This document shows, piece by piece, positions 1 through 64,000 of a stretch of 64,000 nucleotides of DNA. Each line of letters begins with the position of its first letter. Position 1 is the first letter of the stretch. Origin of the DNA: Corynebacterium incognita (GTDB lineage Bacteria > Actinomycetota > Actinomycetes > Mycobacteriales > Mycobacteriaceae); NCBI RefSeq assembly GCF_014217255.1, contig NZ_CP059404.1:1736001-1800000 (forward strand), written 5' to 3'. The translations under genes and the position numbers were made by a program. Below the pieces are notes generated by a model that saw nothing but the letters and a program-made list of their open reading frames with translations, was not told the origin of the DNA and made no database searches.

Positions 1-878
1 AACGGGACCGCCCGTGCCTGCGGGCGCTGCAGGCTGGTGAGCCGGTGTGCCGCGGCCTCAAATCCGGTACCGAATTCGATGGCCACCGCGTCCATGTCGT
101 AGCGCAGGTTCTCCACCGTTTCCAGGAACGGCTCGTAAGGCATGACGACGGCCGCGGCGAAGTACTTAGCCAGGTCCTTGCGTGCCATCGCCTGCGCCCC
201 GGGGGTGGGCAGCGGGGCGCTGAGCTCCTCGAGTAGCTCGCTGTAGGCCCGGGTGCAGTAGTTCATAGCCAGGTCGAAGACGAGCTGGGACTCCGCCAGA
301 CCGCTGCGCAGGGACAAGTCCCGGGTTGCGGGGTCAAAATGGCTACGCGGGCCCTCCCGGTGGCGGCTAGAACGTACGTTAATGCCAAAGTCCCGGTCGA
401 AGATGGCGCTCAGCCGCGTCAGTCGCGTGAGCTGATCTCCCAGCGACGCGGCGAAGGCTTCCGCCCGCGTGTCCAGCTGGTCGATGTAGGCACGGCCGTC
501 GTAGAAGAAGTCGCGTACCAACTGGTGGTCCTGCGGCGGCGGGGCGGCTTCCACCCGGTGGGAGAGGGCGGCCAGATCCGAGGCGGCGTCAGGGAAACGA
601 TCGGCCAGGTCCATGAGCGCGGCGTCGTCAAGCGCGGGCAAGGTAGCGCGAAGCTCGCTGAGCAGGCGGGCGTCCGGGGCATCAGAGAAGTAGCTGGGGT
701 CGGTATCGAAGTTGTTGGCCAGCGTCAGCAGCACCGTGACGGTGAGCGGGCGTTGGTCGTTTTCGATTTGGTTGAGGTAGCTCACGGACAGTCCGAGTTT
801 CTTGGCCATCTCCACCTGGGTGAGCCTGTGGGCGCGGCGAAGCGCGTGGATCTTTGCCCCCGCGTAGTGCTTGCGCAT
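1..878 (-). CDS. prpR: PrpR/RamB-family transcriptional regulator (partial, 3' end outside window)
   Basis: About 292 codons are open from ATG at 878 to the window edge, with a good ribosome site (AGGAGGAAC on the minus strand) just upstream. The N-terminus is an XRE-type helix-turn-helix (RRAHRLTQVEMAKKLGLSVS, then YLNQIENDQRPLT). The following region resembles the short-chain fatty-acyl regulator family that contains RamB and PrpR. It is divergent from prpDBC, as expected for the local activator of propionate catabolism, so it probably senses a 2-methylcitrate-cycle metabolite or acyl-CoA and acts in the 165-bp gap. The family is clear; the name PrpR rather than RamB rests on the neighbours. 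Confidence 0.85.
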   Translation of the reverse strand, partial: MRKHYAGAKIHALRRAHRLTQVEMAKKLGLSVSYLNQIENDQRPLTVTVLLTLANNFDTDPSYFSDAPDARLLSELRATLPALDDAALMDLADRFPDAASDLAALSHRVEAAPPPQDHQLVRDFFYDGRAYIDQLDTRAEAFAASLGDQLTRLTRLSAIFDRDFGINVRSSRHREGPRSHFDPATRDLSLRSGLAESQLVFDLAMNYCTRAYSELLEELSAPLPTPGAQAMARKDLAKYFAAAVVMPYEPFLETVENLRYDMDAVAIEFGTGFEAAAHRLTSLQRPQARAVP

Positions 879-1043
879 TGTTCCTCCTGCGATGGTTTAT
901 GCGGCTGACGTGCGAGTTTCACTGATTTCGCGAACTTGAAAGCTTAATGCCACATTCTTTTGCACATTGTACTATGCCGCACAACACTTTTTGTGGATTA
1001 TTGTGAGCTGAAACTCACTATCGATTGCTTCAGGAGGCAGCAC
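879..1043. promoter_or_regulatory. divergent prpR/prpD control region
   Basis: This 165-bp gap holds both promoters. An 8-bp inverted pair, GAGTTTCA (914–921) and TGAAACTC (1009–1016), spans most of it. The stretch around 957–985 contains TTTTGCACA and CCGCACAAC, loosely like the TTTGCAAA core bound by RamB/PrpR proteins. The prpD ribosome site CAGGAGG precedes ATG 1044. That these are binding sites is inference. Confidence 0.5.
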
Positions 1044-2561
1044 ATGATCGACCATTCCGTTCGCACCCGCAAATCCGCCGAAGAATTCCCCATCGAAGAG
1101 CATCTGGCTTACAAGATCGCACAAGTAGCCGCCGACCCGGTAGAGGTCCCCGCCGAGACGGAAGAGATGATCATCAACCGCATCATCGACAACGCCGCGG
1201 TCTCCGCCGCCTCCGCTTTGCGACGCCCCGTCACCGTCGCCCGCGCCATGGCCGCCGCCCGTCCCGTCGCGACCGAAGGCAAAGGCGCCTCCGTCTTCGG
1301 ACTTCAGGGCAAGTACGGCGCCGAATGGGCCGCCCTGGCCAACGGCACTGCCGTGCGTGAGCTCGACTTCCACGACACCTTCCTCGCTGCCGAATACTCC
1401 CACCCGGGCGACAACATCCCGCCGATCCTCGCCGCCGCCCAGCAGGCGGGCACGAACGGCAAGCAACTCATCCGCGGCCTGGCCACCGGCTACGAAATCC
1501 AGGTCGACCTAGTGCGCGGCATGTGCCTCCACGAGCACAAGATCGACCACGTGGCGCACCTCGGGCCGTCGGCAGCCGCGGGCATGGGTACCCTCCTGGA
1601 CCTAGACGTGGACACCATCTACCAGGCCATCGGCCAAGCGTTGCACACCACCACCGCCACCCGCCAGTCCCGCAAGGGCCTCATCTCCTCCTGGAAGGCC
1701 TTCGCCCCGGCGTTCGCCGGCAAGATGGCCATGGAGGCCGTGGACCGGGCCATGCGCGGCGAGGGCGCACCCGCCCCGATCTGGGAGGGCGAGGACGGCT
1801 TCATCGCCTGGATGCTGCACTCCCCGGAGCGCACTTACACCATCCCGCTGCCGGGCCCGGGCGAGGAAAAGCGCGGCATCCTGGACACCTACACCAAGGA
1901 ACACTCCGCCGAATACCAGTCCCAGGCGCCCATCGACCTCGCGCGCCGCATGAAGGCCACCCTGGAGGACAAGGGCCTGAAGCTCGGGGACATTGAGTCC
2001 ATCGTCCTACACACCTCCCACCACACGCACTACGTCATCGGCACCGGCGCGAACGACCCACAGAAGATGGACCCGAAGGCCTCCCGCGAGACCCTGGACC
2101 ACTCCATCATGTACATCTTCGCCGTCGCCCTCGAAGACGGGACCTGGCACCACCAGCGCTCCTACGATCCGGAACGCGCCGCGCGCCCGGAGACCGTGGC
2201 CCTGTGGCACAAGGTCTCCACCGTCGAGGATGAGGAGTGGACCCGCCGCTACCACTCCACCGACCCGAACGAGAAGGCCTTTGGTGCCCGCGCCGTCATC
2301 ACCTTCGCTGACGGCACTGTGGTCGACGACGAGCTGGCCGTGGCCGACGCCCACCCGCTCGGCGCCCGCCCATTCGCCCGCGAGCAGTACATCGCTAAGT
2401 TCCGCACTCTCGCCGAGGGCATCGTAGCGCCTGAGGAGCAGGACCGCTTCCTCGCCGCGGCGGAGAACCTGGCGAACCTCGAGGACCTCTCCGAGCTCAA
2501 CATCGAGCTTGCCGACGACGTCCTGGCTACCGCGGCACCCATCAAGGAAGGACTGTTCTAG
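1044..2561 (+). CDS. prpD: 2-methylcitrate dehydratase PrpD
   Basis: 505 residues of the MmgE/PrpD family. It dehydrates 2-methylcitrate in the methylcitrate cycle that consumes propionyl-CoA. I chose ATG 1044 because CAGGAGG lies 7 nt upstream; the frame opens earlier at 960, but that extension has no ribosome site and runs through the promoter. The family core is visible, e.g. [20 protein letters not shown] and ELDFHDTF in the first third. First gene of a prpD-prpB-prpC operon: the prpB start lies 2 nt after the prpD stop. Cytoplasmic. Very likely controlled from the divergent prpR side. Confidence 0.93.
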
Positions 2562-2563
2562 CT

Positions 2564-3490
2564 ATGGCTGGTCTGTACAAATCCACCACCACCCCGGCGG
2601 ACAAGCGCAAAGCTTTCAAAGACGCGCTGACCTCCGGCAACATCGTCACCCTCCCGGGCGCCTTCAATCCGCTATCCGCGCGGCTCATCCAAGACCTCGG
2701 CGGCTTCGGCGGCGTGTACCTCTCCGGTGCCGTGCTGGCCAATGACCTGGGTCTGCCGGACATCGGGTTGACCACACTCACCGAGGTGGCCACCCGCGCC
2801 GGGCAGGTGGCCCGCGCCACGGACCTGCCGGTGCTTGTCGACGCCGATACCGGCTTCGGCGAACCCATGTCCGCCGCCCGCACCGTCTCCGAGCTGGAAT
2901 CGGCTGGCCTCGCCGGCTGCCATCTGGAAGACCAGGTCAACCCGAAGCGCTGCGGCCACCTGGACGGCAAAGAAGTAGTGGCCACCGACGTGATGGTCCG
3001 CCGCATCAAGGCCGCGGCAGAGGAGCGCACCGACGACAACTTCATCATCTGTGCGCGTACCGACGCCGCGGGCGTTGAGGGCATCGACTCCGCCATCGAG
3101 CGCGCGAAAGCTTACGCGGACGCCGGCGCGGACCTCATCTTCACCGAGGCGCTGTACACCCGCGAGGACTTTGAGAAGTTCCGGGCCGCCGTGGACACCC
3201 CGCTGCTGGCCAATATGACCGAGTTTGGCAAGACCGAGCTGCAGTCCGCCACCACGCTGGGCGACATCGGCTACAACGCCGTGATCTGGCCCGTCTCTGC
3301 TTTCCGCGTAGCCATGGGTGCCGCCGAGGAATTCTACGGCGACCTGCGCGACAAGGGAATCCAAACCGACTGGCTCGAGCGCATGCAACACCGCTCCCGC
3401 CTCTACGAGCTCGTCCGTTACGAGGAGTACAACGCCTTCGACACCTCGGTGTTCACCTACTCCAAGGACACCTACAAGCCCACCTTCTGA
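2564..3490 (+). CDS. prpB: methylisocitrate lyase PrpB
   Basis: 308 residues of the isocitrate lyase/PEP mutase superfamily. It cleaves 2-methylisocitrate to pyruvate and succinate. The signature KRCGH around residue 127 is the PrpB form of the catalytic loop that carries the active Cys. Conserved metal-site features DADTGFGE and EDQVNPKRCGH are intact. The start follows the prpD stop after 2 nt, with an AAGGAAGGA site inside the prpD end, so the two are translationally coupled. Full length for the family. Confidence 0.94.
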   Translation: MAGLYKSTTTPADKRKAFKDALTSGNIVTLPGAFNPLSARLIQDLGGFGGVYLSGAVLANDLGLPDIGLTTLTEVATRAGQVARATDLPVLVDADTGFGEPMSAARTVSELESAGLAGCHLEDQVNPKRCGHLDGKEVVATDVMVRRIKAAAEERTDDNFIICARTDAAGVEGIDSAIERAKAYADAGADLIFTEALYTREDFEKFRAAVDTPLLANMTEFGKTELQSATTLGDIGYNAVIWPVSAFRVAMGAAEEFYGDLRDKGIQTDWLERMQHRSRLYELVRYEEYNAFDTSVFTYSKDTYKPTF

Positions 3491-3531
3491 CCCCACCTCC
3501 GTTAACGACTACTACGACAAGGAGAAAGACC

Positions 3532-4716
3532 ATGTCTGACACCACTGCTTCCACGAACACCGACAAGAAGACCGAACAGCCGGAGGTCCGCAAGGGCCTC
3601 TACGGCGTGGTCGTGGACGAGACCGCGATTTCCAAGGTGGTCCCGGAAACCAACTCCCTGACCTACCGCGGCTACCCCGTCCAGGAGCTCGCCCGCTACA
3701 CCTCCTTCGAAGAGGTGGCCTACCTGCTGTGGAACGGCCGCCTGCCTAAGCAAGAATCTCTCATCCGCTTCTCCGCTCGCGAAAAGGCGCTGCGCCACCT
3801 GGACCGTCACCTCATTGACCTGATTATGTCCATGCCGCTGTCCTGCCACCCCATGGACGTGCTGCGCACCGCGGTGTCCTTCATCGGCGCCCAGGACCCG
3901 GAGGAGTACACCAAGGACTCCGAGCACATCCGCCGCACCGCGCTGGAGCTCATGGCCAAGATCCCCACCATCATCGCACTGGACATCCGCCGCCGTCGCG
4001 GCGAAGGCTACATCGAGCCCTCGCGCAAGAAGGGATTCGCGGAGAACTTCCTGTGGATGGTCTTCGGCGAGGAGGAAGGCTCCCCGGCGCTCAACCGCGC
4101 TGACGTGGAGGCCTTTGACAAGTCCCTTATCCTCTATGCCGAGCACTCCTTCAACGCTTCGACCTTCACCGGACGCGTGATTACCTCTACGATGTCTGAC
4201 ACCTACTCCGCCATCGTGGGCGCCATCGGCGCACTCAAGGGCCCGCTGCACGGCGGCGCCAACGAGGCCGTCATGAAGAACTTCCTGGAGATTGACGATC
4301 CCGCGAAGGTGGAGGAGTGGACCAAGAACAAGTTGGCCAACAAGGAACTGGTCATGGGCTTCGGTCACCGCGTGTACAAGAAGGGGGACTCGCGCGTGCC
4401 GACCATGGAGGCCGCCTTCAAGGAGCTGGCCGCCAACCACGGGCAGGAAAAGTGGGTGGAGATGTACGACATCATGGCCCAGACCATGTACGACAACACC
4501 TCGATCAATATCCGCCCGAACCTGGACTTCCCAGCCGGCCCGGCGTACCACATTCTGGGCTTTGACATCGAGTTCTTCACGCCTATCTTCGTCATGGCGC
4601 GCATCACCGGCTGGACCGCGCACATCGTTGAACAGAACGAAAACAACTCGCTCATCCGCCCGCTGTCCGCGTACGTCGGCGAGGAACAGCGCACCGTTCC
4701 GCCGAAGTCTTTCTAG
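3532..4716 (+). CDS. prpC: 2-methylcitrate synthase PrpC
   Basis: 394 residues of the citrate synthase family. It condenses propionyl-CoA with oxaloacetate. Catalytic motifs are present: LHGGANEAV, GFGHRVYKKGD, and the final Asp region (RPNLDFPAGPAYHILG). A clean AAGGAGAAAG ribosome site precedes ATG 3532, 41 bp after prpB. Length and operon position favour 2-methylcitrate synthase over the housekeeping citrate synthase GltA, which is longer and lies elsewhere in corynebacteria. Confidence 0.92.
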   Translation: MSDTTASTNTDKKTEQPEVRKGLYGVVVDETAISKVVPETNSLTYRGYPVQELARYTSFEEVAYLLWNGRLPKQESLIRFSAREKALRHLDRHLIDLIMSMPLSCHPMDVLRTAVSFIGAQDPEEYTKDSEHIRRTALELMAKIPTIIALDIRRRRGEGYIEPSRKKGFAENFLWMVFGEEEGSPALNRADVEAFDKSLILYAEHSFNASTFTGRVITSTMSDTYSAIVGAIGALKGPLHGGANEAVMKNFLEIDDPAKVEEWTKNKLANKELVMGFGHRVYKKGDSRVPTMEAAFKELAANHGQEKWVEMYDIMAQTMYDNTSINIRPNLDFPAGPAYHILGFDIEFFTPIFVMARITGWTAHIVEQNENNSLIRPLSAYVGEEQRTVPPKSF

Positions 4717-4801
4717 CCCCGGGCAACGGCGGGGGAGTGCGCGTGGAAAATATATCCATAATAAGTTTCTCTGTGACGCGAAATAACCTAATATTTCTCA
4801 C

Positions 4802-5239
4802 ATGAACAGGGATTCTGCGGGAGTGGAACAGTGGACCACCGGGCGCGAATTGGGCGCCGCCCGGTGGTGGCGCGTCCCCTGGGTCGAGGTGCTGTTTCTC
4901 CTTCTCGGCATCATCCGTATCGCGCTGCATTTTAGGATTCCCCACTGGCAAGAGGATGGCCTCTTTGACGGTGTCATCCTCGTCTTTGTTGGTGCCATTG
5001 CGCTGACCATGTCGGTGATGCTCCTCAACGTCTCCGTGAACACACTTATTTTTGATCTCGCCCACGTGGTTGGCGGGCTGGCCATCGCTACTTTCGTCAT
5101 CTGGTATCCTTTCGGCGAGATCCCCGTTGGGGTCATGCTGTTTTTGTGGGTGAGCTTCGCCATGATTTTCGCCGGCATGTCCAGTGCGGTCCGACGCGTG
5201 GGTGCACGGATGTTCCCCACGTGGCACGACGAGTACTAA
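4802..5239 (+). CDS. small four-helix membrane protein, function unknown
   Basis: 145 residues. After a polar N-terminus there are about four hydrophobic segments (roughly residues 28–44, 55–76, 80–100 and 106–126), ending in a short basic cytoplasmic-type tail. I recognise no domain. It lies 85 bp after prpC in the same direction, behind an AT-rich stretch (4749–4797) that could carry its own promoter, so membership of the prp operon is doubtful. It could equally be a neighbour of pyc. Confidence 0.65.
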   Translation: MNRDSAGVEQWTTGRELGAARWWRVPWVEVLFLLLGIIRIALHFRIPHWQEDGLFDGVILVFVGAIALTMSVMLLNVSVNTLIFDLAHVVGGLAIATFVIWYPFGEIPVGVMLFLWVSFAMIFAGMSSAVRRVGARMFPTWHDEY

Positions 5240-5396
5240 ATCAGCGAGTCAATCGCGGCACTCCAGGCGGGAGCGCTACCCGCGAGGGGTGAGAATTGTT
5301 CTACTTTTCGGGGCATAAGTCACGTCGTTGTACTAAATTAGATCAATGTCATAGCAAAGTGAGTGAAGTCACCAATGCGAAAGGACCACCCTTAAC
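5240..5396 (+). promoter_or_regulatory. pyc upstream region
   Basis: 157 bp before pyc. A small GC hairpin (GCGGG 5267–5271, CCCGC 5279–5283) may end the preceding transcript. The A/T-rich part near 5330–5345 is the likely promoter. An AGTGA-N6-TCACC element (5358–5373) resembles a CRP/GlxR site but differs at both outer positions. An AAAGGA ribosome site precedes the GTG start. Confidence 0.35.
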
Positions 5397-8300
5397 GTGC
5401 CAGCTCAACAGCTTCCTTCCTTTAGAAAAATTCTCGTTGCAAACCGCGGCGAAATCGCAGTGCGCGCGTTCCGCGCCGCTTTTGAGACCGGCGCGAAGAC
5501 CGTTGCCGTGTACCCGCGCGAGGACCGCAATTCCTTCCACCGCTCCTTCGCGGACGAGGCCGTACGAATCGGGGAAACCGGCTCGCCGGTAAAGGCCTAC
5601 CTGGACATTGATGAGATGATCCGCGCCGCCAAGAAGTCCGGCGCGGACGCCATTTACCCCGGTTATGGTTTCCTCTCCGAGCGCACCGAACTCGCGCAAG
5701 CCTGTGCCGACAACGGCATCACCTTTATCGGCCCCGCCCCGTCCACCCTGGACCTGACCGGCGACAAGGCCGCCGCCGTCGAAGCCGCGGAGGCCGCGGG
5801 CCTGCCTACCCTCCAAGACTCCGAGCCCTCCACGGACGTCGATAAGCTCGCAGAGTACGCGAAGGACTTCACCTTCCCAGTCTTCGTCAAGGCCGTGGCA
5901 GGCGGCGGTGGTCGCGGCATGCGCTTCGTCGAGAGGCCCGAAGACCTCAAGGAAAAGGCCGCCGAGGCCTCCCGCGAGGCCGAGGCCGCGTTCGGCGACG
6001 GCCACGTTTACCTCGAGACCGCGGTGATTCGCCCGCAACACATCGAGGTGCAGATCCTGGCGGACTCCCAGGGGAACGTCATGCACCTGTTTGAGCGTGA
6101 CTGCTCCCTGCAGCGCCGCCACCAGAAGGTCGTGGAAATTGCCCCTGCGCCGTTCCTGGACCCAGAGCTACGCGACCGCATCTGTGCCGACGCCGTCAAG
6201 TTCTGCGAGCACATTAAGTACCAGGGTGCGGGAACCGTGGAATTCCTCGTCGATGAAAACGGAAACCACGTTTTCATCGAGATGAACCCGCGCGTGCAGG
6301 TGGAGCACACCGTGACCGAAGAGGTTACCGGCGTGGACATCGTGAAGTCCCAGATGTATATCGCCGCCGGCGCCTCCCTGGAGGACCTAGACCTGCGTCA
6401 GGAAGACATCAAGCTCACCGGCTCCGCGCTGCAGTGCCGCATCACCACGGAGGACCCCAACAACGGTTTCCGCCCGGACACCGGCACCCTGACCGCATAC
6501 CGTTCGCCGGGCGGCGCGGGTGTGCGTCTCGACGGCGCGGCGTCTGTCGGCGCCGAGATTTCCCCCAACTTCGACTCCCTGCTGGTCAAGATGACCTGTC
6601 GCGGCGTGGACTTCAAGACCGCCGTGGCGCGTGCACAGCGTGCCCTCAACGAATTCACCGTCGCGGGCGTGTCGACGAACATCGGCTTCCTGCGCGCACT
6701 CCTGCGCGAGCCTGACTTCGTCAACAAGCGCGTGGACACCGGTTTCATCAACGAGCACCCGGACCTACTCAAGGCACCACCGGCCGTGGACGAGTCCGGC
6801 CGCATCATCGACTTCATCGCGGACGTGACGGTGAACAAGCCGAACGGCGAGCGCCCCACAAAGCTGCGCCCCTTTGACAAGATCCCAGCGTTCGACAAGT
6901 CCGCGCCGCTCCCGCGCGGTTCCCGCGACGACCTGCTGGAGCTGGGGCCGAAGGCTTGGGCGGAAAAGATCCGCCAGCAGCCTGCGCTCGGCGTGACGGA
7001 TACGACCTTCCGCGACGCGCACCAGTCCCTGCTGGCTACCCGCGTGCGCGGCACCGACCTCGTCACCGCCGCGGAGGCCGTGGCGCGGATGACGCCGAAC
7101 CTGTTCTCCGTGGAGGCCTGGGGCGGCGCGACCTACGACGTCGCCATGCGCTTCCTCAAGGAAGACCCCTGGGTGCGCCTGGATCTGCTGCGCGAAGCCA
7201 TGCCGAACCAGAACATCCAGATGCTGCTGCGCGGCCGTAACACCGTGGGCTATACCCCGTACCCGGATGATGTCTGTCGCGCCTTCGTCCAGGAGGCCGC
7301 CAAGTCTGGTGTGGATATCTTCCGTATCTTCGACGCGCTCAACGACGTCTCCCAGATGCGCCCGGCTATCGACGCCGTGCTGGAGACCGGCACCACCGTC
7401 GTTGAGGTGGCCATGGCGTACTCCGGCGACATGTGCTCGCCGAAGGAAAACCTCTACACGCTGGATTACTACCTCAAGCTGGCCGAAGAGATCGTCAACT
7501 CCGGTGCACACGTGCTGGCCATCAAGGACATGGCCGGCCTGCTGCGGCCGGAGTCCGCGTCCAAGCTTGTGATGGCGCTGCGCAGGGAATTCGACCTGCC
7601 CATCCACGTGCACACCCACGACACCGCAGGCGGCCAGTTGGCCACCTACTACGCGGCGGCACTGTCCGGCGCGGACGTCGTGGATGGCGCCTCCGCGCCG
7701 CTGGCGGGCACCACCTCCCAGCCGTCGCTGTCCGCCATCGTGGCGGCGTTTAGCAACTCCTCGCGCGACACTGGCTTGGACCTGCAAGCCATTTCCGACT
7801 TGGAGCCGTACTGGGAGGCCGTGCGCCAGCTCTACCGCCCGTTCGAAAACGGCATCCCGGGCCCGACCGGGCGCGTGTACAAGCATGAAATCCCCGGCGG
7901 CCAGCTGTCCAACCTGCGCGCCCAGGCCGTGGCGCTGGGCCTGGAGGATCGCTTCGAGATCATCGAAGACAACTACGCTTCCGTCAACGAGATGCTCGGC
8001 CGCCCCACCAAGGTCACCCCGTCCTCCAAGGTGGTCGGCGATCTGGCCCTGCACCTCGTAGGTGCGGGCGTGGACCCGGCCGACTTTGCGGAGAACCCGC
8101 AGAAGTACGACATCCCGGACTCCGTCATTGCCTTCCTGCGCGGCGAGCTGGGTACCCCTCCGGGCGGCTGGCCGGAGCTGCGTGACCGTGTGCTGTCCTC
8201 CCGCACCCCGGGTGAGGTCACGATCAAGGACGTGCCGGAAGAGGAAAAGCCGCACCTGACCTCCGAGAACTCCACCGAGCGCCGCGAGGCTCTCAACCGC

Positions 8301-8828
8301 CTGCTGTTCCCGAAGCAGTTCGAGGAGTTCAACGAGTTCCGCCGCCAGTACGGCAATACCGAGGCGCTCACGGACACGGTGTTCCTCTACGGCCTGGAGG
8401 AGGGCAACGACTACACGGTGCACTACTTCCCGGAGGGCTCCAACGACCGCGCGGACCTCAAGCCCATCACCCTTCGCCTGGACGCCATTGGCGAGCCGGA
8501 TGAGAAGGGCATGCGCAACGTGGTGCTTAACGTCAACGGCCAGATCCGCCCGATGAAGGTCCGCGACAACAACGTCGAGTCCTCCGTCGCCGCGGTGGAG
8601 AAGGCCGACCCCGCCAACGACGGCCACGTGGCCGCGCCGTTCGCGGGCGTCGTCAGCGCGACCGTGAACGCCGGCGACGAGGTCAAGGCCGGCGACCAGG
8701 TGGCCGTCATCGAGGCCATGAAGATGGAGGCCTCCATCTCTGCCACCAAGGACGGCGTCATCGAGCGCGTCGCCATCGCCGCCGCCACCAAGGTTGAGGG
8801 TGGTGACCTCATCGCGGTGATTAAGTAG
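5397..8828 (+). CDS. pyc: pyruvate carboxylase
   Basis: 1143 residues, the full length of single-chain Pyc. It is the anaplerotic ATP- and biotin-dependent carboxylation of pyruvate to oxaloacetate. Domains in order: biotin carboxylase (residues 9–460, with KAVAGGGGRGMR and EMNPRVQVEHTVTEE); carboxyltransferase (about 540–810, starting VTDTTFRDAHQSLLATR, with the lysine of AIKDMAG at 710, the carbamylated Lys of the family); and a C-terminal biotinyl domain with EAMKMEAS, acceptor Lys 1109. GTG start, chosen because homologues begin shortly before [17 protein letters not shown]. Monocistronic, ending in a strong hairpin. Confidence 0.97.
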   Translation: MPAQQLPSFRKILVANRGEIAVRAFRAAFETGAKTVAVYPREDRNSFHRSFADEAVRIGETGSPVKAYLDIDEMIRAAKKSGADAIYPGYGFLSERTELAQACADNGITFIGPAPSTLDLTGDKAAAVEAAEAAGLPTLQDSEPSTDVDKLAEYAKDFTFPVFVKAVAGGGGRGMRFVERPEDLKEKAAEASREAEAAFGDGHVYLETAVIRPQHIEVQILADSQGNVMHLFERDCSLQRRHQKVVEIAPAPFLDPELRDRICADAVKFCEHIKYQGAGTVEFLVDENGNHVFIEMNPRVQVEHTVTEEVTGVDIVKSQMYIAAGASLEDLDLRQEDIKLTGSALQCRITTEDPNNGFRPDTGTLTAYRSPGGAGVRLDGAASVGAEISPNFDSLLVKMTCRGVDFKTAVARAQRALNEFTVAGVSTNIGFLRALLREPDFVNKRVDTGFINEHPDLLKAPPAVDESGRIIDFIADVTVNKPNGERPTKLRPFDKIPAFDKSAPLPRGSRDDLLELGPKAWAEKIRQQPALGVTDTTFRDAHQSLLATRVRGTDLVTAAEAVARMTPNLFSVEAWGGATYDVAMRFLKEDPWVRLDLLREAMPNQNIQMLLRGRNTVGYTPYPDDVCRAFVQEAAKSGVDIFRIFDALNDVSQMRPAIDAVLETGTTVVEVAMAYSGDMCSPKENLYTLDYYLKLAEEIVNSGAHVLAIKDMAGLLRPESASKLVMALRREFDLPIHVHTHDTAGGQLATYYAAALSGADVVDGASAPLAGTTSQPSLSAIVAAFSNSSRDTGLDLQAISDLEPYWEAVRQLYRPFENGIPGPTGRVYKHEIPGGQLSNLRAQAVALGLEDRFEIIEDNYASVNEMLGRPTKVTPSSKVVGDLALHLVGAGVDPADFAENPQKYDIPDSVIAFLRGELGTPPGGWPELRDRVLSSRTPGEVTIKDVPEEEKPHLTSENSTERREALNRLLFPKQFEEFNEFRRQYGNTEALTDTVFLYGLEEGNDYTVHYFPEGSNDRADLKPITLRLDAIGEPDEKGMRNVVLNVNGQIRPMKVRDNNVESSVAAVEKADPANDGHVAAPFAGVVSATVNAGDEVKAGDQVAVIEAMKMEASISATKDGVIERVAIAAATKVEGGDLIAVIK

Positions 8829-8839
8829 GCGAAGGAACG

Positions 8840-8875
8840 CGAAACCCCGGCTCCAGGATTCGAGCCGGGGTTTCG
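8840..8875. terminator. bidirectional hairpin between pyc and accBC
   Basis: A perfect 14-bp inverted repeat, CGAAACCCCGGCTC (8840–8853) and GAGCCGGGGTTTCG (8862–8875), with an 8-nt loop. It lies between convergent pyc and accBC. There is no long T-run, but the A/T ends of the stem suit termination in both directions. Confidence 0.85.
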
Positions 8876-8923
8876 CAGTTGTTGCACACTATGCGGCGCC
8901 GGTAGCGGTGCCGCACGGAGAAA

Positions 8924-10702
8924 CTACTTGATGTCCATCAAGGCAGCGCCCTTGTTGATCTGGGAGCCGGTCTCGACGGCGAGGCCGGTGACGGTGCCGG
9001 ACTTGTGGGCCTTGACGGGGTTTTCCATCTTCATGGCCTCGAGGACCACGAGGACGTCGCCCTCGGCCACTTCCTGGCCTTCCTCGATGTTGACCTTGAT
9101 GACGGTGCCCTGCATCGGCGCGGCTACAGTGTCACCGGAGGCGGCAGCCTTGGAGCCGGCGCCGCGGCGTTTCTTGGACTTCTTGCGTGGTGACGCCCCG
9201 CCGAACATCAGGTTGCCGGGCAGCGCGACCTCGAGGCGGCGGCCGTCGACCTCCACCGCGATGACCTTGCGCGGGGTCTCCTCGGCGTCGTCGTCAGCAT
9301 CGACGGTGGCGCCGGAGTCGATGCCCTCTGGCAGGCCTGCCCACTCTTCTTCGATCCACTTGGTGTAGACGTCGAAGCCCTCGCCGTTGCCCACGAACGC
9401 CGGGTCCTCAATGACCGCCTGGTGGAACGGGATGACCGTCGGCAGGCCGGAAATCTTGTACTCCGCCAGCGCGCGGCGGGCACGCTGCAGGGCCTGGTCG
9501 CGGTCCGCGCCCCAGACGATGAGCTTGGCCAGCATGGAGTCGAACTGGCCACCGATAACGGTGCCCGCCACCATGCCGGAATCCACGCGCACGCCCGGGC
9601 CGGCTGGCTCGGCGTACTCGACCACGGTGCCCGGGGATGGCATGAAGCCCGCGGCGACGTCCTCGCCGTTGATGCGGAACTCGAAGGCGTGGCCGCGCGG
9701 GGCCGGGTCCTCGGTGAACGGCAGCTCGCCGCCTTCAGCAATGCGGAACTGCTCGCGCACCAGGTCCACACCGGTGGTCTCCTCGGTGACGGGGTGCTCC
9801 ACCTGGAGGCGGGTGTTGACCTCAAGGAAGGAGATCAGGCCGTCGGAGCCCACGAGGTACTCCACAGTGCCCGCGCCGTAGTAGCCTGCCTCGCGGCAGA
9901 TGCGCTTGGCGGACTCATGGATGGAAGCGCGCTGTTCGTCGCTGAGGAACGGCGCCGGGGCCTCTTCCACGAGCTTCTGGAAGCGGCGCTGCAGGGAGCA
10001 GTCGCGGGTACCCATGACCACGACATTGCCGTGCTGGTCCGCCAGCACCTGGGCCTCGACGTGGCGGGCCTTGTCCAGGTAACGCTCCACGAAGCACTCG
10101 CCGCGGCCGAAGGCCTTGACGGCCTCGCGGGTAGCGGACTCGAACAGCTCGGGGATTTCTTCGCGGGTGTGCGCGACCTTCATGCCGCGGCCGCCGCCGC
10201 CGAAGGCTGCCTTGATGGCCACAGGTAGGCCGTGTTCGTCAGCGAAAGCGAGGACCTCGTCAGCGTCGGCGACCGGGTCCTTGGTGCCCGGCGCCATCGG
10301 GGCGTCGGCACGCTCAGCGATGTGGCGTGCGGTGACCTTATCGCCCAAGTCGGCGATGGACTTCGGGGACGGGCCAATCCAGATGAGGCCGGCGTCGATG
10401 ACTGCCTGGGCGAAGTCAGCGTTCTCGGACAGGAAGCCGTAGCCCGGGTGGACGGCGTTAGCGCCGGACTTTTCCGCGGCACCGAGGATCTTGTCGAAGT
10501 CGAGGTAGGAGTCGGCGGCAGTCTGACCACCGAGGGCGAAGGCCTCGTCGGCCATGGACACGAATGGGGCGTCGGCGTCGGGCTCGGCGTACACCGCCAC
10601 CGAGGCGATGCCTGCGTCCTTGGCCGCGCGGATGACGCGCACCGCGATTTCACCGCGGTTAGCGATGAGTACCTTGGTGATCTTCTTCGTTTCTACTGCC
10701 AC
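8924..10702 (-). CDS. accBC: acyl-CoA carboxylase alpha subunit (biotin carboxylase + BCCP)
   Basis: 592 residues; the shared alpha chain of acetyl- and propionyl-CoA carboxylases for fatty and mycolic acid synthesis. Biotin carboxylase domain at about residues 8–455 ([35 protein letters not shown]), then an acidic linker and a basic KKSKKRR patch, then a biotinyl domain with LEAMKMENP, acceptor Lys 558. I chose GTG 10702, not the upstream in-frame ATG at 10774, because AGGAGG lies 9 nt before it and C. glutamicum AccBC begins at the same place. Partners AccD1, DtsR2 and AccE are encoded at 16.9–20.3 kb. Confidence 0.95.
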
Positions 10703-10858
10703 GGCAGGAGTCCTCCTGATGATGATGAACCGGGAAAATTTATTGTAAAACCGCAGTCTATTGTTGCACACCAAAACATGAGTAAACCGTCAGATATTGA
10801 AAAAATGTTTTCCACGGCAAAAATACCTGCATATAGGGTCGGGGTGCGACACGACGAA

Positions 10859-10882
10859 CGCCCGGGGTGCTCCCCCCGGGCG
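10859..10882 (-). terminator. hairpin downstream of sseA-like gene
   Basis: CGCCCGGGG (10859–10867) pairs perfectly with CCCCGGGCG (10874–10882) over a 6-nt loop, 37 bp past the stop of the minus-strand rhodanese-like gene. No T-run follows, so the strength is uncertain. Confidence 0.5.
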
Positions 10883-10918
10883 TCGGAAAGTGTTGTGTGC
10901 GGTCGCGCGGAGCGAACG

Positions 10919-11839
10919 TTAACGCTCAATAGGCATGCGGACCATGTTGCCCCACTCAGCCCAGGAGCCGTCGTAGTGGCGGACGTTGTCCATGCCAATG
11001 AGATTGGTGAGGATGAACCACACCAGCGCGGACTGTGCGCCCAAGTGAGAATACAGGACGGTTTCCGTGCCGCGGTCCAACTCCGCATACAGTTCCTCGA
11101 GGTCCGCCATGGCGCGGAAGCAGGAATTGGGGAAGACCGCCGCGTCCCACGGCAGGTTGACTGCGCCTGGGATGTGGCCGTGGCGCATGGTCGCGTGCGC
11201 GTGTGGGTCAATGGCTGCGGACACGGAAGTGCTGTAACGGTTCTCCACGCCTTCGCCATCTGGCAGGCCGTCGGTGGCCACGATGCCGTTGTACTCGCCC
11301 TTGGCGCGCGTATCGACGATCGCGAGATCGTCGGCGCGGTCCTTGAGCTCCGCGACGAAGATGCGCAGCGCGTTGTCGTTTCTTTCGACGACGGGATAGT
11401 CGGTGGTGAGACGCTCCGGAACCATGAAGGAGGTGTCGCGCTCTTCGGTCATCCAAGCGTCGCGGCCTCCATCGAGCAGGCGCACGTCCTCGTGGCCGAA
11501 CAGCTTGAACACCCAGTAGGCGTAGGCCGCCCACCAGTTGGCCTTGTCGCCGTAGAGTACGACGGTGTCGTCGCGCTCGATACCCTTGTCGCTCATGAGG
11601 GCGGCGAAGGCTTCGCCGTCGATGATGTCGCGGGTCACCGGGTCGGTGAGGTCTTTGTTGAAGTCAAGGCGGATAGCGGACGGGAGGTGGCCAATGTCGT
11701 ACAGGACCGAGTCCTCGTCACATTCAATGACCACCAGGCCCTTCGTTCCCAGACGTGCAGACAGCCACGGTGCGGACACGAGGGTCTCGGGGTGAGCGTA
11801 GTCCTGGAATGGTTGATGCGGATCAGCTGGCGCAGCCAC
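10919..11839 (-). CDS. sseA: rhodanese-like sulfurtransferase homologue lacking the catalytic Cys
   Basis: 306 residues with two rhodanese domains, closely resembling actinobacterial SseA (VVLYGDKANWWAAYAYWVF; HIPGAVNLPW; YDGSWAEWGNMVRMPIER). The C-terminal active loop, normally Y-C-R-x-G-x-R-S, reads YSHLGAQSAL: the codon at 11050–11048 is TCT, so the sulfur-carrying Cys is Ser264. The N-terminal domain has Asp at its equivalent, as usual. The protein may therefore not be a sulfurtransferase, or may use another residue. GTG start with AAAGG upstream. Between accBC and the variable pocket, the same place as thtR/sseA in C. glutamicum. Confidence 0.85.
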   Translation of the reverse strand: MAAPADPHQPFQDYAHPETLVSAPWLSARLGTKGLVVIECDEDSVLYDIGHLPSAIRLDFNKDLTDPVTRDIIDGEAFAALMSDKGIERDDTVVLYGDKANWWAAYAYWVFKLFGHEDVRLLDGGRDAWMTEERDTSFMVPERLTTDYPVVERNDNALRIFVAELKDRADDLAIVDTRAKGEYNGIVATDGLPDGEGVENRYSTSVSAAIDPHAHATMRHGHIPGAVNLPWDAAVFPNSCFRAMADLEELYAELDRGTETVLYSHLGAQSALVWFILTNLIGMDNVRHYDGSWAEWGNMVRMPIER

Positions 11840-12149
11840 GTGCTTGTCGGCCTTTCGTTGTCACGGGAGTAAAAAGAAGGAGTAGGGAAAATCTCGACTT
11901 CCTACACTATCGCTTCAACGGGGAAATGGTCACGTGGGGAGGGAAACTGTGGTGGGGCACACTTATATTGAGGCCTCAAAGGTGTAGTGAAAAGTGGGGG
12001 ACAGATCACTTAGCTTCGCTCTGCGGAGGCACAACACTTCCAGTACCGTGGAAATTGAGAGTTGATATGACCTCTCATGTTCTGCCGCACGATGCGACGG
12101 CCACCGTGATCATCGTGAGGCGCACTCGCGATCGAAAGGGTAAACAATC
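11840..12149. other. 310-bp divergent gap upstream of two genes
   Basis: Holds the promoters of the minus-strand sseA-like gene and the plus-strand gene at 12150. It has alternating GC- and AT-rich patches, including ACTTATATTGAGG near 11961. I see no open frame with a ribosome site, no RNA gene and no clear operator. Confidence 0.4.
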
Positions 12150-13238
12150 GTGCATAAGGCAATCGTTGTATTTGAAGTTGAGGGCGGAAACGACAAGGGT
12201 GAGGACGGCCACCGCAAGGACACGATGCCTATCGTGAACTCCATTAAGGAGCAGGGCTGGGACTCCGAGGTCATCTACTTCCACCCGGATAACGCTGAAG
12301 AGATTTTCGAGAAGGTTTCCCATAACTTCGATGGCTACATCTCCCGCGTGAACCCGGGTAACATCCCTGGTGGCGAGAAGGGCTACTTCGACATGCTGAC
12401 CAAGCTGTCCGAGGCTGGGCTGGTGGGAATGTCCACCCCGGCCGAGATGATGGCCTACGGCGCGAAGGACGCCCTGGTGAAGCTGAACGACACCGACCTG
12501 GTTCCGGCTGACACCGCCGCATACTACGACGTTGAGTCCTTCCACGAGACCTTCCCTAAGTCCCTGTCCTACGGCGAGCGCGTTCTCAAGCAAAACCGTG
12601 GTTCCACCGGTTCCGGCATTTGGCGCGTGCAGCTGGTGGACAAGGAGCTGGCTGAGTCTGTCGAGCCGGGCACCGCTCTGCCGCTGGACACCAAGATCAA
12701 GTGCACCGAGGCAGTGGATAACCACACCGAGGAGCGTGAGCTGGGTGACTTCATGGACTTCTGCGACCAGTACATCATCGGTGACAACGGCATGCTCGTG
12801 GACATGCGCTTCATGCCGCGCATCGTTGAGGGCGAGATCCGCATCTTGCTCGTTGGCCCGCACCCGGTTTTCGTTGTGCACAAGAAGCCGGCCGAGGGCG
12901 GCGACAACTTCTCCGCAACCCTGTTCTCCGGCGCGAAGTACACCTACGACAAGCCGGAGGCATGGCAGGAGCTCGTCGACATGTTCGCTGAGGCCCGCCC
13001 GGTCATCGCTGAGAAGCTCGGCGGCGACAACATCCCGCTGATTTGGACCGCAGACTTCATGCTGGCCGACGGCGAGAACGGCGAGGACACCTACGTTCTC
13101 GGCGAGATCAACTGCTCCTGCGTTGGCTTCACCTCTGAGTTGGACATGGGCATCCAGGAAATGGTGGCTAAGGAAGCAATCGGCCGTTGCGAAGAGAAGA
13201 ACCGGGTGAAGTTCACCGAGTTCCACGGCAACGATTAA
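12150..13238 (+). CDS. Cj0069-like ATP-grasp-type protein
   Basis: 362 residues, acidic, cytoplasmic. The architecture resembles ATP-grasp ligases: a nucleotide-binding type segment (VLKQNRGSTGSGIWRVQ near residue 146) and a C-terminal acidic/Asn motif (LGEINCSCVGF). It matches what is annotated as the Cj0069 family, whose reaction is unknown to me. GTG start 12150 with GAAAGGG about 11 nt upstream. It stands alone, divergent from sseA and convergent with the DUF3151 gene across a large hairpin. Confidence 0.75.
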   Translation: MHKAIVVFEVEGGNDKGEDGHRKDTMPIVNSIKEQGWDSEVIYFHPDNAEEIFEKVSHNFDGYISRVNPGNIPGGEKGYFDMLTKLSEAGLVGMSTPAEMMAYGAKDALVKLNDTDLVPADTAAYYDVESFHETFPKSLSYGERVLKQNRGSTGSGIWRVQLVDKELAESVEPGTALPLDTKIKCTEAVDNHTEERELGDFMDFCDQYIIGDNGMLVDMRFMPRIVEGEIRILLVGPHPVFVVHKKPAEGGDNFSATLFSGAKYTYDKPEAWQELVDMFAEARPVIAEKLGGDNIPLIWTADFMLADGENGEDTYVLGEINCSCVGFTSELDMGIQEMVAKEAIGRCEEKNRVKFTEFHGND

Positions 13239-13279
13239 TAATGCCTAGGCGGCGAGGCTCCCCTCCCGCCGCTACGGCT

Positions 13280-13348
13280 AAAGGTCGGGACCCAAAGGTC
13301 GGATACGCTCGTGCGCGAGCTTGAATCCGACCTTTGGGTCCCGACTTT
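13280..13348. terminator. long nested hairpin between convergent genes
   Basis: A 24-nt arm (13280–13303) pairs with 13326–13348 with a single bulged G. The 22-nt loop contains its own hairpin, GCTCG-TGCG-CGAGC (13307–13320). Each arm also has an internal direct repeat (AAAGGTCGG twice). On the plus strand the arm ends in CTTTT. It serves the convergent ends of the genes at 12150 and 13841, but is larger than a normal terminator. Confidence 0.8.
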
Positions 13349-13373
13349 TGTGTATTTGGTCGCCGCCAGAGAT

Positions 13374-13841
13374 CTAGCTGTCGAGGAGCGTGGCCACGCA
13401 GTCTGGGTCGGCGTCGGACAGCATCTGGCGGAGTCGGTCGTACTCTTCGTCCTCGCCGATGGCCTGGGCGGCGTGCGCGAGTGCCGCGATGGCGCGCAGG
13501 ACACCCTGGTTGGGCTCGTGGGAAAATGGCACCGGGCCCCAGCCCTTCCAACCGTTGCCGCGCAGGCGGTCCAGGCCGCGGTGGTAGCCGGTGCGCGCGT
13601 ACGCGTAGGCCGTGACGTAATCGCTCGCGCGCAGCTCCGCGCTTTCGTTACCGCGGGCCTCAGCAAGCGCCTGCTCCGCGATGAGCGCCCACACGAGCGG
13701 GCTCGCGGGGAATTCCGTAGCCACTTCCTTGAGGGCAGTGGCGAAAACCGGGTTGGTGGGCGCGACCTCCGCGAGCTTCGCGGCGGCCGGATCCACCGGT
13801 AGATTCACAGGCGGGGGAGCAAGCATATCTTTCATGTCCAT
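13374..13841 (-). CDS. DUF3151 family protein
   Basis: 155 residues. The N-terminal signature KDMLAPPPVNLP and the central block YVTAYAYARTGYHRGLDRLR…GNGWKGWGPVPFSHEPNQG are typical of DUF3151, a conserved actinobacterial family of unknown function. The helical middle looks TPR-like. No signal peptide. The start at 13841 is provisional because there is no strong ribosome site; Met3 is an alternative. Confidence 0.82.
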   Translation of the reverse strand: MDMKDMLAPPPVNLPVDPAAAKLAEVAPTNPVFATALKEVATEFPASPLVWALIAEQALAEARGNESAELRASDYVTAYAYARTGYHRGLDRLRGNGWKGWGPVPFSHEPNQGVLRAIAALAHAAQAIGEDEEYDRLRQMLSDADPDCVATLLDS

Positions 13842-13901
13842 GCAGCTAAGGATATCGGAACGAACGGTAGTGTGGGGACTCGTAGTCTTGGAAACGCAAA
13901 A

Positions 13902-13939
13902 GCCTCAGGAGCTTTACAAATGAAAGCTATTCCTGAGGC
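13902..13939 (-). terminator. terminator of the PH-domain gene
   Basis: GCCTCAGGA (13902–13910) pairs with TCCTGAGGC (13931–13939), with inner GCTTT/AAAGC pairing. Read on the minus strand it is followed by TTTTGCGTTT, an intrinsic terminator 20 bp past the minus-strand gene ending at 13959. Confidence 0.75.
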
Positions 13940-13958
13940 AGTGGTGAATCTCGTATGG

Positions 13959-14579
13959 TTACATGCTTCCGAAATCTTGCTGACCGGAAACAGGACCGCG
14001 GTATTGTTGTTGTGCACCATTCTGGGGCGGATGATTAACAGCATCATCCCAAGAGGTGCCGGCAGTGGTGGATGAATAAATGTATTCGTTTGCCTTGTTC
14101 TTGAACTGCTCTAGGGCGGACTTGTCAAGGATAGAAACCGTAGCTTCGCTTACGCCTCCGCCATTGTTGGTGACTTGCAAGTTTGCAAGGATGGAATTTG
14201 CGGTAAGGGCAGCAAAAAGGAGCATGAACAGTGCCCAACCGAGGCTGAAGCCATTGGAGAAGGTTTGGGCCAGACAGGCCAAAGTCAGTAAGCCGAATAG
14301 AATAAGTCGACCGACCTTGACCTTGACTGAAGCGTTTACTCCCGAGATGGAGCCCATCGGCATTGCGCGCTCTTCATAACCGAGCGGAATGATTCCCAAA
14401 ATCGTATTTGGGACCTTTACTGCGATGCGGCGATTCGTAATGAGGAAGGTGCTGCGCAGCCAAAAGAGAACAAGGTTCGGGCGGAAAGAAATTGAATACA
14501 TTCCTTTTTCGCCAGGGGCGAGGTTGATGTCAGTTTGAGCCATGAGCCGGGTAATAATGGGATTGGCAGGCCTAGGCAA
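13959..14579 (-). CDS. bacterial PH-domain membrane protein
   Basis: 206 residues. An N-terminal PH-like beta domain (about 20–85, with STFLITNRRIAVKVPNTI) is followed by a hydrophobic hairpin of two helices (about 91–105 and 112–130), and a Gln/Asn/Gly-rich tail. I used the TTG at 14579 because AAGGAA lies 6 nt upstream; Met13 at 14543 is the alternative but has no ribosome site. Base composition is lower in GC than the neighbours and the upstream 110 bp is very AT-rich, which suggests an acquired segment shared with the methyltransferase end. Function unknown. Confidence 0.7.
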   Translation of the reverse strand: MPRPANPIITRLMAQTDINLAPGEKGMYSISFRPNLVLFWLRSTFLITNRRIAVKVPNTILGIIPLGYEERAMPMGSISGVNASVKVKVGRLILFGLLTLACLAQTFSNGFSLGWALFMLLFAALTANSILANLQVTNNGGGVSEATVSILDKSALEQFKNKANEYIYSSTTAGTSWDDAVNHPPQNGAQQQYRGPVSGQQDFGSM

Positions 14580-14692
14580 GTTTAATTCCTTAATTTTCGA
14601 AAGATTTTCGCAACTTAAACTCAGCGAGCTTTGCGATCGGGCTCATGAACTCGGCGGGTTAAATTTAGATTAATTAATATTAAACTATATTT
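14580..14692. other. AT-rich junction between methyltransferase and PH-domain gene
   Basis: 113 bp with long A/T tracts (TTAATTAATATTAAACTATATTTTTATTCTG), in sharp contrast with the surrounding sequence. It probably carries the promoter of the PH-domain gene and may mark a recombination junction. Confidence 0.5.
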
Positions 14693-16210
14693 TTATTCTG
14701 AAATGTAACGCGTTTCGAATTCTTCCACGTGGTTCAGTTCAGCCTGGTGGCCGAAGATATCCACCGCGCGCACCCGTAGGGACCCAGCGTCCCCGGGTGC
14801 GTTGTTGTGTGCAGGGAGCTTGGCGACGACCGGCGTGCGGCGCGGTTCGGCTTTGTCAGCCCCGCGGTAGGTGTGCCAGCGGGCGCGGAAGGTCGCGCCG
14901 TCGTAGTCGGTATCGATTGCCCAGTACTCGATGAGCGCCAGCGGTTCCGCCGCGTAGAGCGCTGCAAGTTCGAGGTTGTCGGCGGCCCGCACCGCCGCCT
15001 CTACGCCGCTGTACCCCGTGAGCTCCACGGTGACGGTGCCGTCAGTGCCGCACTGTAGCGTGGCCGTGATCTGCGCGGGCGCATGTGGCCGTGAAGGGGA
15101 CAGCGGGTCTGCCCCGAGCATCTCGACGACGAAGGGACGCGCGCCCGCCGCCACCAGCCGGGAGCGGGTAGTGGCGATCGCTGGTTGGCCCACGTCCGCG
15201 GTGATCCAGCGCCGCCCGGTAGCCTCCGCCACGGCGGCGGTGGTCCCGGAACCGCAGAAGAAGTCCGCCACCAGCCCGCCCGGCGGGCAGGAGGCCTCCA
15301 GGAGCCGCTCGAGCAGTCGCGCCGGTTTCTGGGTGGCGTAGTGCAGACGCTCCGCGGCGTTGCCCCGGATGATGGAGATGTCGTAGAACACGTCGTCTTG
15401 GAGTTTGAACTCCTCGTCGAAGTCGAAGAGCACGTCCGCGTCCTCGAGTGGGCGGCCGAGCTCGCGCTCGAGCTTGCGCACGCGGCCGTCGAGAAGCTTG
15501 TCCGCGCGCCCCTTGGCCGCACCGAAGGTGACCTTGTTGTCCACCAAGAGGTTGCGGTACCGGGTGCGGTATTCGCTGTCCGCGCCAGCGATGGGTCGGA
15601 AATAGTAGCGCTGCCGGTCCTTGGCGTAAGAGAAGATGGTGTCGTGGTTCTGCGGGAAGCGGCGCGAAGTGTTGGACATCTTGCCGTAGCGCCAAATGAT
15701 TTCGTTGATGAGGTTCTCGGTGCCGAAGACGGCGTCGAGCAGCAGCTTGACGTAATGGCCCACATGCCAGTCGATGTGCACGTAAATCGTTCCCGTGGGG
15801 GCGAGGAGCTCGCGCATGAGGAACAGCCGTGGGGCGAGCATGGCCAGGTAGTCGGCGGTACCCACGGTGTCGGAGTAAGCCAGCTGCTTAAAGTCTAGGC
15901 CGGGCAGGCGGTGGGTCTTTTCGTAGTGGGCGGCGGAGGCGAAGGGTGGGTCAATGTAGATGAAGTCCACCTGGTCGCGCAGGCTTTCTGGACCGGTGAG
16001 TAGGGCAGCGAGGGCGTCGAGGTTGTCGCCGTGGATGAGCCGGCCAGCAGGGCTGGCGGCGGTTATGGCGGCGGTCGACGCCTCGGGGTAGACCTCCTCG
16101 TGGAGGCGGAACGCGCCGGGGGAGTGCGCGGCGTGCTCCAGCAGTTCTGCGGCCTGGCGTCGGCCCGCGGCGATGATGTCGGGGAGGGCTTCGATGAGCG
16201 ACTGTGTCAT
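14693..16210 (-). CDS. orphan site-specific DNA adenine methyltransferase
   Basis: 505 residues. Motif IV DPPF (residues 87–90) comes first and the AdoMet motif I (FFCGSGTTAAVAEATG, about 315–330) follows, the beta-class order seen in type III Mod and related N6-adenine enzymes. The ~200 residues between them form the target-recognition part. A C-terminal extension (about 375–505) is unusual. No restriction subunit, specificity subunit or nuclease is next to it, so it looks solitary. ATG 16210, 42 bp after the maf stop, so probably read from the maf side. The DNA recognition sequence cannot be predicted. Confidence 0.88.
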   Translation of the reverse strand: MTQSLIEALPDIIAAGRRQAAELLEHAAHSPGAFRLHEEVYPEASTAAITAASPAGRLIHGDNLDALAALLTGPESLRDQVDFIYIDPPFASAAHYEKTHRLPGLDFKQLAYSDTVGTADYLAMLAPRLFLMRELLAPTGTIYVHIDWHVGHYVKLLLDAVFGTENLINEIIWRYGKMSNTSRRFPQNHDTIFSYAKDRQRYYFRPIAGADSEYRTRYRNLLVDNKVTFGAAKGRADKLLDGRVRKLERELGRPLEDADVLFDFDEEFKLQDDVFYDISIIRGNAAERLHYATQKPARLLERLLEASCPPGGLVADFFCGSGTTAAVAEATGRRWITADVGQPAIATTRSRLVAAGARPFVVEMLGADPLSPSRPHAPAQITATLQCGTDGTVTVELTGYSGVEAAVRAADNLELAALYAAEPLALIEYWAIDTDYDGATFRARWHTYRGADKAEPRRTPVVAKLPAHNNAPGDAGSLRVRAVDIFGHQAELNHVEEFETRYISE

Positions 16211-16252
16211 AGCGTCAGGATGTCCGGGTGTCAGGGCGCCACGGAGGCGCGC

Positions 16253-16858
16253 TCAGCGGTTCCAGAACTGCGAGGCGTCAAGACCGAAGCCGTAGAGTGC
16301 GCGGCGGACGACGGGCAAGGAGAGGCCGATGACGGACGAAGGATCACCCTCAATGCGGTCGATGAACCAGCCACCGAGAGCTTCCAGGGTGAATGCGCCC
16401 GCGCACTCCAGAGGTTCGCCGGTAGCGGCGTACGCCGCGATGTCTGCCTCGGAGGCGGCGGCGAAGTGCACCGCGGTCTCGGAGGTCTCCGCGTGCTCGC
16501 GTCCGCGGTAGAGGATGCAGTGACCCGTCAGCAGGTACGCGGTCTGGCCCGCCTGGGCATGCCAGCGTTCCACGGTGCGCTCGGCGGTGTGCGGTTTTCC
16601 CTGCAGCTCGCCGTGCAACAGCAGCATGGAGTCGCCACCAATGACCACGTCGTCCGGGTAGTCCGCGGCCACTGCGTGGGCCTTAGCGCCCGCCAGTGCC
16701 GCGACGATCTCCGCCGGAGGCCGCCCGGTCAACTCTGCCTGGATGGACTCTTCGTCCACGTGCGCCGGGTGCAGCACCGGTTCCGCGCCTGCGGAGCGCA
16801 GGATCGAGGCGCGCGACGGCGACTGCGACGCCAACACGATGCGGGGAGGTGTGGTCAT
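16253..16858 (-). CDS. maf: Maf family nucleotide pyrophosphatase
   Basis: 201 residues. The Maf signature is present: LASQSPSRASILRSAG at the N-terminus, GGDSMLLL in the middle, and GDPSSVIGLSLP near the C-terminus. The family hydrolyses non-canonical or excess nucleoside triphosphates such as dTTP/UTP and is linked to septum arrest. Part of the minus-strand run accD1–dtsR2–accE–maf; the same order occurs in C. glutamicum. An AGGAGC site is about 12 nt before ATG 16858. Confidence 0.92.
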   Translation of the reverse strand: MTTPPRIVLASQSPSRASILRSAGAEPVLHPAHVDEESIQAELTGRPPAEIVAALAGAKAHAVAADYPDDVVIGGDSMLLLHGELQGKPHTAERTVERWHAQAGQTAYLLTGHCILYRGREHAETSETAVHFAAASEADIAAYAATGEPLECAGAFTLEALGGWFIDRIEGDPSSVIGLSLPVVRRALYGFGLDASQFWNR

Positions 16859-16888
16859 GGCGGGCTGAAAGCTCCTGGGCTAGAACTA

Positions 16889-17092
16889 CTAGTAATAGCG
16901 GACGTTGCGGAACGCCGAGGGGTTGAACACGGTATCGGGCTGCAGGCGCCCGCCGGAGCGGCCCCACAGGTTGCGCGGACCGGTGTCGCCGGCGCGCTGC
17001 GCCTTGGCCTCTTCCTCCAGCTGCGTGAGCACGAGGCCCAGCGCGGCGATCTCGGCCGGGGAGGGCTGGCCCTTTACTACCTTGAAATCCAT
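16889..17092 (-). CDS. accE: acyl-CoA carboxylase epsilon subunit
   Basis: 67 residues, starting MDFKVVKGQPSPAEIAAL, the typical epsilon-subunit N-terminus; Trp and basic residues follow (PRNLWGRSGG). Epsilon subunits stabilise the actinobacterial alpha/beta carboxylase complex. GAAAGGA is 5–6 nt before ATG 17092, and the gap to dtsR2 is only 11 bp, so it is translated from the same transcript. Identified by length, motif and position next to the beta subunits. Confidence 0.88.
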   Translation of the reverse strand: MDFKVVKGQPSPAEIAALGLVLTQLEEEAKAQRAGDTGPRNLWGRSGGRLQPDTVFNPSAFRNVRYY

Positions 17093-17103
17093 AGGTGTCC
17101 TTT

Positions 17104-18666
17104 CTACAGCGGCAGGTTGCCGTGCTTCTTCACGTTCGCTGGAGTGATCTTGCGTTCCAGCAGGCGCAGGCCCTCGATGAGGTGGCCGCGGGTCGCGGAG
17201 GGCTCGATGACGGCGTCGGCAAGCCCGCGCTCGGCAGCGAGGTACGGGCCCATGTGCTTGTCCGCATAGTCGCTGACCTGCTCGTCGGTGGGCTCGCCGT
17301 AAATGGCTTCGGCGGCCACGGAGGCCTGGGCCACCGCAATATCCGCGGTAGGCCACGCGTACACGAGGTCCGCGCCCAAGTCCTTGGAGCCCATCATCAC
17401 GTACGCCGGACCGATGGCCTTGCGGGTGATGACGGTCAGCGTGCCCACGGAGGCCTCCGCGAAGGCGTAGGCCAGCTTCGCACCGCGGCGCAGCAGGCCC
17501 GCCCGCTCTTCCTCCGGGGACGGGATAAAGCCAGGGGAGTCCACGAATTCCACGATGGGGGTGTTGAAGGCATCGCACGTGCGGATAAACCGTGCGCCCT
17601 TTTCCGCCGCGCGAGTATCCAGCGCGCCGGCCTGCACCATCGGCTGGTTGGCCACCACGCCCACCACGCGGCCTTCGACGCGGGCGAAGCCGGTGATGAG
17701 GTTCGGCGCGTACTCGGCGGACAGCTCGTAGAAGGAACCCTCGTCCACCACGCCGCGAATCACGTCGGCCATGTCGTAGGCGGCCTGGTCCTCGTCCGGG
17801 ATGATGGAGTCGAGCGCGCGGTCGGCGTCGCTGATGTTGTCAGCGATGGAACCCGCCATCGGGGCCACGGCGGTGCGGGCGGCCTCCGCGCGGTTGTTGG
17901 CGGGGAAATACTCCAGCACCTCACGGGCAACGTCGATGGCGTGCGCGTCCGAGTCCGCCACCAGGTGCGCGGTGCCGGATTCGGTGGCATGCACTGCGGC
18001 GTCACCAAGCTTGTCGACGGTCGCGTCGGCGTCACCGAAGACCTGCTCCACGACCTTCGGGGTGGCCTGGTGGAGGGCGCCGTCCTGGGAGATAACCACG
18101 ACGTCGGCAAGCACCGGCGGGAACGCGGCCATACCCTCGTTGTCGCCTACCACCACGGCGACCTGCGGGATAAGGCCGGAGGCGGCGGTCATGCGCGCCA
18201 TGATGCGGGAGTACATCGCCAGGGTGACGATGCCCTCCTGCACGCGCGGGCCTGCGGATTCGTAGATGCCCACGACGGGCACGCCGGTCTTGAGCGCGAG
18301 GTCGTAGAGCTTAGTCAGCTTATCGCCGTAGACCTCGCCCACCGTGCCATCAAAGACGGTGACGTCTTGGGAGAAGACGCACACCTTCTGTCCCGAAATG
18401 GTGCCGTAACCGGTGACCACGCCGTCGGTGGCGGGGCGGTCGTGCTCCCGGCCGAAGTCCTTGGAACGGTGGCGCGCCAGGGCGTCGGTTTCCACGAAAG
18501 ACCCTTCGTCCACCAAGCGGAGGACGCGGTCGCGCGCGGTGAGGCGGCCTGCCTCGCGGGTCGCGGCGGCTACGTCTTCGCCCATGGGTGCGGCGGCTTG
18601 GGCCAGGAGATTGCCCAGGTTCTCAATCTTCCCGGCGGTGGTCTTCATGTCCGGATTATCACTCAT
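17104..18666 (-). CDS. dtsR2: acyl-CoA carboxylase beta subunit DtsR2 (carboxyltransferase)
   Basis: 520 residues of the carboxyltransferase beta family. N-half and C-half crotonase-like domains are both complete; GIYESAGPRVQEGIVTL and FVDSPGFIPSPEEERAGLLRRGAK mark the two active-site regions. It is a paralogue of the upstream AccD1, ends in the same KKHGNLPL motif, and is 11 bp behind it. By position it equals C. glutamicum DtsR2. In corynebacteria one beta subunit serves acetyl-CoA and others serve propionyl- or long-chain acyl-CoA; this one's substrate cannot be read from sequence alone. Confidence 0.9.
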   Translation of the reverse strand: MSDNPDMKTTAGKIENLGNLLAQAAAPMGEDVAAATREAGRLTARDRVLRLVDEGSFVETDALARHRSKDFGREHDRPATDGVVTGYGTISGQKVCVFSQDVTVFDGTVGEVYGDKLTKLYDLALKTGVPVVGIYESAGPRVQEGIVTLAMYSRIMARMTAASGLIPQVAVVVGDNEGMAAFPPVLADVVVISQDGALHQATPKVVEQVFGDADATVDKLGDAAVHATESGTAHLVADSDAHAIDVAREVLEYFPANNRAEAARTAVAPMAGSIADNISDADRALDSIIPDEDQAAYDMADVIRGVVDEGSFYELSAEYAPNLITGFARVEGRVVGVVANQPMVQAGALDTRAAEKGARFIRTCDAFNTPIVEFVDSPGFIPSPEEERAGLLRRGAKLAYAFAEASVGTLTVITRKAIGPAYVMMGSKDLGADLVYAWPTADIAVAQASVAAEAIYGEPTDEQVSDYADKHMGPYLAAERGLADAVIEPSATRGHLIEGLRLLERKITPANVKKHGNLPL

Positions 18667-18677
18667 GGTTGAACAGT

Positions 18678-20306
18678 TTACAGCGGAATGTTTCCGTGTT
18701 TGCGTGCCGGGCGGGCGACGTTCTTGTCCTTGTACAGACGCAGGTAGCGGGAAATCATGCCGCGGGTCTCACTCGGGACGATGACGGCGTCGATGAGACC
18801 CCGCTCAGCAGCTTGGTACGGGGTGAGCATGTGGTTTTCGTACTGGCGCTCAAAGGACTCGGTGAGGGCCTCGACGTTGAGGCCGTCTTCCTTGGCCTGG
18901 CGCAGCTCGTGGCGGTGGATGAAGCCCACCGCGCCCTTCGCACCCATGACGGCGATCTGCGCGGTCGGCCATGCCAGGTTCACGTCTGCGCCCAGGCCCT
19001 TGGAGCCCATCACGCAGTAGGCGCCGCCGTAGGCCTTGCGCATCGTGACGGTGATCTTCGGGACCGTGGCCTCGCCGTAGGCGTACAACAGCTTCGCGCC
19101 GCGGCGCAGGATGCCGTTGTGCTCCTGGTCCTTGCCGGGCAGGAAGCCAGGGACGTCGACAAGCAAAACAATCGGGATGTTGAACGCATCGCAGGTGCGC
19201 ACGAAGCGGGCAGCCTTCTCGGAGGCGTCGATGTCCAAGCAGCCGGCGAACACCATCGGCTGGTTGGCCACGAAGCCCACGGTCTCACCCTCCACGCGGC
19301 CGAAGGCGATGACCACGTTCTCGGCGCGCTCGGCCTGAATCTCCATGTACTCGGCGTCGTCGGTGATGGCGGAGATGACGTCGCGGACGTCGTAGGGCGA
19401 GGACGGGGAGTCCGGGATGATTTCGTCCAGCGCGAGGTCGTCGGCGGTCATGTGCTCGGATACGTCGCCGGTTTCCGCGTGCGTCTCCAAAGCGGGGGCG
19501 AGTTCGCGGTTGTTGGACGGCAGGAATCCCACCAGGTCATGTACCCAGTCCAGGGCGTCTTCGTCCGACTCGGCGGTGTAGTGGGAGTTGCCTGCCGACG
19601 TCATGTGGATGTCCGCGCCGCCCAACTCCTCCTGGGTAATCTGCTCGCCGGTCACTGTGGTGATGACGTCCGGGCCGGTGACGAACATCTTGGACTTCTC
19701 CTTGACCATGACCACGAAGTCAGTCAAGGCGGGGGAGTAGGCGTTGCCGCCTGCGGAGGCTCCCATGATGACGGAGATCTGCGGCACCACGCCGGAGGCC
19801 TTGATGTTCTGGTAGAAGGTTTTGGCGATCCAGTCCAGGGAGACCGCGCCTTCCTGGATGCGGGCGCCGGCGCCCTCGTAGAGGCCGATGAGCGGGCGGC
19901 CGGTGGTAACGGCCAGTTCCATAAGCTTGCACATCTTCTCGCCGTAGACCTCGCCGAGGGCGCCGCCGAAGACGGTGCCGTCCTGGCTGAAGATGCAGAC
20001 CTCGCGGCCGTCGATGGTGCCCCAGCCGGTGACGATGCCGTCGGTGAGCGGGCGCTTGGCGGCCATGCCAAAGTCGTGGGTGCGGTGCTTGACCAGGGCG
20101 TCGGTTTCGACGAAGGAGCCCTCATCTAACAGGTAGTCCAGGCGCTCGCGGGCGGTCATGCGGTCCTTGGCGTGGACCTTGTCGATGGCGCGCTGGCCCA
20201 TCGGCTGCTCTGCCTGTTCGCGGCGGCGCTTGAGGTCAGCGATCTTGTCCGCGGTGGTCGCGGTGGCCAGGCTTTCGAGGTCCGTAGAAGATGAGGAAAT
20301 GGTCAT
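18678..20306 (-). CDS. accD1: acetyl-CoA carboxylase beta subunit AccD1 (DtsR1)
   Basis: 542 residues, very close to C. glutamicum DtsR1: same start (MTISS), [37 protein letters not shown], and C-terminal [11 protein letters not shown]. It transfers CO2 from AccBC biotin to acetyl-CoA to give malonyl-CoA. I used ATG 20306 rather than the in-frame ATG at 20378 on homology; there is no strong ribosome site at either. First gene of accD1–dtsR2–accE–maf. Probably subject to FasR-type lipid control as in C. glutamicum, though I could not identify a fasO site with confidence. Confidence 0.93.
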
Positions 20307-21188
20307 GTTCGAAGATAATAGGCTGTCACACTGCGGCAATCCAGCGTGAAACGCCAACAATTTAGGTGAGCAAAACAAAAACCCTGCTCAACCCCCGCAA
20401 AAAATATGAGGGAAACCTCGCATTCCGGGGGTGAGCCGTGGGGCTAACGCCGTCAGGCATCGGCAAGCGCCCCCGCCCGCCCGTCCTCCCCACTTTCCTC
20501 GCATGTGCCCTCCCGTGCCGGCGGTTTTCGGGCAAACGCGTCAAAGTCGGGGCTGGTGACGTGTCTTGAACTACTTAGAGCCTGTTTCACCGGAGGAAAC
20601 CTTGAGGCCACAGTTCTTTGTCGTCTATTCGCACCGTGTTGAAAGCGCGCTCATTTAGAAAATGGCAGTAGGGCCTTTTGAGTCCCTGTTTTAAGTAGTG
20701 GCGGATAAAAAAGGGGGGTGCTATCCATTCCGTTCCAGGCCGCGATCTCAATGTGGGTACGGATCTCTGTGAGCACAAACTCGACTGTGGGTTCCACATC
20801 CGTGTCGCACGACATCACGCTAACTGCATCAGGTGCGGTCTCTCCCGTTGTCGTCTTGACGAGTGGTGCGTCGAACGTTCTCCTAGTCTAGGAAGACATC
20901 TACGCTCTCGAGACGATTCGGTGAGTTCTGATTTAGTGTCGGCATCGGGCCCTACCTGGCAATAAAAATCCTCGCCATTCCCACGATTACAGCAGGAAGG
21001 CGAGGAGCAATGAACTTTGTGATAGCTCTTAGTGCAAGAGGAGCGCAAATGTGAAAGCTCGCCCCGAACTTGCTCCTCATGGTTGAATTTCAACCCTGCC
21101 CCCGCAGTTGCATCCGATATTAGCTCAGCTAGGTCGCTCAATGCGAGTGTGTCATGAGGCTCTGAGACCTCGGCGTAAGCTTGAGAGC
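20307..21188. other. 882-bp gap between accD1 and birA; possible decayed gene
   Basis: Lower GC than its surroundings and without an intact gene I can defend. On the minus strand two adjoining frames look protein-like: codons 21120–20960 (SDATAGAGLKFNHEEQV, in one frame) and 20878–20650 (TFDAPLVKTTTGETAP, then DVEPTVEFVLTEI and PLFYPPLLKTG, in another), with a TAG and a frame change between them. This could be one broken gene. The region also holds the divergent accD1 and birA promoters and a minus-strand terminator-like hairpin at 20969–21006. Confidence 0.4.
20969..21006 (-). terminator. minus-strand intrinsic terminator in the accD1–birA gap
   Basis: TCCTCGCC (20969–20976) pairs with GGCGAGGA (20999–21006). 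Read on the minus strand the stem is followed at once by TTTTTATTG. It implies a short minus-strand transcript starting near the birA 5' end, with no complete gene to account for it. Confidence 0.6.
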
Positions 21189-22067
21189 ATGAACTCTTCT
21201 GCAAGCACTAGCTCCCAGACCGCTGACGCCATCGACGTCGAAGCCTTGACATCTGCCCTCGTTGAGACCGGCCTGCTAGCCGACGTCCGCTACGTGCCGG
21301 AAACCGGCTCTACTAATACTGACTTGCTCAGTGAGGAGAAGGTAGCCGACCGCACCGTGCTGCTCACCAATTCGCAGACCGCCGGCAAGGGACGACTCGG
21401 CCGCACCTGGGTGGCGCCGGAAGGCAGCCAGCTCACCTTCTCGCTGTTGGTGGTCCCGCCCAAGGCGGACATTTTGGGCCTGCTCCCGCTGGTCGGCGGA
21501 CTAGCCGTCACCGATGCGATTCCGGGCACTGTCCTGAAGTGGCCTAACGACGTCCTCATCGACGGCAAGAAGCTATGCGGCATACTCGCTGAGGCCGGCC
21601 CGCTGGGCGGCGCCTTTAAATCCGGCAAGAGTGCCGAATACAAGTCCGGCAAGGCCGAGGGTGAGTTCAAGTCCGGCAAGGCGGAAGGAGAGTTGGCGGG
21701 GGAGGCGCACCCGGACCTGCGGGCGGTGTTGGGCATGGGCATCAACGTCGGCATGACCCGCGAGCAGCTGCCCGTCGAGCACGCCACGTCGCTAGCACTC
21801 GAGGGCAAGGAGACTAACCGCACCCAGCTCGCTATCGACGTTCTCACCGCCCTCGCCAAGCGCCTAGACCAGTGGGAGTCCGGGGATCCGCAGCTCATGG
21901 CGGACTACCGCGCGGTGTGCTCGTCCATCGGGCAGGAGGTCCGCCTCGAGGCCCCGACGGGCGATGTCGTGGGAACCGTCGACGCCGTGGCCGACGACGG
22001 CCGCATCCAGGTTGCCGGGCAGCTGTACTCCGCCGGCGACGTCACGCACTTGCGCCCAGCCAAGTAG
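21189..22067 (+). CDS. birA: biotin–protein ligase BirA (monofunctional)
   Basis: 292 residues. Catalytic motifs are GKGRLGRTW (biotinyl-AMP loop) and KWPNDVLIDGKKLCGIL; the C-terminal SH3-like domain is present. There is no N-terminal DNA-binding domain, so it is a group I ligase and not a repressor. It attaches biotin to Pyc, AccBC and the pxp-linked BCCP. Odd feature: a tandem insertion (21618–21695) of three units of 8, 9 and 9 residues, the last two KSGKAEGEF and KSGKAEGEL, sits right after the catalytic KLCGILAEAG segment. ATG 21189 chosen; the frame opens further upstream without a ribosome site. Confidence 0.9.
   Translation: MNSSASTSSQTADAIDVEALTSALVETGLLADVRYVPETGSTNTDLLSEEKVADRTVLLTNSQTAGKGRLGRTWVAPEGSQLTFSLLVVPPKADILGLLPLVGGLAVTDAIPGTVLKWPNDVLIDGKKLCGILAEAGPLGGAFKSGKSAEYKSGKAEGEFKSGKAEGELAGEAHPDLRAVLGMGINVGMTREQLPVEHATSLALEGKETNRTQLAIDVLTALAKRLDQWESGDPQLMADYRAVCSSIGQEVRLEAPTGDVVGTVDAVADDGRIQVAGQLYSAGDVTHLRPAK
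21618..21695 (+). repeat. in-frame tandem repeat inside birA
   Basis: Three consecutive units of 24, 27 and 27 bp starting AAATCCGGCAAG, AAGTCCGGCAAG, AAGTCCGGCAAG. Units 2 and 3 differ mostly at third codon positions, so the duplication is not recent and the protein sequence has been kept. Confidence 0.85.
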
Positions 22068-22151
22068 GCCCCGGCCGCACATGGCGGAGACGATAAAGTA
22101 GAGACCACCGCCAACGAAGCGGCCGTCACGAAGAAGTGAAAGGAAGGTGCG

Positions 22152-22622
22152 ATGGGCAAGCTCAGCATGCGCGAGGGCGAGATCAAACGCGTGGATGTGA
22201 CCGCGCCGTACCGCAGCTTCCTTTTCCCCGTCCTGGAGCTGGTACTCATCACCGGCGTGTGCTGGATGGGCATCGGCTGGATTGACGCCAATACTTTTGA
22301 CCCCACCCAACGCGGCGCGGTGCTGCTGGCGTGGGCGCTGCTCGCCTTGTGGCGCTTCGTCCTTCCCCTCATGCGGGCGCGCCGGCGCCGGTTCATTGTC
22401 ACCAACCACCGGATCCTCGCGCGCGGCGGAAACTTCGGCGCGCACACGGATTCCATTCCCCTGCGTGACGTCGCTGGAGTGCGTCGTCGCCGCGGTGGGA
22501 TCACCCTGGCCATCCGCGGATACGATAGACCGCTGTATTTCCCGGATTTGCCCAAGCCGAAGAAGATCGAGCGCATCATCGACGACTCCCTGCAGCAGTT
22601 GCACTCGCCCATCTGGCGTTAA
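22152..22622 (+). CDS. PH-domain membrane protein
   Basis: 156 residues. Two hydrophobic helices near the N-terminus (about 25–45 and 57–75) followed by a bPH-type beta domain (RFIVTNHRILARGGNFG … IPLRDVAGVRRRRGGITLAI). AAGGAAGG lies 7 nt before ATG 22152. Placed between birA and purK, as in C. glutamicum. Role unknown; such proteins are membrane-anchored and face the cytoplasm. Confidence 0.8.
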   Translation: MGKLSMREGEIKRVDVTAPYRSFLFPVLELVLITGVCWMGIGWIDANTFDPTQRGAVLLAWALLALWRFVLPLMRARRRRFIVTNHRILARGGNFGAHTDSIPLRDVAGVRRRRGGITLAIRGYDRPLYFPDLPKPKKIERIIDDSLQQLHSPIWR

Positions 22623-22661
22623 AGCCAGGGACGCGGCTTCATGGTCGCGGGCTGTGGTGAT

Positions 22662-22677
22662 TACTATTGACGGCGTG
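22662..22677 (+). promoter_or_regulatory. leaderless promoter of purK
   Basis: A -10 box TACTAT (22662–22667) sits exactly 7 nt before GTG 22675, placing the transcription start at the start codon. No ribosome site is present. Confidence 0.55.
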
Positions 22678-23922
22678 ACTACGACTGCTGATAACGCTGA
22701 TTCCGTTGAACATTCGCCGTTGGAGCTGCCAGGCGTACCCACCGTCACCGTGATCGGTGATGGGCAGCTGGCGCGCATGATGCAGACCGCGGCCATCGAG
22801 CTGGGCCTGTCGCTGCGCGTGCTGGCCGGTTCCCGCACCGCGTCGGCGGCGCAGGTGTCCGGCGACGTGCAGCTGGGCGATTACACCAACGTAGATGACC
22901 TGCTGCGCGTGACCAAGGGGTCGGCGGCGGTCACCTTTGATCATGAGCACGTGCCCACCGAGCACCTGCAGGCGCTTATCGACGCCGGCTTGTCCGTCCA
23001 ACCCGGCCCTGGCGCGCTCGTCAACGCCCAGGACAAGCTGGTCATGCGGCGCCGTCTGGCAGAACTTGGCGCGCCGATCCCGGCCTTTGCCGCCATCGAT
23101 TCCGTGGCCGATGCCGAGGCCTTCTTCGATGAGGTAAAGGGCGCGGTATGCCTCAAGGCCCGCCGCGGCGGCTACGACGGCCACGGCGTGTGGTTCCCGG
23201 AAGGCAAGCAGGAGCTGACCGCGCTCGTCGAGAAGCTCTTGGAAGCCGGAACCCCGCTCATGGCTGAGGCGAAGGTGGCCTTGACCCACGAACTTTCTGC
23301 TCTGGTGACGCGGCGCCCGTCGGGGGAGACCAAGGCGTGGCAGATCGCCGAGTCCGTGCAAAAGGACGGCATTTGCGTGGAAGCCGTGGCGCCTGCACCG
23401 GAGCTGGACCCGCAGCTGGCGGCGCGCGCCGGGCAGCTGGCCATGCTGATTGCTGACAACCTTGGCGTCACGGGTGTGTTGGCGGTGGAGCTGTTCCAGT
23501 TCACCAACGCCGACGGCGAGCAGGACATCGCCGTTAACGAGTTGGCCATGCGCCCGCACAACACCGGGCATTGGACGCAGGACGGCTCGGTGACCTCCCA
23601 GTTTGAGCAGCACCTGCGCGCGGTGCTCGACTACCCGCTGGGAACCACGGAGGCCACCGCGCCGGTGGCGGTCATGGCCAACGTTCTGGGCGCCCCGGAG
23701 GACCCGGAGATGCCGATGCAGGAGCGTGTGCAGCACGTGCTGCGCCGCTTTCCGCAGGCCAAGATCCACCTCTACGGCAAGGAGCACCGTGCGGGCCGCA
23801 AGATTGGGCATGTGAACCTTCGTGGCCAGGACTCCGCACAGACCCGGCACGAGGCGCACCTGGCGGCGCAGTTCCTGGTGCAGGCGCAGTGGGAAGACGG
23901 CTACGCGCCCAGCGTCGACTAG
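22675..23922 (+). CDS. purK: N5-carboxyaminoimidazole ribonucleotide synthase PurK
   Basis: 415 residues, ATP-grasp. It makes N5-CAIR from AIR, ATP and bicarbonate in purine synthesis; the product passes to PurE next door. Motifs: VIGDGQLARMM at the N-terminus, KARRGGYDGHGVWF (ATP loop), VNELAMRPHNTGHWT (metal/substrate). Start codon is inferred as GTG 22675 from the -10 box spacing; GTG 22657 is an alternative. The N-terminal 20 residues before VPTVTVIG are not conserved in the family. Confidence 0.93.
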   Translation: MTTTADNADSVEHSPLELPGVPTVTVIGDGQLARMMQTAAIELGLSLRVLAGSRTASAAQVSGDVQLGDYTNVDDLLRVTKGSAAVTFDHEHVPTEHLQALIDAGLSVQPGPGALVNAQDKLVMRRRLAELGAPIPAFAAIDSVADAEAFFDEVKGAVCLKARRGGYDGHGVWFPEGKQELTALVEKLLEAGTPLMAEAKVALTHELSALVTRRPSGETKAWQIAESVQKDGICVEAVAPAPELDPQLAARAGQLAMLIADNLGVTGVLAVELFQFTNADGEQDIAVNELAMRPHNTGHWTQDGSVTSQFEQHLRAVLDYPLGTTEATAPVAVMANVLGAPEDPEMPMQERVQHVLRRFPQAKIHLYGKEHRAGRKIGHVNLRGQDSAQTRHEAHLAAQFLVQAQWEDGYAPSVD

Positions 23923-24011
23923 CCACCCGCTACATTTCGAATAGGTGCCAGCTAAGTTGAGCGGTACGCACAACTCTCACTCACTTTTTAGGGAAGGACA
24001 GTGTCACAGTC

Positions 24012-24524
24012 ATGACGGAGCAACCAACACCAGTGGTCGGCCTGATTATGGGCTCGGATTCGGACTGGCCCACCGTGGAGCCTGCCGCGCAGGTCCTCGC
24101 CGATTTTGCGGTGCCTTTTGAGGTCGGTGTGGTCTCCGCGCACCGCACCCCGGAGAAGATGCTCAACTACGCCAAGAGTGCCCACGAGCGTGGCCTCAAA
24201 GCGATCATCGCGTGCGCTGGTGGCGCCGCGCACCTGCCGGGCATGGTGGCCGCGGCTACCCCGTTGCCGGTTATTGGCATTCCACGTGCACTCGCGGATC
24301 TGGACGGCCTGGACTCCTTGCTGTCCATCGTTCAGATGCCCGGCGGCGTCCCCGTGGCCACGGTGTCCATCGGCGGCGCGAAGAACGCCGGCCTGTTGGC
24401 CGTGCGCATCTTGGGCGCGGGCGATCCGGCGCTGGTGGAGAAGATGGCTCAGTACCAGGAGGATATGGCCACCGAGGTAGAGCGCAAGGACGCGAATCTC
24501 CGCGCGCAGCTGCTGGGGGAGTAG
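24012..24524 (+). CDS. purE: N5-carboxyaminoimidazole ribonucleotide mutase PurE
   Basis: 170 residues. Signature [18 protein letters not shown], then [11 protein letters not shown] and the [12 protein letters not shown] loop with its catalytic His. It isomerises N5-CAIR to CAIR. GGGAAGGAC is about 16 nt before ATG 24012. It overlaps the next gene by one base, so the two are co-translated. Confidence 0.95.
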
Positions 24525-25030
24525 TGTCCCGGCGTTCGGTGCCGCTCCCGCTGCCGGTGGTGGTTCTCGGCTCCCGGCTTATCGACGGCGTGCCGGACGC
24601 GCTGTTGCGCGCCCGCCTGGACCGCGCCCTTGAGGTTGCGGACAATGGTGCGCTGTTCGTGGTCACCGGCTTTGGTGAAGCCCACGCCATGCGCGACTAC
24701 CTGGTGAGCCACGGGGTGCCGCGTCGCCGCGTCATCGTGGAGTCCGAGGCAACGAGCACCAACGAGAATCTGGAGAACGTCCACCGCCTCCTCGCGGAGA
24801 AGCATGTGCCTGGGGATACGGGCGACAAGAGTCCGTGGTGGTACGTGGTGACCAACGACTTCCACGTCCGGCGCACCCGGCTGTGGGCGTGGCACTTGGG
24901 CCACCACGTGCGTGTGGTGGCGGCGCCGACACCGTGGCCGGACAAGCCGCGGAACTACTTTCGGGAGCTTGTGGCGCTGCCGCATTCCGCGCTGCGAATC
25001 GCCTGGCGGCGGTGGCGCGCGGCGCGCTGA
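24524..25030 (+). CDS. YdcF/ElyC-family (DUF218) protein
   Basis: 168 residues. VVVLGSRLIDGVPDALLRARLDRAL and TGFGEAHAMRDYLVSHGVP, then ESEATSTNENLENV and VTNDFHVRRTRLWA are the DUF218 signatures. The family includes SanA, ElyC and YdcF, linked to envelope precursor metabolism, but with no settled reaction. Unlike many members it has no N-terminal membrane helix. GTG start at 24524 overlaps the purE stop, with GGGGGAG just upstream. Confidence 0.85.
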   Translation: MSRRSVPLPLPVVVLGSRLIDGVPDALLRARLDRALEVADNGALFVVTGFGEAHAMRDYLVSHGVPRRRVIVESEATSTNENLENVHRLLAEKHVPGDTGDKSPWWYVVTNDFHVRRTRLWAWHLGHHVRVVAAPTPWPDKPRNYFRELVALPHSALRIAWRRWRAAR

Positions 25031-25066
25031 TCCCCGAACGGGGGTAGTTGGGGGAACTTTCTCGGC

Positions 25067-25096
25067 TAGACAAAATTGTTGAACAAACCCTATGAT
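25067..25096 (+). promoter_or_regulatory. promoter and GntR-type operator of the transporter gene
   Basis: -35 TAGACA (25067–25072), 18-bp spacer, -10 TATGAT (25091–25096). The palindrome TTGTTGAACAA (25076–25086) lies inside the spacer. It fits the FadR-subfamily GntR consensus TNGTNNNACNA and is identical to the core in front of pxpA at 32280–32290. Confidence 0.7.
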
Positions 25097-25141
25097 GATG
25101 CGCATCACAAAATAGTGCGACCTACATCACGAAGGGTGTCA

Positions 25142-26401
25142 ATGGTGAGTGCACAGACGAATCGCGACAACGTGGCCGACGGCCACACCACCTTCTCGCC
25201 GGCAAATACGGTGAAGACCAAGGTGGGCATTTCCGCCATGGCTGGCGCCATGTTCCTCATGGCCACCTCCGCCATCGGCCCGGGCTTTTTGACCCAGACG
25301 GCCGTCTTTACTGAGAAGATGGGCGCGGCCTTCGCGTTCGCCATCGTGGTGTCCATCCTCGTGGACATCGCTATCCAGCTCAACGTCTGGCGCGTATTGG
25401 GACTTACCGGAATGCGCGCCAACGAGCTGGGCAATGAAGTATTCAAGGGTCTTGGCTGGTTCATGGCCGTGCTCGTGTTTATTGGCGGCGCCATCTTTAA
25501 CATCGGCAACATCGCCGGCTCCGGCCTGGGCATGAACGCCATGTTTGGCATCGACGCTCGCTGGGGCGGCATCATCGCCGCCACGATCGCGGCACTCATC
25601 TTCACCTCGAAGAAGGCAGGCCTGGCCCTGGACCGCCTGGTCGCCCTGCTCGGCGCCATCATGATCCTGCTCATGCTGTACGTGGCCATCGTGTCCAACC
25701 CGCCGGTTGGCGACGCGTTTGTGAATACCTTCGCACCGGGTGAAATCGACTTCTTCGTCATCACCACGCTCATCGGTGGCTCCGTGGGCGGCTACATCAC
25801 CTTCGCCGGTGCCCATCGCCTCATCGACGAAGGCATTACCGGCCGTGCGAACGTCGGCTACATCACCGGCACGTCCGTGTCCGGCATCATCGTCACCGGC
25901 ATCATGCGCGTGCTGCTCTTCCTGGCGGTTCTCGGCGTGGTGGCTACCGGCGTGGCGTTGGACAAGAACAACATTGCCGCCGACGTATTCTTTCAAGCTG
26001 CTGGTGAGGTCGGCCTGCGCGCCTTCGGCATGGTGCTCTTTGCCGCGGGTCTGTCCTCCATCATCGGTGCGTCGTACACCTCGATTAGCTTCATCACCAC
26101 CAAGGAGACCAACCCGAAGGTCACCGCGGGCCTGACCATCGGCCTCATCGTGGTGTGCACCCTCGTATTCGCGTTCGTGGGCCAGGCCCCGCAGAAGCTG
26201 CTCATCTTCGCCGGCGCCTTCAACGGCCTTATCCTCCCCATCGGTGTGGCTGTGGTGATGTGGGTGACTGTCAAGCGCCAGGATCTCCTGGACGGCTACA
26301 AGTACCCGAAGTGGCTCATCGTCATCGGCTTCCTGGCCCTCATCCTCTGCCTCTTCATGGGCATCAAGGCCTTCTCCGGCATCACCGCCCTCTGGGCTTA
26401 A
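25142..26401 (+). CDS. NRAMP-family transporter (YcsG-like)
   Basis: 419 residues with about 11 membrane helices. The NRAMP fold is shown by the first-helix region SAIGPGFLTQTAVF and IGNIAGSGLGMNAM. The canonical metal-binding pair DPGN (helix 1) and MPH (helix 6) is not present; helix 1 has GPGF. It is therefore nearer to the YcsG-type branch than to Mn/Fe transporters, and the substrate is open. B. subtilis ycsG sits with the pxp/kip genes, as here. Start ATG 25142 was chosen over the earlier in-frame codon at 25076, which lies in the operator. Confidence 0.82.
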   Translation: MVSAQTNRDNVADGHTTFSPANTVKTKVGISAMAGAMFLMATSAIGPGFLTQTAVFTEKMGAAFAFAIVVSILVDIAIQLNVWRVLGLTGMRANELGNEVFKGLGWFMAVLVFIGGAIFNIGNIAGSGLGMNAMFGIDARWGGIIAATIAALIFTSKKAGLALDRLVALLGAIMILLMLYVAIVSNPPVGDAFVNTFAPGEIDFFVITTLIGGSVGGYITFAGAHRLIDEGITGRANVGYITGTSVSGIIVTGIMRVLLFLAVLGVVATGVALDKNNIAADVFFQAAGEVGLRAFGMVLFAAGLSSIIGASYTSISFITTKETNPKVTAGLTIGLIVVCTLVFAFVGQAPQKLLIFAGAFNGLILPIGVAVVMWVTVKRQDLLDGYKYPKWLIVIGFLALILCLFMGIKAFSGITALWA

Positions 26402-26418
26402 CCTTTCACCTCATACCG

Positions 26419-26449
26419 CCCGGGACAGCGACTGTGTTGTCTCGGGTTT
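26419..26449 (+). terminator. imperfect hairpin after the transporter gene
   Basis: CCCGGGACA pairs with TGTCTCGGG with one mismatch, 18 bp past the transporter stop. No T-run follows. It may separate the transporter from the DUF1445 gene. Confidence 0.4.
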
Positions 26450-26587
26450 CGGCGTATGTACGCTAAACCTCGAGCGACACACCAATGTTTGGCGCATTTT
26501 TGGCGTGCCGTTTGTGAAGCCACCCAGAGGTTTGTCCCCAGAGGTTTAGGCTGAAACCTGATTCGCACGTCCCGAAGGAGTTCAACA

Positions 26588-27382
26588 ATGTCCCTCGCTA
26601 TTCCTGGTCCCGAGACCACGCCTGCCGACGCCCGCGGGTACTACCGCGAGCACTCCGTGGTGACCACGTCTGGAGTGGCGCGCGGTTGTACGCAGGCAAA
26701 CCTCATCGCGCTGCCCAAGGAATACGCCTTTGACTTCCTGCTGTTCGCGCAGCGCAACCCGAAGCCGTGCCCCGTCATCGGGGTCCTGGAGCCGGGGCAG
26801 TACGCCTCCGAGCTCCTGCCGGGCGGCGATATTCGCATGGACGTACCGGGCTACCGCGTCTTCCGCGACGGCGAGCTCGTCGACGAGCCCGCGGGCGTGC
26901 GCGAGGTATGGGACGAGAACATGGTGGGCTTCCTCATCGGCTGCTCCTTCACGTTCGAGACCCCGTTGTTGGAGGCCGGGATTGCGCTCGCGCACCTGGA
27001 CCAGGGCGTCAACGTGCCCATGTACAAGACCACCATTCCGACCGCACCCGCGGGTGTGTTCAGTGGGCCGACTGTGGTGTCCATGCGTCCGATCCGCGCG
27101 GATCGCGTGGCTGATGCCGTGCGGATTTCCTCGCGCTACCCGGCCGTACACGGCGCGCCACTGCACGTCGGCGACCCGGAGGCCATTGGCATTACGGACC
27201 TGTCCCGGCCCGATTTCGGTGACGCCGTGGAGATCCCCGAGGGCACTATCCCAGTGTTCTGGGCCTGCGGGGTGACCCCGCAGGCAGTGGTGATGAATTC
27301 CCGGCCGTCCCTGGCGCTTACTCACGCGCCGGGCAAGATGCTCATCACCGACGCCCGCGACGCCGAGTACCAGGTGCCCTAG
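26588..27382 (+). CDS. DUF1445 protein (YcsI / D-glutamate cyclase family)
   Basis: 264 residues. Conserved blocks [46 protein letters not shown] and [13 protein letters not shown] identify the DUF1445 family. A DUF1445 domain is found in mammalian D-glutamate cyclase, which turns D-glutamate into 5-oxo-D-proline, and the B. subtilis member ycsI lies next to pxp genes. A role in forming or racemising 5-oxoproline is therefore reasonable here but unproven; the older label 'putative hydro-lyase' has no firm basis. GAAGGAG is 7 nt before ATG 26588. Confidence 0.87.
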
Positions 27383-27398
27383 CGTGCCTTTGCGTGCC

Positions 27399-28028
27399 CT
27401 AGCGCGGCAGGACGTCGCAGATGTGTTCGCAGGTCTCCGCCAACGAGCGGCGTAGTTCCTCGGCGGCGGTGGCGCCCTCGCCGTGGGCGATGAGCTCGCT
27501 CAAGTGCGCGTTGAACGTGGCGTAGTTCGAGTGGAATGTCGGTTCTTCCTTGAGCACTGCCAGGAAGCATAGACGCATCTGGGCCAGGAGGTTGTCCATG
27601 GTCTTGTCAAGGAAAGGCGAGCCCATGCCCGCGACGATAAGCCGGTGGAAGTCTTGGTTCACCGAGCCGACCGCGCGCAGCGAATCGGAGTCGTCGGCCT
27701 GCGCGAGTTCCCGGGCACGCTCGGTGGTGGCGGTGAGCTTGTCGACGTCGAGATGCTCGCCCCACAAGATCGCCGCGGGCTCCAGGGCCGCGCGGGCTGC
27801 ATAGAGATCGCGGGCGGACGCACGGTCCGGGGTCGCGATGAATACCCCGCGGTTGGGGATGCGCTCTACTAGATTGTGGGCGGCCAACATGGCAAAGGCT
27901 TCGCGCAGGGTGTTGCGGGAGACGTCGTAGCGCTGCGCGATGTGGACCTCTTGGAGCTGGTCCCCCGGGGCGAAGCGGGCATCGGAGATGTCGGTGCGCA
28001 GCTGGGCTGCCAGGTGTTGGGCGCGCAT
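27399..28028 (-). CDS. GntR-family (FadR subfamily) regulator of the pxp cluster
   Basis: 209 residues. N-terminal winged helix (ISDARFAPGDQLQEVHIAQRYDVSRNTLREAFAML) and an all-helical FCD ligand domain with metal-binding-type His residues (NQDFHRLIVAGMG; SNYATFNAHLSELIAHG). It lies inside the pxp cluster. The cluster's two outer promoters share TTGTTGAACAA, which fits the FadR-type consensus, so repression of both is the simplest reading. The effector is probably 5-oxoproline or glutamate (inference). ATG 28028 has only a weak ribosome site. Confidence 0.87.
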   Translation of the reverse strand: MRAQHLAAQLRTDISDARFAPGDQLQEVHIAQRYDVSRNTLREAFAMLAAHNLVERIPNRGVFIATPDRASARDLYAARAALEPAAILWGEHLDVDKLTATTERARELAQADDSDSLRAVGSVNQDFHRLIVAGMGSPFLDKTMDNLLAQMRLCFLAVLKEEPTFHSNYATFNAHLSELIAHGEGATAAEELRRSLAETCEHICDVLPR

Positions 28029-28055
28029 ACGGAGAAAGCCTAGCTGACGACAAAG

Positions 28056-28092
28056 GCCCGCGGGGCGAGTTCGTGGAGAACTTCCCGCGGGC
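28056..28092 (-). terminator. terminator of the pxp operon
   Basis: GCCCGCGGG (28056–28064) pairs perfectly with CCCGCGGGC (28084–28092); the loop has a further 5-bp stem (AGTTC/GAACT). On the minus strand it follows the carboxylase gene by 42 bp and ends in TTTGTC. It also precedes the GntR gene, which may have its own transcript. Confidence 0.7.
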
Positions 28093-28134
28093 GGTGCGCC
28101 GCGTTAACAGCGCACTAGGCAATTCTTCTTCGCA

Positions 28135-29889
28135 TTAGTCGATCGTGGCGATGACGGTCTCCGAGGTGAGGCGGTCGCCAGCCTTGGCGGAGATCGAAAT
28201 GGTGCCGGCCTTCGGGGCCTTGATGGCGGATTCCATCTTCATGGCCTCCACGGTGGCGATCTTGTCGCCCTCGGCCACCTCGGCGCCGTCCTCGACGTTC
28301 CATTCCACGAGGTTGCCCTCGAACGGGGAGGTCACGGCGTTGTCATCGGCCGCGGACGGGCCCGCGGTGGAGGGAGCAGCGGACGACGGCGCGTTGGTCT
28401 GCGCGGAAAACAGCTCCACTGGCAGGCCGATGTTGACGATCTTGCCGTCGATTTCCACGGCGACGTTGCGGCGCTGGGTATAGATGGCGTCCACCTTCTC
28501 CGAGCGGATGGAGGCCGACGGGCGGTAGTTCTGGTCCACCCAGTCGGTGTAAATCCCCAGGGTGTCGCCGGTCAGTGCCGGGTCATCCATCATGTCGCGG
28601 TGGAAGGGCAGCACGGTGCGTACGCCGGTGACGGTGAACTCCTTCAGCGCCTGCTTCGCGCGGCGCAGCGCCACCTCGCGGCTAGGGCCCCACACGATGA
28701 GCTTGGCGATGAGCGAGTCGTAGTACGGCGGAACGATGGAGCCCGAGCGCACGGCGGCGTCCACGCGGATGCCTGGGCCGGTCGGCGGCTCAAACGAGGT
28801 CACGGTGCCGGGGCAGGGCGCGAAGCCGTTGAGGATGTCCTCAGCGTTGATGCGGAACTCGAAGGCATGGCCCTCAGCCTTGGGATCCTCAGTGATGGAC
28901 AGCGGCTGGCCCGCGGCGATGCGGAACTGCTCGGCGATGATGTCCACGCCGGAGACCACCTCGGTGACTGGGTGCTCGACCTGGACGCGGGTGTTAACCT
29001 CCAGGAAGGAGATGGTGCCGTCCTCGGAGACGATGTATTCCACGGTGCCGGCGCCGGTGTACCCCACCTTCTTGCAGATAGAACGCGCGCCCTCGATGAT
29101 GCCCTCGCGCTGGGCGTCGGTGAGGTTCGGCGCCGGGGCCTCCTCGATGAGCTTCTGGAAGCGGCGCTGGGTGGAGCAGTCACGGGTGCCCACCACCACG
29201 ACGTTGCCGTGGGTATCGGCCAAGACCTGGGCCTCCACGTGACGCGGGTGGGTGAGGAACTTCTCGACGTAGCACTCGGCGCGGCCGAAGGCTTCCATGG
29301 CCTCGCGGCCCGCGGAATTGAACGCGCCCTCGATGTCTTCCAGCTTGTCCACGACTTTCAGGCCGCGACCGCCGCCGCCGTAGGCCGCCTTAATGGCGAT
29401 CGGCAAGCCATGCTCTTCAGCGAAGCGGCGCGCCTCCTGCCAGTCGTCGATGGGGTCGGAGGTTCCCGGTGCCAGCGGGGCGCCGACCTCGGTGGCCACG
29501 CGACGCGCGGCGATCTTGTCGCCCAGCAGCTCGATAGCTTCCGGGGAGGGGCCGATCCAGCGCAGGCCCGCCGCGGTGACCATCTGGGCGAACTCGGAGT
29601 TCTCGGAGAGGAAGCCGTAACCCGGGTGCACGGCGTCGGCCCCGGCGCGCACGGCGATGTCCAGCAGCGCGGGGACGTTCATGTACGTGTCACCCGCGGT
29701 GTTGCCTGGCAGGGCATAGGCCTCGTCGGCGACCTGGGTATGCAACGCGCCGGCGTCGGCCTCGGAGTACACGGCCACAGACCGGATGCCGAGGTCGCGG
29801 GCGACGCGGGCGATGCGCACTGCGATCTCGCCGCGGTTGGCGATGAGCACGGTGGAAATGGTGGAAGCTGTGGAAGCTGTGGTGGTCAT
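28135..29889 (-). CDS. pxp-linked biotin carboxylase/BCCP protein
   Basis: 584 residues. Complete biotin carboxylase domain (about 10–455): [52 protein letters not shown], and [14 protein letters not shown] with the catalytic Glu/Arg. A Ser/Ala/Pro linker leads to a biotinyl domain with VEAMKMESA, acceptor Lys 551. Its ATG directly follows the TAA of the PxpB–PxpC gene (TAAATG), so the two are translated together. It is a third alpha-type subunit besides Pyc and AccBC, with no acyl-CoA carboxyltransferase gene nearby; the adjacent PxpB–PxpC, a relative of the urea carboxylase transferase part, is the natural partner. Substrate not established. Confidence 0.9.
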   Translation of the reverse strand: MTTTASTASTISTVLIANRGEIAVRIARVARDLGIRSVAVYSEADAGALHTQVADEAYALPGNTAGDTYMNVPALLDIAVRAGADAVHPGYGFLSENSEFAQMVTAAGLRWIGPSPEAIELLGDKIAARRVATEVGAPLAPGTSDPIDDWQEARRFAEEHGLPIAIKAAYGGGGRGLKVVDKLEDIEGAFNSAGREAMEAFGRAECYVEKFLTHPRHVEAQVLADTHGNVVVVGTRDCSTQRRFQKLIEEAPAPNLTDAQREGIIEGARSICKKVGYTGAGTVEYIVSEDGTISFLEVNTRVQVEHPVTEVVSGVDIIAEQFRIAAGQPLSITEDPKAEGHAFEFRINAEDILNGFAPCPGTVTSFEPPTGPGIRVDAAVRSGSIVPPYYDSLIAKLIVWGPSREVALRRAKQALKEFTVTGVRTVLPFHRDMMDDPALTGDTLGIYTDWVDQNYRPSASIRSEKVDAIYTQRRNVAVEIDGKIVNIGLPVELFSAQTNAPSSAAPSTAGPSAADDNAVTSPFEGNLVEWNVEDGAEVAEGDKIATVEAMKMESAIKAPKAGTISISAKAGDRLTSETVIATID

Positions 29890-31467
29890 TTATTTGTCTC
29901 CTTGTTCGGGCTGGGCGGGTGTGGCGGGGGTGAGGATCTCAAAGCGGACGCGGGCGCCCGGCGGGAGTTGGGCGGCGACGTCGATGTCCTCTTCGATGAC
30001 GGTGGCGATGACGGGGTAACCACCGGTGACGGCGTGATCGCGCAGGAAGACCACCGGCTTGCCGTTGGGCGGCACCTGGACGGAACCGGCGACCATGCCC
30101 TCGGAAGGCAGCTCGCCGTCGTGGGTGCGCTCGATGGTGGCGTCGCCCTCCACGCGGAGGCCGACGCGGTTGGAGGAGCTAGACACTGTCCACGTGGTCT
30201 CGGTAAACGCCGTGAGGTCGTGGCCGAACCAGTCGTCGCGCGGGCCGGGCACGCAGCGCAGTACGGCCTCGGTTGTGCCCGGGCGGCCGGTCACGCGCAG
30301 CGGGTTGGTCAGTTGGGCGTCGGTGAGCTTTTCTGCCAGCGGGAGCACGCCGATGATGTCACCGGATTTGACCGGGTCGGGGCCCAGGCCGGAGAGCACG
30401 TCGGTGGAGGAGGAGCCCAGTTCAGAGTCAGCGACGATGCCGCCGCGCACGGCCAGGTAGTTGCGGAAGCCGAGCTTGGCCGGGGCCACCGTGAGTGTGC
30501 TGCCCGCGGTGACCAGGATGGGCTTGGCGAGGGACACCGGGTAGTCATTGAGACGTACCGCGGTGAGTGCGCCGGTGACGGCCACCACGGTGTCGGTGAG
30601 TGCTCGCAGGCTCATGCCACCGACGTTCTCCAGGACGGTCGCGCCACGCGGGTTACCCACAGCGATATTCGCCGTGGCGGCCGAGGCTTGGTCCGCGGCA
30701 CCCGACGGGGTGACACCCAGGTCGCCGCGGCCGGGGCGGCCGAGGTCTTGGAAGAGGGTGAGGAGGCCGGCGTCGAGAAGCTCCAGGCGTGGCAGGCGCG
30801 GCGGGGACTTCTTGATGCGATCGGAATCGGCGGTGAGCTCCGGCAGCTCGTCTACGGCGAGGTAGCGCACGCGGTCGCCGGGTTGTACCAACGCTGGCGG
30901 CTCGGTGTGAGACTCCCACATCGGGGTGTTAGTGGTGCCGATGAGCTGCCAGCCACCCGGGGACACGCGTGGGTACACCGCGGAGAAATCGCCCGCGATG
31001 CCCACGGCGCCCGCCGGGACCGCGGTGCGCGGGGTGGCGCGGCGCGGCACCTGCTTGGCGGCCTTCGGGTCAGAGGGCGCGCAGTAAGTAAAGCCGGGCG
31101 CAAAGCCGCCGAAAGCGGCGGTCCATTCGGTGGAGGTGTGCCAGTCAATGAGCGCCTCGCGGGACATGCCGAGCACGTCCGCGGCCTCCTCAAGGTCCTC
31201 GCCGTCGTAGCGCACGGCGATTTCCACGGTGCGGGGATCACGCAGGGTGGCCGCGGAAGGGGAGAAGTCCTGCAGTTTCTCCGCCGCCTCCTCGGCAGCG
31301 AGTGGGGAGCCGAAGGTGAGCAGCACGGTTTTGGCGGCCGCGATGCAGTCCACCTGGTACTCCAGCGGGTGGGCGGTCATTTCCGCGTGCCAGTCCATCA
31401 CTTGGGCCAAGGAATCCAGGTCTACGAGCAGGGCGCGGGTGCCTACTTTGTGAATGATTGCGCTCAT
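29890..31467 (-). CDS. pxpBC: fused 5-oxoprolinase subunits PxpB–PxpC (KipI–KipA)
   Basis: 525 residues. The N-terminal half (about 1–210) is PxpB/KipI, with GGFAPGFTYCAPSDP, VPRRATPRTAVPAGAVGIAG and YPRVSPGGWQLIGTT. The C-terminal half (about 228–515) is PxpC/KipA, with LLTLFQDLGRPGRGDLGV, SGAADQASAATANI and VPPNGKPVVFLRDH. In most bacteria these are two genes; here they are one chain. PxpABC is the ATP-dependent prokaryotic 5-oxoprolinase, giving L-glutamate. PxpB/PxpC are also homologous to the carboxyltransferase part of urea carboxylase. The start overlaps the pxpA stop (ATGA). Confidence 0.92.
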   Translation of the reverse strand: MSAIIHKVGTRALLVDLDSLAQVMDWHAEMTAHPLEYQVDCIAAAKTVLLTFGSPLAAEEAAEKLQDFSPSAATLRDPRTVEIAVRYDGEDLEEAADVLGMSREALIDWHTSTEWTAAFGGFAPGFTYCAPSDPKAAKQVPRRATPRTAVPAGAVGIAGDFSAVYPRVSPGGWQLIGTTNTPMWESHTEPPALVQPGDRVRYLAVDELPELTADSDRIKKSPPRLPRLELLDAGLLTLFQDLGRPGRGDLGVTPSGAADQASAATANIAVGNPRGATVLENVGGMSLRALTDTVVAVTGALTAVRLNDYPVSLAKPILVTAGSTLTVAPAKLGFRNYLAVRGGIVADSELGSSSTDVLSGLGPDPVKSGDIIGVLPLAEKLTDAQLTNPLRVTGRPGTTEAVLRCVPGPRDDWFGHDLTAFTETTWTVSSSSNRVGLRVEGDATIERTHDGELPSEGMVAGSVQVPPNGKPVVFLRDHAVTGGYPVIATVIEEDIDVAAQLPPGARVRFEILTPATPAQPEQGDK

Positions 31468-32222
31468 AGGAAGCTCCGAATCTCGATGCCCTGGTCACCG
31501 AGCTGCTTGACGACGCCGCGCAGGAGTTCCACCGCGCCAGGGGAGTCGCCGTGGGTACAGACGGACTCGGCGCGCACGTCGAGCACGGAGCCATCGACGG
31601 CAGTGATCGAGCCCTTGGTGGCTACCTGGAGCACGCGCGCGGCTACCGCCTCCGGGTCATGCATGACGGCGTTGTCCTGGGTGCGGGACACGAGTGTGCC
31701 GTCGGGATTGTAGTTGCGGTCAGAGAAGGCTTCGCGGATAACTCGTAGGCCGGCCTTCTCGGCGAGGTCGCAGGCCACGGCGCCGGGCAGGAGCATGAGC
31801 GGCAGATCGCCGAAGGCTTTCACGCCGTCGACTACGGCCTGTGCCTGGGCCTCGTGGTGCACGATGGCGTTGTAGAGCGCGCCGTGCGGCTTGACGTAGG
31901 AGACTGCGGTGCCGTTCGCGCGGCACAGGGCGTCAAGGGCGCCGATTTGGTACAGGGTCTCGTCCGCGAGCTCGGCGGGGGAGTACTCCATGAAGCGGCG
32001 GCCGAATCCGGCGATGTCGTTGTAGCCGATGTGGGCGCCGACGACGACGCCGCGCTCAGCGGCGGCCTTGACGGTCTGGGCGATGGAGTGGGCGTCACCG
32101 GCGTGGAAGCCGCAGGCCACGTTGGCGCTGGAGACCATGTCCAGCATGGCGGCGTCGTCCGCCACGGGATTGCCCGCGGTGGTTTCGCCGAGATCGGCGT
32201 TGAGATCAATGGTCACTGTCAT
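31464..32222 (-). CDS. pxpA: 5-oxoprolinase subunit PxpA (LamB/YcsF family)
   Basis: 252 residues. The family signature is complete: TIDLNADLGE at the N-terminus, ANVACGFHAGDAHSI, GAHIGYNDIAGFGRRFME, VKPHGALYN, and EAFSDRNYNPDGTLVSR. It is a TIM-barrel-like, probably metal-dependent hydrolase subunit that works with PxpB/PxpC. First gene of a three-gene operon pxpA–pxpBC–carboxylase. ATG 32222 precedes the conserved start by one residue; AAGGGG lies 14 nt upstream. The further upstream in-frame region overlaps the operator and promoter. Confidence 0.93.
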   Translation of the reverse strand: MTVTIDLNADLGETTAGNPVADDAAMLDMVSSANVACGFHAGDAHSIAQTVKAAAERGVVVGAHIGYNDIAGFGRRFMEYSPAELADETLYQIGALDALCRANGTAVSYVKPHGALYNAIVHHEAQAQAVVDGVKAFGDLPLMLLPGAVACDLAEKAGLRVIREAFSDRNYNPDGTLVSRTQDNAVMHDPEAVAARVLQVATKGSITAVDGSVLDVRAESVCTHGDSPGAVELLRGVVKQLGDQGIEIRSFL

Positions 32223-32275
32223 GACTGAAGCTGCCACCCCTTTTGTGAAGATAAAGCTAGTGATACGGAGACCCG

Positions 32276-32338
32276 AAGATTGTTGAACAATCTTGAATGG
32301 GATGAGGATAGTGTAGACCCAAACCCGCAAAATGTGAA
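32276..32338 (-). promoter_or_regulatory. promoter and GntR-type operator of pxpA
   Basis: Minus strand: -35 TTCACA (32338–32333), 17-bp spacer, -10 TACACT (32315–32310). About 9 nt past the expected start (near 32303) comes a perfect 19-bp palindrome, AAGATTGTTGAACAATCTT (32276–32294). Its core TTGTTGAACAA equals that in front of the transporter gene. The position suits a roadblock repressor. Confidence 0.75.
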
Positions 32339-32533
32339 GCTCGCCATAAATGTATTGGAAAGGTTGTGGGGCACACCTTGTCGTGGGGGTGATCCAGGCT
32401 CTACTAGGGTAGGTTTCTCATACAGCGGACACATGGCGCACTCATGTTGCATAATGTGACCTGAACCTCAAACTGGCAGGGGCTTCGGCTAGACGCATCC
32501 CCGGCTGGCAGTGCCCACGAACGAAAGGAAGTT
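32339..32533 (+). other. upstream region of the decarboxylase gene
   Basis: The remainder of the 311-bp gap between pxpA and the decarboxylase gene. Contains TTGCATAATGTG (near 32448), a plausible -10 region for the plus-strand gene, and a GAAAGGAAG ribosome site before ATG 32534. No gene seen. Confidence 0.4.
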
Positions 32534-34240
32534 ATGCGAACCACCATTGGCGAGTTCTTGCTCCGCCGTCTGAAAGAAGTAGGAGTCTCCGAGGTCATCG
32601 GCGTTCCCGGCGACTTCAACCTCAACTGGCTGGAACAGATCGAGGCCTTCGACGGCGTCCGCTTCGTGGGCACCTGCAACGAACTCAACGCCGCCTACGC
32701 GGTGGACGGCTACGCCCGCCAGCGCCGCCTCGGCGCCTTGCTCACCACCTACGGCGTGGGCGAACTCTCCGCGCTGAACGGCGTGGCCGGTGCCGCCGCG
32801 GAGCACGTGCCTTTCATCTCCGTCGCTGGCGCGCCGCCCCTCTTCGCCATCGAGTATCGCTACCTGGTGCACCATTCCCTGGCGGAGGGCAACTTTGACA
32901 ACATGCTCGCCGCCTTCCGCCCATTCACCGCGGCCGCCGTGCGCCTGACCCCGGCCAACGCCGTGGTGGAAATCGACCGCGTCATCTCGCTGGCTGTGCG
33001 CGAGTCCCTCCCGGTCCACATCCAGGTGCCGTCTGACATCACGCACTTGGAGGTGGATGTCCCGGACACCCCGCTGGATCCAGAACTGCCGACCTCCGAC
33101 GAGCGCCGACTTGCCGACGCCGTGGACGCGACCGTCGCCAAGCTCAAGGATGCCAAGGCCCCACTGGTGCTGGTGGACCAGGACGCCGCGCGCCACGAAT
33201 TCCAGCAGGACCTGCTGACCTTCGTGGAAACCACTGGCGTGAACTACTCCCAGCTGCCGTCCGGCAAGGCCATCCTCCCGGAGCGCCACCCGCAGTTCAT
33301 CGGGACCTACAACGGCAAAGCCTCCGCGCCTGGTGTGCAGGACCGCGTGGAAACCGCCGACTTCCTGCTCACCACCACCCCGCGCTTCATCGAGGTGAAC
33401 TCGGGCGGGTTCACCCACGACCTGCCAGAGGCGTCCGTGGTCAACGTGGGCGACCAGCACGTAGCCGTGGGCGGCGAGTTCTACGTGGGCATCAACACCC
33501 GCGAGTTTTTCGCCCGCCTCAATGAGGCCGTGGCCAACCTCGGGAAGGTCGCCGGCGACGGTGAGGCAAAGGAGGAAGCACAGTCCGCTGCGCTGCCGGA
33601 GGTGGCCGAGGACTTCGGCGGCGACAAGCCTTTGACCCACGAGCGCATCTGGAACCGCTTCGGGGCCTTCATTAAGGAAGGCGACGTGGTGGTGGCTGAG
33701 GCCGGTACCTCCAACATCGGCCTGGGTACCCAGCGCTTCCCGGACGGTGTCACCTACATCAACTCGCCAATCTGGGGTTCCATCGGCTTCACCCTGCCCG
33801 CGACCTTGGGCTCTATGCTTGCTGCGGAGGATCGTCGCCACGTGCTGTTTATCGGCGACGGCTCCTTCCAGCTCACCGCGCAGGAACTGTCCACCATGCT
33901 GCGCCAGGACCAGAAGCCCATCATCGTCCTGCTCAACAACCGCGGCTACACCATCGAGCGCTACATTCTGGGCATGGACCGCGAGTACAACGACATCGCG
34001 AACTGGGACTACGCTGGCCTGCCCAAGGTCTTCGACGCGGAGACCACCATGGAAGCCCTCCAGGCCCGCACCGAAGGCGAACTCGAGGACGCACTCGCGG
34101 CCATCGAGAAGCTGGACGGCGAGAAGGGCGTGTTCCTGGAGATCCACATGGATCCCGAAGACGCACCGGCCGGCCTGCGCGCGTTCGGCCCGCAGACCGC
34201 GGACTTCGATTACGGCCCGCTGGGGCCGCGCAACCCCTAG
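32534..34240 (+). CDS. thiamine-diphosphate 2-oxoacid decarboxylase (PDC/IPDC/KDC type)
   Basis: 568 residues with the three domains of ThDP decarboxylases. The cofactor Glu is in GTCNELNAAYAVDGYAR (about residue 50), the paired catalytic His in RYLVHHSLAEGN (about 113–114), the Mg/ThDP motif GDGSFQLTAQELSTMLR (about 438), and the late Glu in NNRGYTIERYI. The double His and the TIE motif place it with pyruvate, indolepyruvate and branched-chain 2-oxoacid decarboxylases, not acetolactate synthases. Which substrate cannot be decided. It is divergent from pxpA and has its own start region. Confidence 0.88.
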   Translation: MRTTIGEFLLRRLKEVGVSEVIGVPGDFNLNWLEQIEAFDGVRFVGTCNELNAAYAVDGYARQRRLGALLTTYGVGELSALNGVAGAAAEHVPFISVAGAPPLFAIEYRYLVHHSLAEGNFDNMLAAFRPFTAAAVRLTPANAVVEIDRVISLAVRESLPVHIQVPSDITHLEVDVPDTPLDPELPTSDERRLADAVDATVAKLKDAKAPLVLVDQDAARHEFQQDLLTFVETTGVNYSQLPSGKAILPERHPQFIGTYNGKASAPGVQDRVETADFLLTTTPRFIEVNSGGFTHDLPEASVVNVGDQHVAVGGEFYVGINTREFFARLNEAVANLGKVAGDGEAKEEAQSAALPEVAEDFGGDKPLTHERIWNRFGAFIKEGDVVVAEAGTSNIGLGTQRFPDGVTYINSPIWGSIGFTLPATLGSMLAAEDRRHVLFIGDGSFQLTAQELSTMLRQDQKPIIVLLNNRGYTIERYILGMDREYNDIANWDYAGLPKVFDAETTMEALQARTEGELEDALAAIEKLDGEKGVFLEIHMDPEDAPAGLRAFGPQTADFDYGPLGPRNP

Positions 34241-34247
34241 CGGGTTC

Positions 34248-34979
34248 CTATCCGCCGAGCGTACTCAGCGCCACCTTCGCTAGGAGGAGCAGGGCAGCGC
34301 CGATGGACACCGCGACCACGAGGCGCTGCAGCCGCGCGGCGTCGATCTTCTTGTTCAGCCGCGTGGATACCAGGTATCCCGCGGCCACGACCGGGAGATA
34401 AGCCAGCGCGGCCTGCAGTTGGAGGAGCGTCAGCCCGCCGCTGAACTGGAGCGTGAGGAGAGAAATCACGCAACCGATAAGGAACGTGGCGCTCAGCGTC
34501 CCGCGGGCGACCGCGGGGGATTCGTGCTTCATGATGAGCGCCATGGGCGGCCCGCCAATCGACGTCGAGGTGCCCAAGGCACCCGAGGCGACGCCGGCGA
34601 CCAACGTATTCGGCGTGGTGGGGCGCGGACTCCAACCCAGGCGGGACAACGTCATGGCCAGGATGACCGCCAGGCCGATGCACAGCGAGATGCCGTTGAG
34701 CGACAAGGCAGCGACAGCCCACGCGCCGAACAGCGAGCCGGGCACCCGGCCGAGGCTAGCCAGCCCCACGAGCTTCCAGGAGATGCCGCCGTGCTCGCGG
34801 CGCAGCATTGCGATGGACAACACCAGGGCCAGCGAGATAATCATCGTGGGCAGCAGTTCGGGCTTGACCAAGGCGATGATGGGCGTGGCCAGGGTTCCCA
34901 ACCCAAAACCCACGGTGCCCTGGACCACCGCGCCGATCCCCAGCAGCAGGCCGATTGCGATGTAAACGAGCATGGTCAC
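34248..34979 (-). CDS. TauE/SafE-family membrane transporter
   Basis: 243 residues, about eight hydrophobic helices. The first helix (IGLLLGIGAVVQGTVGFGLG) and the repeat half GASGALGTSTSIGGPPMALI follow the TauE/SafE pattern of anion (sulfite, sulfoacetate) exporters. Substrate unknown. GTG 34979 and ATG 34973 are both possible starts. Converges on the decarboxylase gene with only 7 bp between stops, with no terminator seen. Confidence 0.85.
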   Translation of the reverse strand: MTMLVYIAIGLLLGIGAVVQGTVGFGLGTLATPIIALVKPELLPTMIISLALVLSIAMLRREHGGISWKLVGLASLGRVPGSLFGAWAVAALSLNGISLCIGLAVILAMTLSRLGWSPRPTTPNTLVAGVASGALGTSTSIGGPPMALIMKHESPAVARGTLSATFLIGCVISLLTLQFSGGLTLLQLQAALAYLPVVAAGYLVSTRLNKKIDAARLQRLVVAVSIGAALLLLAKVALSTLGG

Positions 34980-35040
34980 CCAATGTACTCGCTCTCATTG
35001 CCCGCCCCACTACGAGGGCTATGCGGTAGAAAAGACAAGT

Positions 35041-35721
35041 ATGACGAAGCAACACACGGAGTTGTCCGCCCTCCCCGGTGTGGGAAAGCCGGCCGCGCGT
35101 GCATTCGCTGAGGCGGGTTACGCGCATCTTGAGGCTCTCGACGGAGCGGATTACGCGGCGTTGCTGGCCCTCCACGGCGTCGGCAAGCGCGGCCTTGAGC
35201 GGGTGCAGGCGGCGCTGGTGGAGCGCGGTCTCAGCCTGAGCGGCGACGTTCCCGCGTCAGAAGATCGGTCGGGGACGTGGACGGTGGGCAATACCGGCCA
35301 ATCCGCCGCGGACATCAAGACACAGGCCGGTGACGAGCGCGACCTCGAGGAATACCTCGCCACGCTGTCCGAGCGGCGCTATGGCCACGCGCAGACCCTG
35401 CTTGACGTCTTCGGCCGCGCGACTGGCGAGGAACCGGTGCTGTGGGGGCCGTCCATGATTGGCTACGGCGAGGCCCACTACGTCTACGCCACCGGACGCG
35501 AGGGTGATACCTTCCGCGTTGGTTTCTCCCCACGCACAGCCAAGCTTTCGCTCTACGGCATCCAAGGCAGTAGCCGGTGGGACACACTCAGTGCGGTGCT
35601 GGGCAAGCACACCTCGTCAGTGTCGTGCGTGTACGTGAACAAGCCCGAGGACATTGACCTTGAAGTCCTCGAGGAGTTGATCCGAGCCGCGTGGGAGGAA
35701 GGACCCGGCGGTTGCGCCTAG
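35041..35721 (+). CDS. helix-hairpin-helix / DUF1801 fusion protein
   Basis: 226 residues. The N-terminal 60 residues have two helix-hairpin-helix-like units (LPGVGKPAARAFAEAG; LHGVGKRGLERVQAAL), typical of non-specific DNA binding. The rest is a DUF1801 domain (YGHAQTLLDVFGRATGEEPVLWGPSMIGYG … FRVGFSPRTAKLSLY). A TAGAAA -10-like box 8 nt before ATG 35041 suggests a leaderless transcript. Function unknown; the DNA-binding front is what makes it worth noting. Confidence 0.8.
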   Translation: MTKQHTELSALPGVGKPAARAFAEAGYAHLEALDGADYAALLALHGVGKRGLERVQAALVERGLSLSGDVPASEDRSGTWTVGNTGQSAADIKTQAGDERDLEEYLATLSERRYGHAQTLLDVFGRATGEEPVLWGPSMIGYGEAHYVYATGREGDTFRVGFSPRTAKLSLYGIQGSSRWDTLSAVLGKHTSSVSCVYVNKPEDIDLEVLEELIRAAWEEGPGGCA

Positions 35722-35739
35722 CGTGGCCGCGAGCCTTCT

Positions 35740-36450
35740 TCAGCGCTCGTCGCGGGCGGTAACCTTCTCACTCTGCGCGATGGACTCGAGCCGCTCCGCG
35801 GGTACGAGGCCGGTGACCACCACGGCGGAGCCGCCCGCGGCGAGGGGGACCAACACCGTCCGGTCGAAGTCGGCGTTGTTGGACCATCCGGTGCTGAGCA
35901 GGCGTTGCGACGCCCCGGCATCCGGGAACAGGGCCGGCAGTGGCGCGGTGGGGTAGGGGAAGTGGTCCCCGTAGAAGCGCACGGTGGGGCCGAAGTCAAT
36001 GGCGCCGGCGGGAAGCTCCCCGCCGGATTCCTCCACGCCGCGGCCAAAGGGATCGTCGGTGACCACCACGATGTCGGTAAACCCCGCGGCGTCGTAGTCT
36101 GCGAATTTATCGAGGCTGGTAAAACACACCCCAGAGTTCCCCGCGCCGGGCTCGTCTCGGTCCGCGCCGGCGGCAGGAGCGTCGTCAGCCGGGCCAAGCA
36201 GCGTGTAGGACACCTCCGCGGCGATAGCGCCGAGAGCCAACACGGCGGCTTGCCAGCTGACGGGCAGGTCGATGACCACCTTGTCACCGGCTTCCAAGTC
36301 CAGCTCCTCCTTGTAGAAATTGCCCACTTTGGCGGCCCAGTTGTCTAGGGTCTGCGCGGAGAAGTCTAGGCGCGAGCCTTGGGCCTCGTTATAGACGGTC
36401 AGGCGCGGGGTGCCCGGGTCGGCGGCAAGAAGGTGAGTGAGCAAGTCCAT
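35740..36450 (-). CDS. TIGR03089 family protein
   Basis: 236 residues, about half the length of an acyl-adenylate-forming enzyme. Motifs LTVYNEAQGSRLDFSAQTLDNWAAKV and GDKVVIDLPVSWQAAVLALGAI resemble the N-terminal part of that superfamily, but the ATP-binding P-loop and the C-terminal domain are missing. Known as TIGR03089 in Mycobacteriales, where it lies near cell-wall genes. Probably not an active ligase. GGGAGG overlaps the region just before ATG 36450. Confidence 0.82.
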   Translation of the reverse strand: MDLLTHLLAADPGTPRLTVYNEAQGSRLDFSAQTLDNWAAKVGNFYKEELDLEAGDKVVIDLPVSWQAAVLALGAIAAEVSYTLLGPADDAPAAGADRDEPGAGNSGVCFTSLDKFADYDAAGFTDIVVVTDDPFGRGVEESGGELPAGAIDFGPTVRFYGDHFPYPTAPLPALFPDAGASQRLLSTGWSNNADFDRTVLVPLAAGGSAVVVTGLVPAERLESIAQSEKVTARDER

Positions 36451-36563
36451 GCCTCCCCATCGTAAGGAAAACCGCCGCGGGGCGTCACGTATGCTCTAAG
36501 CGTTGCGTGCGAGGCGCGCGAAGCACATTCCACGAGCGGACAGTGAGTACATGGAGGGGCACG

Positions 36564-37436
36564 ATGTCGCCGACAACACCGCAACCGGGGCCCGCGGGTG
36601 CACCGGAGCGCTTCACCCGCATGTCCCATAAGGCGGCGGCGCAGGTCATCGCGCACTACTCCACGAGCTTTTCCTTAGCCACGTCGCTGCTCTCCCGCCG
36701 GGTGCGGCGCGACATCCGCAGCCTGTACGCGATGGTGCGTATCGCCGACGAAATCGTCGATGGCGCGGCGGCTGGAGCAAGTCCAGGGGACGTCTTGGAG
36801 CTTCTTGATGGCTACGAAGAGGCAGTCTTTGCTGCGTTGTCGCAGCCGTTGGTGACGGATCCCATCTTGCATGCCTTTGCGGACACGGCGCGGCGCTGCC
36901 GCTTTGATCCGGAACACCTGCGGGCCTTCTTCCGCTCCATGCGTGCGGATGCTGCTGGGAAGTCGGCCCCGCTGGGGGAGTATATCTACGGCTCCGCGGA
37001 AGTGATCGGCATGTTGTGCGTGGACGTGTTCATCGCAGAAGAGCAGTATTCCGCCGCACGGCGGGATGTCCTGGACGAAGGTGCCCGGCGTCTGGGCGCG
37101 GGCTTTCAGAAGGTGAATTTCTTGCGTGACATTGCCGACGATGAAGCCGGGCTCAACCGGGACTACCTGGCTGGGGCCGGACGGTTGGACGAGGGGCGCA
37201 AGCAGGAGCTGGTGAGTGAGATACGCGCTGATTTCGCGGCGGCGCGCGACACCATCGACGCGTTGCCCATGTCGGTGCGCGCCGGGGTGCACACTGCGCT
37301 GGGGATCTTCGAGGAACTCAACGACATGATTGACCGTACCCCAGCGGAGCAGCTGTACCACGAGCGGCTCAGCGTCCCACGGGCGCGTAAAGCCGTCCTG
37401 GCTCTGCGCGCGATGAGAGAAGCGGCGCGTCGCTAG
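36564..37436 (+). CDS. phytoene/squalene synthase family protein
   Basis: 290 residues. Both Asp-rich prenyl-diphosphate motifs are intact: DEIVD (about 66–70) and RDIADDEAGLNRDYL (about 191–205). The class makes phytoene, squalene or dehydrosqualene head-to-head from two prenyl diphosphates. No desaturase, prenyltransferase or cyclase is adjacent, so the product cannot be named. ATG 36564 has GGAGG 7 nt upstream; the frame opens earlier at 36507. Length is normal. Confidence 0.85.
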   Translation: MSPTTPQPGPAGAPERFTRMSHKAAAQVIAHYSTSFSLATSLLSRRVRRDIRSLYAMVRIADEIVDGAAAGASPGDVLELLDGYEEAVFAALSQPLVTDPILHAFADTARRCRFDPEHLRAFFRSMRADAAGKSAPLGEYIYGSAEVIGMLCVDVFIAEEQYSAARRDVLDEGARRLGAGFQKVNFLRDIADDEAGLNRDYLAGAGRLDEGRKQELVSEIRADFAAARDTIDALPMSVRAGVHTALGIFEELNDMIDRTPAEQLYHERLSVPRARKAVLALRAMREAARR

Positions 37437-37445
37437 TTGACGTCG

Positions 37446-39125
37446 CTAGTTAACGCAGCGCGGCCCGTCGCCGCCGGCGTCGATTTCGGGCGCGACCTTG
37501 GCGGTGCCGAAGTCGTTGCCCGGGGTGCCCACGGGGGCCTCGTCAGGCGTGGCGGAACCGGACTCCTCGGTCGAGCCTTCTGAATCTGGTTCGTCGGCCG
37601 TGGCGGACTGCTGGGCACTGTCGTCGGATGGTCCGGTGTAGTCGTCGGCCGTGACCACGATGAAGGTGGTGTCGTCCAACGCCGGGTTGGCGGTAATGGG
37701 GAGTCCACCCAGCGCCTTCGCTAGGGCGCTGGCGCGCTCGTCGTTGGCGTCGGCGGCCACCACCTGGCTCGTGGCGTAGATGCCCGGCTGAGCATTAGCG
37801 GTGCGGTCTACCTGGTAGCCCTTGGATTCCAGATGGCCACCCACTCCCGCGGCAAGGCCGCTGATGGAGCCCGCGTTGAGCACATGCACCTCAACGTCGT
37901 CGACGGTCGACGGGCTCGAGGACTGTGCAGCCTCCTGCGAAGAAGACGCCGCAGCGGATTCGGAGGCCTCGGCGGCGGTGAGCGTGAGCTCGTCCATGAA
38001 ATCGTGCACCTCCGCCTTGTCGACGGTCACGATGGATTCGCCGAAGTCGCCCGTGCCGTCCACGCTGGTGACCGGAATGGTGGTGAAGGTGACGTTGCCA
38101 CCGGCCAGGTTGGACAGCTGGGAGGCAAAGTTCATGATGTCCCAGTTTTCGTCGATGACCACGGACCGTTCCACGGCTTGGCCGATCTTGCCCAGCTTCG
38201 AGGGGTTGGTCAGGGTGTCGGTGGCCAAGGCCTTGTTGACCAAGGAGGCCATGAAGGCCTGCTGGCGGACGATGCGATCGAAGTCGCCGCGAGGCAGCCC
38301 GTAGCGCTGGCGGACAAAGGCAAGCGCCTCCGCGCCGTTGATGGTCTGGCGGCCCTTCTTGAACTTCGCGCCGGACATCTCATCGTCCACGTCATCATTG
38401 AGACAGACGTCCACGCCACCCACGGCCTCAGTGAGCAGGGTGAAGCCCAGCAGGCCCACTTCCGCGTAGTGGTCGATGTCGATGCCGGTGAGGTCGGTGA
38501 CCTGAGCGATGAGCGCGGCACGACCGTCTTCGGTGCTGCGCTGCTCGATCTCCTTCTCAGAAAGACCAGCGCCGTCTCCTTCATCAGCCCTCTTTTCTGC
38601 CTCAAGCTTGTCCTTGAGCTCCGCCTTGTGGGCGGAGAAGACACCGTTAATCTTCATGTTGCCCAGGTCCGGGTCCTTGACGTAGGTGTCGCGGGGAATG
38701 GACACGGCAGTCGCTCGCGAACCGTCGTTAGGCACGCGGATGAGCATCACTGTGTCGGTATTGTGCTCGCCGTCGGAAATACCCGCGTGGAGCTGCGCCA
38801 ATTCTTCCTCGGACAGGGGGTTGCCCTGGGCGTCGGTACGCGAATCCGAACCCACCAACAAGATGTCGACCGCACCGTCAGGAGCTTGCCCGTGCTTAAA
38901 ACCCGAACCGCCCAGATTGAGGTTGGATGCGGAAGCTACCTCGTTGCCCAAGCGCCCCACGGCGAAGTAGCCCATGCCGGATACCAGCAGCACGAGGACA
39001 GACAGCACTGTAATGACGCCCTTGAGCGGGGCGGGGCCAGCCTGCTTGATCTTCGGTGCAAGCGCGGGCGCGGCTTGGATGTCGCGGGAAGCGCGGGGAC
39101 GTGGCTCGTTGACGGGTTCGTTCAC
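37446..39125 (-). CDS. lcpA: LytR–CpsA–Psr family cell-wall polymer transferase
   Basis: 559 residues: short cytoplasmic basic N-terminus, one membrane helix (about 36–56), LCP domain (about 85–355, with LLVGSDSRTDAQG, RATAVSIPRDTYV, and AFVRQRYGLPRGDFDR), then a LytR_C domain (about 400–500) and an acidic low-complexity tail. LCP enzymes attach arabinogalactan to peptidoglycan outside the membrane. It is divergent from wbbL, which builds the arabinogalactan linker; the same pair is lcpA–wbbL in C. glutamicum. GTG start. Confidence 0.9.
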   Translation of the reverse strand: MNEPVNEPRPRASRDIQAAPALAPKIKQAGPAPLKGVITVLSVLVLLVSGMGYFAVGRLGNEVASASNLNLGGSGFKHGQAPDGAVDILLVGSDSRTDAQGNPLSEEELAQLHAGISDGEHNTDTVMLIRVPNDGSRATAVSIPRDTYVKDPDLGNMKINGVFSAHKAELKDKLEAEKRADEGDGAGLSEKEIEQRSTEDGRAALIAQVTDLTGIDIDHYAEVGLLGFTLLTEAVGGVDVCLNDDVDDEMSGAKFKKGRQTINGAEALAFVRQRYGLPRGDFDRIVRQQAFMASLVNKALATDTLTNPSKLGKIGQAVERSVVIDENWDIMNFASQLSNLAGGNVTFTTIPVTSVDGTGDFGESIVTVDKAEVHDFMDELTLTAAEASESAAASSSQEAAQSSSPSTVDDVEVHVLNAGSISGLAAGVGGHLESKGYQVDRTANAQPGIYATSQVVAADANDERASALAKALGGLPITANPALDDTTFIVVTADDYTGPSDDSAQQSATADEPDSEGSTEESGSATPDEAPVGTPGNDFGTAKVAPEIDAGGDGPRCVN

Positions 39126-39387
39126 GGTGGATTCTTCTATTGTCGATGGGGCAGAAGTGGAATCTTCTTAGTGTTGCAGGGGGGACAGAGGTAACGGTTT
39201 CAATGGATGAAACGAAACATAAGGATCGGAAACGATAACTCTTGGAGTCTAGCGGGCAGGGCGCGCTCCGATCCACTAGAAACCGGCAAACGAGAAAAGT
39301 TTCACCCGATCGGTGGCCGGGATGACGCGCGCAGCGTGGTGTTGCAGCAGCCGGAATGTGCCCGGGGTGGGTAGGGTAAGTGCCATT
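39126..39387. promoter_or_regulatory. divergent lcpA/wbbL control region
   Basis: 262 bp, AT-richer than its neighbours, with a short inverted repeat GTTTCA-ATGGA-TGAAAC (39197–39213) next to a second GAAAC copy. TAGGGT (39372–39377) lies 10 nt before the wbbL GTG. No gene seen. Confidence 0.4.
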
Positions 39388-40365
39388 GTGAATGACAACA
39401 AAGAGCTCCCAGTGGCCCCTATCGCAGTAGTGACGGTCACCTACTCCCCAGGAAAGTACCTGGGGCAGTTCCTGGACAGCGTCCCCGGCGCGACGACCGC
39501 GGGCGCTTATGTAGTCCTTGCGGATAACGGTTCTACCGACGGCGTCCCGGAGGCTGCGGCCGCGGCCCACGACTGGGTGGAGTTCTTAGCCACGGGCGGG
39601 AACCTCGGCTATGGCGGAGGAATGAACGCTGGTGTGCGGCGCTTGCGGGAGCTTCGCGACGCCGGGAAAGTGGACCCCGACTTCGTCCTCATCACCAACC
39701 CGGATGTGACCTTCACCCCAGGCGCGATTGATGACCTCATTGATTGCGCCCGACGGTGGCCGCAGGCAGCTGCGGTGGGGCCGCGCATCGTGGAACCAGA
39801 CGGCTCCAACTACCCGTCCGCACGGGCAGTGCCCACTCTCGTCACGGGGATTGGCCACGCGTTGTTTTCTACGGTGTGGCCGGGTAACCCGTGGACTAAG
39901 GCTTACCGCGACGACGAGGACATGTCCCGTGAGCGTCCCGCCGGCTGGCTCTCCGGTTCGTGCGTGTTGGTGCGCTGGGATGCGTTTGAAGCCATTGGTG
40001 GTTTTGATGAGCGTTATTTCATGTACCTGGAAGACGTTGACCTAGGTGATCGCTTCCATCGCGCCGGCTACCTCAATGTCTTTTGCCCCGGGGCAGTTAT
40101 CACCCATGAGAAGGGGCATTCCACGGAAGCTCACTCGGGCAAGATGCTGCGTGCCCACCATGATTCCGCCTATCGCTTTCAGGCCGATCGGCACCCGGCG
40201 TGGTGGCAGGCGCCCATCCGGTGGGCCATCAAAGGCGGGCTGATGCTGCGCGCCGTGCTGACTGTGGCGCGGGTGCGCAATGCTAAGCGCGCTGGGGCGC
40301 GCGGCCGCGTTCCCGTCGGTGGGGCAACGGGTATGACCACGCTCGCGGGGCGCGACGTCGCCTAG
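39388..40365 (+). CDS. wbbL: rhamnosyltransferase WbbL (arabinogalactan linker)
   Basis: 325 residues, GT2 family. Motifs: VVTVTYSPGKYLGQFL, LADNGSTDG, LITNPDVTF, and RYFMYLEDVDLGDR, matching the M. tuberculosis WbbL pattern closely. It adds L-rhamnose to decaprenyl-diphosphoryl-GlcNAc, completing the linker that joins arabinogalactan to peptidoglycan; the step is essential in mycobacteria. GTG start 39388 with no clear ribosome site. Upstream of the guanylyltransferase gene in the same direction, as in Rv3265c–Rv3264c. Confidence 0.9.
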   Translation: MNDNKELPVAPIAVVTVTYSPGKYLGQFLDSVPGATTAGAYVVLADNGSTDGVPEAAAAAHDWVEFLATGGNLGYGGGMNAGVRRLRELRDAGKVDPDFVLITNPDVTFTPGAIDDLIDCARRWPQAAAVGPRIVEPDGSNYPSARAVPTLVTGIGHALFSTVWPGNPWTKAYRDDEDMSRERPAGWLSGSCVLVRWDAFEAIGGFDERYFMYLEDVDLGDRFHRAGYLNVFCPGAVITHEKGHSTEAHSGKMLRAHHDSAYRFQADRHPAWWQAPIRWAIKGGLMLRAVLTVARVRNAKRAGARGRVPVGGATGMTTLAGRDVA

Positions 40366-40500
40366 CGGCGCAGTCTGACCGCGCATTAGGGCCTAAGTGC
40401 TGCGGGGAAGTGCTGACATGCTGGGGTGTCGCCCACCAGAATCCGCGAAGGGTGAGCATAGAATCACGATGAGAATCTTTTGAGGAAAGGGCACGACGAG

Positions 40501-41622
40501 ATGAATGAACGCGCGCAGGATGCGGCGCTGGCGGCAGACGGTGCCGTCGCCACCAAAGATGTTGATGCAGTGATTCTGGTGGGTGGCCGGGGCACCCGCC
40601 TGCGGCCGCTCACCATCGGTACGCCAAAGCCGATGCTGCAGACCGCAGGCCACCCTTTCCTGCAGCACCTGTTGGCGCGTATTAAGGCCGCGGGCATCAC
40701 CCACGTGGTCATGTCCACCTCGTACAAGGCCGAGGTCTTTGAGGAGTACTTCGGTGACGGCTCCGAGATGGGTCTCGACATCGAATACGTCGTGGAGGAA
40801 GAAGCCCTTGGCACCGGTGGCGGTATTCGCAACGTCTACGATCACCTGCGTCACGACACCGTGATGGTGTTTAATGGTGACGTTTTGTCCGGCATGGACT
40901 TGGATGGCATCCTGGACACCCATTTGAGCAAGGATGCAGATTTGACCATGCACCTGCTGCGCGTGTCGGATCCGCGCGCGTTTGGTTGCGTGCCTACCGA
41001 CGCCGAAGGCAGGGTCACGGCCTTCCTGGAAAAGACGGAGGATCCGCCAACCGATCAGATCAACGCTGGCTGCTACGTGTTCAAGAAGGACCTCATCGCC
41101 ACCATTCCGACGGGGCGCGCGGTCTCCGTGGAACGCGAGACGTTCCCGGCAGTGCTGGAAGAGGGTAAGCGTTTCTACGGTCACGTGGACAACTCTTACT
41201 GGCGTGACATGGGCCGCCCGGATGACTTCGTGCAGGGCTCTTCAGACCTGGTGCGCGGAATCGCGCCGTCGCCGCTTCTCGACGGCGAGCGCGGCGAGGC
41301 CCTCGTAGATCCTTCCGCTGGCGTGGCGGGCGGCGTGTTGCTCTTGGGAGGCACCTCGGTGGGGCGCGGCGCGCAGATTGGTGCGGGCTGCCGCTTGGAC
41401 GGCACCGTGGTGTTCGACGGGGTCACCATCGAGCCTGGTGCTGTCATCCAGGATTCGATTATCGCGGCGGGCGCCGTGGTTGGTGCTAACGCCCGCATCC
41501 GCGGTTGCGTTATTGGCGAGGGTGCACACATCGGCGCGCGTTGCGAGCTCCAGGACGGCATGCGCGTATGGCCGGGCGTGGACATCCCGGATGGCGGCGT
41601 CCGCTTCTCTCCTGACGCATAG
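40501..41622 (+). CDS. mannose-1-phosphate guanylyltransferase-type nucleotidyltransferase
   Basis: 373 residues. N-terminal nucleotidyltransferase (VILVGGRGTRLRPLT, TPKPMLQTAGHPFL, FNGDVLSGMDL) and a C-terminal left-handed beta-helix (repeats GVTIEPGAVIQDSI, GAVVGANARIRGCV). The orthologue Rv3264c (ManB) makes GDP-mannose; sequence alone does not exclude a glucose-1-phosphate thymidylyltransferase-like activity (it is sometimes called rmlA2). Here the nearby pmmA and manA argue for GDP-mannose. ATG 40501 chosen; AGGAAAGG lies about 10 nt upstream. Confidence 0.88.
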   Translation: MNERAQDAALAADGAVATKDVDAVILVGGRGTRLRPLTIGTPKPMLQTAGHPFLQHLLARIKAAGITHVVMSTSYKAEVFEEYFGDGSEMGLDIEYVVEEEALGTGGGIRNVYDHLRHDTVMVFNGDVLSGMDLDGILDTHLSKDADLTMHLLRVSDPRAFGCVPTDAEGRVTAFLEKTEDPPTDQINAGCYVFKKDLIATIPTGRAVSVERETFPAVLEEGKRFYGHVDNSYWRDMGRPDDFVQGSSDLVRGIAPSPLLDGERGEALVDPSAGVAGGVLLLGGTSVGRGAQIGAGCRLDGTVVFDGVTIEPGAVIQDSIIAAGAVVGANARIRGCVIGEGAHIGARCELQDGMRVWPGVDIPDGGVRFSPDA

Positions 41623-41957
41623 GCCTCTTGGCGCAGGCGAGCCAGCGGCACGTGGGTCCGAAAACTCTTTGAGGGGACGCGGTGTGCGCGACACGCCGAT
41701 AGACCTTGGGATTAGTTAGACCACACTATTCCACCTACTACATGTAGTGCCCCCGCCCTTTACCCCCGGCGGGGGAGGGTTGGGGCTGGTGTGACTGGTG
41801 TGAAACTTAGCTTGGCTTTTACCTGTGAGGGTTCTCAATTCGACGGTTCTGGGTTGACGATATTTAGTGATCCAGTGTGTAATCACATCAGTGTAAGAAA
41901 CACACCGACAACAAATCGTTATCAACTAAGAAACCAACTACGGAGAGAGGAACCAGC
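41623..41957 (+). promoter_or_regulatory. 335-bp whiB2 upstream region with promoter, palindrome and hairpin
   Basis: Three items. A 12-bp palindrome ACTACATGTAGT (41737–41748), with a near copy at 47594–47610. A hairpin CCCCCGCC (41750–41757)/GGCGGGGG (41768–41775) that may end the preceding transcript. A good promoter, -35 TTGACG (41854–41859), 18 bp, -10 TGTAAT (41878–41883), giving a leader of about 65 nt to the whiB2 GTG. No gene seen. Confidence 0.65.
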
Positions 41958-42257
41958 GTGGATCAGATGCCAAATAACGCTATTCTCCGTGGCGGTGCTG
42001 CTGCAGAGATGTCGCTCGATGAACTCTTTGGTGCCGTCGAGCAGGAGTGGCAAGACCAAGCACTGTGTGCACAGACGGACCCGGATGCTTTCTTCCCGGA
42101 AAAGGGTGGATCTACTCGCGAGGCCAAGCGGATTTGCCAGGCCTGTGCAGTGCGGGACGAGTGCTTGGAATATGCCCTGGAGCATGACGAGCGCTTTGGC
42201 ATTTGGGGTGGCCTGAGCGATCGTGAGCGCCGCCGCCTGAAGCGGGAAATCGGCTAA
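41958..42257 (+). CDS. whiB2: WhiB2/WhcD-type iron–sulfur regulator
   Basis: 99 residues. The four cluster cysteines are C37, C60, C63 and C69 (C-x22-C-x2-C-x5-C), followed by the turn GIWGG and the basic tail RRRLKR. WhiB2 (WhcD in Corynebacterium) is tied to cell division and septation. GTG 41958 follows GGAGAGAGGAA. Placement between the mannose-1-phosphate guanylyltransferase and pmmA genes matches Rv3260c. Confidence 0.92.
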   Translation: MDQMPNNAILRGGAAAEMSLDELFGAVEQEWQDQALCAQTDPDAFFPEKGGSTREAKRICQACAVRDECLEYALEHDERFGIWGGLSDRERRRLKREIG

Positions 42258-42276
42258 ATAGTTTTTCGTTAAACAG

Positions 42277-42750
42277 CTACCAAGCGAAGTGTGGATCCAC
42301 GTCTTGGGGATCGATGTTGAGGTAGTTGGCAACTAACACGGTGAGAACCGTGGACAGTACGTCAGCGCGCTCTTCCAGAGTGGTGCAGCGTTGTTCAATG
42401 GGCATGCGGAACAAAACGAGCCGCGCCCTCGTGGGCCGCCCCTGGGAGTCAATGCCCGCAGGTAGGACACGACCGAGGGGAACGGGGCCATCCGCCACGA
42501 TTTCGTCGGGCGTGACGGTCATATCTACGCTTAGTTGCATGCGCGGCACGGTATCCACGGCGAGGTCGAGCCCGCTGAGTTGCTCCGCAAAAGCATTGTG
42601 GATAGGTGCGTAGGCCTCGAGCGCAGCCATGTCGAATTTTTGGGCACGCGAACGATAGCGCGGGGTTTGCTCGGGAAGCACGGGGCCGCGCAGTCCCCGG
42701 CCGCGGCGGTTGCGGTGCGGGCGGATGTGGTGGCGCGGGCTGGCTGGCAT
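42277..42750 (-). CDS. zincin-family (DUF1025-like) protein without the HExxH motif
   Basis: 157 residues, orthologous in position and sequence to Rv3259 (LRGPVLPEQTPRYRSRAQKFDMAALEAYAPI; VADGPVPLGRVLPAGID; RARLVLFRMPIEQRC). Where PF06262 zincins have VLHEIGHHFG, this protein reads TVLTVLVANYLNIDP, so the zinc site is absent. It may be a structural remnant of a peptidase with a new role. ATG 42750 chosen because a TACAAT box lies 7 nt upstream on the minus strand. Confidence 0.8.
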   Translation of the reverse strand: MPASPRHHIRPHRNRRGRGLRGPVLPEQTPRYRSRAQKFDMAALEAYAPIHNAFAEQLSGLDLAVDTVPRMQLSVDMTVTPDEIVADGPVPLGRVLPAGIDSQGRPTRARLVLFRMPIEQRCTTLEERADVLSTVLTVLVANYLNIDPQDVDPHFAW

Positions 42751-42841
42751 GCCTGTGATTGTAGGGCGGACCATGGCTCGGTTGGCGGCATGGCGCGCCG
42801 ATCTGTCCAAACTCTCAATTGTCGGTTTAGACTTACCCACT
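42751..42841. promoter_or_regulatory. divergent leaderless promoters
   Basis: Minus strand: TACAAT (42763–42758) 7 nt before ATG 42750. Plus strand: TAGACT (42828–42833) 8 nt before GTG 42842. Neither gene has a ribosome site, so both are probably leaderless. Confidence 0.6.
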
Positions 42842-43309
42842 GTGAGTCACCTTCCCGATCAGAACCCTCGTCGCTGTTCCCGCCCCGGTTGCAACAGGTT
42901 AGCCGTGGCGACCTTGACCTATGCCTATGCTGATCAAACCGCGGTCATCGGTCCGCTCATTCAGGAAAACAACCCGCACAGCTGGGATCTTTGCGAAACT
43001 CACAGCGCGCGCATTACCGCGCCCAAAAACTGGGAACTGGTGCGAGTTAAAGCTGTCGAGATCGAAGATGATGACGATCTTCTCGCTTTGGCACAAGCGG
43101 TGCGTGAGGACGGCCGTGTCACCACGGGACTCGTCGACGGGCTCGATGCGGGCAGCGGGGACGACGTTATCGACTACGGGGCCGCTAACTTCGACGCGGC
43201 GGACCCAGACAACTCCAACCACCCCGTGTTCCGCACCCGTCGTGTCGCGGATGAGAAAATCCGCCGCCGGGCCCACCTCAAAGTCGTTGCAGATGACGCT
43301 GATGCGTAG
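42842..43309 (+). CDS. DUF3499 family protein
   Basis: 155 residues, orthologue of Rv3258c. N-terminal Cys pair (RRCSRPGCNRLAVATLTY) and WDLCETHSARITAP (Cys/His) suggest a small zinc-binding domain; the C-terminal part is acidic, with a basic end (DEKIRRRAHLKVV). Function unknown. GTG start set by the -10 box spacing and by homologues that begin near PRRCSRPGC. Confidence 0.85.
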   Translation: MSHLPDQNPRRCSRPGCNRLAVATLTYAYADQTAVIGPLIQENNPHSWDLCETHSARITAPKNWELVRVKAVEIEDDDDLLALAQAVREDGRVTTGLVDGLDAGSGDDVIDYGAANFDAADPDNSNHPVFRTRRVADEKIRRRAHLKVVADDADA

Positions 43310-43430
43310 CTGGCCCAGTGACGGGTAGCCCAGCGGCCTCACCCCCGGCGACGCAGTGGCGGGTGCTGCCCGCCCCAAGGGGGGGTAGCGTGCGTGCACA
43401 GGTTAACGGGCCGGGCCCGGGAAATGCCGG

Positions 43431-43443
43431 TAAAGTTTAAGGC
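43431..43443 (+). promoter_or_regulatory. leaderless promoter of pmmA
   Basis: TAAAGT (43431–43436) lies 7 nt before ATG 43444, with no ribosome site. Confidence 0.5.
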
Positions 43444-44811
43444 ATGCGTACCCGTGAAGAAATCTCTGCAGTAATCAAGGCCTACGACGTCCGTGGCGTG
43501 GTCGGCGAATCCATCGACGTTGACTTTGTTCGTGACACCGGCGCGGCTTTCGGCAATCTGCTGCGCGCCGAGGGGGAAACCACCGTGGCGGTCGGCCACG
43601 ACATGCGTCCTTCCTCACCTGAGTTGTCCCAGGCTTTCGCCGACGGTGTGACCTCCCAGGGGCTGGACGTAGTCATGCTTGGGCTGACCTCCACCGATGA
43701 GCTCTACTTCGCTTCGGGCGACATGGACTGCGCGGGTGCTATGTTCACCGCTTCCCACAATCCGGCGAAGTATAACGGCATCAAGCTGTGTCGCAAGGGT
43801 GCCAAGCCGGTCGGCCAGGACACCGGCCTGGGGGAGATTTCCACGATGCTCGTGGAAGGCGTACCGGCCTTCGACGGCGCAGCAGGATCTCAGTCCGAGA
43901 AGGACGTGCTGGCGGACTACGCTGCCTACCTCAACAAACTGGTACCGCTGGGCGAGATTCGCCCGCTGGTCGTTGCCGTGGATGCCGCTAATGGCATGGG
44001 CGGGCACACCGTTCCCGCCGTGTTCGAGGGATTGCCGCTCGACGTCCGCCCGCTGTACTTCGAGCTGGATGGCACCTTCCCGAACCACGAGGCAAACCCG
44101 CTGGACCCGAAGAACATCGTGGACCTGCAGAAGTTCGTCGTCGAGCAGGGGGCGGACCTGGGCTTGGCCTTCGACGGCGACGCTGACCGTTGCTTCGTTG
44201 TGGACGAGAAGGGTGATCCTGTGTCGCCGTCCGCGATCTGTGCTCTTGTGGCCAAGCGCTTCCTGGCTAATAACCCGGGTGCCACCATCATCCACAACCT
44301 GATCACCTCCAAGGCCGTTCCTGAGATCGTGGAAGAAAACGGCGGCAAGGCCGTGCGGACCCGCGTGGGTCACTCCTTCATTAAGGCCGAGATGGCTGCC
44401 ACCGGAGCTGGCTTCGGTGGCGAGCACTCCGCCCACTACTATTTCTCCGAGTTCTTCAATGCCGATTCCGGCATGCTGGCCGCCATGCATGTACTGGCTG
44501 CGCTGGGACAGTCCGAGGGCACGCTCAGCGAGCTCATGGGCGAGTACAGCCGCTACGCAGCGTCCGGCGAGATTAACTCCACCGTGGAGAATCAGCAGGC
44601 CTCCATCAAGGCAGTCTTGGACGGCATGGCCGACCGCATTGAGTCCACCGATGACCTCGACGGTGTGACCGTGGAGCTTAAGGACACCAAGGCTTGGTTC
44701 AACGTCCGTGCCTCCAACACAGAGCCGTTGCTGCGCCTGAACGCTGAGGCAGAAACTCAGGAAGAAGTCGACGCCCTGGCAGAGGACGTCCTGAAGTTCA
44801 TCCGCGGCTAG
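43444..44811 (+). CDS. pmmA: phosphomannomutase/phosphoglucomutase
   Basis: 455 residues, alpha-D-phosphohexomutase family. Active-site Ser in TASHNPAKYNG (about residue 104), metal loop DGDADRC (about 245), and the C-terminal phosphate loop RASNTEPLLR. It interconverts mannose-6-phosphate and mannose-1-phosphate, between manA (downstream) and the guanylyltransferase (upstream), for GDP-mannose used in lipomannan, PIMs and protein mannosylation. Orthologue of Rv3257c. Confidence 0.92.
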   Translation: MRTREEISAVIKAYDVRGVVGESIDVDFVRDTGAAFGNLLRAEGETTVAVGHDMRPSSPELSQAFADGVTSQGLDVVMLGLTSTDELYFASGDMDCAGAMFTASHNPAKYNGIKLCRKGAKPVGQDTGLGEISTMLVEGVPAFDGAAGSQSEKDVLADYAAYLNKLVPLGEIRPLVVAVDAANGMGGHTVPAVFEGLPLDVRPLYFELDGTFPNHEANPLDPKNIVDLQKFVVEQGADLGLAFDGDADRCFVVDEKGDPVSPSAICALVAKRFLANNPGATIIHNLITSKAVPEIVEENGGKAVRTRVGHSFIKAEMAATGAGFGGEHSAHYYFSEFFNADSGMLAAMHVLAALGQSEGTLSELMGEYSRYAASGEINSTVENQQASIKAVLDGMADRIESTDDLDGVTVELKDTKAWFNVRASNTEPLLRLNAEAETQEEVDALAEDVLKFIRG

Positions 44812-45185
44812 TTTCGCGAAACCTCGTTCGGGCGGCTTCGCCCGCGCGGGAACCTTGTACCGTCACCGGTGTCCGCATCGGTGGCGGCACCATGTTTTCT
44901 TCGACGCCGCAGAGAGGTTGGGTTGCCGTCGAAATATCTCCCTATATCTTTTTGGGAACAATTCAGTGACCTCCGAGCCTGCGCTGCTGTTCGTACAGGC
45001 CGCGGTGTTAGTCTGGTGGGGTGTTAACGGAGGTAGGAGAAGGCGGACCTGCTTCCTCAACCAAGGTGCCTCCCATGGTGGCGCCGCGGCACTGCGTGCG
45101 CATGATATTGACCTAGCAGATCGATATTGACCGAGTACATAGGCCGTAACCGCCTCACGAGTTTGTCTAAGGACCAGTTTTAATA
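44812..45185 (+). other. 374-bp gap between pmmA and manA
   Basis: A hairpin CGGGCG-GCTT-CGCCCG (44829–44844) after pmmA is a possible terminator. A TAGTCT box (45009–45014) lies 6 nt before a GTG at 45021 that opens only 31 codons. In M. tuberculosis a gene (Rv3256c) lies here between the two enzymes; I find no convincing copy, intact or broken. Confidence 0.45.
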
Positions 45186-46400
45186 ATGCAGCTTCTTGAA
45201 GGCTCAGTTCGGAACTATTCCTGGGGTTCCACGTCCGCGATCCCAGAATTGATGGGGAAGGAGTCCGACGGCAGGCCCGTTGCTGAGGTGTGGTTCGGTG
45301 CTCACCCCGTGAGCCCGTCCACCATCGCAGGCGAGCGCCTCGACCAGATCATCGACGCTGATCCGCAGTCGGCGCTAGGTGCCCGAGTAGAGGAGCGCTT
45401 CGGTTCCCGGCTGCCGTTCTTGCTTAAGCTTCTTGCAGCCGACGAGCCGCTCTCGCTGCAGGCGCATCCCACGTTAACTCAGGCGCAGGAAGGATTTGAA
45501 AGGGAAAATTCCCAAGGTGTGGCTCTCGATGCCACGGAACGCAACTACAAGGACGCCTCCCACAAACCGGAACTCATCGTCGCGTTGACCAACTTCCACG
45601 CCATGGCCGGCTTCCGTCCGCTGCCTGCGACTCGGGAGCTTTTCGCGTTGTTGCGCTGCGAGAAGCTGGGCCGCTACCTCACCATGCTGGATGCGGCCCC
45701 CGAAGCGGAAGAAGACAACCTTCGTGCCTTGTTCACCACCTGGATTACTATCCCGCGGGCGTCACGCGTTGAACTGATCGACGCTATCGTGGACTCTGCC
45801 AAGCATCACGTGGATCGCGGAGACTGGATGGCAGATGTCCTGCGCACCGTCATCGACCTCAATAACCGGTACCCGGGCGACGTCGGTGTTCTCGGCGCGT
45901 TGCTGCTTAACCATGTGCACTTGGTCCCCGGTGAAGCCATGTTCCTTCAGGCTGGCCAGCTACACGCGTATATCTCCGGCCTAGGAGTGGAGATCATGGC
46001 CAATAGCGATAACGTCCTCCGCGGTGGATTGACCTCCAAGTACGTCGATGTGCCGGAACTCGTCCGAGTTCTCGACTTTGAGTCCTTAGCCGACCCGCGC
46101 TCGATGCAGGTGAAGGTGGCCAGTGACAACGTCACCGAACAGTGGGATTATCCGGTTCCGGTTGAGGAATTTGGGATTTCGCGTATCGAATTGGCACCGC
46201 GCAATGTAGTGGACATTGATTACGCTGGCCCAGTTATCGTCCTGTGTACCGCCGGTGCCGCGCAGGTAACTGACCCGGAGACAGGGGAACAATGCGAATT
46301 GCGACCGGGCCGAGCACTGTGGATCCCGGCAGCAGATGCTCTCAAGCAAGCGTCTGGCTTGGCCGAGGGTAATACCCAGTTGTTCGTAGCCCGCGCGTAG
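45186..46400 (+). CDS. manA: mannose-6-phosphate isomerase, class I
   Basis: 404 residues. Type I PMI signature: WFGAHPVSPS, LLAADEPLSLQAHPTLTQA (zinc-site Gln/His), YKDASHKPELIVAL, and GVEIMANSDNVLRGGLTSKY. It converts fructose-6-phosphate to mannose-6-phosphate, feeding pmmA. AAGGACC lies 11 nt before ATG 45186. Monocistronic here; converges on the secreted-protein gene. Confidence 0.93.
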   Translation: MQLLEGSVRNYSWGSTSAIPELMGKESDGRPVAEVWFGAHPVSPSTIAGERLDQIIDADPQSALGARVEERFGSRLPFLLKLLAADEPLSLQAHPTLTQAQEGFERENSQGVALDATERNYKDASHKPELIVALTNFHAMAGFRPLPATRELFALLRCEKLGRYLTMLDAAPEAEEDNLRALFTTWITIPRASRVELIDAIVDSAKHHVDRGDWMADVLRTVIDLNNRYPGDVGVLGALLLNHVHLVPGEAMFLQAGQLHAYISGLGVEIMANSDNVLRGGLTSKYVDVPELVRVLDFESLADPRSMQVKVASDNVTEQWDYPVPVEEFGISRIELAPRNVVDIDYAGPVIVLCTAGAAQVTDPETGEQCELRPGRALWIPAADALKQASGLAEGNTQLFVARA

Positions 46401-46433
46401 CAGGGACGTAGCGGGCGGAGGCGCTCGACTGTC

Positions 46434-47552
46434 CTATCCCGCTGTCGGTTCTGCGGTGTTGAGAGACGCGGCAACAGCGTCGCTGTCGCCGCTCATCGGG
46501 TCGGAGAGATCGGTAACCGGTTTGTCCAGCGGTGCTGGTTCGGAGGGCTGATCTCCATCGACGGTGGGTTCCTCCGGGACCTCAACGCCCGTACCCTCAG
46601 TCGCGGTGGCTTGATCGCTGTCTGCGGAGGTGTCGTCAGCAAGGGGGGTGCTGTCCGTGCCGTCGGTGTTGCCGTCCGCGATGGGGGCACCATCCAACGC
46701 ACCGCCGTCGGTCCCATCGGCGCCATCGTTGCCGTCGTCAGTGGGTTCGGGCATTCCGTCGGCACTGCCACCACCGTCACCGCGGAATGGCACCCAGCCA
46801 CCTTCCGGGTCGCGGTCCGGGCGGGAAACCCGTGTCGGAGACGTCGGCTTCGGGGACGGGGTGTTCGGTTTCGTTGTCTGTCCCGGAGTCGTGCCAGGGG
46901 TAGAGGTTCCTGGTGTGCCGGTACCCGGTGTGGTGGTGACGGGAACGTCCGTGCCAGGTGCGGGTGAGCTAGTAGGTGCCGGGGTGGTAACGCCGGTGCT
47001 CGCTCCAGGATCCGGTGCGGAGCCCGGGGCGTCGGTAAGCGGCCCTGGTTGTGCCGGCGTTGCGCCGGCGCCCGGGGTGGGCTCAGCATAGATCTCAGTG
47101 GAACCGTTGCCCGCGCCAACGTCGCCGCCGGTCTGGTTGCCGCTGCCGGTCTGCCCGGAGCCGTCTGAGTAGTCAGAGCCGCCTACTGAATCGGGGCGGT
47201 AGTAGCGGGTGGGCTCGCCAGAGCCCGGGCCTGAGGCGTAGACCTGCGCATTGGGGGCAAGGAATGGATCGTGCTTGTCCGTGTGTGCCCGCTTCTTAGA
47301 GCCTGAAGAACTCGAAGGCTCGTCCTTGTCGCCGGAGGCATCATCGTTAGCATCCTGGCGCTGTGAGGCGGACGCCGATTTTGCCGCCCGCGTCGTCGAC
47401 GAGTCGCTCGAAATATTGGTGTCCGCCGTGGCAGTATCGGTGACGGAAGGGCTCGCCGGAGAACTAACTCGCCACACGCCAAAACCAACGCCGACGGCCA
47501 GCAAAAGGCCGACGACGATGAACGCGGCGACGCGACGGGTTTCTTTTTCCAC
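46434..47552 (-). CDS. membrane-anchored Pro/Thr/Gly/Asp-rich secreted protein
   Basis: 372 residues. Short cytoplasmic N-terminus, one helix (about 9–28, AAFIVVGLLLAVGVGFGVW), and a long extracytoplasmic part of very low complexity: Ser/Asp-rich, then a Pro/Thr block with repeated P-G-T (about 180–230), then acidic. No folded domain recognised. GTG 47552 with GGAG 9 nt upstream; the upstream frame has no start signal. Such Ser/Thr/Pro stretches are typical O-mannosylation targets in actinobacteria, which would fit its place beside manA (inference). Confidence 0.75.
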   Translation of the reverse strand: MEKETRRVAAFIVVGLLLAVGVGFGVWRVSSPASPSVTDTATADTNISSDSSTTRAAKSASASQRQDANDDASGDKDEPSSSSGSKKRAHTDKHDPFLAPNAQVYASGPGSGEPTRYYRPDSVGGSDYSDGSGQTGSGNQTGGDVGAGNGSTEIYAEPTPGAGATPAQPGPLTDAPGSAPDPGASTGVTTPAPTSSPAPGTDVPVTTTPGTGTPGTSTPGTTPGQTTKPNTPSPKPTSPTRVSRPDRDPEGGWVPFRGDGGGSADGMPEPTDDGNDGADGTDGGALDGAPIADGNTDGTDSTPLADDTSADSDQATATEGTGVEVPEEPTVDGDQPSEPAPLDKPVTDLSDPMSGDSDAVAASLNTAEPTAG

Positions 47553-47593
47553 GTGAAAGCTCCAAGGCCCTTCTAAGTAACAAGTCGATAACG

Positions 47594-47610
47594 ACACTAC
47601 CATGTAGTGT
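47594..47610. promoter_or_regulatory. 17-bp palindrome upstream of the secreted-protein gene
   Basis: ACACTAC-CAT-GTAGTGT, a perfect inverted repeat in the 137-bp divergent gap. Its half-sites also occur upstream of whiB2 (41737–41748). Regulator unknown. Confidence 0.5.
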
Positions 47611-47689
47611 GCATAGTTGTGAATGTGTGACGCGTGAAATTCGGGTATTTTAGGCCGACAATGCGCTATTTCCAACGAGGGAGAGTGGA

Positions 47690-48034
47690 ATGGGAACCTG
47701 GGACGAGAAGATCTTTGCTGATGACGCCAACGTTGATTTCTTCGACGAGCTCGCCAATTTAGACGATGACGGCGTTGTCGAAGGCGTACGCGACGCGTGC
47801 ATGCTGGGAAGCGGCGGCACCGCGGAAGAGGTGGCTAATGCCCACGCGGCCGCCACCATCGCTGCCATTTGGGCGGGCGCCCCGTTTTCTTCGAGCGCCA
47901 TTGCAGAGGACTACCCCTTCATCCGGGGCTTGATTGGCGAGGGCGACGAAGCGCTCAATGAACTCGCCGCCGGCATCCTTGAGGATGTCGACACCGAGGA
48001 GGACCTAGAGCCGTACCTTGAGGCTCTGGCGTGA
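47690..48034 (+). CDS. DUF4259 family protein
   Basis: 114 residues, strongly acidic. The start MGTWDEKIFADDANVDFFDE is the DUF4259 signature (MGTWG.G.F.ND.A.DF.D). All helical by composition. Function unknown. Overlaps tmk by 4 bp (ATGA-type junction, GTGA), so the two are co-translated. Confidence 0.85.
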   Translation: MGTWDEKIFADDANVDFFDELANLDDDGVVEGVRDACMLGSGGTAEEVANAHAAATIAAIWAGAPFSSSAIAEDYPFIRGLIGEGDEALNELAAGILEDVDTEEDLEPYLEALA

Positions 48035-48660
48035 TCGTTACCGTCGAAGGAATTGACGGGGCAGGGAAGAACACTCTTGTTACCGAGCTCGTTCGCCGCC
48101 TGCAAGAAGCCGGGGAGTCCGTTGGCACCTTGGCATTCCCACGCTATGCCGAGTCCGTGCATGCGAAGCTTGCGCAACGGGCGCTGTACGGTCACATGGG
48201 AGACCTCCCAGATTCCGTGTACGGGATGGCGACGCTGTTCGCATTGGACCGTAGCGGCGCTGCCGAACACTTGCGAGACTTGAGCAAGCAGGGCGTGGTC
48301 ATCGTCGACCGCTACGTGGCCTCCAATGCTGCATATTCCGCGGCGCGGCTCGGTGGATTCCCGGGCGAGGCGGCAGAAGACGTGGTGAGGTGGGTCTACG
48401 AACTTGAGTTTGAAACGCTCGAACTTCCGCGCCCAGATTTAAGCGTCTATCTGTCCACCCCTCCGGAGGTGGCACAAGAACGCGCCGAAAAGCGCGCAGA
48501 TGCGGACGCCTCGCGGGCCCGAGATGCCTATGAAAAAGATGGCGGGCTCCAGGTGCGTACCGCGGCGGCATATGAGGAATTGGCGCGCCGTTCTTGGGCG
48601 GGGCGCTGGCTCGTTTCCCGCGATACGGATATGATTTATTCAGCTATTACCGCGCGTTAA
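48031..48660 (+). CDS. tmk: thymidylate kinase
   Basis: 209 residues. P-loop VEGIDGAGKNTLV, then VDRYVASNAAYSAAR (the DRY motif), and a lid segment. It phosphorylates dTMP to dTDP. The P-loop has Asn where many bacteria have Ser; actinobacterial enzymes vary at this place. Upstream of mtrA as in C. glutamicum and M. tuberculosis. Confidence 0.92.
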   Translation: MIVTVEGIDGAGKNTLVTELVRRLQEAGESVGTLAFPRYAESVHAKLAQRALYGHMGDLPDSVYGMATLFALDRSGAAEHLRDLSKQGVVIVDRYVASNAAYSAARLGGFPGEAAEDVVRWVYELEFETLELPRPDLSVYLSTPPEVAQERAEKRADADASRARDAYEKDGGLQVRTAAAYEELARRSWAGRWLVSRDTDMIYSAITAR

Positions 48661-48734
48661 TTGCTTATCGTGAGGAGTTCGCGGTCTTATGCGGCCGTTC
48701 TAGTCAGACAGTGATGGGTAGGAGAGTTGAGGAC

Positions 48735-49448
48735 ATGGCGCCAAAGATTTTGGTGGTAGATGATGATCCAGCGATTTCGGAAATGCTGACCATCGTGTTG
48801 GAGGCTGAGGGGTTAGAGCCCATCGCCGTGACTGACGGAAACGACGCGCTGCCCACATTTCAGGCTGAGAACCCAGACCTTATCCTGCTGGACCTCATGC
48901 TCCCCGGCATGAACGGAGTGGACATCTGCCGTGCCATCCGACGTGAGTCGGCTGTTCCCATCGTGATGCTGACGGCGAAGACCGACACCGTGGACGTGGT
49001 CTTGGGCCTGGAATCGGGTGCTGATGACTACATCACCAAGCCGTTCAAGCCCAAGGAGCTCGTGGCGCGCATTCGGGCGCGGCTGCGCCGCACCGACGCG
49101 GAGGAGACGGAACTCATTGAGGTCGGAGATTTGCTTATCGACGTCCCGGAGCACACCGTCACCCGTCGCACGGCGTCCGGTCAGCCCGGCGAGGAGATCG
49201 GACTGACCCCCTTGGAGTTCGATCTCCTGTTGGAGATGGCCCGCAAGCCTGGTCAGGTGCACACCCGCGAGGAGCTTCTGGAGAAGGTGTGGGGCTACCG
49301 CCACGCCTCGGATACCCGCCTGGTGAACGTCCATGTGCAGCGCCTGCGTGCGAAGATTGAACACGACCCAGAAGATCCGCAGATCGTGCTGACCGTCCGC
49401 GGCGTTGGCTACAAAACGGGAAAGCTCATGTCCGTCGACGGGGAGTAG
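48735..49448 (+). CDS. mtrA: response regulator MtrA
   Basis: 237 residues, OmpR/PhoB class. Receiver domain (KILVVDDDPAISEMLTIVL; phospho-acceptor Asp in LILLDLMLPGMNGVD, about residue 53; MLTAKTD; KPF) and a winged-helix DNA-binding domain (LTPLEFDLLLEMARKPGQV, VWGYRHASDTRLVNVHVQRL). It controls cell-wall and osmotic-stress genes. A slightly longer inter-domain segment (RRTASGQPGEE) than in C. glutamicum. ATG 48735 with TGAGG just upstream. Its TAG stop is in the same frame as mtrB. Confidence 0.95.
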   Translation: MAPKILVVDDDPAISEMLTIVLEAEGLEPIAVTDGNDALPTFQAENPDLILLDLMLPGMNGVDICRAIRRESAVPIVMLTAKTDTVDVVLGLESGADDYITKPFKPKELVARIRARLRRTDAEETELIEVGDLLIDVPEHTVTRRTASGQPGEEIGLTPLEFDLLLEMARKPGQVHTREELLEKVWGYRHASDTRLVNVHVQRLRAKIEHDPEDPQIVLTVRGVGYKTGKLMSVDGE

Positions 49449-49454
49449 AAAGCC

Positions 49455-51128
49455 ATTTTTCAGAAACTCCACAACCTTCGTGATTCCTTCGTAGAAGCGT
49501 GGCGCAACTCGCTGCAGGTGCGCTTCATCGGCATGATCTTTGCCGCCTCCACTGTGGTGATGATCATTTTGGCGTACGCGCTGGTGTCCGTGCTGGCGCA
49601 GCGACTGGTGGACCAGAAGAAGGACATTGCGAGCCAGGAGATTGACCGCGCCCGAGTTGTCGTGGAGCAGCAGATCAATGCGACAGGCACGGCGAATTCA
49701 GTGCAGGTGCGCCTCAATTCGGCGCGGGCGTCATTGACGCAGTTGTCTTCGCAGTCTTCCGACGCCTCGGTGGTCTATGAACCGGTGATTCTCGCGGAAA
49801 ACGCCGATGGTTCTGTGACCAAGTCGCCCGAGGGGTATCGGATTCCGGAGGCGTTGCGGGAATTCGTTTCCGAAGACCAAATTTCTTACCAGTACACGAC
49901 CATTGAGCGCTCGGATGGTACGAGCTATAACGCGCTCATCGTGGGCTCGCCCACCGAGGCCGACATTCCGGACGTGCAGGTCTATCTCGTGATGAGCATG
50001 GAGAACGAGGAAGCGACCATGGCCCTCATGCGCGGCTTGCTGTCTGCTGCCGGCCTCGTGGTGGTGGTTCTCCTCGTGGGGATTTCCTGGCTGGCCACGC
50101 AGCAGGTCATCGCCCCGATCCGTTCCGCCTCCCGCATTGCCCAACGCCTGGCGGCCGGGCACCTGCGCGAGCGGATGGCCGTCGACGGTGAAGATGAGAT
50201 GGCTCGCCTCGCCATTTCTTTCAACGACATGGCGGAGAAACTCTCCAAGCAAATTACCCAGCTGGAGGAGTACGGCGATCTGCAGCGCCAGTTCACCTCC
50301 GATGTCTCGCACGAGTTGCGTACGCCGCTGACCACCGTGCGCATGGCGGCGGATCTCATCGCAGCAGACCCGGATTCTTTGGAAGCGCACCAGCGCCGCG
50401 CCTCGGAATTGATGATTACCGAGCTTGACCGCTTCGAAGCTCTCTTGGCCGATCTTCTGGAGATCTCCCGCCACGATGCCGGCGTGGCGGATCTGGCCAC
50501 CTCCCAGCTCGACGTGCGCTCGTGCGTGCAGGCAGCATGGCAGCAGACTCAGCACCTGGCTACCAAGCTGGGCGTGGATGTGCGCTTTGAGATTCCTGAC
50601 GCGCCAGTACAAATCAATGGCGATTCCCGCCGTATTGAGCGTGTTCTGCGCAACCTGTTGGCGAACGCGATTGACCATTCGGAGGGCAATCCCGTGGACG
50701 TCCGCGTCGTGGACGGCGACAAGGTGATTGGTGTAGCCGTGACGGATCGCGGCGTCGGCCTGAAGCCAGGGCAGGAGGAGTTGGTGTTTAACCGCTTCTG
50801 GCGTGCTGATGCTTCCCGCAAGCGCCATTCCGGCGGCACGGGTCTCGGTTTGGCTATTGCCCGCGAGGACGTGGTTCTCCATGGCGGCACCCTTGACGCG
50901 ATTGGTGAGCTCGGGGTAGGTTCCCGGTTCCGGCTTATCCTGCCCAAGCAGCCCAAGGACGTCTACGAGGAAGAGCCCATTCCTTTGGTGGTCCCGCATT
51001 CCACCACGGCACTGCCGGAGTCGGAGACACCCGCGCTCCCGTCGGGAAGCAACTCTTCCGGGGACAGCAAGACTGACGAGCAGGCCGGGATCGTCCGTGG
51101 TCGGAAGCCGGAAGTGGAGGAGCAGTGA
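49455..51128 (+). CDS. mtrB: sensor histidine kinase MtrB (probable ATT start)
   Basis: 557 residues if started at ATT 49455. Two membrane helices (about 26–46 and 180–205) flank a sensor domain; then HAMP, the phospho-His box SHELRTPLTTVRMAAD, N-box LRNLLANAIDHSEGN, and GGTGLGLAIARED. No ATG, GTG or TTG lies between the mtrA stop and GTG 49518, yet the 21 codons before that GTG (EAWRNSLQVRFIG) are MtrB-like, and GGGGAG sits 9 nt before the ATT. So the true start is probably ATT; GTG 49518 (536 residues) is the fallback. Confidence 0.9.
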   Translation: MFQKLHNLRDSFVEAWRNSLQVRFIGMIFAASTVVMIILAYALVSVLAQRLVDQKKDIASQEIDRARVVVEQQINATGTANSVQVRLNSARASLTQLSSQSSDASVVYEPVILAENADGSVTKSPEGYRIPEALREFVSEDQISYQYTTIERSDGTSYNALIVGSPTEADIPDVQVYLVMSMENEEATMALMRGLLSAAGLVVVVLLVGISWLATQQVIAPIRSASRIAQRLAAGHLRERMAVDGEDEMARLAISFNDMAEKLSKQITQLEEYGDLQRQFTSDVSHELRTPLTTVRMAADLIAADPDSLEAHQRRASELMITELDRFEALLADLLEISRHDAGVADLATSQLDVRSCVQAAWQQTQHLATKLGVDVRFEIPDAPVQINGDSRRIERVLRNLLANAIDHSEGNPVDVRVVDGDKVIGVAVTDRGVGLKPGQEELVFNRFWRADASRKRHSGGTGLGLAIAREDVVLHGGTLDAIGELGVGSRFRLILPKQPKDVYEEEPIPLVVPHSTTALPESETPALPSGSNSSGDSKTDEQAGIVRGRKPEVEEQ

Positions 51129-52861
51129 TGTATAAACGCTGGCAAAACCGGGTGGCCGCCACCGTGGCGATCGTCACCAGTTCCTTGGTTTTTACCTCGT
51201 GCTCCTCACTCCCGCGAGATTCGAGTCCGCAGGTCATGCGTTCGTATTCTCCCGATGCTGCGGAGACTCCTTCGCTGGGGCCTACGCCCGGCATGGAGCC
51301 GGATTTGTTGTTGCGTGATTTCTTCTCCGCCGCTGCTATTCCGGCGGGTGAGTACGCTTCTGCGCGCTCGTTCTTGGACAAGTCCACGGCTGCCAACTGG
51401 AACCCGTCTGGACCGACTTTGTTATTGGATCAGATTGATCTGACCACCGTTTCTGGGGAGGACCAGTCCAAGCGCACCTTCGAGGTGCGGGGCACAGTTA
51501 TCGGCAAGCTGGGCGAGGGCGGCATCTATATCCCTGAAAACGGGGTGTACGAGGCCAAGGTGGAGATGCGGAGAACCGATGACGAGTGGCGAATCACCAG
51601 CCTGCCGGAGGGCGTGGCCATCGAACGCACGGAGTTCCGTAATCAGTACCGCCCACACAATGTGTACTTCTATGGCCAAAATGGGCGGGTCCTCGTCAGA
51701 GAGCGGCGCTGGCTTTACGACGGCCAGAAGTCCCTCGACACCGAACTGATTACGCTTCTCATGCAGGGCCCTTCGGAGAACTTGGCACCCGCAACGTCCA
51801 CGGTGGTGCCAGACGGCGCGACCTTCGCCGGTGTGGAAGACGGAGAGTATCGTTTCGCCGGTATGTCTGAGATGGATGAGGAAGCGCGTCTGCGCTTCGC
51901 GGCACAGGTGGTGTGGACGTTGTCTAATGCCTCTATCCCGGGACCGTACAAGATTACCGCCGATGGCACCCCGTTGGTGGAGGGGTTGGAGCAGATGACA
52001 ACTGATGATTTCGCGGACTTTAATCCGGAATCTGCGTCGAGCTCCTTGTCTTCGCTGTACGCCCTCAACGGCGGCAACATCATGCGGGTGGAAGGGGAGA
52101 AGGCAACGCCGATCGCCGGGGAATTGGGCTCCAGTGGTGAGGTCCAGTCCGCAGAGATTGACGCCGACGGTCACTTCGCGGTGGTTCGCAAGGATCCGGA
52201 TGACGACAAGAAGTCGCAGCTAGTCATGGGATCGATGGGCGAAGGTTTGGCGGAATCGGATACGGCCCGCACTATTTCGCGCCCTACCTTTGAATACGAC
52301 AGCGCCGCGGCGTGGGTGGTGCTCAACGGCAAGAAGGTCGTGCGCGCGGTCCGTTCGTCCACCTCTGGCGAGGTGGCGGAGACCGAAGTCAAGCTTGAGG
52401 GAACGGAACAGAACGAGGATATCGAAGGCGAGATTTCCGTTATGCGCTTGTCCGCGACCGGCGCCCGCGTAGCGATGATCGCCGGTGGCCGCGTCTACGT
52501 CGGTGTCGTGGTCAAGGAGACGGACGGCGCCTACCGGGTGGTCAATATCCGCGAGCTTGCGAGCGAGCTCGGCGGTTCTGCGTTGTCGCTGGACTGGCGA
52601 GTCGATGGTTCCTTGGTGGTGGGTACTTCGACCACCGAGTCGCCGATGTGGCGGGTGGAGCAGGACGGCTCCGCGGTGACCACGCTGCCGTCCGGCAACG
52701 TGACGGCGCCGGTGGTGGCGGTGGAGAACTCTATGTCGACGACTTACATCACCGACGCGAGGGCAATTCTCCAGATTCCTGCGGACGAGGCCGAAGTTGC
52801 CTTCTGGCGCGAGGTGCCTGGCCTGCAGGGTAAGCGCTCCGCACCTATCGTTGCGAACTAG
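51128..52861 (+). CDS. lpqB: lipoprotein LpqB (MtrB-associated)
   Basis: 577 residues. Signal peptide with lipobox VFTSC (Cys at about residue 25), a GerMN domain (about 190–300), and a C-terminal beta-propeller-like region. In actinobacteria LpqB binds the outer part of MtrB and tunes the MtrAB pathway. The ATG overlaps the mtrB stop (TGATG). Length is normal. Confidence 0.92.
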   Translation: MYKRWQNRVAATVAIVTSSLVFTSCSSLPRDSSPQVMRSYSPDAAETPSLGPTPGMEPDLLLRDFFSAAAIPAGEYASARSFLDKSTAANWNPSGPTLLLDQIDLTTVSGEDQSKRTFEVRGTVIGKLGEGGIYIPENGVYEAKVEMRRTDDEWRITSLPEGVAIERTEFRNQYRPHNVYFYGQNGRVLVRERRWLYDGQKSLDTELITLLMQGPSENLAPATSTVVPDGATFAGVEDGEYRFAGMSEMDEEARLRFAAQVVWTLSNASIPGPYKITADGTPLVEGLEQMTTDDFADFNPESASSSLSSLYALNGGNIMRVEGEKATPIAGELGSSGEVQSAEIDADGHFAVVRKDPDDDKKSQLVMGSMGEGLAESDTARTISRPTFEYDSAAAWVVLNGKKVVRAVRSSTSGEVAETEVKLEGTEQNEDIEGEISVMRLSATGARVAMIAGGRVYVGVVVKETDGAYRVVNIRELASELGGSALSLDWRVDGSLVVGTSTTESPMWRVEQDGSAVTTLPSGNVTAPVVAVENSMSTTYITDARAILQIPADEAEVAFWREVPGLQGKRSAPIVAN

Positions 52862-52890
52862 CTTTCCGCGCGCTGTGCGGTCGGCGCCGG

Positions 52891-52903
52891 TAGGCTAGGC
52901 CGC
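52891..52903 (+). promoter_or_regulatory. leaderless promoter of the comF-like gene
   Basis: TAGGCT (52891–52896) lies 7 nt before ATG 52904; there is no ribosome site. Confidence 0.5.
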
Positions 52904-53566
52904 ATGAGCCTTCGGGGGTTGGCGTTAGGGGAATTGGTGTTGCCGCGCGCCTGTGCGGGGTGCGGCCGGGCCGGTAGCGATCTGTGCGGCGCGTGCCGTT
53001 TAGCGTTGCGACGTCCCCCGCATCCCGTGCGCCGTCGGCTATTGCTGCCGGCGCCGGTGTGGGCATTGGGACCCTACGGCGGGGCACACAAAAGCGTCAT
53101 CGTGGCGATGAAAGAGCGTGGGCATCACGCGGCGCGTGAATACGTCGGCGCGGTGCTCGCCGCGGCGCTTGCGCATCTTCAGGCCCGCGGTGAGTTACCC
53201 TCCAGCGTTATTCTCGTTCCCGCCCCGACACGAACCCGCTCCGCGCGCCTGCGCGGCGGTGACCCGGTAGAGGCGGTGTGCCGCCACGCGGCGTCGATGA
53301 GCGCGCAGGTTCCGGGGAGCGCCATTGAGGTTGCGCGTTGTCTCGTGACGGCGGCGCACGTTGCAGACCAATCTGAGCTTGACGCGGCGGAACGCGTGGA
53401 GAACATGCGGGGTGCCGTGCAATTACGGCGCCGACCACCAGCTGGGGTGCCGCTGGTGGTGGTCGATGACGTGATCACCACCGGGGCCACCCTGTGCGCA
53501 AGTATGGACACCTTGACCGCCGCAGGTGGTTCCGTGGTGGCGGGGGTAACCCTTGCTGACGCATAA
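52904..53566 (+). CDS. ComF-family phosphoribosyltransferase
   Basis: 220 residues. N-terminal zinc-type Cys cluster (RACAGCGRAGSDLCGACR), then a PRTase domain with VILVPAPTRTRSARLRGGDP and the PRPP loop VVVDDVITTGATLCAS. ComF proteins are linked to DNA uptake and recombination in other bacteria; competence is not established in this genus. Position between lpqB and hpf is conserved. Confidence 0.88.
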   Translation: MSLRGLALGELVLPRACAGCGRAGSDLCGACRLALRRPPHPVRRRLLLPAPVWALGPYGGAHKSVIVAMKERGHHAAREYVGAVLAAALAHLQARGELPSSVILVPAPTRTRSARLRGGDPVEAVCRHAASMSAQVPGSAIEVARCLVTAAHVADQSELDAAERVENMRGAVQLRRRPPAGVPLVVVDDVITTGATLCASMDTLTAAGGSVVAGVTLADA

Positions 53567-53720
53567 TTTTCACAATTTTTATCCCCGTGGCCAGTGCAAA
53601 GGTTTGAAAAGTGGAAAAAGTTGACCCCAGTGGCCCAAAGGTTATTACCAGTGGGTAGAATCAGAAGTGTCACAGTCCCCGGGATGGAGTAATTCATTCC
53701 ACAATCTAAGGGAGGCAATG

Positions 53721-54389
53721 ATGGCCGATCCACAGGTCAACAGCACCGCTCAAGTAACGATTACCGGACGCAACGTGGAGGTGCCTGAGCACTTCCAGGA
53801 GCGCGTCACCTCGAAGCTGTCCAAGATTGAGCGCCTAGATCCGACCCTGACGTTCTTCCACGTTGAGCTCCAGCACGAGCCCAATCCGCGCCGCGAGGCG
53901 CAGTCCGACCGTATTCAGATCACCGCCACCGGCAAGGGGCACATCGCTCGTGCCGAGGCCAAGGAAGATAGCTTCTACGCCGCGCTGGAAACCGCGCTGG
54001 CCAAGATGGAGCGCTCCTTGCGCAAGGTGAAGGTGCGTCGCCAGGCTGCGAAGAGCGGCCACCGCGCCCCGAAGGGCACCGGCGAGCTTGCCGCGGAAAT
54101 GGTGGCTGAGCAGCCGCCCGTGCAGAAGGAGCCGGAGCAGCCGAAGGAGGAGAACCTCGCCGACCTGTATGCGCCCACCATTGAGGAGCAGCGCCCAGGA
54201 CAGGTGGTTCGCACCAAGGAGCACCCAGCAACTCCGATGAGCGTGGACGAGGCGCTCAGTCAGATGGAGCTGGTGGGCCACGACTTCTACCTCTTCATCA
54301 ATGAGGGGAACGGCCAGCCTTCCGTGGTGTACCGTCGCCACGCCTTCGATTACGGTCTCATCACCTTGACCGAGGATGCTGAAGGATAG
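53721..54389 (+). CDS. hpf: ribosome hibernation-promoting factor, long form
   Basis: 222 residues. N-terminal S30AE/YfiA domain (VTITGRNVEVPEHFQERVTSKLSKIERL … KEDSFYAALETALAKMERSLRKVK), linker, and the C-terminal long-HPF domain (FYLFINEGNGQPSVVYRRH…YGLITL) that dimerises 70S into 100S ribosomes. Two adjacent ATGs; the second (53721) has the better spacing from GGGAGG. Confidence 0.93.
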   Translation: MADPQVNSTAQVTITGRNVEVPEHFQERVTSKLSKIERLDPTLTFFHVELQHEPNPRREAQSDRIQITATGKGHIARAEAKEDSFYAALETALAKMERSLRKVKVRRQAAKSGHRAPKGTGELAAEMVAEQPPVQKEPEQPKEENLADLYAPTIEEQRPGQVVRTKEHPATPMSVDEALSQMELVGHDFYLFINEGNGQPSVVYRRHAFDYGLITLTEDAEG

Positions 54390-54494
54390 CTAGCGGCTGA
54401 CTCTCACGCCCCCGTTTCGCGCCCCTGCTGGGGTTGCGGAGCGGGGTGTACACGTTTTCGAGGCAGCGGGTGCGACCGCCCTCAAGGTAGTGCG

Positions 54495-54500
54495 TACAAT
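54495..54500 (+). promoter_or_regulatory. likely -10 box of secA1
   Basis: TACAAT 49 nt before GTG 54549, with an AAAAGGAC ribosome site between. No clear -35. Confidence 0.4.
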
Positions 54501-54548
54501 GGTGGGAAGTTAAAAGTTCATCGCGATATAAAAAGGACTTAAATTCAC

Positions 54549-57128
54549 GTGTTAGGACTGAGCAAGCTGCTCCGTGCAGGCGAAGGCCGCACCGTCAAGC
54601 GGTTGAAGAAGATTGCTGAAGACGTCATTGCGCTGGAAGGCGATTACGAGGCGCTGACGGACGAGGAGCTCAAGGCGAAGACCGACGAGTTCCGTACCCG
54701 GTTGTCTGACGGCGAGGAGATGAATGACATCCTCCTCGACGCCTTCGCAACCGTGCGTGAAGCTGCATGGCGAGTCCTGGGGCAGAAGCACTACCTGGTC
54801 CAGATTATGGGTGGTGCCGCCCTGCATTTCGGCAACGTCGCCGAGATGCGTACCGGTGAAGGTAAGACCCTGACCTCGCTGCTGCCGGCCTACCTCAATG
54901 CCCTGGAGGGCGAGGGCGTGCACATCGTGACGGTCAATGACTACCTGGCCAAGCGTGACGCCGAGATGATGGGCCGTGTACACCGCTTCCTCGGCCTGTC
55001 CGTGGGTGTCATCTTGTCCGAGATGCGGCCTGAGGAGCGCAAGGAAGCCTACGCTTGCGACATCACATACGGCACCAACAACGAGCTGGGCTTTGACTAC
55101 CTGCGCGATAATATGGTGCGCTCCCTGGACGAGACGGTGCAGCGCGGGCATCACTACTGCATCGTCGATGAGGTGGACTCCATTCTTATTGACGAAGCGC
55201 GTACCCCGCTCATTATTTCCGGCCCGGCCGGCGGCTCCTCGCAGTTCTACACTGTGTTCGCACAGCTGGCACCGCGGATGCAGGAGGGCATCCACTACGA
55301 GGTGGACCACAAGAAGCGCACTGTCGGTGTGCTCGAAGAAGGCGTGGAATTCGTCGAGGATCAGCTCGGCATTGAAAACCTCTACGCCCCCGAGCACTCC
55401 CAGCTGGTGTCCTACCTCAATAACGCGATCAAGGCTAAGGAGCTGTTCGAGCGCGATAAGGACTACATCGTCCGCAATGGCGAGGTCATGATCGTTGATT
55501 CCTTCACCGGACGTGTGCTGGCTGGCCGTCGCTACAACGAGGGCATGCACCAGGCCATCGAGGCCCAGGAAAACGTTGAGATCAAGAACGAGAACCAGAC
55601 CCTGGCGACCGTTACCCTGCAGAACTTCTTCCGTCTTTACGAGAAGATCTCCGGCATGACCGGTACTGCCGAGACCGAGGCCGCGGAGTTGAACTCCATC
55701 TACGGCCTGGACGTGGTGCAGATTCCTACTAACAAGCCGAACCAGCGTGAAGATCTCAACGACGTCATCTACAAGACCCAGGAGGCGAAGTTCGCCGCCG
55801 TCGTCGACGACATCGCCGAGCACGTCGATCGCGGCCAGCCGGTGCTCGTGGGTACTACGTCGGTGGAGCGTTCCGAGTACCTTTCTCAGCTGCTGAAGAA
55901 GCGCGGCATCCAGCACAACGTGCTCAACGCCAAGCACCATGAAGAAGAGGGCAACATCATCGCCCGCGCCGGCCTTCCCAGCAATGTCACCGTGGCCACC
56001 AACATGGCCGGCCGTGGTACCGATATCGTGCTGGGCGGCAACCCCGAGGTCATCCTGGACATGAAGCTGCGCGAGCGCGGCCTGGATCCTTTCGAGGATG
56101 AAGAGTCCTACCAGGAAGCGTGGGAGCGCGAGCTGCCGCAGGAGAAGGAACGCTCCCAGCGAAAGGGTGACGAGGTCCGCGAAGCGGGCGGACTGTACGT
56201 CCTGGGTACCGAGCGCCACGAGTCCCGCCGCATTGATAACCAGCTGCGCGGTCGTTCCGGCCGTCAGGGCGACCCGGGCAAGACTCGTTTCTACCTGTCC
56301 ATGCGCGATGAACTCATGGTCCGCTTCGTGGGTGCATCCATGGAAAACATGATGAACCGCCTGAACATTCCAGATGACCAGCCCATCGATTCCAAGATGG
56401 TGTCGAACTCCATCAAGGGCGCTCAGGCCCAGGTGGAGAACCAGAACTTTGAGATGCGTAAGAACGTCCTCAAGTACGATGAGGTGCTCAACGAGCAGCG
56501 CAAGGTGGTCTACCGCGAGCGCAAGTCCATCCTCGAAGCGGCAGACATCAAGGACAACATCCGCGACATGATCGAGGAGACCATCTCCGCCTACGTTGCG
56601 GGCGCGACCGCCACCGGTTACGTGGAGGACTGGGACCTAGACGAGCTGTGGAACGCCCTGGAGTCGCTCTACGGCCCCAAGGTGCAGGCCCAGGAGCTTG
56701 TCGACGGCACCGAGTACGGCGCCAAGGGTGAGCTCACCGCCGAGCAGCTGCGTGAGGCTTTGGTTGAGGACGCCATGGAGCAGTACAACGAGCTCGAGGA
56801 GGCCATCTCTGCGGTAGGTGGCGAGAACCAGATGCGCCAGACCGAGCGCATGGTCATTCTCCCGGTCATCGACCAGAAGTGGCGCGAGCACCTCTACGAG
56901 ATGGACTACCTCAAGGAAGGCATTGGCCTGCGTGCCATGGCACAGCGCGATCCGCTGGTGGAGTACCAGAAGGAGGGCGGCGACATGTTCCAGGGCATGA
57001 ATGACGGCATTAAGGAAGAAACTGTCCGCCAGCTGTTCATGCTCCGCAAGCAGCTCGCGGCCGGCCAGGCCCCGGAGTCCGAGGCCGAAGGCGACATCAA
57101 CCCAGGCACCCCAATCCAGGGCGCCTAG
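54549..57128 (+). CDS. secA1: preprotein translocase ATPase SecA1
   Basis: 859 residues. DEAD motor: Walker A region [20 protein letters not shown], Walker B/DEVD ([17 protein letters not shown]), NBD2 with [18 protein letters not shown] and [20 protein letters not shown]; wing and scaffold regions are complete. It lacks the C-terminal zinc motif of E. coli SecA, as usual for SecA1. It drives general Sec export. GTG start; conserved neighbour of hpf. Confidence 0.97.
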
Positions 57129-57592
57129 AGGATTCGGAACACCACCACCGCGCCGCCGTGCAGCCGTCCGCTGAAGCCGTGGATGCGCCCGGCGAGCGCG
57201 GTGGTACCGAAGAACTCGCCCGCCTCCCGCATGTGGAGGCTTTTGATCTCCGCGCTCACAGTTCGCCGCCGCGGTCCGTATTTGTGGGCCAGTATGCGGT
57301 TGCGCTTATGCCAGGCCGCGGCGTGCAGCTGCACGGACTTGGAGTAGCGTCGGGAGTCCAAAGCCTTGGGGAGGCGGTGCCCGCAGGCGACTTCCAAGAC
57401 CGGCTGCAGTAGCTTGCCGAGGTACCCGTCGCTCCCGCTGGCCACGGACCGCGTCCCTCCCAATCCTAGAGCGTCCTCAGTGGATGGGGAGGCCGGTTTC
57501 GTTGGAGCTACGCTGCTGAGCGTGGCCCGGCGCAAGAGGACGTAGCCCGGAACAGGTTGAACCTCTGACGTACGAGTAAGTTCGGTGAACAA
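57125..57592 (-). CDS. Rv3235-family protein
   Basis: 155 residues. Conserved core [24 protein letters not shown] (about 60–83) and the C-terminal block [26 protein letters not shown]…GAVVVFRIL fit the small actinobacterial Rv3235 family, found near secA1. Function unknown. TTG start 57592 chosen because GAAAGGGG lies about 7 nt upstream. Its last four bases overlap the secA1 end. Confidence 0.72.
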
Positions 57593-57608
57593 GTTCTAGC
57601 CCCTTTCT

Positions 57609-57625
57609 CGCTTGTCTTACAAGCG
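57609..57625. repeat. 17-bp palindrome in a divergent gap
   Basis: CGCTTGT-CTT-ACAAGCG, perfect arms of 7 bp, 17 bp before the Rv3235-family start. Could be an operator or a 5' leader hairpin. Confidence 0.4.
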
Positions 57626-57789
57626 GATAGGTGGGGGCAGGCGCTAAGGTGGGCGATGACAACCATTGTGGCAAACGCGTCCGCGGCATGCGCCGAGAAA
57701 CGGTGCGGTTGCCAAACGGAGTTGGCCTCAGAGCATAAAAATAGACCCAAGCACAGACACACGAACACAGACGAGGAAAGCACGGATTC

Positions 57790-58200
57790 ATGCGCGGTTT
57801 GATTATTGATTACGTAGGCGTTCTTGATGGACCTGAAGAGGACGTGAAGCGCTGGCAGGAGCTGTTGGCCGCAGCCAAGGCCCAGGATGTGGCCACCGCC
57901 ATCTTGTCTAACGATCCCGGCGGCCCCGGCGCGGAGCACGTGCGCGAGTGGGAGTACCGCGGCCACGTGGATGCGGTGATCTTGTCCGGTGAGGTGGGTG
58001 CTAACAAGCCCGAGCGCGCTGCGTTCCAGGCTGCAGCCGATGCGTTGGAGCTGCCGCTGAATGACTGCGTCATGATCGACGACAACATCATGAACGTTCG
58101 TGGCGCCGTGGATAACGGGCTGGTGGGCATCTTGCATACCGCTTTCGAGCGCACCTCCGTGGAGATCCAGGCCATCTTCGACATCGACGGCGAGTTCTAA
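57790..58200 (+). CDS. small HAD-superfamily hydrolase
   Basis: 136 residues, a minimal HAD core without cap. Motif I is LIIDYVGVLDG: the nucleophile Asp7 is kept but the second Asp of DxD is Val9. Motif II ILSNDPGG, motif III Lys in GANKPERAAF, and motif IV MIDDNIMNVRGA are present. The missing general acid suggests it is not a typical phosphatase. ATG 57790; a GAGGAAAGC site lies about 10 nt upstream. Confidence 0.85.
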   Translation: MRGLIIDYVGVLDGPEEDVKRWQELLAAAKAQDVATAILSNDPGGPGAEHVREWEYRGHVDAVILSGEVGANKPERAAFQAAADALELPLNDCVMIDDNIMNVRGAVDNGLVGILHTAFERTSVEIQAIFDIDGEF

Positions 58201-58207
58201 GTCAGTT

Positions 58208-58729
58208 ATGCCCACCAACGACACCATGCGCGTGTATATCCCCGCGACCTTTGACATGCTCACCGCCCTGCACTCCGACGGCCGCATCGCCGCCCGCGGG
58301 GCCTGGGGTTTCGCCGTCACGGACGCCCTCAACGATTTCTATACCTCGGGCGATGAGGAAGAGATTGCCTATGCCGCTTTCTTGCAGGCCGCCGCGGCGT
58401 CGTTGCGCCTTCTCGACGCGGGAGAGGAGACCTTCCCACACCGCCGCGTCGTGTTGAGCGTGGACCTGGATCAGTCCCACGTCACCTCCCTGCCGGAGAT
58501 GGGGGAGTCCGTGGTGAAGTTGGATCCTCCTGTCATCGAACCGAAGGACCTCGCTGCCATCCACATTGACGTGGAGGAATCCGAGGAGGCTACCGCCAAG
58601 GCGATCGCGGCTATCGACGCCGCGGATCTTGGCGACGAGGCCGCCGAGCTCACCGTCGGCGATGCCCTAGACAACTTCATGGCTTACTACGACCCCACCG
58701 AGCTCCCTTTCCTCATCGAGCTGATGTAG
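58208..58729 (+). CDS. DUF6912 family protein
   Basis: 173 residues, acidic, cytoplasmic. Start of the conserved region MRVYIPATFDMLTALHSDG; Ala/Glu-rich helices follow. Matches the small actinobacterial family now called DUF6912; function unknown. ATG 58208 is 7 bp after the HAD gene, so co-transcribed; Met7 at 58226 is an alternative start closer to the family consensus. Confidence 0.8.
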   Translation: MPTNDTMRVYIPATFDMLTALHSDGRIAARGAWGFAVTDALNDFYTSGDEEEIAYAAFLQAAAASLRLLDAGEETFPHRRVVLSVDLDQSHVTSLPEMGESVVKLDPPVIEPKDLAAIHIDVEESEEATAKAIAAIDAADLGDEAAELTVGDALDNFMAYYDPTELPFLIELM

Positions 58730-58761
58730 GGCCGGCGCCACGGCAGGCGACGGGGCAATCC

Positions 58762-59799
58762 CTAATCAGACGCAGGCATCTCCCAGTCGTTGTTGGTGCG
58801 CAGGGCCGCCAAAAGCTTGCGCACGGCGTCTCGACGCCGCGCAGAGGCCGTGCCCTCCTCGAGCGCGTCGAGGCCGCACTCGGGGTCGGTAGGGGGACCG
58901 AGGTGCGTGCAGCCGCGCGGGCAGTCCTCGGTGGCCTCGGCAAGGTCTTCGAAGACCGCGATGACGGTGTCTGCGTCCACGTGCGCCAGGCCGAAGGAGC
59001 GGATGCCGGGGGTATCGATAATCCAGCCCTCGTGCGCGGGGAGGCGCAGCGCCACCGATTGGGTGGAGGTGTGTCGGCCCTTGCCCACGGCGGAGACCTC
59101 ACCGGTTTCGCGCTGCGCGTCGGGCACCAGGCGGTTGACCAGCGTGGACTTGCCGACGCCGGAGTGGCCGATGAGCGCGGTGATGTGGCCGTTGACGATG
59201 CCGTGGACGGCGTCGAGCTCATCGTCGATGCCCGCCTCCACCACGGTGACGTTGAGATCGGCGAACTCCGCGGCAAATGGAGTGGGATCGGTCAAGTCGG
59301 TCTTGGTCAGACACAAGATGGGATGCACATTGCCCACGAATGCCGCGATGAGCGCGCGTTCGACGAAGCCGGAGCGCGGTGGCGGGTCCGCCACGGCGGT
59401 GACGATGAGCATCTGATCAGCGTTGGCCACCACGATGCGCTCATAAGGGTCGGTATCGTCCGCGGTGCGCCGCAGCACTGACGTGCGTTCGGCGAGTTTC
59501 ACGATGCGTGCGAGGCTGCCCTCGTTGCCGGAGGTATCGCCGACCACCCCCACCCGGTCGCCGACCTCGATGGCGGTACGGCCCAGCTCGCGGGCGCGCA
59601 TGCATACGACCTCCGGACCGTCGTCCAGCGCAACGCCCCAGCGGCCGCGGTCCTTGGAAAAGACCATGCCCCACTCCGCGTTCTCGTGGGAGGGGCGCCG
59701 CTTGGTGCGCGGGCGCGATCCCTTGCCCGGGCGCGAGCGCACGTCCGATTCGTCGTAGCGGCCGGCGACCTGCGATCGGAAGCGCTTAGTCACGGTCAC
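58762..59799 (-). CDS. rsgA: ribosome small-subunit-dependent GTPase RsgA
   Basis: 345 residues. OB-fold, circularly permuted GTPase (G4 LTKTDLTD first, then G1 GHSGVGKSTLVN and G3 DTPGI), and the C-terminal zinc finger (CPRGCTHLGPPTDPECGL). It matures the 30S subunit. The GTG start overlaps the aroA stop by 14 bp, so aroA–rsgA are coupled, as for Rv3227–Rv3228. GTG 59793 is another possible start. Confidence 0.93.
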   Translation of the reverse strand: MTVTKRFRSQVAGRYDESDVRSRPGKGSRPRTKRRPSHENAEWGMVFSKDRGRWGVALDDGPEVVCMRARELGRTAIEVGDRVGVVGDTSGNEGSLARIVKLAERTSVLRRTADDTDPYERIVVANADQMLIVTAVADPPPRSGFVERALIAAFVGNVHPILCLTKTDLTDPTPFAAEFADLNVTVVEAGIDDELDAVHGIVNGHITALIGHSGVGKSTLVNRLVPDAQRETGEVSAVGKGRHTSTQSVALRLPAHEGWIIDTPGIRSFGLAHVDADTVIAVFEDLAEATEDCPRGCTHLGPPTDPECGLDALEEGTASARRRDAVRKLLAALRTNNDWEMPASD

Positions 59800-61159
59800 T
59801 CACCGTGTCCTGGCGGTGTACGCCCTGGTGGTGTGCGCCCTGGCGGACCATGGCTTCCCACATGTCCGCGAAGCCGGGCAGGGTCTTGCCAGTGGTGTCA
59901 ATGTTCTCAACGTCCACGCCCGGTACCCGCAGGCCGATGATGGCCCCGGCCGTGGCCATGCGGTGATCGGCGTAGGACAACCACTGGCCGCCGCTGAGGG
60001 GGGATGGAGTAATCGCGATGCCGTCGGGGAGCTCTTCTGCCTTCCCTCCCAGGCGGGTGATTTCGGTGACCAGTGCCGCGAGGCGGTCTGTCTCGTGCCC
60101 GCGCAGGTGCGCGATGCCCGTCAGGCGCGACGGGGTGCTGGCGAGTGCCGCCATCGCAGCCACCGTCGGGGTGAGCTCGCCGATATCGCCAAAGTCACGG
60201 TCGACGCCGCGCAACGCCCCGGGGGCGGGGCCGGTGACGGTCAAGCGGCCGTCGGCAAGCTCAACCTGGCAGCCCATCTCCTCCGCAATGGAGACGAACT
60301 GGGCGCCGGGCTGGGTGGTGTGCTCCGGCCAGCCCGGCACCGTCACCGCGCCGCCGGTTACCGCCGCGGCGGCCAGAAACGGCGTGGCGTTGGACAGGTC
60401 CGGCTCGATGTCCCACGTGGCGCCGCGAATCGCCCCGGGGTGCACAGTCCAGGAGCGTTCATCTGCGGACATTTTCGCGGCCACGCCCGCCTGCCGCAGC
60501 ATGTCCAGGGTCATGGTGATGTGCGGGAGGCTCGGGAGGGACGAGGCGGAATTGTGGATGGTGAGCCCCTCCGGGAACCGGGCGCCGGCCAGGAGCAGGG
60601 CAGAGACGAACTGCGACGAGCCGGAGGCGTCGATGGTGACCTCGCCGCCGCGGGGAGCGGTGGGGCTAGGAGTAATGGTGCACGGCAGCGTGTCGCCTTC
60701 GACGTCCACGCCGAGTTGGCGTAGCGCATCCAAAACCGGCCCCAAGGGCCGACCGTAAGCCTGTTCGTCGCCGTCGAGTCGGACGGGGCCGTCGGCAAGC
60801 GCCGCCAGGACCGGGATGAAACGCATCACCGTGCCCGCCAGGCCGCAGTCTAACTCCGCGCCCCGCAGTGGGCCGGGCTGCACCTTCCATGCTGTGGCGG
60901 TGTTGGTTTTATCGCCCACGGCGCCTGATGGGGCCGTGGTGGACGCGTCGCCGTGATCGGTGATGCCTACTCCCATGGACCGCAGCGCGGCGGCCATGAG
61001 GTCAGTATCCCGGGAACGCAGCGGACGGAAGATTGTCGATGGAGAGTCTGCCAGCGCCGCTAAGACCAACGCCCGGTTGGTCATCGACTTTGAACCCGGT
61101 ATCGCCTGTTCGTAGCGGATCGGGGAGTCTGTGTGCGGGGCTGGCCAAAAATTTCCCAT
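59786..61159 (-). CDS. aroA: 3-phosphoshikimate 1-carboxyvinyltransferase (EPSP synthase)
   Basis: 457 residues. Shikimate pathway step joining PEP to shikimate-3-phosphate. Motifs: IPGSKSMTNRALVLAALAD (S3P/PEP binding), LDCGLAGTVMRFIPVLAALA, ASGSSQFVSALLLAG, and LRGHETDRLAALVTEI. ATG 61159 chosen because TATGAT lies 7 nt upstream on the minus strand; the frame extends further back through the divergent gene and cannot all be coding. Confidence 0.94.
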   Translation of the reverse strand: MGNFWPAPHTDSPIRYEQAIPGSKSMTNRALVLAALADSPSTIFRPLRSRDTDLMAAALRSMGVGITDHGDASTTAPSGAVGDKTNTATAWKVQPGPLRGAELDCGLAGTVMRFIPVLAALADGPVRLDGDEQAYGRPLGPVLDALRQLGVDVEGDTLPCTITPSPTAPRGGEVTIDASGSSQFVSALLLAGARFPEGLTIHNSASSLPSLPHITMTLDMLRQAGVAAKMSADERSWTVHPGAIRGATWDIEPDLSNATPFLAAAAVTGGAVTVPGWPEHTTQPGAQFVSIAEEMGCQVELADGRLTVTGPAPGALRGVDRDFGDIGELTPTVAAMAALASTPSRLTGIAHLRGHETDRLAALVTEITRLGGKAEELPDGIAITPSPLSGGQWLSYADHRMATAGAIIGLRVPGVDVENIDTTGKTLPGFADMWEAMVRQGAHHQGVHRQDTVSDRD

Positions 61160-61196
61160 ATGCACCATCATAGGAAACTGGCCCATAATGGTGGGC
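61160..61196. promoter_or_regulatory. back-to-back leaderless promoters of aroA and HMCES gene
   Basis: Minus strand TATGAT (61172–61167) is 7 nt before ATG 61159. Plus strand CATAAT (61184–61189) is 7 nt before ATG 61197. The two start codons are only 37 bp apart, so the -35 regions must overlap the opposite gene or promoter and the two promoters probably compete. Confidence 0.65.
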
Positions 61197-61892
61197 ATGT
61201 GCGGACGTTTTGTCATGTTCTCTGAAACCCTCCTCGATGATGTCGCGACCCTGCCCGGGGTCAACGACGTTAACGTGCCGGAAGGGTTGCCGGGGCCGCG
61301 GTACAACATAGGGCCCACGCACAAGGTGGCGGCCATCCGCATCGTGGAAGGGATGGCCACCGTACTGCCCGCGCGGTGGGGTCTGTTCCCGCACTGGAAG
61401 AAAGACGAGACCGGCCCGCCGCTGTTTAACGCCCGCGGGGAAACCGTGGCCAGCAAACCCTCATTCCGGGACGCCTTCAGTGGGAAGGCAGGCGGGCGCT
61501 GCCTGATCCCCTTGGACGGTTACTACGAATGGCACGACGCCGGTGACGGGGACGGCAAGTACCCCTATTTCGTGCGCCGCGACGACGGGCGGCCGCTCTA
61601 CGCGGCAGGACTGTGGGCGACGGGCCTGGACCAGTTGTCCGTGACGATGGTGACCACGGCGTCGGCGGCCCCCTTGGAATGGCTGCATGACCGGCTGCCA
61701 CGCTTTCTGGCTGACGACGAGATGCCAACCTGGCTGGAGGGGACACCGGAGGAAGCCAGAGATCTGTTGGAGCCAGCCCCGGAGCGCGTGCGAGAGCATT
61801 TGCAGGCGACAAGGGTGGGCAAAGAAGTGGGCAACATCCGCAACGACTACCCTGAACTTATTGCCCCGCTAGAGAAAGGACAGGTTTCCTAA
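61197..61892 (+). CDS. HMCES/YedK-type abasic-site shield (SRAP) protein
   Basis: 231 residues. The catalytic Cys is residue 2 (MCGRFVMFS), as required for the thiazolidine crosslink to abasic sites. ARWGLFPHWKKDE, FNARGETVASKPSFRDAF, CLIPLDGYYEWHD, and the late His (WLHDRLPRFLADDE) complete the site. It protects single-stranded DNA at replication forks. Exact start matters because Cys2 is the nucleophile; it fits ATG 61197. Abuts sigH with no gap. Orthologue of Rv3226c. Confidence 0.93.
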   Translation: MCGRFVMFSETLLDDVATLPGVNDVNVPEGLPGPRYNIGPTHKVAAIRIVEGMATVLPARWGLFPHWKKDETGPPLFNARGETVASKPSFRDAFSGKAGGRCLIPLDGYYEWHDAGDGDGKYPYFVRRDDGRPLYAAGLWATGLDQLSVTMVTTASAAPLEWLHDRLPRFLADDEMPTWLEGTPEEARDLLEPAPERVREHLQATRVGKEVGNIRNDYPELIAPLEKGQVS

Positions 61893-62546
61893 GTGACGGA
61901 ATCTGCAAGTTCGAGGCACAAGTTCGAGGAACAGGCGCTGCCGCTGCTAGACCAGCTGTACGGCGGCGCGCTGCGCATGACGCGCAACCCCCAGGACGCC
62001 GAGGATTTGGTGCAAGAAACCTACCTCAAGGCGTATTCCGCCTTTGACTCCTTCAAACAGGGGACCAACTTGAAGGCGTGGCTGTATCGCATCATGACGA
62101 ACACCTACATCAACTCCTACCGCAAGGCGCAGCGCCGCCCGACGGAATCCTCGTCGGAGGAGCTGACGGACTGGCAGCTCTACACCACCTCCGGGCACGA
62201 CTCCACGGGGCTGGAGTCCGCTGAGGTGGAGGCGCTGAAGGGAATGCCGGACTCGACGATCTCCCAGGCCATGAACGATCTCCCGGAGGACTACCGCATG
62301 GTGGTCTACTACGCGGACGTGGTGGGCCTGGCGTACAAGGAAATCGCGGAAATCATGGACACCCCGCTGGGAACCGTGATGTCCCGGCTGCACCGCGGAA
62401 GAAAACTACTGCGCGGTGCGTTAAAGGAAGTAGCCCGCGAACAAGGCATCGGACTCAACCACCCAGACATGGCTCAAGATGAGCCCGCTACACAGTCCGC
62501 AGCCGCACAGAAAGATTCCGCCGTCACGAACAAGGAGGGGCGCTAG
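61893..62546 (+). CDS. sigH: ECF sigma factor SigH
   Basis: 217 residues. Region 2 ([29 protein letters not shown]) and region 4 ([45 protein letters not shown]). It is the oxidative/heat-stress sigma factor of the SigR/SigH group, held by RshA. GTG 61893 comes directly after the HMCES stop TAA. The C-terminal tail is a few residues longer than usual. The rshA ATG abuts its stop. Confidence 0.94.
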
Positions 62547-62888
62547 ATGAGCACTGAGCGTAATGCCCAGCGAGACTCCCAACCCAGCCCGCACGACCAC
62601 GATCACAAGGGGAGTCAGCATTCCGGATCTGGCTGCTGCGGGTGTAGTGAGCAGGAAGTGCAGTCGCTGCTGTGCCAGCTCATGGATTATGAGTTGACAG
62701 CGCAGCAGGAGGAAGAAATCCGCAAGCGCCTGTGCGAATGCCATGATTGCAACGATCGCCTGGCCTCGGAGGAGCTCATCCGTTCCCTGGTGCGCAAGTG
62801 CGATTCGTCCACTGCTGCGCCCGAGCACCTGCGCGAGCGCATCACGGTGCAGTTGCGCTACTCGGAGACCCGCGTCTGGCGGGAGTAG
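62547..62888 (+). CDS. rshA: anti-sigma factor RshA with altered ZAS motif
   Basis: 113 residues. N-terminal His/Ser-rich stretch, a Cys cluster (GCCGC, residues 30–33), and the zinc-type segment RLCECHDC (61–68). The usual H-x3-C-x2-C reads R61-x3-C65-x2-C68; Cys63 or His66 may take over zinc binding. AAGGAGG lies 6 nt before ATG. It should bind SigH under reducing conditions and release it when oxidised. Confidence 0.88.
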   Translation: MSTERNAQRDSQPSPHDHDHKGSQHSGSGCCGCSEQEVQSLLCQLMDYELTAQQEEEIRKRLCECHDCNDRLASEELIRSLVRKCDSSTAAPEHLRERITVQLRYSETRVWRE

Positions 62889-62932
62889 GGCACAGGCGGC
62901 GTCCTTCTCGGCGGGGGAGTACAACGCAAAAG

Positions 62933-62968
62933 GCCTCGGGGCCTGGATGTTGATCCAGGCCCCGAGGC
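62933..62968. terminator. bidirectional terminator between rshA and bL37
   Basis: A perfect 16-bp stem, GCCTCGGGGCCTGGAT (62933–62948) with its complement (62953–62968), and a GTTG loop. TTTGTCATTT follows on the plus strand and CTTTTGCG on the minus strand. Confidence 0.92.
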
Positions 62969-62995
62969 TTTGTCATTTGCTAGGTGCTGCTGCGG

Positions 62996-63073
62996 TTAGC
63001 CGCCGTTAGGGCGCTTACCGTGGTTAGCACCCTTCTTGCGGCGATCCTTGCGCTTACGACCACGCTTGCTCAT
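62996..63073 (-). CDS. ribosomal protein bL37 (AURKAIP1/COX24-domain micro-protein)
   Basis: 25 residues: MSKRGRKRKDRRKKGANHGK then RPNGG. This is the tiny Lys/Arg-rich 50S protein bL37 of mycobacterial and related ribosomes; the NHGKRPN ending is diagnostic. ATG 63073 has AAGGAG 6 nt upstream. Easily missed because of its size. It lies between rshA (convergent) and whiB1 (same strand). Confidence 0.92.
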   Translation of the reverse strand: MSKRGRKRKDRRKKGANHGKRPNGG

Positions 63074-63163
63074 CGCGTTCTCCTTACAATAATGAGATTG
63101 CTAGGTTAATTGAACTCAACTAACTGTAGCTGGCCGGGGAGTAACTTTGGAAATCCGGGTGCC

Positions 63164-63430
63164 TTAGGCGGTCACGCGGGCACGGCCGCGGCCGCGGGTG
63201 CGGTTGAGCTTGCGCTTCCAGGCGCGGCGCTCTTCTTCGGACAGGCCGCCCCATACGCCGGCATCCTGGCCGGACTCGATGGCCCAGTTCAGGCACTGGG
63301 AGGCTACGGGGCAGCGGTTGCAGACCAGCTTGGCCTTAGCGATCTGGGTGAGAGCTGGGCCCGAGTTTCCGACTGGGAAGAACAGCTCTGGGTCTTCATC
63401 TCGGCAAATTGCTTCGTGGCGCCAATCCAT
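63164..63430 (-). CDS. whiB1: WhiB1-type (WhcE) iron–sulfur regulator
   Basis: 88 residues. Cluster cysteines C9, C37, C40 and C46, then GVWGG (58–62) and a basic tail (KRKLNRTRGRGRAR). WhiB1 binds the sigma factor region 4 in mycobacteria and responds to nitric oxide; the Corynebacterium gene next to sigH–rshA is called whcE. AGGAG lies 9 nt before ATG 63430. The first Cys is close to the start, which supports this start. Confidence 0.92.
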   Translation of the reverse strand: MDWRHEAICRDEDPELFFPVGNSGPALTQIAKAKLVCNRCPVASQCLNWAIESGQDAGVWGGLSEEERRAWKRKLNRTRGRGRARVTA

Positions 63431-64000
63431 GATTGATATCTCCTAACAAATTTTTGACAGTGAAAAACTACGGTGCAAATGGCACGAAAGAAAAAGTCAC
63501 GGGAGTGACAGGCTCCAACGAGCGACCGCACTAGGGGTTGAGTGTGGTGTTGCCACGGTCGGTCTGCGGGCGGCCCTGCTGGGATGGGGCCGTCTCGCCG
63601 CCTATGACTGCGTGGCGTGAACTCTAGGTTTTCCTAAAGTTTTGGGCTGGTTAACCAACCCGTTGTTTCTTGGTACTTGAGCATCATGACATGTTTAACT
63701 TCAGTCCGCTAGGGGTAGAGCGCAATTTGTGTGAAGGATCACAAAAGTTAACCGAATACTTTCCCTTCCCATAGTTGTTTCCTGGCGTCAGGGGATATGT
63801 CAGCAATCTGGCTACCTGCCTGTATGAGACGAACCTTAAGGGAGTATAGGTGGGGATGCGGTCAAATCGTCCGGAGAGAGTTAACCTAGAGTTTGCTTGA
63901 TGGCTACCGGGTAAGGGGTGCGTGGATATTGTTAATTTGCGCAAAGCGATGACAATGTGTTCGGTGTTAGCGAAATTGTGGCGTCACCCACCGATTTGTG
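63431..64000 (-). other. 570-bp region upstream of whiB1, to window end
   Basis: AT-richer sequence with no gene I can support. It holds the long whiB1 control region, including a palindrome GTCAC-GGGA-GTGAC (63496–63509). The part beyond 63650 has several TTAAC/GTTAA words, possible operators or the promoter of a gene beyond the window. Confidence 0.4.

Follow-up and report, generated by a model that had tools for sequence, protein, structure and literature searches.

A PxpABC-type operon with a dedicated biotin carboxylase in Corynebacterium incognita: a candidate biotin-dependent variant of 5-oxoprolinase

We take PxpA to be the ring-opening subunit of prokaryotic 5-oxoprolinase (PxpABC). 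Biotin carboxylases (BC) consume ATP and bicarbonate as they carboxylate the biotin carried on a BCCP arm. In the parts of the literature considered here, the use of ATP by PxpABC is merely assumed, and the pxp operons of Staphylococcus aureus and Pseudomonas aeruginosa, which include BC and BCCP genes, are read either as serving fatty-acid synthesis or as having no known function. Such BC and BCCP genes are currently taken for fatty-acid genes or left unexplained, and among open-licence papers we found no published explanation of the role of BC in pxp operons. For the bicarbonate-dependent caprolactamase CapAB, the portion of the published account used here proposes a carboxylated lactam as one option. 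Among the closest known systems is that of Corynebacterium glutamicum, for which PMC13274462 describes PxpT as a 5-oxoproline transporter and reports that the binding site of the regulator PxpR was mutated and tested.

The pxpA, pxpB–pxpC and BC–BCCP genes and their control region

We analyzed a 64,000-nucleotide window of the C. incognita genome (contig NZ_CP059404.1). In accordance with the original prediction, pxpA, a fused pxpB–pxpC and an intact BC–BCCP gene lie head to tail (Table 1), with the PxpA stop and PxpBC start overlapping in ATGA and the PxpBC stop abutting the BC start in TAAATG. By Pfam and NCBIfam, homologues of PxpA, PxpB and PxpC are encoded together, the combination that marks a 5-oxoprolinase. 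PxpA reaches the NCBIfam subfamily models NF003814 (334 bits, cut-off 226) and NF003816 and falls short of the cut-offs of the three PxpA equivalog models; PxpBC reaches TIGR00724 and falls short of the PxpB equivalog TIGR00370 (119.9 against 145.55 bits) and the PxpC equivalog NF045499 (182 against 500 bits). By its scores, PxpBC is a predicted relative lying outside the narrow PxpB and PxpC equivalogs, which reflects an annotation threshold and is no test of function.

Table 1. Features of the pxp locus, in coordinates of the window
Feature	Position	Strand	Basis and remarks
NRAMP-family transporter, PxpT/YcsG homologue	25142–26401	plus	Pfam Nramp, 73 bits
Weaker operator copy, 3 mismatches	25073–25089	plus	centre ~61 bp before the NRAMP-family ATG (25142)
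D-glutamate cyclase family gene, convergent with operon	26588–27382	plus	Pfam PF07286, 221 bits
GntR/FCD regulator, likely PxpR	27399–28028	minus	Pfam GntR and FCD
BC–BCCP, biotin carboxylase fused to BCCP domain	28135–29889	minus	Pfam and AccA3 alignment
Fused pxpB–pxpC, carboxyltransferase-like	29890–31467	minus	Pfam CT_C_D, 172 bits, then CT_A_B, 270 bits
pxpA (LamB/YcsF)	31464–32222	minus	Pfam PF03746 LamB_YcsF, 315 bits
PxpR operator AGATTGTTCAACAATCT	32277–32293	minus	site scan; centre ~63 bp before pxpA
Possible promoter TTCACA-17-TACACT	32310–32338	minus	consensus scan, weak; just upstream of the operator

The BC–BCCP protein carries Biotin_carb_N, CPSase_L_D2, Biotin_carb_C and Biotin_lipoyl domains (Pfam), and aligns with AccA3 over residues 7–583 with the EAMKME biotin site intact and the BC motifs matched. 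Assuming the usual functional roles for the residues of EAMKME and the BC motifs, domains and alignment together describe the intact biotin carboxylase and biotinylatable carrier of a urea-carboxylase-type enzyme. The AccD-type carboxyltransferase partner that would mark the operon as an acyl-CoA carboxylase was not among the six neighboring proteins scanned with Pfam, and among the 25 NCBIfam families shown, which include acetyl-CoA carboxylase BC models, there is none whose cut-off the BC–BCCP protein reaches. It is 55% identical to the AccBC of its own genome, which also encodes a pyruvate-carboxylase-like protein, and groups with AccBC in the tree, yet the pxp-linked copies of the genus form a separate clade. 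Judged from the tree, BC–BCCP descends from the acyl-CoA carboxylase alpha family and has its own clade within the genus.

Models of PxpBC match Thermus TTHA0988, Mycobacterium smegmatis MSMEG_0435–0436, Escherichia coli YbgJK, and urea carboxylase/amidolyase. The stated kinship of PxpB and PxpC to the carboxyltransferase of urea carboxylase holds: the fold is the same, and most of the invariant core of PxpC is common to urea carboxylase in the alignment. Across 103 PxpC and 119 PxpB representatives, only one column in PxpC and six in PxpB differ between BC-linked and BC-free proteins, all of them mildly, which does not support a residue switch separating the two. Since the differing columns are so few and minor, there is no sequence sign of an altered mechanism in the BC-linked proteins. 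In PDB 9yx5, MSMEG_0435–0436 (PxpC–PxpB) is bound to an AccA3-containing long-chain acyl-CoA carboxylase complex, for which we found no paper in the open-licence literature. The carboxylase partner in that structure makes lipid.

The operator before pxpA is identical to the C. glutamicum PxpR site at 17 of 17 bases, pointing to control by a 5-oxoproline sensor, and is the sole site with two or fewer mismatches in the whole genome. The GntR/FCD gene lies on the same strand as the operon, ~106 bp past the end of BC–BCCP, and its product is likely PxpR, as predicted from its domains. The NRAMP-family transporter scores below the cut-off of the NCBIfam Nramp model. The promoter consensus scan returned two candidates against 0.3 expected in 5.2 kb, and scans for promoters, terminators and palindromes gave nothing firm apart from the operator.

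Linkage of BC to pxp genes within and outside Corynebacterium

Co-occurrence of the BC–BCCP clade with pxp genes, which had been put forward as a check, was found in a survey of 151 genomes of the genus: the clade is present in 76, where its members adjoin pxpA in 74 and lie on separate contigs in two. No clade member appears among the matches listed for the 46 pxpA-less genomes, at a floor of ~656 bits and E ≤ 1e-100 under which short or broken copies would be missed. Since each of the 76 clade genomes holds at least one further BC-type match (E ≤ 1e-100), the pxp-linked BC–BCCP is an extra copy. We examined the regions of 19 of the 76 BC-type genomes plus the window, and those of 19 of the 29 pxpA genomes that do not carry the clade. 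All 19 BC-linked regions have an identical gene order, and over 23 loci the distances for PxpBC correlate with those for BC (r = 0.94, a value reached by none of 2000 permutations), so the operon is more than a chance arrangement. Of the phylogeny that would have spoken against the original prediction, with BC–BCCP inside ordinary acyl-CoA carboxylases and random pxp linkage, the family descent holds, though the copies form their own clade in the genus, nearly always next to pxpA.

Elsewhere in the genus, a BC-free operon with separate pxpA, pxpB and pxpC replaces the BC type, with a PxpR-type operator in most cases. Of the 19 BC-type loci, 11 have such a site close to the 5′ end of pxpA or of the transporter gene, as do 15 of the 18 BC-free loci (≤4 mismatches, with distances measured to open-frame ends whose starts are unproven); in the 19 BC-type loci, the GntR/FCD gene and the operator are both present in 10, both absent in eight, and represented by the operator only in one.

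Outside the genus, BC is not beside most of the pxp loci sampled from genomes. It stands at 13 of 80 loci, a figure that is not a rate because the survey took the best 80 of 591 relatives, retrieved with an alignment led by a Lactiplantibacillus PxpA. In evenly drawn Bacillota (centre genome excluded; some regions ended by the contig) BC was found at none of 35 places, and in the Actinomycetota draw at five of the 19 examined out of 29 pxpA places, with another region ending at its contig end after BCCP. Eight of 11 plasmid loci, chosen by hand out of 60 of 601 records, carry BC. Operons combining pxp with BC/BCCP genes are seen in S. aureus, rhizobia, lactobacilli, a haloarchaeon and Corynebacterium. 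The cyclase gene is present at many BC-free loci outside the genus.

The linked BCs are scattered over the BC tree with eight changes, at least five of them forced, and the BC-link label changes 11 times on the PxpC tree; both are quick trees with open forks, and the BC tree holds a fragment (L181, on a long branch) and a doubtful pair (L078 and L190). Neither tree supports a single origin of the link and, as read from them, BC/BCCP genes entered pxp operons on more than one occasion outside the genus.

Biotin_carb_C (PF02785, used since PF02786 also matches carbamoyl-phosphate synthase) has no match in 15 of 36 pxpA genomes, some of which may be drafts, and all 15 have pxpB and pxpC close by. 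The 36 comprise 33 pxpA-positive Bacillota, again with the centre genome excluded (13 without BC), and the hand-picked G380–G382 (two without BC). These 15 genomes, together with the 35 Bacillota places devoid of BC, indicate that the core PxpABC reaction needs no biotin, and dependence of all PxpABC on a housekeeping BC acting in trans is rejected by the same 15.

Proposed mechanism and alternatives

On balance, we favor a PxpR-controlled 5-oxoprolinase in which PxpBC receives activated CO2 from BC–BCCP and ring opening falls to PxpA. PxpR would repress the operon until 5-oxoproline arrives. BC would then load CO2 from bicarbonate onto the biotin of its attached BCCP arm, spending ATP, and the arm would swing to the urea-carboxylase-like PxpBC, which would transfer the CO2 onto 5-oxoproline, at either the nitrogen or the oxygen of the lactam. 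PxpA would open the activated lactam, and the resulting carbamate would shed CO2 and release glutamate. The net chemistry would equal that of ordinary PxpABC, with one ATP per ring opened and CO2 merely an activator; ordinary PxpABC in genomes without biotin carboxylase would have to activate the ring another way. The earlier idea of a split urea-carboxylase-type 5-oxoprolinase is thus well supported as a variant, because of the clade linkage, the PxpR operator, the repeated BC recruitment and the 9yx5 structure, and fails as a general account, given the 15 genomes without BC. Weighing against the mechanism itself are the lack of clear residue differences between BC-linked and BC-free PxpBC, the PxpB and PxpC equivalog cut-offs left unreached, and the lipid-making nature of the carboxylase in 9yx5.

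It is unlikely, in our estimate, that the same 5-oxoproline-induced biotin machine acts on another lactam or amide, such as 5-oxo-D-proline from the neighboring D-glutamate cyclase. Within the genus, the cyclase gene does occur in 12 of 19 BC-type regions and in none of 18 that are BC-free (p = 4e-5, for related species and 14-kb regions), and repeated recruitment of BC would fit a need that ordinary PxpABC leaves unmet. However, C. glutamicum PxpR is reported in PMC13274462 to bind 5-oxoproline but not any of the four L-amino acids tried, the BC-type and BC-free operons interchange within the genus while having a transporter and an operator kind in common, and outside the genus the cyclase is not confined to BC-bearing loci.

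Even less probable is that BC–BCCP serves lipid or anaplerotic metabolism as a surplus alpha subunit of acyl-CoA carboxylase, riding in the operon while PxpABC works without it. This would suit the AccBC family membership, the existence of pxpABC in genomes without any BC, a Faecalispora genome (G154) in which the pxp-linked BC is the only one found, and a published assignment of the acc genes in the pxp/acc operon of S. aureus to fatty-acid synthesis. It fits poorly with the lack of an AccD-type gene among the six neighbors scanned, the unmatched acetyl-CoA carboxylase models, the tie of the clade to pxpA and the recruitment of several BC lineages into pxp operons; co-divergence of BC with PxpBC also argues against it, though mere joint inheritance would give the same result. 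That PxpBC itself phosphorylates 5-oxoproline, as assumed for ordinary PxpABC, while BC–BCCP only regulates or feeds CO2, agrees with the near identity of conserved residues in BC-linked and BC-free PxpBC but is very improbable, as a mere accessory would hardly be recruited again and again and a paper that claims ATPase activity for PxpBC cites a teaching article for it.

Extending the biotin-dependent reading beyond this locus, we are evenly divided on whether there are two classes of 5-oxoprolinase, one ordinary and one biotin-dependent with CO2 as a recycled lactam activator, the second built repeatedly by the capture of local BC/BCCP genes. In this proposal, some actinobacterial PxpBC may borrow a housekeeping BC–BCCP, as 9yx5 hints, and PxpBC would be a lactam carboxyltransferase at heart. 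If true, a large group of genes now called 'acetyl-CoA carboxylase' carries the wrong name, and biotin would gain a new role in which CO2 activates a lactam catalytically. The PxpR system of C. glutamicum offers a ready and harmless test bed.

Comparison with known systems

CapAB likewise couples ATP to lactam opening and needs bicarbonate, but belongs to an unrelated protein family and has no biotin carboxylase. The six-gene operon of S. aureus (pxpB, pxpC, pxpA, accB, accC) and PA0492–PA0496 of P. aeruginosa, in which we take PA0492, PA0495 and PA0496 to be the pxp genes, also unite pxp, BC and BCCP genes, although BC and BCCP are separate genes there. The pair in 9yx5 resembles our locus in bringing PxpC–PxpB together with a BC–BCCP protein; AccA3 is an acyl-CoA carboxylase subunit, whereas the pxp operon here encodes an additional BC–BCCP copy. 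Urea carboxylase (Kluyveromyces lactis, 3va7) and urea amidolyase (5i8i) contain the same BC, BCCP and PxpC-like and PxpB-like carboxyltransferase parts, which here are split over two proteins with PxpB preceding PxpC, PxpA takes the place of the hydrolase, and a lactam substrate is expected. With C. glutamicum pxpTABC and its B. subtilis and E. coli relatives, the locus has the PxpA, PxpB and PxpC domains in common, and with C. glutamicum also the NRAMP-type transporter, the GntR-type regulator and the exact PxpR operator. It differs from pxpTABC in the fusion of PxpB to PxpC, in the placement of the transporter in a separate convergent unit with the D-glutamate cyclase gene, and in the BC–BCCP gene that comes next in the operon.

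The pxp operon and its two forms in Corynebacterium

On the minus strand, pxpA is followed by a fused pxpB::pxpC and by a gene joining biotin carboxylase to its carrier (BC::BCCP); the first two genes overlap through ATGA and the last two abut through TAAATG. With these junctions seen, and with all 19 fetched regions in which a BC of this clade adjoins the pxp genes (linked regions) sharing this gene order, the operon of the original prediction proves real and conserved. Among NCBIfam models, the PxpA subfamily and 5-oxoprolinase/urea amidolyase models are reached, the window proteins do not reach the cut-offs of the narrow PxpB and PxpC equivalogs, and BC::BCCP reaches the cut-off of none of the 25 families listed. 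The alignment of BC::BCCP with mycobacterial AccA3 spans residues 7–583, in which EAMKME, the biotin site, is retained together with the long motifs of BC that serve catalysis. A GntR/FCD gene lies 3′ of the operon on the same strand, and genes for an NRAMP-family transporter and a D-glutamate cyclase face the operon from the opposite side. In the gap that separates the BC::BCCP stop codon from the GntR gene, an inverted repeat is perhaps a terminator or processing site. The window additionally contains a biotin protein ligase gene ∼6 kb from the BC-BCCP gene, an AccBC gene and a pyruvate-carboxylase-like gene.

Features of the pxp locus and its surroundings, in window coordinates
Feature	Position	Strand	Basis
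Biotin protein ligase gene	21108–22067	plus	BPL_LplA_LipB and BPL_C domains
D-glutamate cyclase gene	26588–27382		
Inverted repeat	28056–28092		perfect 9-bp arms, 19-nt spacer
BC::BCCP gene	28135–29889	minus	Pfam domains above cut-off
Fused pxpB::pxpC	29890–31467	minus	Pfam domains above cut-off
pxpA	31464–32222	minus	Pfam domain above cut-off
Predicted PxpR operator	32277–32293	minus	sequence identity: 17-base exact copy of the C. glutamicum site

Of 151 genomes of the genus, 105 have pxpA, at 109 places in all. With the window BC::BCCP as query, the matches listed (to ∼656 bits) include 76 with 63% identity or more, after which there is a gap and then, at 56% identity, the housekeeping type. 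Of these, 74 lie 1.4–4.6 kb from pxpA and two are on separate contigs, and none among the matches listed falls in a genome without pxpA. The resulting association (76 genomes with both, 29 with pxpA only, none with the BC clade only, 46 with neither; Fisher p = 4e-19) is drawn from related species that are not independent.

The 40 regions fetched (19 linked, 18 BC-free and three others) fall mainly into two distinct arrangements, so the genus has two forms of one operon. The linked regions share the order pxpA, pxpB::pxpC, BC::BCCP, with pxpB and pxpC in a single frame in 18 of 19; in L147 (7692–10055) pxpBC is shortened and the adjoining BC-BCCP is open throughout. In all 18 BC-free regions, NRAMP, pxpA, pxpB and pxpC are each encoded separately. 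Of the three other regions, L134 has a fused pxpBC (5397–6938) and, after it, a BC remnant of 383 aa (4249–5397) with no carrier domain found in it, and is seemingly a BC-type operon in the course of losing its biotin part. Judged by pxpA places, and with 19 of the 29 pxpA genomes lacking the BC clade opened, no genome holds both forms. Four genomes have two pxpA places: in G024 these are two pieces of one gene, and in G028, G030 and G105 the second place scores lower. The two second places opened, L128 and L165, are both of a third type, without BC in the former and with BC preceding separate pxpB and pxpC in the latter.

A predicted PxpR operator and the link to 5-oxoproline

According to a 2026 study (PMC13274462), growth of C. 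glutamicum on 5-oxoproline requires pxpTABC, where PxpT is an NRAMP relative; PxpR binds 5-oxoproline and acts via agattgttcaacaatct, whose role was checked by site mutation and deletion. The centre of the predicted window operator lies ∼63 bp before pxpA; in C. glutamicum the corresponding distance to pxpT is 65 bp. No other site in the genome has two mismatches or fewer, and a reversed control pattern gave none. Upstream of the NRAMP gene, ∼61 bp from its ATG, lies a second, weaker predicted site with three mismatches, compared with 0.02 sites of at most three mismatches expected by chance in the window.

A scan of 44 loci for sites with at most four mismatches placed predicted operators close to the 5′ end of either pxpA or the transporter gene in 11 of the 19 linked loci and in 15 of the 18 without BC, with nine sites of similar quality elsewhere in the loci scanned; in L143 the predicted operator sits between regulator and transporter. 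Ten linked loci have both regulator gene and operator, eight have neither and one has the operator only (p = 1e-4). This pattern ties the BC-containing operon to 5-oxoproline, a predicted link that is firm at the level of operator sequence. The D-glutamate cyclase gene is found in 12 of 19 linked regions (L146–L164) versus none of the 18 BC-free regions, which would allow for a substrate in the D form and hints at salvage of 5-oxo-D-proline or D-glutamate.

Recruitment of BC and the extent of a probable biotin dependence

Outside the genus, BC or BC plus BCCP stands beside pxp genes on eight of 11 plasmids opened (Bradyrhizobium, Klebsiella, Lactiplantibacillus, Sinorhizobium, Sulfitobacter, Rhizobium, Arthrobacter and the archaeon Natronorubrum); none was seen there on the opened plasmids of Thermus, Deinococcus and E. 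coli. The linkage occurs in 13 of 80 genome loci (the best 80 of 591 relatives), in five of 19 places fetched in an even draw of Actinomycetota, and in none of 35 in an even draw of Bacillota with the centre genome left out. The BC label needs 11 changes on a PxpC tree of 126 rows and eight, at least five of them forced, on a BC tree of 58 rows, where pxp-linked BCs fall in several lineages, some next to local housekeeping BCs. These label changes indicate that the link was most likely made more than once.

Several of these loci have features of their own. In L036, a BC-BCCP is part of a complete BC-type pxp operon that includes a transporter gene and a D-glutamate cyclase gene; another BC-BCCP lies close to a DUF1989 gene. 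Copies of the operon's BC-BCCP with 99% identity or more are present in 98 plasmid records, and Klebsiella accounts for 95 of all 214 matching plasmid records. The pxp-linked BC of L059 is the only Biotin_carb_C protein found in its Faecalispora genome (G154), and may thus have to serve other carboxylases too. In L035 (Bradyrhizobium), one pxp operon has two carrier-like proteins (2146–2586 and 5579–6004), one before BC and the other between pxpC and pxpA. In L191, L195, L196 and L200 (Actinomycetota), pxpA was found without pxpB/pxpC within ∼6 kb.

A general need of PxpABC for biotin is contradicted by 15 of 36 pxpA genomes, in which no Biotin_carb_C protein was found (G281, G297, G300, G309, G315, G316, G317, G324, G342, G344, G351, G357, G359, G380 and G381). 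All 15 have pxpB and pxpC close to pxpA, and the assemblies of G300 and G316 are nearly one contig each. In these genomes the PxpABC reaction itself can therefore hardly need biotin, which makes the BC-type a variant rather than the rule. No telling alignment column separates BC-linked from BC-free PxpB/PxpC, and in both classes the invariant core of PxpC is mostly common to urea carboxylase. PxpBC and BC co-diverge, with r = 0.94 across 23 loci and 0.86 when the genus is taken by itself, which shows joint inheritance, not joint function.

Proposed mechanism and comparison with known systems

In the established enzyme families, an ATP-consuming BC loads CO2 onto BCCP-biotin, and urea carboxylase transfers CO2 to an amide. 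In the most likely mechanism, which extends the plausible one originally proposed, PxpBC would hand CO2 to 5-oxoproline, PxpA would open the activated lactam, and the carbamate would break down to glutamate and CO2. The operon, its intact domains, the operator sequence, the linkage and recruitment in several lineages are established by the data; biotin dependence of the BC-type 5-oxoprolinase is likely. Since its energy balance would be the same as for ordinary PxpABC, the two operon forms could replace each other, and in the genus they seem to do so.

P. aeruginosa PA0493 and PA0494 have pxp genes as neighbours. Co-occurrence of pxp and acc genes is already visible in print, but explained differently: accB and accC in an S. 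aureus operon with pxpB, pxpC and pxpA are assigned to fatty-acid synthesis (PMC11315280), PA0493 and PA0494 are of unknown function (PMC6249292), and Lp. pentosus has an additional BC and BCCP, attributed to lipid synthesis (PMC12427679). Caprolactamase, an enzyme unrelated to PxpABC, is described in PMC8453981 as requiring bicarbonate for lactam opening, and carboxyl activation of a lactam has therefore been proposed previously.
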